Assembly: GCA_947302865.1 (NCBI GenBank)
Contig: CAMYWS010000014.1
Location: 1-14,396, forward strand
From: an uncultured Clostridia bacterium
GTDB lineage: Bacteria > Bacillota_A > Clostridia > Christensenellales > CAG-138
Length of the DNA stretch: 14,396 nucleotides
Reading direction: 5' to 3'
In this document: one piece after another, positions 1 to 14,396 of the stretch
Numbering within the stretch: position 1 is the first letter of the stretch
How the letters are laid out: every line of letters starts with the position of its first letter
Position numbers and translations under genes: made by a program
The notes under the pieces: model-generated
The model's input: the letters and a program-made list of their open reading frames with translations, nothing else
Told to the model about the DNA's origin: nothing
The model's database searches: none

Positions 1-48
1 GAGATCGCCGAGATCAACGCGGCGTACCGCGCGCCGTTCGTGCGGTAA
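1..48 (+). CDS. C-terminal tail of an upstream gene (partial)
   Basis: An open frame enters from the left edge and encodes a 15-residue tail (EIAEINAAYRAPFVR) before a TAA stop. The next gene starts 12 bases later behind a GGGAGA ribosome binding site, so the two are probably co-transcribed. The codon use (GCG, CGC, ATC) matches the neighbouring genes. The fragment is too short to assign to a family. Confidence 0.55.
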   Translation, partial: EIAEINAAYRAPFVR

Positions 49-60
49 GGGAGAACCGGT

Positions 61-507
61 ATGACATTCGGATGGATCAACGTGTTCGGCGCGGTCATCG
101 TCATCCTGATGCTGATCCCGAATATCGTTTACGCGCTCAGAAACCGGGACGGGAAAAACCTCTGCGCGAACCGGGTCATGAACGTGACCGAGCAGGTCGG
201 GCGATACGCCTGCATCGTGCTGATGTGGCTGCCGCTGCTCGTGTGGAAATTCGGCTTTCAGAGCGTATTTGAAATGCTGCTGTATCTGTTCGGGAACGGC
301 GCGCTGCTTCTCGCGTACTGGATCGTCTTTTTCCGGCACATGCGGAAAAGGAGCGCGGCGAAGGCGCTGACGCTTGCCGTGCTGCCGTCGTGCATCTTTC
401 TTATGAGCGGGATCCTGCTGCGGCACTGGCTGCTCGCCGGCTTTGCGGTCCTGTTTGCGATCGGACATATTTACGTGACGCTGAAAAACGCGCAGGCGCA
501 GCGGTAA
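61..507 (+). CDS. Small polytopic membrane protein, unknown function
   Basis: The 148-residue product appears to cross the membrane five times, at about residues 5-26, 49-66, 72-91, 101-120 and 122-141. Short basic loops separate the helices (RNRDGKN after helix 1, RHMRKR after helix 3). I see no enzymatic motif. It starts at ATG with GGGAGA 5-10 bases upstream. Its TAA stop overlaps the AGGAGG of the next gene, so it belongs to the same transcript as the thioesterase. I do not recognise the family; small integral membrane proteins of this kind in Clostridia are usually annotated as hypothetical. A permease-like or sensing role cannot be told from the sequence. Confidence 0.8.
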   Translation: MTFGWINVFGAVIVILMLIPNIVYALRNRDGKNLCANRVMNVTEQVGRYACIVLMWLPLLVWKFGFQSVFEMLLYLFGNGALLLAYWIVFFRHMRKRSAAKALTLAVLPSCIFLMSGILLRHWLLAGFAVLFAIGHIYVTLKNAQAQR

Positions 508-517
508 GGAGGGAACT

Positions 518-907
518 ATGCTGCAAATCGGAATGAAGGGACATTTGGAGAGGACGGTGACCGCGGACCTTTCGGCAAAGGTCTGGGGCAGCGGCGCGGT
601 GGACGTGTACGGGACGCCGTGCATGATCGCGCTCGTTGAGGAAACGGCGTGGCGAAGCGTGCAGAATGAACTGGAGCCGGGACAGGCGACGGTCGGCACG
701 CGCCTGGATATTGCGCATCTTGCCGCAACGCCGATCGGCATGCGGGTTTGGTGCGACACGGAGCTTGTTGAGATCGACCGCAGGAAGCTCGTGTTTTCGG
801 TGACTGCCTGCGACGAAGCGGGCAGGATCGCCGAAGGTACGCACGAGCGCTTTATCGTCGACGTCGAAAAGTTTCAGGCGAAGGCGAACGCGAAGACCGC
901 AAAGTGA
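518..907 (+). CDS. FlK-like thioesterase (hotdog fold)
   Basis: This 129-residue protein has the length and pattern of hotdog-fold acyl-CoA thioesterases related to fluoroacetyl-CoA thioesterase FlK. The FlK catalytic residues are Thr42, Glu50 and His76. Here Thr33, Glu41 and His67 occur in matching contexts (YGTPCMIALVEE, LDIAHLAATP) with the same spacings of 8 and 26 residues. The rest reads as the usual strands around a central helix (residues 36-50). FlK itself hydrolyses fluoroacetyl-CoA, but most clostridial relatives are uncharacterised, so a general cytoplasmic acyl-CoA thioesterase is the safe call. The start is fixed by AGGAGG at 507-512 upstream of ATG 518. It sits between a membrane protein and a GNAT gene in one dense run, which gives no substrate clue. 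Confidence 0.85.
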   Translation: MLQIGMKGHLERTVTADLSAKVWGSGAVDVYGTPCMIALVEETAWRSVQNELEPGQATVGTRLDIAHLAATPIGMRVWCDTELVEIDRRKLVFSVTACDEAGRIAEGTHERFIVDVEKFQAKANAKTAK

Positions 908-934
908 GGTAAGGAGGTCCGCGGAGAACGAAGG

Positions 935-1804
935 ATGCAGTATGAGATCGGACCGTTAGCGCCGGAAGAAGCGGAACGCATCGAAGAAAAGATCGACGGG
1001 CTGGACCGTTCCGTTGTGCCGCCCGAGGAAGGCGCGGCGGAGGGAGAGATCATTTATAAGATCACCGACGGCGAGGGGAACATCATCGCCGGATGCGCTG
1101 CGTGGATCGACCGGTGGAAGTGCGTGGACTTAAGCCATCTATGGGTGGACGAGCGGTACCGGAACCGAGGGCTCGGTTCGCGGCTCTTTCGGGAGACCCT
1201 GCACACAGCAAGGAAACGGGGCTGTTATCTTGCAACCGTGGGCTTATACAGCTTTCAGGCAAGCGCGTTCTGTGAAAAGCGCGGCATGACCGTGTTCGAT
1301 ATGAAACGGGATTGCCCGGAGGGATACACGCATCAGTATCTGTTTATCCGGCTCGACGGGGACATCCCGGAGGACGGACCGGACGAATCACCGTTTGCGA
1401 TCCAAAGCGGCGACGCCGACGACAGCGCGTTTCTTCTCGGGAAATTCTATGCGTACAGCGATGAACAGATCCCGCGCGCGCACGCATATCTGTCGTTCGA
1501 CCGAAAGATCACCGACGAAGCGGGTCATCTGCTCGCGGGTATTGAAGCGGGCGTCAACGGCTGGAACGTCGGCTACGTGGATGTTCTTTGGACGGAGGAG
1601 CCGTATCGCGGACAGGGCATGGGGTCAAAGCTTCTGCGGGAAGCCGAGCGCGGGATCAAAGCGCACGGCGGCGAACGCGTGCTCGTGTCGGCGTTCGACT
1701 GGCAGGGGATCGCGTTTTTCGAAAACAACGGCTACGCCGTGACCGGTACACTCGACGATTTCCCGAAGGGACGTCGGTTTTATTGCATGGAGAAACGATT
1801 ATGA
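935..1804 (+). CDS. Tandem GNAT N-acetyltransferase (two domains)
   Basis: This 289-residue protein contains two GNAT domains. The first spans about residues 1-140, with acetyl-CoA-binding motif A at RNRGLGSRLF (76-85). The second spans about 150-289, with motif A at YRGQGMGSKLL (224-234). Both show the Q/R-x-x-G-x-G/A signature followed by the usual helix and a late aromatic/asparagine region (FCEKRGM; FFENNGY). GNAT enzymes transfer an acetyl group from acetyl-CoA to amines on small molecules, antibiotics or proteins; the substrate here is unknown. Both pyrophosphate-binding loops look intact, so neither half is obviously dead. The start is ATG 935; AAGGAGG at 911-917 is rather far and GGAGAACGAAGG lies closer. 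Its TGA overlaps the ATG of the DUF1284 gene by four bases, indicating translational coupling. Confidence 0.88.
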   Translation: MQYEIGPLAPEEAERIEEKIDGLDRSVVPPEEGAAEGEIIYKITDGEGNIIAGCAAWIDRWKCVDLSHLWVDERYRNRGLGSRLFRETLHTARKRGCYLATVGLYSFQASAFCEKRGMTVFDMKRDCPEGYTHQYLFIRLDGDIPEDGPDESPFAIQSGDADDSAFLLGKFYAYSDEQIPRAHAYLSFDRKITDEAGHLLAGIEAGVNGWNVGYVDVLWTEEPYRGQGMGSKLLREAERGIKAHGGERVLVSAFDWQGIAFFENNGYAVTGTLDDFPKGRRFYCMEKRL

Positions 1805-2181
1805 GCAACTTGCAGCTTCGGCCGCATCACGCGCTGTGCGCGCAGTTCTTTGAAGGCAGGGGGTACAGCGAACAGTTCGTCAGGCATATGTACGCAACCC
1901 TGGAAACGCTGGACCGCGGCGCGTCCGCAACGCTCGTCGAGGATTGCGACGCGATCTGCGCGGGCTGTCCGAACAGCCGGGACGGCGTCTGCGAGACAGA
2001 TGAAAAGGTACGGGCGATCGACCGCCGCGCGATTGAAATGATGGGCGTACGGTTCGGCGACACGCTTTCGTGGCGCGACCTTTCGACGCTTGCGAAGGAA
2101 AGGATCATTGCCGCAGGGAAGCTTTCGAATGTCTGCCGCGACTGCGAATGGATCGGCGTATGCGAAGGAAAAAAGATATGA
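1801..2181 (+). CDS. DUF1284 domain protein, cysteine-rich (putative metal/Fe-S binding)
   Basis: The 126-residue product opens with LRPHHALCAQFFEGRGYS, the hallmark start of DUF1284 proteins, and has about the usual family length. Eight cysteines are present: C13, a cluster at 49, 53, 56 and 64, and a second cluster at 112, 115 and 121. This resembles ferredoxin-like or zinc ligand arrangements. The family's biochemical role is not established as far as I know; metal or Fe-S binding is inferred from the cysteine spacing and the paired N-terminal histidines. The start is ATG 1801, set by the ATGA overlap with the preceding GNAT gene. Upstream in-frame codons lie inside that gene and are not needed. 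The stop at 2179-2181 overlaps the ATG of a 19-codon frame leading to the next gene. Confidence 0.87.
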   Translation: MSNLQLRPHHALCAQFFEGRGYSEQFVRHMYATLETLDRGASATLVEDCDAICAGCPNSRDGVCETDEKVRAIDRRAIEMMGVRFGDTLSWRDLSTLAKERIIAAGKLSNVCRDCEWIGVCEGKKI

Positions 2182-2237
2182 ACGCGTACCCGCGGGCGTA
2201 TCGGCCGGAAAACGACGGAGGAGAAGATGAAAGATGA
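2178..2237 (+). CDS. Possible 19-codon coupling ORF between DUF1284 and nucleotidyltransferase genes
   Basis: A short frame begins at ATG 2178, overlapping the DUF1284 stop as ATGA. It ends at TGA 2235-2237, overlapping the ATG of the next gene in the same way. The peptide would be MNAYPRAYRPENDGGEDER, hydrophilic and without family features. The double ATGA arrangement would let ribosomes pass from one gene to the next, so this may be a translational relay, not a functional peptide. It could also be chance, because the downstream gene has its own GGAGGAGAA ribosome binding site inside this frame. Confidence 0.25.
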   Translation: MNAYPRAYRPENDGGEDER

Positions 2238-2641
2238 AAAAGGCCGACATTCTTGCGAAGCTCCGGGCGTTTCCGCTTGACCCGGGCGGATACTGGGTCG
2301 CGGCGGGCGCGGCGATGGTGCTGTACGGGATCAAAGAGGAAACCGCCGACATCGATCTCGGCTGCACGTCGGAGACGGCAGACCGGCTGGAAGCGCAGGG
2401 ATATCTGTATCGGAAGACGCGGAACGGACGCAGATGGTTCAGAATCGGCGACGATATCGAGATCTTCGAGGGCTGGCTGTTCGACCGCGTTGTTTCGATC
2501 GAGGGTGTTCCGGTCATCTCGATAGAGGGGCTGATCGAACTGAAACGGGACCTCGGGCGGGAAAAGGATCTCAAAGATCTTGCGCGCATTGAACGGTATC
2601 TTGCCGCCCGGAACGGATCGGATGATCCGGAGAAACCGTAA
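2234..2641 (+). CDS. Minimal nucleotidyltransferase-like protein
   Basis: This 135-residue protein resembles the small nucleotidyltransferase fold group (MNT/AbiEii-like). A helix and glycine-rich segment (WVAAGAAMVLYG, 21-32) lead to TADIDLG with paired acids Asp39 and Asp41. The third acidic position may be Glu76 in DDIEIF. Near the C terminus, LKRDLGREKDLKDLARIE (103-120) matches the R-x-KD-x-x-D helix seen in these folds. The canonical GSR/GGW nucleotide loop is weak, so catalytic activity is uncertain. Members modify drugs, tRNA or protein partners, or act as antitoxins with HEPN proteins. No HEPN partner is adjacent, so a toxin-antitoxin role is not supported. The start is ATG 2234 behind GGAGGAGAA. 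Confidence 0.7.
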   Translation: MKKADILAKLRAFPLDPGGYWVAAGAAMVLYGIKEETADIDLGCTSETADRLEAQGYLYRKTRNGRRWFRIGDDIEIFEGWLFDRVVSIEGVPVISIEGLIELKRDLGREKDLKDLARIERYLAARNGSDDPEKP

Positions 2642-2656
2642 AAGGGGGAATGATTG

Positions 2657-2875
2657 ATGAAAAAATGGCTTTTGGTGATCGGGATCATCCTGCTTGTTGC
2701 CTGCGTTGTTTCGCTGCTGCTTGCCGCGCTGCAGCTGTTCGGATACTATCGCGTGATGGACGGATCGGCAGCGCTTTACGCAAGACTGCACCGGCGGGCG
2801 ATCGTCTTCTTTATCATCGGCGGCGCGCTTGCTTTGGTCGCGGTCGCGTGTCTGGTCCTCCGTGGGAAGCGGTAA
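2657..2875 (+). CDS. Small two-helix membrane protein
   Basis: The 72-residue product has two clear membrane segments (about residues 4-27 and 47-69), joined by a charged 20-residue loop (YYRVMDGSAALYARLHRR). It ends in the basic tail RGKR. There is no recognisable domain. I chose ATG 2657 because AAAGGGGG at 2641-2648 is well spaced from it. A TTG one codon upstream is possible. The out-of-frame ATG at 2650 gives an arginine/proline-rich shadow frame. It lies 15 bases after the nucleotidyltransferase gene and is probably the last gene of that transcript, since a new promoter follows. Confidence 0.7.
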   Translation: MKKWLLVIGIILLVACVVSLLLAALQLFGYYRVMDGSAALYARLHRRAIVFFIIGGALALVAVACLVLRGKR

Positions 2876-2919
2876 GCGGGATGAAATCAAAAAACAGGGT
2901 CATTTGACGGAAAAGCACC

Positions 2920-2948
2920 TTGTGAAACGGTGAAAAAAACGGTATAAT
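2920..2948 (+). promoter_or_regulatory. Sigma-A-type promoter of the PAP2 phosphatase gene
   Basis: TTGTGA (2920-2925) and a perfect TATAAT (2943-2948) are separated by 17 bases. The expected start of transcription is near 2955, giving a leader of about 30 bases that holds GAGGAGG (2974-2980) six bases before ATG 2987. Position, spacing and an orphan intergenic location all fit a housekeeping promoter. Confidence 0.8.
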
Positions 2949-2986
2949 CGGTCTGTAAAAGCCGGAAAACGGCGAGGAGGTATCGT

Positions 2987-3991
2987 ATGGGGGAAGCGGC
3001 AATCGGCGCAACATTCTTTTTTGACTGGGAAATGCAGCTCATGGAGTGGCTGCAGGCGCATATCGGCAAGACCGATATCGGGTTCTGGATCCTTTCGAAT
3101 CTGTCCGCGTTCGGCGAGGAGCTGCTGCTGATCGCCATCATGGGTTTTCTGTATTGGGGACTCAGCAAGGAGTTCGGCAAGTACGTCGGCGTGAACGTGC
3201 TGATGGTGAACGTCTGGAATCCGATGATCAAAAATGTGGTTTTACGGCTCAGACCGTATTTCGTGGCCGCGGAAAACGGGTACGCCATCGACGCGCTGCG
3301 TCCCGTCGACAGCAGCAAACCCATCTACGACGTCGCCGCACAGGGTTATTCCTTCCCGAGCGGGCATTCGTCCAACGCCGTGACGATGTACGGCTCGCTT
3401 GCGGCGCATGAGAAGAAAAACAAGATCCTGTGGACGATCGCGATCGTTCTGCCGCTGCTCGTCGGCTTCTCGCGCGTGTTCGTCGGCGTGCATTATCCGA
3501 CGGACGTGCTCGCGGGCTGGGCGCTCGGGATCATCATCGTGCTGCTGGTCCCGTTCCTGCGCAAAAAGATCAAGAACCGCTGGCTGTTCTACGGCGTGCT
3601 GCTGCTGACGACAATACCGGGCTTCTTCTACTGCAAAACAAACGACTATTTCAGCTCCTTCGGCATGCTCCTGGGCTTCATGCTTGCAGAGCCGTTCGAG
3701 GAAAAGTTCGTCAGGTTCGAGAACACGAAGAACATCTTCCGCTGCATCCTGCGCACCATCGGCGGCGCGGCTCTCTATTTCGGGCTGAACACGCTGCTGA
3801 AACTGCCGTTCCCGGACGCGCTTCTGAATCCGGAAGTTCCGAATATCCTGTCCAACCTGATCCGCACGCTGCGTTACGCAGCGGTGATCTTCATCCTCAT
3901 CGGCGTCTACCCGATGCTGTTCAAGCCGACCGGCAAGCTGTGGGATAAGATCTTCGGCAGGAAGAAGCAGAAAGAAACGCCGGAGAAATAA
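2987..3991 (+). CDS. PAP2-family membrane phosphatase
   Basis: This 334-residue integral membrane protein carries the three PAP2/acid-phosphatase motifs in order: K82-x6-R89-P90 (KNVVLRLRP), PSGH at 124-127, and S162-R163-x5-H169-x3-D173 (SRVFVGVHYPTD). The histidines form and resolve the phospho-enzyme intermediate. Family members remove phosphate from phosphatidic acid, phosphatidylglycerophosphate, undecaprenyl pyrophosphate or related lipids, usually at the outer face of the membrane. The substrate here is not determined. Helices lie around 44-59, 147-161, 174-191, 198-215, 255-272 and 297-312. The protein is longer than minimal PAP2 enzymes because of a C-terminal membrane extension after residue 195, ending in a lysine-rich tail. 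It is monocistronic, with its own promoter (2920-2948) and terminator (4008-4045). Confidence 0.92.
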   Translation: MGEAAIGATFFFDWEMQLMEWLQAHIGKTDIGFWILSNLSAFGEELLLIAIMGFLYWGLSKEFGKYVGVNVLMVNVWNPMIKNVVLRLRPYFVAAENGYAIDALRPVDSSKPIYDVAAQGYSFPSGHSSNAVTMYGSLAAHEKKNKILWTIAIVLPLLVGFSRVFVGVHYPTDVLAGWALGIIIVLLVPFLRKKIKNRWLFYGVLLLTTIPGFFYCKTNDYFSSFGMLLGFMLAEPFEEKFVRFENTKNIFRCILRTIGGAALYFGLNTLLKLPFPDALLNPEVPNILSNLIRTLRYAAVIFILIGVYPMLFKPTGKLWDKIFGRKKQKETPEK

Positions 3992-4007
3992 ACCCCAATA
4001 AAATCAA

Positions 4008-4045
4008 AAGCAGACGCTTTTCGGGCGTCTGCTTCTGCTTTTTTG
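4008..4045 (+). terminator. Rho-independent terminator of the PAP2 gene
   Basis: A perfect 10-base-pair stem, AAGCAGACGC (4008-4017) with GCGTCTGCTT (4025-4034), encloses a 7-base loop. CTGCTTTTTT follows. It begins 16 bases after the PAP2 stop codon. The same stem arms recur in the palindrome at 4255-4280. Confidence 0.85.
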
Positions 4046-4219
4046 TCAAAAAACAGGACATTGGCAATCATATAAGCGCGATGCAGATGTGAACATAGAC
4101 GCATCGGATAACAAATCATTGCACAAATCCGTCAAATTCAGCGACATGTGCGGAGAATTTGACACCTTGCAGGGTCCGCCGCTCGGTGCAGCTTGTCTGC
4201 ATAGGCGGGACCTGAAAAC

Positions 4220-4254
4220 CAGTCTGCTGAAAAACGCAGTTTTTCGACAGACTG
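4220..4254. repeat. Long imperfect hairpin (inverted repeat)
   Basis: CAGTCTG (4220-4226) pairs with CAGACTG (4248-4254). After one mismatch the stem continues through TGAAAAAC/GTTTTTCG to a GCA loop. On the minus strand the A-run becomes TTTTT, so it could add a second termination signal beyond the end of the LRR gene. Confidence 0.5.
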
Positions 4255-4283
4255 AAGCAGACGCGATATCGCGTCTGCTTTTT
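4255..4283. terminator. 26-base perfect palindrome, probable terminator at the convergent junction
   Basis: Bases 4255-4280 form a perfect palindrome centred on GATATC, with outer arms AAGCAGACGC and GCGTCTGCTT. On the plus strand it runs into TTTTT (4279-4283), an intrinsic-terminator form. On the minus strand it lies 13 bases beyond the stop of the giant LRR gene and would end the three-gene operon, although the downstream T-run on that side is weak (TTCAG). Its arms are identical to those of the terminator at 4008-4034. Confidence 0.65.
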
Positions 4284-4293
4284 GCATGCGGGA

Positions 4294-7200
4294 TCAATAT
4301 TCGATGTCCAGCCGGAACGGGAGATCGTCGCCGAGCGATTCCTGCGCTTTCTGCATATTGTGCGAGATGCAGGCTGTTTCGAGATTGTTCAGCATCAGCA
4401 GCGGCGAAATATCGGTCAGTTCCGGCGTCCAGGAGACCTTGATGTATTCGAGTTCCGGATGCTGTTCGATGAACGCCTTGAACGTCTCGTTCGTGAAGCG
4501 GCAGTTGCCCGCGTGGATCTCACGGATCTTCACGTTTCTGACCGCGTCCATCCACAGCGCGCAGTCCGTGTTGAACACGTTCAGACACCAGAACTCCGGG
4601 AAGACGGACAGTACCTGATACTGTGCGGGATCAAGCCGGTCCTCGAGATTGTCGACCGAGAGGTTGAAACCGTTCCAATCACGGTTGGCTTCGGTCAGAT
4701 CGAGCGACGTGAGCGGAGAAAGATCGGTCACCTGCGTGCCGCTGATCGTCAGGTTCTGCAGATGCGGAAGCTTCTCGATGCCCGCGATGGACGTGATCTT
4801 CAGCCCGTTGACATCGATCAGATAAAGCGAAGGTATGTCGAACAACACGGAAATGTCGGTGATCTTCGGACAGGTACGGATCCCGATTTCCTCCAGATTC
4901 GTCAGCGCTTCTATGCCGTCCGGCGACTCGATCGGATTGCAGAAGATGTCGAACCGCCGAAGGTTCGGAAGACGGGACAGGAAGGAAAGATCGGTGAGCG
5001 GTCCCTGCGTGACGCGGAACCGTTCGTCCGACCCGTTGCGGGAAAGCCAGCCCGCGGTCCCGTCGGACTGCCAGTCGTCGTCGTACCACCAGCTGCCGGG
5101 ATCGTACACCGTATCGCCCGCGATCCGGATCTCCCGCACCTTCGAAAGGACGGAATCGGGAAGGGCAAGGAAGTCCCCGACCGGTATGCGGTCGATCGTG
5201 AACCGGACATCGCAGTCGTCCGGCAGCGCGCCGATCGGCGTAAGATCGGAAACCGGCGCTCCCTGCAGATCAAGATACCGCAGCTTCGAAAGCCCCTGCA
5301 CGTCTTCGATCGACTCCACCTGCGTGAACCAGATCTTCAGCTCTTCGAGCTCCGTCAGATTCCGGACGCCCTCGATCGAGGTGATCGGCGCGTTGGTCAG
5401 CTGCAGCCGCCTGAGATTCTGCATCGTAAACGCGGCGGACGCGTCGGTCAGACTGTAACATGCCTCCACGCAGAGGTCCTCCAGATTGCCGAGGTACTGA
5501 ATGCCTTCAAGCGATTCAAGCCCCTGATTCTGGATGTTCAGGTTTTTAAGTCCCGTCAGCACGGAAAGCCGCGAAAGGTCCGTCATGGTCCCCGTGGGGA
5601 TCTCCTCGCGCTCGCCCGTATCACGGTCGATCACCGTGAAGACCGGCGGGTAGACGCTAAAGTCCGTATACGTTTCCTGCATATCCCAGTTGATGACCCG
5701 GTCTCCGTAGATGTTCAGATCCTGCACGTGGGCAAGCAGGGCGCTCGGCAGCGTGTCGAGCTCGTCGAGGGACAGGAGCTTTACGTACGGCTCATACGGA
5801 CGCCACCATTCGTTCGGATACTCGATATCGACCTGATAGAAGTTCTTGCTTTCCTTCAGAAGGTTCGCCTGCTGTCCGAGATGCGCCGGCACGGAAAGCC
5901 GGTTGCCTTTGAGCCCGTACAGCGGGGAAAGATCCGTCACGCCGTCGATGTCGAACAGTTCGATGGCATAGTATCCTTTGGGATCGAGGTCGGCAAGCGG
6001 GGAAAGATCCTTAAGATCTACGATGGATTCCAGACGGATGGCGCTGACGGAGAGGTTCTTGAAACTCGGCAGCGTAAAGAGCTGCCGGAGGCGAAGACTG
6101 CTGAGCGACAGCCCTTCGAGCGCCGACCAGTCGGAAAGACGCGGACAATCCCGGATCTCCAGATCGACGAATTTGCCGCCTTTGATGCGCCTGAGATTTT
6201 GAATGCCGTCCAGCGAGGTCAGAAAATCGGATTCGCTGATCGTAACTTTCGTCACGTCAAACGCGGGCAGACCGACGAGCGTCGGGATGCCGTGCAGAAT
6301 CAGCTCTCTTTGTACGGACGGGAACAGGGAATAATCCAGCGGCGCGTCGCTGCCGCGGTTGCTGCCGCCGCGGAACCACAGCTCGAATCGGTTGACCGTC
6401 GCGTCCTTGATATACGGAAGCGCAGAACCGTTCCGGTCGGTGACGTTCAGGAAATCGTATCGCGTGATCGCCGAAAGCCCGGACCAGTCGTCTACCTCAG
6501 AGACGCCGAAGTTGAAAAGGTCTTTGTTGACAATATCGGACAGATAGTTCACGTGATCCGGCCCGGCGCCGTACAGCTCCAGGATTTTGAGCCGCGGCAG
6601 CCTGACGACGGGCTCCACGTCGCGCAGATCGAAACATTCGGAGAACTTTACCCGGTTGAGAGCCGTGCAGCCGGACAGCGCGGAAATATCGGTCAGGTTG
6701 CGGAGATTTTGACATTCGATCTCGTCGAGTGCGGTATGGCTTTCCAGCCCGTGCAGGGAGCGGACAGAATCGGCGTTGCGCAGATAAAGCGTTCTTAACG
6801 CGCCTGCGCCGGACAGGAAGGACAGGTCCGGCGCGCGGAAATCCTCGGCTTCAAAGTGCTCGAGACCGGAGCAGCCGATCAGCGCGTTCAGGTCGGACAG
6901 CGCAGGGCAGTTGTCTATCCGCACCTCCTTCAGCTCCTTATGCTCCGTAAGTCCGTTCAGGGAGGTGAGCGCGGGAAGATTGTTCAGATTGAGATGGATC
7001 AGCGATCTTGCGTTCGCAAGACAGGAAAGGTCCGAAAGGCGCAGATCGTTGAAGTCGACCTTGGTGAGCTTGGTGCACGCCGAAAGCCCGGACGCTTCCC
7101 GTACGCCGTCTTCACTGCCGGCGGACAGCGTCAGCTGCAGCAGCGTCGGCGGTCCGAACGTATCGAGGTCCTGCGGCACGTCGCCCGTGAGGTCCATGTT

Positions 7201-8151
7201 TACATACCGGAGCCGTTCGCAGCCGTTCAGCGGAGAAAAATCCACCGCCTCGCCGGTATAGTCCAGATTGATGATCTGCGTGCCGGAAAGTCCGTCAAGA
7301 TCGGCGATCCGGCAGTCAAGGATGCGTACGGAGTCCAGCCGCGAAAGACCCGAGAGGTCGGGAAGCGTCCCTTCGACGCAGACCAGATCCAAAAACTGCA
7401 GATTGGTCATGTAGCGCAGAAAGTCCAGATCCTCCCAGCGGTACAGCGTGATCTCGTCCCCCGTATCATTGTCCAGCCAGTGCGCGCCGTGATCGTCCGT
7501 GAAGCGGTTGGCGAAGTTTTCCGCGTCGACCCGTGCGACGTTCAGTTCCTTCACCCATTGCTCGTCGCCGAACAGCGGGCAACACCGGTCGCCGATGATG
7601 AACAGCTGATGCACGCGGGCAAGGTCCTCGGGCTTGATGCCGGCGTTCTCCGGTACGCGCGGCGCAGCGGTCGGCGCGGGCGTTTCCTGCGGCACGACCG
7701 GCTCGGCGGCGCATTTTGCCTTTTGCGCGTTCACGATCAGCAGAACAGCGGCGGCGACGAGGATCGCGGCGCCCGCAATGCCGATGATCCACGGCAGCGG
7801 ACTCTTTTTGCCGACGGCGGATGCGATGCGCTCGGCAAGCTCGTCGACGGAGTAGCGCTCCGCGATGATCATATGCCGCGCAAGGAGCGCGTTTTTGATC
7901 AGCTCCGGCGGCGTGCTGCTGTCCAGCGCGACGGGGATCAGCGTCGCGTTCTTCGAACGGAGCGCAAAGAACTGCGCTGCGGCAGGCGAATCCTCGCTGA
8001 GGTTTTCGGACAGAAAAAGCAGGACTGCATCGCCGCGTTTCGGCTTGTCCGCTTCGCGCACGGTCACGCCCTTTTTGCGCAGGGCTTCCAGCACGGGACG
8101 GACCGCTTCGGCGTCGGCGGGCACGTACAGAGGACAGATCGTTTGTTTCAT
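4294..8151 (-). CDS. Giant membrane-anchored LRR protein with degenerate N-terminal TIR-like domain
   Basis: This 1285-residue protein has a TIR-like fold of about 115 residues: DAVLLFLSENLSEDSP at 41-56 and LIPVALD at 71-77, as in TIR strands. The WYDEGI-type loop is deleted and the catalytic glutamate position reads Gln/Ala (AAAQFF), so NADase activity is unlikely. A membrane helix follows at about 119-141, then a Pro/Thr linker (150-168), then an LRR ectodomain of roughly 1100 residues. The repeats are internalin-like, about 22 residues long (SPLxGL, LxxLxLxxxxVTDL). A module with GD (G187, G816, G1012) and a later TG/NG-x-E motif starts three LRR blocks. No LPXTG, GW or SLH anchor is seen, so the helix is the anchor, with the N terminus inside and the LRRs outside. 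It is third in the operon, 23 bases after the preceding gene, with AGGAAAGGA before ATG 8151. The ligand is unknown. Confidence 0.85.
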   Translation of the reverse strand: MKQTICPLYVPADAEAVRPVLEALRKKGVTVREADKPKRGDAVLLFLSENLSEDSPAAAQFFALRSKNATLIPVALDSSTPPELIKNALLARHMIIAERYSVDELAERIASAVGKKSPLPWIIGIAGAAILVAAAVLLIVNAQKAKCAAEPVVPQETPAPTAAPRVPENAGIKPEDLARVHQLFIIGDRCCPLFGDEQWVKELNVARVDAENFANRFTDDHGAHWLDNDTGDEITLYRWEDLDFLRYMTNLQFLDLVCVEGTLPDLSGLSRLDSVRILDCRIADLDGLSGTQIINLDYTGEAVDFSPLNGCERLRYVNMDLTGDVPQDLDTFGPPTLLQLTLSAGSEDGVREASGLSACTKLTKVDFNDLRLSDLSCLANARSLIHLNLNNLPALTSLNGLTEHKELKEVRIDNCPALSDLNALIGCSGLEHFEAEDFRAPDLSFLSGAGALRTLYLRNADSVRSLHGLESHTALDEIECQNLRNLTDISALSGCTALNRVKFSECFDLRDVEPVVRLPRLKILELYGAGPDHVNYLSDIVNKDLFNFGVSEVDDWSGLSAITRYDFLNVTDRNGSALPYIKDATVNRFELWFRGGSNRGSDAPLDYSLFPSVQRELILHGIPTLVGLPAFDVTKVTISESDFLTSLDGIQNLRRIKGGKFVDLEIRDCPRLSDWSALEGLSLSSLRLRQLFTLPSFKNLSVSAIRLESIVDLKDLSPLADLDPKGYYAIELFDIDGVTDLSPLYGLKGNRLSVPAHLGQQANLLKESKNFYQVDIEYPNEWWRPYEPYVKLLSLDELDTLPSALLAHVQDLNIYGDRVINWDMQETYTDFSVYPPVFTVIDRDTGEREEIPTGTMTDLSRLSVLTGLKNLNIQNQGLESLEGIQYLGNLEDLCVEACYSLTDASAAFTMQNLRRLQLTNAPITSIEGVRNLTELEELKIWFTQVESIEDVQGLSKLRYLDLQGAPVSDLTPIGALPDDCDVRFTIDRIPVGDFLALPDSVLSKVREIRIAGDTVYDPGSWWYDDDWQSDGTAGWLSRNGSDERFRVTQGPLTDLSFLSRLPNLRRFDIFCNPIESPDGIEALTNLEEIGIRTCPKITDISVLFDIPSLYLIDVNGLKITSIAGIEKLPHLQNLTISGTQVTDLSPLTSLDLTEANRDWNGFNLSVDNLEDRLDPAQYQVLSVFPEFWCLNVFNTDCALWMDAVRNVKIREIHAGNCRFTNETFKAFIEQHPELEYIKVSWTPELTDISPLLMLNNLETACISHNMQKAQESLGDDLPFRLDIEY

Positions 8152-8174
8152 GGGTCGGGTTCCTTTCCTGATTT

Positions 8175-9356
8175 TTATCGGACGACGCGCACGGTATACG
8201 GCGCGTCCGGTTCAAGGTCCAGCGGAAGCATATCGATGCTGACTGTCACGGTATCAAGCGCGGGCAGGGCGGAAAGCCCTTTCAGATCGCGCACGGCGGT
8301 ATGTTCAAGGTGCAGCGAACGAAGGCTCGGCAGATCATTCAGCGCTTCTATGCCCGTAACGTCGCTGCCGGAAAGCCAGAGTTCCTCCAGAACGACCAGT
8401 CCGTTCAGCGGAGAGAGGTCCCGTACCGGCTGCCGGACGAGCGCAAGGCATTTGAGATACGGCATGTCCGTGAATGCGGAAAGATCGCTCACGTCGCCTT
8501 TGATCACGCTGCCTGTACCCACGCGGCAGGTCCCGTCCGCGTCGAACCGCACGTCGGACATATCCTGCGGGTGCATATGCCCGCAGAAATACAGTTCCGT
8601 GACGCCGTTCATCTCACTCTTAAGGACGTCGCCGGAGGACTTTCCGATCGCTGCGCGCACGGTGTTTTCCAGCAGCTTGCTCCCGCCGAAGTTCACCGGG
8701 ATCAGGTTCTCGTAATTGGTGACGTCCGGCGTCGGCGAGGGGGAAGGCGTCTCCGCCGCAATAGGCGTCGGCGTCGGAACGGCGGTCGCCGGGACCTCGC
8801 CCGGCCCTCCGAACGGGTCGATCTTTCCCGTCAGAATGCCGTACAGCACGGCAAGCGTCAGCGCCATGAACAGCAGAGCGGCGACCAGTCCCACGCGGTC
8901 CAAAGGGATGTTTTCGCCGCGATGGCGATAGAACGCGCGTCCGAATGCGCCGCGCAGGCCGGACAGGATCGCCTCGTCGTCCGCATTGTTTTTATGAGCA
9001 AGCGTCCTGCCCTTCGCAAGCAGCGCGTTCCATCGCGCGTCGACAGGCGCGTCGTCCAGCGGAACGATCAGAAGCGGATGCCCGTTTGCGATCGCCGCTT
9101 CGATCTCGCTGAGACAGTTCGGCGACGCAAGTGCGGGCTTCGAACGGAAGAACAGCACCGCGCCGCACGCGCGCATGTGCTCGCTGATGTTGCCCGACCA
9201 GTCTTTGCCGGCGGGGATGCCCTCGTCGTACCAGAGCCGCAGCCTGCCGTCGTGCAGCGGCTTGATGATCGACAGGACCCGCGCGGTGTCGAGGTGCGAA
9301 TAGCTGATGAACACGAAGGGGCGTTTGCCCTCGTACGGTCGAAAGAATTCCGTCAC
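8175..9356 (-). CDS. TIR-TM-LRR membrane protein with intact TIR catalytic residues
   Basis: The 393-residue product begins with a canonical bacterial TIR domain: FISYSHLD (16-23), LWYDEGIPAGKDW (41-53), the serine-rich SPNCLSEIEAAI segment with Glu84 at the catalytic position, and LLIVPLD (95-101). TIR domains with this glutamate cleave NAD+ or make cyclic ADP-ribose-type signals, or act as scaffolds. A helix at about 154-176 is followed by a Pro/Ser/Thr linker (187-210). A cap (LLENTVRAAIG, 228-238) and about five LRRs (DLSPLNGL, LEELWLSG, LRSLHLEHTAVRDL) follow. By the positive-inside rule the TIR is cytoplasmic and the LRRs external. The start is GTG 9354-9356, overlapping the previous stop as GTGA with GGAGG about ten bases upstream, so translation is coupled. 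Of the three operon proteins, it is the only one that looks catalytic. Confidence 0.9.
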   Translation of the reverse strand: MTEFFRPYEGKRPFVFISYSHLDTARVLSIIKPLHDGRLRLWYDEGIPAGKDWSGNISEHMRACGAVLFFRSKPALASPNCLSEIEAAIANGHPLLIVPLDDAPVDARWNALLAKGRTLAHKNNADDEAILSGLRGAFGRAFYRHRGENIPLDRVGLVAALLFMALTLAVLYGILTGKIDPFGGPGEVPATAVPTPTPIAAETPSPSPTPDVTNYENLIPVNFGGSKLLENTVRAAIGKSSGDVLKSEMNGVTELYFCGHMHPQDMSDVRFDADGTCRVGTGSVIKGDVSDLSAFTDMPYLKCLALVRQPVRDLSPLNGLVVLEELWLSGSDVTGIEALNDLPSLRSLHLEHTAVRDLKGLSALPALDTVTVSIDMLPLDLEPDAPYTVRVVR

Positions 9357-10183
9357 GGCACGTCGCCTCCGATCAGCACGATCTCATACGCGTCCGAAAG
9401 CGTCAGCACACGCTCGGCGTCCGAAACGACGGCGTCCTGCCCGAGCTCGATGCGTTTCAGATTCTGAATCAGCGCAAGCCCGGAAAGGTCCTCCGGCAGC
9501 GCCGAAAAGCGCAGCGCCGTCACGCCGGAAAGCGATTCCTCCGTGATGGGACCGTTGATCGCACCGCGCACCGCCGCGGTCAGGGCCGGGTCGGAAAAGA
9601 CGACCGTGTCCTCCTTTTGCGGCTTGCCCGCGTCGGGCGGGAACAGGCGTCCGTACAGCAGCGCGCCAGAAAGCATCAGCACGGCAAGCGCCGCCATCGT
9701 CACAGCAATCGTACGAGCCCAATGCGACGTTTCGGCCTGCGGCGGACCGATGAGGTCCTGCGAAAAGCCCTTCGCCCGCAAAAGCGCCGCCTCGATCTCA
9801 TCCGGTTTTGAACCGTTCGGCAGCAGCGTCGGCGTATCGGAGGGCAGCCCGATCGAAAGTCCGCTGTTTCCGCCGTCGGTGTTGAGACAGAGGATCTTCT
9901 GCCCGCGCATCGAGCAGGCGATCGCGCGGCCCTTCGCGGTCAGGTCTGCGCGGAACGCTTCGTCAAGATACAGCACCGTGAGCGCCGCGCCGCGCATCCG
10001 CGCTTCGTTTGCGCGAAGCTCCTCCGCGGTGGTGCCGCCATCCGCGGGGTACCATACGCGCACGCCGCGCCGCCGGAGCCGCCCCAGGAGCTTTCGTACG
10101 CGCTTCCGGTCCGCGTCCGCAAAGCAAAGATACAGATACGGCTCTTTGCCCGCATAGGGCGGAAATGCCTTTGCCGTCTTCAT
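9353..10183 (-). CDS. Degenerate TIR-TM protein with short LRR-like ectodomain
   Basis: The first gene of the operon encodes 276 residues. Residues 14-120 align with the TIR of its neighbour: PYLYLCFADAD for FVFISYSHLD, VRVWYPADGG for LRLWYDEGIPAG, and KILCLN for LLIVPLD. The catalytic glutamate position is Lys84 (LTAKGRAIA) and the phosphate-loop residues are not conserved, so this is probably a non-catalytic TIR used for assembly or regulation. A helix at about 156-177 follows. The external part is only about 95 residues: a cap with FSDPALTAAVRGAIN (196-210), typical of the start of bacterial LRR regions, and one or two repeat-like units (LSGVTALRFSALPEDLSGL). ATG 10183 is preceded by AAGGAGA. 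The gene is clearly paralogous to the next one in layout. Confidence 0.82.
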   Translation of the reverse strand: MKTAKAFPPYAGKEPYLYLCFADADRKRVRKLLGRLRRRGVRVWYPADGGTTAEELRANEARMRGAALTVLYLDEAFRADLTAKGRAIACSMRGQKILCLNTDGGNSGLSIGLPSDTPTLLPNGSKPDEIEAALLRAKGFSQDLIGPPQAETSHWARTIAVTMAALAVLMLSGALLYGRLFPPDAGKPQKEDTVVFSDPALTAAVRGAINGPITEESLSGVTALRFSALPEDLSGLALIQNLKRIELGQDAVVSDAERVLTLSDAYEIVLIGGDVP

Positions 10184-10226
10184 ATCCGATCTCCTTTCCG
10201 CGCTGCGCGTATACCCATCTGATTAT

Positions 10227-10255
10227 AATATATCATGCTGCGGCGCGTATGGCTA
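10227..10255 (-). promoter_or_regulatory. Probable promoter of the TIR-LRR operon
   Basis: Reading the minus strand, TAGCCA (10255-10250, four of six matches to TTGACA) is followed after 17 bases by an extended -10, TGA-TATATT (10235-10227). An overlapping TATAAT lies at 10227-10222. Transcription would begin about 35-45 bases before ATG 10183. The -10 is good and the -35 weak, which fits low or activator-dependent expression. Confidence 0.5.
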
Positions 10256-10291
10256 TATCTTTTTTGCTTTTTCGACGGAATTCCCCTTGCG

Positions 10292-10320
10292 GCGCCGGCA
10301 CGAAATGTGCATTCCGGCGC
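10292..10320. promoter_or_regulatory. Inverted repeat between the two divergent promoters (possible operator)
   Basis: GCGCCGG (10292-10298) and CCGGCGC (10314-10320) form a perfect 7-base inverted repeat around a 15-base spacer that itself contains CAC/GTG. It lies nine bases upstream of the -35 of the HAD operon promoter and about 37 bases upstream of the -35 of the TIR-LRR promoter, a usual place for a regulator. No regulator gene is present nearby. It could also be an unrelated hairpin. Confidence 0.35.
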
Positions 10321-10329
10321 GATTGCACG

Positions 10330-10359
10330 GTGACAAAACGCCGCGTTCTGTGGTATAAT
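10330..10359 (+). promoter_or_regulatory. Sigma-A-type promoter of the HAD-acetyltransferase operon
   Basis: GTGACA (10330-10335, five of six matches to TTGACA) and a perfect TATAAT (10354-10359) are separated by 18 bases. The start would be near 10366, leaving about 30 bases of leader before ATG 10396 with GGAGCGGCGG as a moderate ribosome binding site. Confidence 0.75.
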
Positions 10360-10395
10360 CAACTGTCAACCGACAAAACTTACGGAGCGGCGGAT

Positions 10396-11046
10396 ATGCG
10401 GTATCGGAATGTGATATTTGACCTGGACGGAACGTTGACGGATTCCGGCGAGGGGATCAAAAAAAGCGCGGCATACGCGTTTGAACAATTGGGACTGCCC
10501 GTGCCGGAGGACGGTGAGCTCCGGAAGATGGTGGGACCGCCGCTTACCGTCGGGTTCGCGCTTTTGGACGTACCGGAAGCAAAGATAAGCGAGGCGGTCC
10601 GGCTCTATCGCGTGCGCTACAACGAGGGCGGCGGCAAGTACGAAAACCGCGTGTACGACGGGATCGAGGATTGCCTCAAAGCGCTGAAAGCCGCGGGACG
10701 GAAACTGTTCGTCGGCACGTCGAAGCCCGAGCCGCTTGCGCGCGAGATTCTTTCGGACTTTCATCTTGCGCCGTACTTCGATTATATCGCAGGCGCGTCG
10801 TGGGACAAAAGCCGTCAGAACAAGGACGACGTGCTCGCATATCTGCTGTCCGTCGTCGGCGGCGCGGACGGCACGGTCATGGTCGGCGACACGCATTACG
10901 ACGTGCGCGGCGCGCACGCGCGGGATCTTCCGTGCATCGGCGTGACGTGGGGCTACGGCGCACGGGATGAATTGCGGGAAGCGGACGCGCTTACCGATAC
11001 GCCGGAAGAACTGCAAACGTACTTGCTTTCGGACGAAAAGGAGTGA
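10396..11046 (+). CDS. HAD-superfamily hydrolase, phosphoglycolate phosphatase-like
   Basis: This 216-residue protein has all four HAD motifs. Motif I is FDLDGTLTD (nucleophile Asp9, acid/base Asp11). Motif II is VGTSKP (Thr108/Ser109). The motif III lysine is Lys143. Motif IV is MVGDTHYDV (Asp165, Asp169), which binds magnesium. A helical cap lies between motifs I and II (about 16-85), as in the Gph/PpaX group. The length is typical. Such enzymes remove phosphate from small metabolites such as phosphoglycolate, pyrophosphate or nucleotides; the substrate is not predictable here. ATG 10396 is chosen because it begins the conserved strand MRYRNVIFDLDG and follows the promoter at 10330-10359. 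The open frame extends far upstream but only through non-conserved sequence. It is the first gene of a dense operon. Confidence 0.9.
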   Translation: MRYRNVIFDLDGTLTDSGEGIKKSAAYAFEQLGLPVPEDGELRKMVGPPLTVGFALLDVPEAKISEAVRLYRVRYNEGGGKYENRVYDGIEDCLKALKAAGRKLFVGTSKPEPLAREILSDFHLAPYFDYIAGASWDKSRQNKDDVLAYLLSVVGGADGTVMVGDTHYDVRGAHARDLPCIGVTWGYGARDELREADALTDTPEELQTYLLSDEKE

Positions 11047-11050
11047 AACC

Positions 11051-11725
11051 GTGACGGATTGGGAACGTATGATAACGGGCAGGCTGTATAACCCGGCAAA
11101 CGCGGAGATCGACAGGCGCCATGAGCGCGGGATGCTGCTGTGCGACCGCTATAACAGAACGCCGTATCGGCGGCGTCGGAAGAAGGAACGGCTGCTGCAA
11201 AGACTGATCCCGTCCTCCGTCGGGAAAAATCTCGGCGTTTTCTCGCCGTTCTACTGCGAGTACGGCGAAAACATCATTGTCGGGAAGAACTGCTTTATCA
11301 ACTATAACGGCATATTCATGGACGTAGCGCCGATCACGCTGGAGGACGGCGTGATGATCGGCGCGAACGTGACGCTTGCGACGCCGGTCCATCCGTATCT
11401 CGCAGACGAGCGCATCATAAAAGACTATCCGGACGGCGTTCACGATCTCGAATACGCAAAGCCGATCACGCTGAAAAAGAACTGCTGGATCAGCTCCGGC
11501 GCGATCATTTCCGGCGGCGTTACGGTCGGCGAAAACAGCATCGTCGCGGCGGGCGCGGTCGTTACAAAGGACGTTCCGCCGAATACGATCGTCGGCGGCG
11601 TGCCCGCGCGGGTCATCCGGCAAATCGATGAAAACGACCGGATCGACGTGTGGAACACCTATTTGAAAAACGGGTTTCCCGCTTCAAAGCGGAAACCGCA
11701 CGAAAAGAGGGAGGAAAGGCAATGA
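11051..11725 (+). CDS. Sugar O-acetyltransferase, maltose/galactoside acetyltransferase type
   Basis: The 224-residue protein matches LacA/Maa-type acetyltransferases. The N-terminal helical domain contains MITGRLYNPANAEI and a basic stretch. A left-handed beta-helix of hexapeptide repeats (VGKNLGVF, IIVGKNCFINYN, IGANVTLAT, SGGVTVGENSIVAAGAVVTKDVPPNTIVGGVPARVIR) follows. The catalytic base is His114 in ATPVHPYLAD, equivalent to LacA His115. It transfers acetyl from acetyl-CoA to sugar hydroxyls and acts as a trimer in the cytoplasm. The start is GTG 11051 (VTDWERMITG), placed seven bases after AAGGAG, which restores the usual family N terminus. ATG 11069 would shorten it. A 20-residue basic tail follows the fold. 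Its stop overlaps the next start by four bases. Confidence 0.92.
   Translation: MTDWERMITGRLYNPANAEIDRRHERGMLLCDRYNRTPYRRRRKKERLLQRLIPSSVGKNLGVFSPFYCEYGENIIVGKNCFINYNGIFMDVAPITLEDGVMIGANVTLATPVHPYLADERIIKDYPDGVHDLEYAKPITLKKNCWISSGAIISGGVTVGENSIVAAGAVVTKDVPPNTIVGGVPARVIRQIDENDRIDVWNTYLKNGFPASKRKPHEKREERQ
11673..11697 (+). other. Hairpin at the 3' end of the acetyltransferase gene
   Basis: GGTTTCCCGCTT and AAGCGGAAACC form a near-perfect stem with one bulged C and a TCAA loop, inside the last codons of the acetyltransferase gene. It lies about 25 bases before the next ATG and has no T-run, so it is not a terminator. It may affect coupling or mRNA stability. Confidence 0.35.
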
Positions 11726-12033
11726 TCACGGTTTACGGAAGTCCGCTTTGCCCCGACTGCCGGGAATGCAAGGCAAATTTCGATATCCGCGGGATCGCGT
11801 ATGAAGAAGTCGATATCACCGCGAACATGAAAAACCTCAAGGCGTTTCTGAAGCTTCGCGATACGCTTTCCGTGTTCGATTCGTGCAAAGCAAACGGAAC
11901 GGTCGGTATTCCCGCGATCATATCGGAAAACGGCGTCACGCTCGACTGGGAAGGATTCCTGTCGGAGCGCGGACTTCCTGTCGTATATCGCGAAAACGGA
12001 CCCGTGTGCAGCCTCGACGGCAAGGGCTGCTGA
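11722..12033 (+). CDS. Glutaredoxin-like thiol protein
   Basis: This 103-residue protein starts with the thioredoxin-fold strand MITVYGSPLCPDC. The redox pair is Cys10-Pro-Asp-Cys13, with Cys16 close by. The cis-proline is in VGIPAI (Pro64). The loop YEEVDITANMKNLKAFLKLRD corresponds to the glutaredoxin helix that follows strand 2. Two more cysteines lie at the C terminus (PVCSLDGKGC). It probably reduces disulphides or mixed disulphides in the cytoplasm; the electron donor is unknown. The length is close to glutaredoxin plus a short tail. ATG 11722 overlaps the acetyltransferase TGA (ATGA), with GGGAGGAAAGG upstream, so it is translated from the operon mRNA. Confidence 0.85.
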   Translation: MITVYGSPLCPDCRECKANFDIRGIAYEEVDITANMKNLKAFLKLRDTLSVFDSCKANGTVGIPAIISENGVTLDWEGFLSERGLPVVYRENGPVCSLDGKGC

Positions 12034-12049
12034 CAAAGGGAGAGAATGC

Positions 12050-12580
12050 ATGGTTATTCTGATCACCGGCGCGTCGCATACGGGCAAGACCGTGCTTGCG
12101 CAGAAGCTGCTCGAAAAACTGCAGACCCCGTATTTGTCGATCGATCATCTCAAGATGGGGCTGATCCGAAGCGGACAGACCGATCTCACGCCCGCGGACG
12201 ACGGTGCGCTTACGGACTACCTTTGGCCGATCGTGCGCGAGATGATGAAAACCGCGATCGAAAACCGGCAGAACATGATCGTCGAGGGCTGCTACGTGCC
12301 GTTCAAATGGCGAAAGGATTTCGACGAACGCTATCTTGCTTCGATCCGGTTTGTCTGCCTTGCGTGTACCGACGCGTACATCGACGCGCGGTTCGACATG
12401 ATCAAAGCCCACGCGTCGGATATTGAAACCCGTCTTGATGAGTCGTATCTTTCGGCGGAATGGGTGAAAGCGGAGAACCGGGCGGCAATCGCGGGATTTC
12501 AGACCGCGGGCGAGCGGGTCGTTTTGATCGACACGGACTGGGAGGCGGCGATCGAAGCGCTGATAAAGGAGATCGTATGA
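12050..12580 (+). CDS. P-loop nucleotide kinase-like protein
   Basis: The 176-residue protein opens with a Walker A loop, GASHTGKT (7-14), directly after the first strand. It continues with a kinase-like SIDHLKMGLIR (30-40), where Asp32 sits at the acceptor-binding position. Strand NMIVEGCYVP (75-84) contributes Glu79, and FVCLACTDAY (101-110) precedes a lid-like region. The arrangement is that of small-molecule kinases related to 2-phosphoglycerate kinase or adenylate kinase. The acceptor is unknown. AAAGGGAGA precedes ATG 12050; a closer out-of-frame ATG at 12046 gives only a shadow frame. Its TGA overlaps the next ATG by four bases. Confidence 0.8.
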   Translation: MVILITGASHTGKTVLAQKLLEKLQTPYLSIDHLKMGLIRSGQTDLTPADDGALTDYLWPIVREMMKTAIENRQNMIVEGCYVPFKWRKDFDERYLASIRFVCLACTDAYIDARFDMIKAHASDIETRLDESYLSAEWVKAENRAAIAGFQTAGERVVLIDTDWEAAIEALIKEIV

Positions 12581-13002
12581 GAAAAACCATCGAGGAATTG
12601 CTTGAAACGCCGTATTGGGTCGCGGATATCCTGCCGGAGCAGGTACCGGCAAACGGTCCGGGGCAGTACTTTGCCGTCGAACGGTATCTGATGAGAGAGC
12701 CCGGGCGCACGGAGATCAAGCGGCGGCATGCAGAACTTGTTCTGAAGCTGAACTGCTATTACAGTGTTTCGCTGGATGAGGAAACGGAACAAAATCCGCC
12801 GCCCGAGCGGATCGAGGCAGCGATCCTTACACGGTATGTCTGCGTACTTTTGGGCGACAGTCTGATCGTCTCCGACCCGGACGATACCAATCTTACGATT
12901 TACGATCCGGACGAGCGGCTTCTTGCGCTGCTGGAGCGGCTTTGCACAAGCGCAGGGCTGTATCTCTGGCAGCCCGAAAGCGAAAAACAGGGAGGGGCAT
13001 GA
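12577..13002 (+). CDS. Conserved-looking protein of unknown function between two P-loop kinases
   Basis: This 141-residue soluble protein begins MRKTIEELLETPYWVADILP. It is acidic, with strands such as YVCVLLGDSLIVSD near residue 90-105 and DPDERLLALLERLCTSAGLYLW towards the end. I recognise no catalytic motif or named domain. The N-terminal ELLETPYWVADILPEQVP looks like a conserved block, and I have a vague recollection of similar hypothetical proteins in Clostridia, which is not evidence of function. The start is ATG 12577, set by the ATGA overlap with the preceding kinase and the AAGGAG upstream. Its stop overlaps or abuts the start of the second kinase, so the three are translated together. 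Confidence 0.78.
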   Translation: MRKTIEELLETPYWVADILPEQVPANGPGQYFAVERYLMREPGRTEIKRRHAELVLKLNCYYSVSLDEETEQNPPPERIEAAILTRYVCVLLGDSLIVSDPDDTNLTIYDPDERLLALLERLCTSAGLYLWQPESEKQGGA

Positions 13003-13604
13003 TGGCAAATCTGATCGTGGTATGCGGACCGCAGGCGGTCGGCAAAATGACAGTGGCGGAAGCGTTACGCGACAAGCTCCGTTACAGCATGATGATGAAT
13101 CACGACAGCATTGAGCTCAGTGATCACATCTTCGGCTTCGGCACGCCCGCGCAGAGGGAATTCAACGGCGCGATCCGCGAGACCGCGTTCGCACTTGCGG
13201 TGAAGTACAACGTGGACCTGATCTTCACCTTCGTCTGCGCGTTCGACATGCCGGAGGACATGGCGTACTTAAAAGCGCTCGAAGCGCAGTTTATCGAAAG
13301 CGGCGGCCGTTTTTACTTCGTCGAGCTGTCCGCGGCGCTCGAAACGCGGCTCTTTCGCAACGAAACGCCGCACCGCATGGAGCGCAAGCCCTCGAAGCGG
13401 AACACGGAGTGGAGCAAAAAGGATATTCTGAATACCGCGGAACGGTACAAACTGAACACGGACGAGGGCGAAACGCTCTTTGCGCATCATCTGAAGATCG
13501 ACAACACGCATCTTTCCCCGGACGAAGTCGCGGACCGCGTGATCGAAACGTTCGGACTCGTACCGAACGAGAAGGAAGACAAGGATTACCGCTTCGGCGT
13601 ATAG
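13002..13604 (+). CDS. P-loop kinase/AAA-like ATPase of the GPQAVGKM type
   Basis: The 200-residue protein has a P-loop GPQAVGKMT (9-17), in which Met replaces the usual Ser/Thr directly after the lysine and Thr follows one position later. This variant occurs in a family of shikimate-kinase-like proteins in Bacillota. Other features are MNHDSIELSD (32-41) at the acceptor site, a strand VDLIFTFVCAFD (71-82), and an arginine-rich lid, RNETPHRMERKPSKRN (119-134). The probable function is phosphotransfer to an unknown small molecule or protein. Two ATGs are possible: 12999, in ATGA overlap with the preceding stop, and 13002. I prefer 13002 because GGAGGGG (12991-12997) would be too close to 12999. 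There is an 11-base gap to the methyltransferase. Confidence 0.82.
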   Translation: MANLIVVCGPQAVGKMTVAEALRDKLRYSMMMNHDSIELSDHIFGFGTPAQREFNGAIRETAFALAVKYNVDLIFTFVCAFDMPEDMAYLKALEAQFIESGGRFYFVELSAALETRLFRNETPHRMERKPSKRNTEWSKKDILNTAERYKLNTDEGETLFAHHLKIDNTHLSPDEVADRVIETFGLVPNEKEDKDYRFGV

Positions 13605-13614
13605 GAGGAACCGC

Positions 13615-14396
13615 ATGGAAAGCAGGATCAGGATCGTCAGCGGGCACTACGCGGGCAGCGACGAGGACGGGCGGCTGAACCGCTCGCGGCACGGGCAGAT
13701 GGAGTTTTTCACGACCATGCACTATATCCGCCGCTTCGCAAAACCCGGCGCGAAGGTGCTGGAGGTCGGCGCGGGCACGGGTCGGTATTCGATCGCGCTT
13801 GCGAAGGAGGGGATGGACGTCACCGCTGTGGAGCTTGTCGAAAGCAACCTCGATATTCTCAGAGAGCACGCAAAGGGGATCGGCAATCTTCGGTCGTATC
13901 AGGGCGACGCGACGGAACTCGGCGCGTTTTCGGACGATGCGTTTGATCTCACGCTCGTGCTCGGACCGATGTATCACCTGTACGAGCCGGAGGACGTGCA
14001 CCGCGCGATCGATGAGGCGATCCGCGTCACAAAGCCGGGCGGCATGCTGTTTTTTGCGTTCCTGTCCGTGTACGCGATCCTGTACGCGAACTATTTTCAG
14101 GGGAACTGGCGGTTCGGACAGGAGGAGAATTTCACGGAGGACGGCAAGGTGCGGCACTTTAAGGAGCAGCTGTTCACCGGCTACGACGTGACCGAGTTTG
14201 AACAGCTGTTCCGGGATAAACCGGTCGAGTACGTCACGACCGTCGGCACGAACGGTTCGCTGGAGGCGATCGAGGAGCGCAGGGATTTTGAACTGTCGGA
14301 CGCGGATTTCAAAGTGTTCGCGGACTGGTACCTGCAGTTTGCGGAAAAGCGGGAACTTCTGGGCACAACAGGTCACCTGCTGTATCTGTGCCGAAA
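13615..14396 (+). CDS. Class I SAM-dependent methyltransferase (3' end cut by window)
   Basis: The open frame runs from ATG 13615 through 260 codons to the window edge without a stop. Motif I is VLEVGAGTG (48-56). The acidic end of strand 2 is Glu73 in VTAVELV. QGDAT (96-100) contacts the adenine. DLTLVLGPMYHL (111-122) forms the strand 4 and active-site loop. An alpha/beta extension with aromatic residues (YANYFQGNWRFG) follows. This is the methyltransf_11/25 type that modifies small molecules; the substrate is unknown. TAGGAGGAACCGC precedes the ATG, giving a strong ribosome binding site. The last visible residues (TGHLLYLCRK) look like the final strand of the fold, so only a few codons are probably missing. 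It is the last visible gene of the operon that begins at 10396. Confidence 0.88.
   Translation, partial: MESRIRIVSGHYAGSDEDGRLNRSRHGQMEFFTTMHYIRRFAKPGAKVLEVGAGTGRYSIALAKEGMDVTAVELVESNLDILREHAKGIGNLRSYQGDATELGAFSDDAFDLTLVLGPMYHLYEPEDVHRAIDEAIRVTKPGGMLFFAFLSVYAILYANYFQGNWRFGQEENFTEDGKVRHFKEQLFTGYDVTEFEQLFRDKPVEYVTTVGTNGSLEAIEERRDFELSDADFKVFADWYLQFAEKRELLGTTGHLLYLCR

Follow-up and report, generated by a model that had tools for sequence, protein, structure and literature searches.

A conserved three-gene set of gut Clostridia resembling a Toll-like receptor in reverse order, often near RyR and SLOG-like genes

Gut Clostridia carry a conserved set of three adjacent genes resembling a Toll-like receptor with the order of its parts reversed, often near genes for RyR and SLOG-like proteins. 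The set was analysed in a window of 14,396 nucleotides (the whole stretch of DNA under study) from an uncultured Clostridia bacterium, and its genes are named A, B and C here. To our knowledge, bacterial TIR signalling is known from cytosolic sensors of infection. If our reading is true, bacteria combined the TIR domain, the membrane helix and the LRR into a receptor, either separately from the Toll receptors or earlier than these, and TIR nucleotide signals can report extracellular events. The bacterial RyR proteins would gain a native partner, and because RyR and SLOG-like membrane genes are linked to the set, its downstream chain can be tested directly.

The triad and its conservation

The open reading frames confirmed three consecutive minus-strand genes, separated by an overlap of 4 bases and then a gap of 23 bases, as a sequence-only reading of the window had described. 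Gene A (9353..10183, 276 aa) was assigned from its reading frame, a TIR_2 match, its helix and its ectodomain profile, and codes for a degenerate TIR domain (residues ~10-140), a membrane helix (158-176) and a short LRR-cap ectodomain. Gene B (8175..9356, 393 aa, GTG start) combines a TIR domain bearing Glu84 with a membrane helix (157-175), a Pro/Thr linker, a cap and ~3 internalin-like LRRs, and gene C (4294..8151, 1285 aa) a TIR-like domain (~2-115) with a membrane helix (122-140) and an ectodomain of ~1145 residues. The stop of A overlaps the start of B at 9353..9356, where translation of the two genes is probably coupled. Ectodomains of about 95, 215 and 1140 residues had been proposed, and hydropathy gave about 100, 218 and 1145. 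As for the Pro/Thr linker ascribed to each protein, it stands out in B, C has a short one, and none was seen in A.

We compiled 80 related Firmicutes loci, the best 80 when 297 relatives are ranked by similarity to B, which are mostly MAGs and not independent of each other. A full B is present in 69 of them; in the remaining 11 the TIR-LRR genes are truncated or more distantly related. Among the 69 loci A lies directly upstream in 67 and C directly downstream in 65, the same -4 spacing between A and B is found in 62, and the complete order A-B-C is kept in 64, which rules out chance reading frames and bears out the conservation of the three-gene order. Isolated, unlinked homologues are likewise rejected for these 69 loci. 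As a separate observation, five loci have a gene upstream of the triad for a Ser/Thr kinase whose ectodomain bears LRRs, and the kinase of locus L016 matches many kinase models in PADLOC. Two further large clusters of flanking reading frames lie on the opposite strand and are presumed to be antisense shadows of coding genes.

TIR domains, ectodomains and topology

All three N-terminal domains had been called TIR or TIR-like, and this holds to a different degree for each of them. In Pfam, TIR_2 was found in B with E=7e-14, within the cut-off, and in A with E=3.7e-4, below the cut-off, and C showed no TIR match. The family profile of A matched the TIR domain of B at 99.1%, and the N-terminal domain of C (7807..8148, minus strand) matched B at 94.5% and A at 97.2% in profile-profile comparison (hhalign vs B). 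We call the domain of C TIR-like on this profile comparison alone; a PDB profile search with it lent no support, giving no TIR and only designed repeats and weak, chance-like matches. In the family alignment and in hhalign it lacks ~13 residues after the BB loop and carries Gln in place of Glu84.

The glutamic acid at the catalytic position is kept in B only, A and C having other residues there. Its codon (9105..9107, minus strand) forms an invariant column aligned with the Glu of Cat1 and of TLR TIR domains, and neither Glu84 nor the BB loop varied among the 45 relatives aligned, a selection out of 120 listed. A loose pattern for Glu84 matched all 69 loci with a full B, and the BB-loop pattern 68 of the 69. 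The solved TIR domains closest to that of B are the CRISPR-associated Cat1 (2.6e-6), TLR15/TLR2 (3.5e-4) and TLR6 (3.6e-3). TIR NADases are recognised by a catalytic Glu in the alphaC helix, which B has when aligned with Cat1 and which A and C lack. A Glu at this place is not proof of NADase activity, since it is frequent in some TLR TIR domains according to passages of PMC7075850.

Pfam LRR families were found in B (LRR_4, 2.7e-7) and C (LRR_EndoS, 8.3e-29; LRR_4, 1e-27), and no Pfam LRR family matched A. The family profile of the A ectodomain matched internalin C2 with E=0.001 and there is one LRR motif match, so that, judged from the sequence, this ectodomain is an internalin-type cap with about one repeat. 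A loose LRR motif has 22 matches in C, 21 lying beyond the membrane helix; when residues 201-1285 were shuffled 200 times, the motif matched 2.5 times on average and never more than 6 times. For the LRRs of B the best-scoring chains are those of bacterial Roco proteins ('Rab family') and internalins, with no TLR among the best 60 of 89 matches.

Hydropathy gave one membrane helix in each protein, that of B at 8832..8888 (hydropathy 2.58) and that of C at 7732..7788 (2.97), both on the minus strand. An excess of K+R on the N side of the helix was seen in 65 of 67 family members of B, in 66 of 74 of C and in 38 of 64 of A, and by this charge rule the TIR domains are predicted to lie inside and the LRRs outside, strongly for B and C and more weakly for A. 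The earlier placement of TIR and LRR on opposite membrane sides thus agrees with the charge rule, and a same-side prediction did not arise. The architecture proposed for all three proteins, a TIR or TIR-like domain followed by a single membrane helix and LRRs outside, is likewise supported by Pfam, profile comparison and hydropathy.

The LRRs resemble the repeats of internalins and further LRR proteins of bacteria, and the animal, where named for related loci, is a ruminant. This would also suit adhesins of internalin type that attach to host or plant fibre and whose TIR domains are merely cytosolic anchors. We regard this as most improbable; against it stand Glu84 and a BB loop invariant throughout the aligned B proteins, the conserved three-gene order and the RyR and SLOG-like genes linked to the triad, described below.

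Sixteen alignments of C showed no fast evolution of its ectodomain, which in most of them is slightly less conserved than the TIR-like domain. In two loci (L005 and L011) it is 55-77% identical to that of the window, with the TIR-like domain at 49-50%, and in a third (L006) C resembles that of the window mainly over the last ~385 residues; this identity pattern may reflect an exchange of ectodomain pieces. As the ectodomain is about as conserved as the TIR-like domain, an arms race is not favoured. A phage-borne system was rejected as well, none of 98 pattern stretches in viral contigs being confirmed as a relative of B. Both results, together with the kinase genes upstream of the triad in five loci, would fit a non-immune role, in which the proteins sense the cell wall, kin or the state of the community (biofilm, neighbour lysis) and the TIR-derived nucleotide is an ordinary second messenger. 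We consider such a role unlikely, because B is patchy, with 21 B-bearing genomes among 103 in one family and 2 among 200 in a second, and because TIR, SLOG and RyR domains, like membrane regions, belong to conflict systems according to passages of PMC7159879, PMC13232231 and PMC11204291.

Linked families D and E and a possible signalling chain

Two further families recur around the triad: D, with a RyR and an HD-like region, in 42 of the 80 related loci, and E, with a SLOG-like and a membrane region (DUF4231), in 26. Loci such as L011 and L053 contain A, B, C, D and E together. RyR (PF02026) was found at the C-terminus of one D protein (L002) with E=1.8e-15 and 57.4 bits, vs a gathering score of 27.4; others reached 14.6 bits (L061) or showed none (L011). 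The D family profile matched RyR structures at 3.9e-10, single D proteins reached E<=0.01 for RyR in 7 of 31 cases and for HD in 1 of 31, and the domain call for most of the longer D type is a prediction from the joint profile. For E, YAcAr (SLOG) is weak: 8 of the 22 proteins reached E<=0.01, the best value being 7.1e-6. Of four E proteins viewed singly, SLOG was below the Pfam cut-off in two and absent in two, and a PDB profile search with E gave nothing meaningful.

Among the 103 genomes of one family, D was present in 20 of 21 genomes with B vs 8 of 82 without (Fisher p=6e-14), and E in 20 of 21 vs 7 of 82 (p=2e-14), both tests ignoring shared ancestry. The presence cut-offs (250 bits for B and 100 bits for D) were chosen after viewing the matches; G090 and G094, with D matches below 45 bits, were excluded, and partial genes were counted (B in G079; D in G063, G064 and G108; E in G112). 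In a second family, 6 of 7 genomes with D and 1 of 2 with E are without B.

These data bear on the question whether the triad is instead a self-contained receptor for the envelope or for contact, whose B TIR domain acts directly (through NAD+ loss or as a scaffold), D and E belonging to a separate nucleotide pathway that shares loci and lineages. The window, locus L001 and several Lachnospiraceae loci have the triad on its own, in the Lachnospiraceae followed by ordinary-looking genes, and neither D nor E lies beside it in the window or in its nearest relative. From 15 chosen genomes whose locus is without D and E, 6 have neither gene anywhere in the assembly and 2 have D fragments only. In 16 loci without D and E no alternative effector was recognised by eye downstream of the triad; the genes that could be recognised there appear ordinary, transporter-like, Maf-like and others, and many of the reading frames seem spurious. 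D and E are paired away from the triad in genome G015, and genomes of one family share history, which inflates the co-occurrence. We nevertheless judge this explanation rather unlikely, as no more than 80 bases separate the triad from 33 of the 39 D genes placed, E sits between B and C in two loci (L018 and L040), D or E is present in each of the 21 genomes with B among the 103, and D-TIR fusions exist, with a TIR domain on the same chain in 3 of 120 D relatives listed.

Phage RyR proteins bind or cleave 2' and 3'cADPR (sections of PMC13232231), the SLOG domain of ThsA binds 3'cADPR (sections of PMC11204291), and SLATT membrane proteins beside TIR are predicted to be nucleotide-responsive pores (sections of PMC7159879). 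RyR and SLOG domains elsewhere thus handle TIR-made cADPR signals, and we propose Thoeris-like signalling with an outside sensor. We see about an even chance that A-B-C is an outward-facing receptor operon, in which the active TIR domain of B produces a nucleotide signal that E and D detect. The receptor would reside in the cytoplasmic membrane. Its LRR ectodomains, above all the long ectodomain of C, would recognise an extracellular or envelope ligand, and binding would gather the three cytosolic domains. A and C might serve as pseudo-TIR partners or scaffold, leaving B as the sole enzyme that would convert NAD+ into a cADPR-type signal. E would read this signal through its SLOG-like sensor, to which a multi-span membrane region, likely a pore, is attached, and D, with its RyR and HD-like regions, might be a second reader acting as effector or as a signal-ending enzyme. 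The genes of both lie next to the triad or at another site of the same genome. As outcome, the sensing cell would stop growing or die. That the whole amounts to a bacterial Toll-like pathway, with a heteromeric receptor, LRRs outside, one active TIR and pseudo-TIRs, an ADP-ribose-type messenger, a SLOG-gated pore and an HD-RyR protein, is a tentative proposal, for which we put the chance somewhat below even.

Comparison with known systems

PADLOC gave only weak matches for B (ThsB, 0.0024; SAVED-TIR, 0.0041) and none for A and C; for the D and E proteins tried it gave a single weak match (4TM effector, 0.014, for the E protein of L012). The sequence-only reading had known of no described system with this gene set, and no paper describing A-B-C was among the full-text literature matches listed, which for two of the searches were the best 30 of 501 and the best 20 of 42. 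Closest in logic is Thoeris, where a TIR enzyme and a SLOG-bearing or membrane-spanning responder also share one locus and to which the proposed NAD+-derived signal would be common; B has the catalytic-position Glu expected of a ThsB TIR domain. A ThsA-type effector (SIR2-SLOG or TM-macro) was absent from the window proteins scanned, and no SIR2 or macro domain was found in 22 E and 31 D proteins. The triad differs from Thoeris in its membrane-bound TIR, its predicted outside LRR sensor and its two putative pseudo-TIR partners, and E joins a SLOG-like region to DUF4231, not to SIR2, with an HD-like/RyR protein added.

Burroughs, Kaur, Aravind and colleagues reportedly predicted nucleotide-centred conflict systems, RyR included, in 2015. 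The set of TIR, SLOG and membrane pore domains is shared with the SLATT/SLOG/RyR conflict systems, for which the available sections of PMC7159879 describe no outside LRR receptor triad. With the phage RyDEP RyR proteins D shares the PF02026 domain, which handles 2' and 3'cADPR there (sections of PMC13232231), but D is bacterial, TIR-linked and extended by an HD-like region, and its activity is only putative. Internalins resemble the triad proteins in the cap, in similar LRRs and in being exported; in the triad an N-terminal cytosolic TIR domain and a membrane helix replace the signal peptide, and no wall-anchor motif was seen by eye at the C-termini of A, B and C.

The Toll-receptor parts in reversed order, which the earlier reading had proposed, are borne out as a layout, but the LRRs match bacterial proteins such as internalins best. 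The likeness, judged on LRR matches, is thus one of layout. B is predicted to share with Toll-like receptors a cytosolic TIR domain, a single membrane helix and LRRs outside, possibly within a multimer of paralogues, and A and C have the same layout with a degenerate or TIR-like domain. In contrast to Toll-like receptors, A, B and C all run in the order TIR-TM-LRR, their LRRs are of the bacterial internalin-like type, and B carries the catalytic-position Glu with an expected role as enzyme.

The gene triad and its conservation

The window contains three consecutive minus-strand ORFs, A (9353–10183), B (8175–9356, with a GTG start inside the end of A) and C (4294–8151), with an overlap of 4 bases between A and B and a gap of 23 bases between B and C, just as the sequence-only reading had placed them. 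Purine runs resembling ribosome sites precede A and C. The same reading had assigned a TIR or TIR-like domain, a membrane helix and LRRs to each gene, and this holds. Pfam matches TIR_2 in B (7e-14) and, under its cut-off, in A (3.7e-4), with no TIR match in C. One hydrophobic helix follows the N-terminal domain in all three proteins. LRR families were matched in B and C by Pfam and, under the models' cut-offs, by the NCBIfam internalin models, with bacterial Roco ('Rab family') and internalin chains being the best solved matches to the LRRs of B. The A ectodomain consists of a cap and about one repeat only. In C a loose LRR motif matches 22 times, 21 of them beyond the membrane helix, whereas 200 shuffled versions of residues 201–1285 gave 2.5 matches on average and never more than 6.

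From 7993 scored candidates we obtained 300 relatives of B at E<=1e-3, and all of the best 120 of them show TIR_2 and a match over at least 96% of B's length. Species genomes yielded 297 confirmed B relatives and the best 80 were taken as loci, all from Firmicutes (Clostridia, Lachnospiraceae, Oscillospiraceae, Ruminococcaceae, Erysipelotrichaceae and similar, according to record titles); ruminants are the only animals named in these titles. Of the 80 loci, 69 contain a full B, defined as 250 bits or more. Within these, A is immediately upstream of B in 67, with an overlap of exactly 4 bases in 62, C follows within 123 bases in 65, and both adjoin B in 64, confirming that the three-gene order, whose conservation the earlier reading had proposed to check, is kept among relatives. 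Contig ends explain two exceptions (A cut in L058, C cut in L007), while in L018 and L040 a gene of the SLOG-like membrane family E sits between B and C, and in L068 the A and B profiles both hit a single ORF that the contig end truncates. Tandem copies of C occur in several loci (e.g. L005, L006, L023 and L049).

Two variants were also seen. L064, L065 and L067 have a C of about 1860 residues together with a longer A and B. A two-gene version (L072:1094–3838, L074:7992–10739, L075:4334–7075 and L078:771–3553), found in Erysipelotrichaceae and one other Firmicutes locus, encodes a B-like protein of 365–379 aa and then a protein of about 545 aa, which in L072 has LRRs and a TIR_2 match under the cut-off.

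The flanks of the window's triad look like ordinary genes, encoding a FlK-type thioesterase (518–907, Pfam 3.1e-36), a double GNAT acetyltransferase (935–1804, Pfam) and a PAP2 phosphatase (2987–3991, Pfam 4.2e-25). In L001, the window's nearest relative among the loci, C is followed by a protein whose start is almost identical to this phosphatase.

TIR and TIR-like domains, topology and ectodomains

In 45/45 aligned B sequences picked from the best 120 relatives, neither Glu84 nor the BB-loop block WYDEGI varies, and Glu84 aligns with a Glu in the TIR domains of CRISPR-associated Cat1 (2.6e-6) and of a TLR. We take this position to be that of the catalytic Glu of TIR NADases. A catalytic role of this Glu in these enzymes is consistent with sections of PMC7075850. 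In profile comparisons A matches the TIR of B at 99.1%, and the C domain matches the TIR of B at 94.5% and A at 97.2%. At the position of Glu84, A has residues other than Glu, preceded two positions earlier by an invariant Lys. In the C domain a stretch of about 13 residues is missing behind the BB loop, and the window's C has Gln where B has Glu84. B is therefore likely the one enzyme and A and C are likely two pseudo-enzymes. A PDB profile search with the domain of C did not find TIR, and we call it TIR-like at most.

Exactly one helix is present in 64/64 A, 63/67 B and 73/78 C proteins, some of the exceptions being over-long or cut ORFs. More positive charge lies on the N-terminal side of the helix in 65/67 B, 66/74 C and 38/64 A proteins, with the reverse bias in 1 B, 1 C and 8 A and ties in the remainder. 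By the charge rule this excess predicts TIR inside and LRR outside, so that the opposite membrane sides suggested from the sequence alone are clear for B and C and less so for A.

The C ectodomain shows no hypervariability, a pattern that a stable ligand would explain at least as well as an arms race. Compared with L005 and L011, the window's C is 55–77% identical in the ectodomain and 49–50% in the TIR-like domain, while its similarity to L006 is strong mainly in the final ~385 residues; pieces of the ectodomain may have been exchanged.

The partner families D and E

Clustering of 1761 flanking ORFs revealed two recurrent same-strand families, D and E. D was found by profile in 42/80 loci; its L002 member contains a RyR domain (Pfam 1.8e-15) and the family profile matches ryanodine-receptor structures at 3.9e-10. 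Conserved H...HD...D residues are located in the region before RyR, with Pfam HD matched in only 1/31 D proteins. D proteins fall into two types, one longer than the other, that share about 27% identity. RyR was detected at E<=0.01 in 7/31 single D proteins, and two longer-type members gave 0.039 (L061) and no RyR match (L011); as so few single proteins match, RyR in most longer-type D is assigned from the joint profile. E, found by profile in 26/80 loci, has a SLOG-like N-terminus (YAcAr in 8/22 proteins, best 7.1e-6), DUF4231 in 15/22 (best 1e-6) and 3–4 hydrophobic helices in 26/26. DUF4231 is akin to SLATT membrane proteins. Taken one by one, SLOG, HD and the TIR of C are tentative assignments.

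D lies within 80 bases of the triad for 33 of the 39 placed D genes, and the recurrent layouts are A-B-C-D-E (10 loci) and D-A-B-C-E (6). A C-terminal TIR above the Pfam cut-off is present in 3 of the best 120 D relatives (899 found). P0318, P0321 and P0328 join a D-type protein with RyR to a C-terminal TIR in one chain.

In 103 genomes, all from the family of L001's genome, we detected B in 21, D in 28 and E in 27. D is present in 20/21 genomes with B versus 8/82 without (p=6e-14) and E in 20/21 versus 7/82 (p=2e-14), within this one family, and none of the 21 B genomes lacks both D and E. A second sample of 200 genomes from another family, scanned with stricter cut-offs, gave B in 2, D in 7 and E in 2; one B genome (G191) carries all three on one contig and in the other neither D nor E was found. 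Among 15 genomes hand-chosen from those whose triad has no D or E alongside, 9 have D and/or E elsewhere (in two of them D fragments only) and in 6 neither was found. Of the collected genomes, that of L001 is nearest to the window, with 77% identity in B; it has D on a separate contig, and E was not found in its assembly.

Proposed signalling and known systems

Phage RyR proteins bind or cleave 2' and 3'cADPR (PMC13232231), the SLOG domain of ThsA binds 3'cADPR produced by the ThsB TIR (PMC11204291), and SLATT proteins beside TIR are predicted nucleotide-responsive pores (PMC7159879). As the TIR enzyme repeatedly adjoins RyR and SLOG-like membrane genes, it is best read as the maker of an ADPR-type signal, which the TIR of B would produce and which would have two readers, the RyR protein D and the SLOG-like membrane protein E. 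The LRR ectodomains would make the triad a receptor for something outside. The data establish the genes, their order, the topology signals, the Glu and the linkage, and whatever goes beyond these is inferred. Against this model, A-B-C stands without D or E beside it in the window and some relatives, and D and E occur also in genomes without B. The tentative single assignments of SLOG, HD and the TIR of C also count against it, as does the lack of hypervariability in the C ectodomain. In the triad, PADLOC matches B alone, and weakly (ThsB 0.0024, SAVED-TIR 0.0041).

Our literature search ran over full text, with most subscription papers outside its scope, and the matches listed (for two queries 30 of 501 and 20 of 42) included no paper whose title or opening lines of the abstract deal with a bacterial TIR–membrane–LRR operon. 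TIR–LRR associations in bacteria are mentioned in PMC7145615, LRR-fused TIRs are counted in PMC9153377 with animal TLRs as the type, and amoeba TIR proteins are treated in PMC13142454; the TIR–membrane–LRR layout is not among the bacterial TIR groups in the reviewed sections of PMC7075850. The system would be a form of TIR nucleotide signalling built on a receptor layout, and within that literature scope we found no earlier description of this layout. A further family was also observed upstream of five triads (L016:3280–4998, L020:2550–4268, L028:5214–6935, L044:2717–4435 and L057:3331–5079). Its L016 member has a Ser/Thr kinase domain (Pkinase 3.5e-25) ahead of its LRRs (LRR_4 2.2e-11), a layout similar to that of a plant LRR receptor kinase but with the order reversed.
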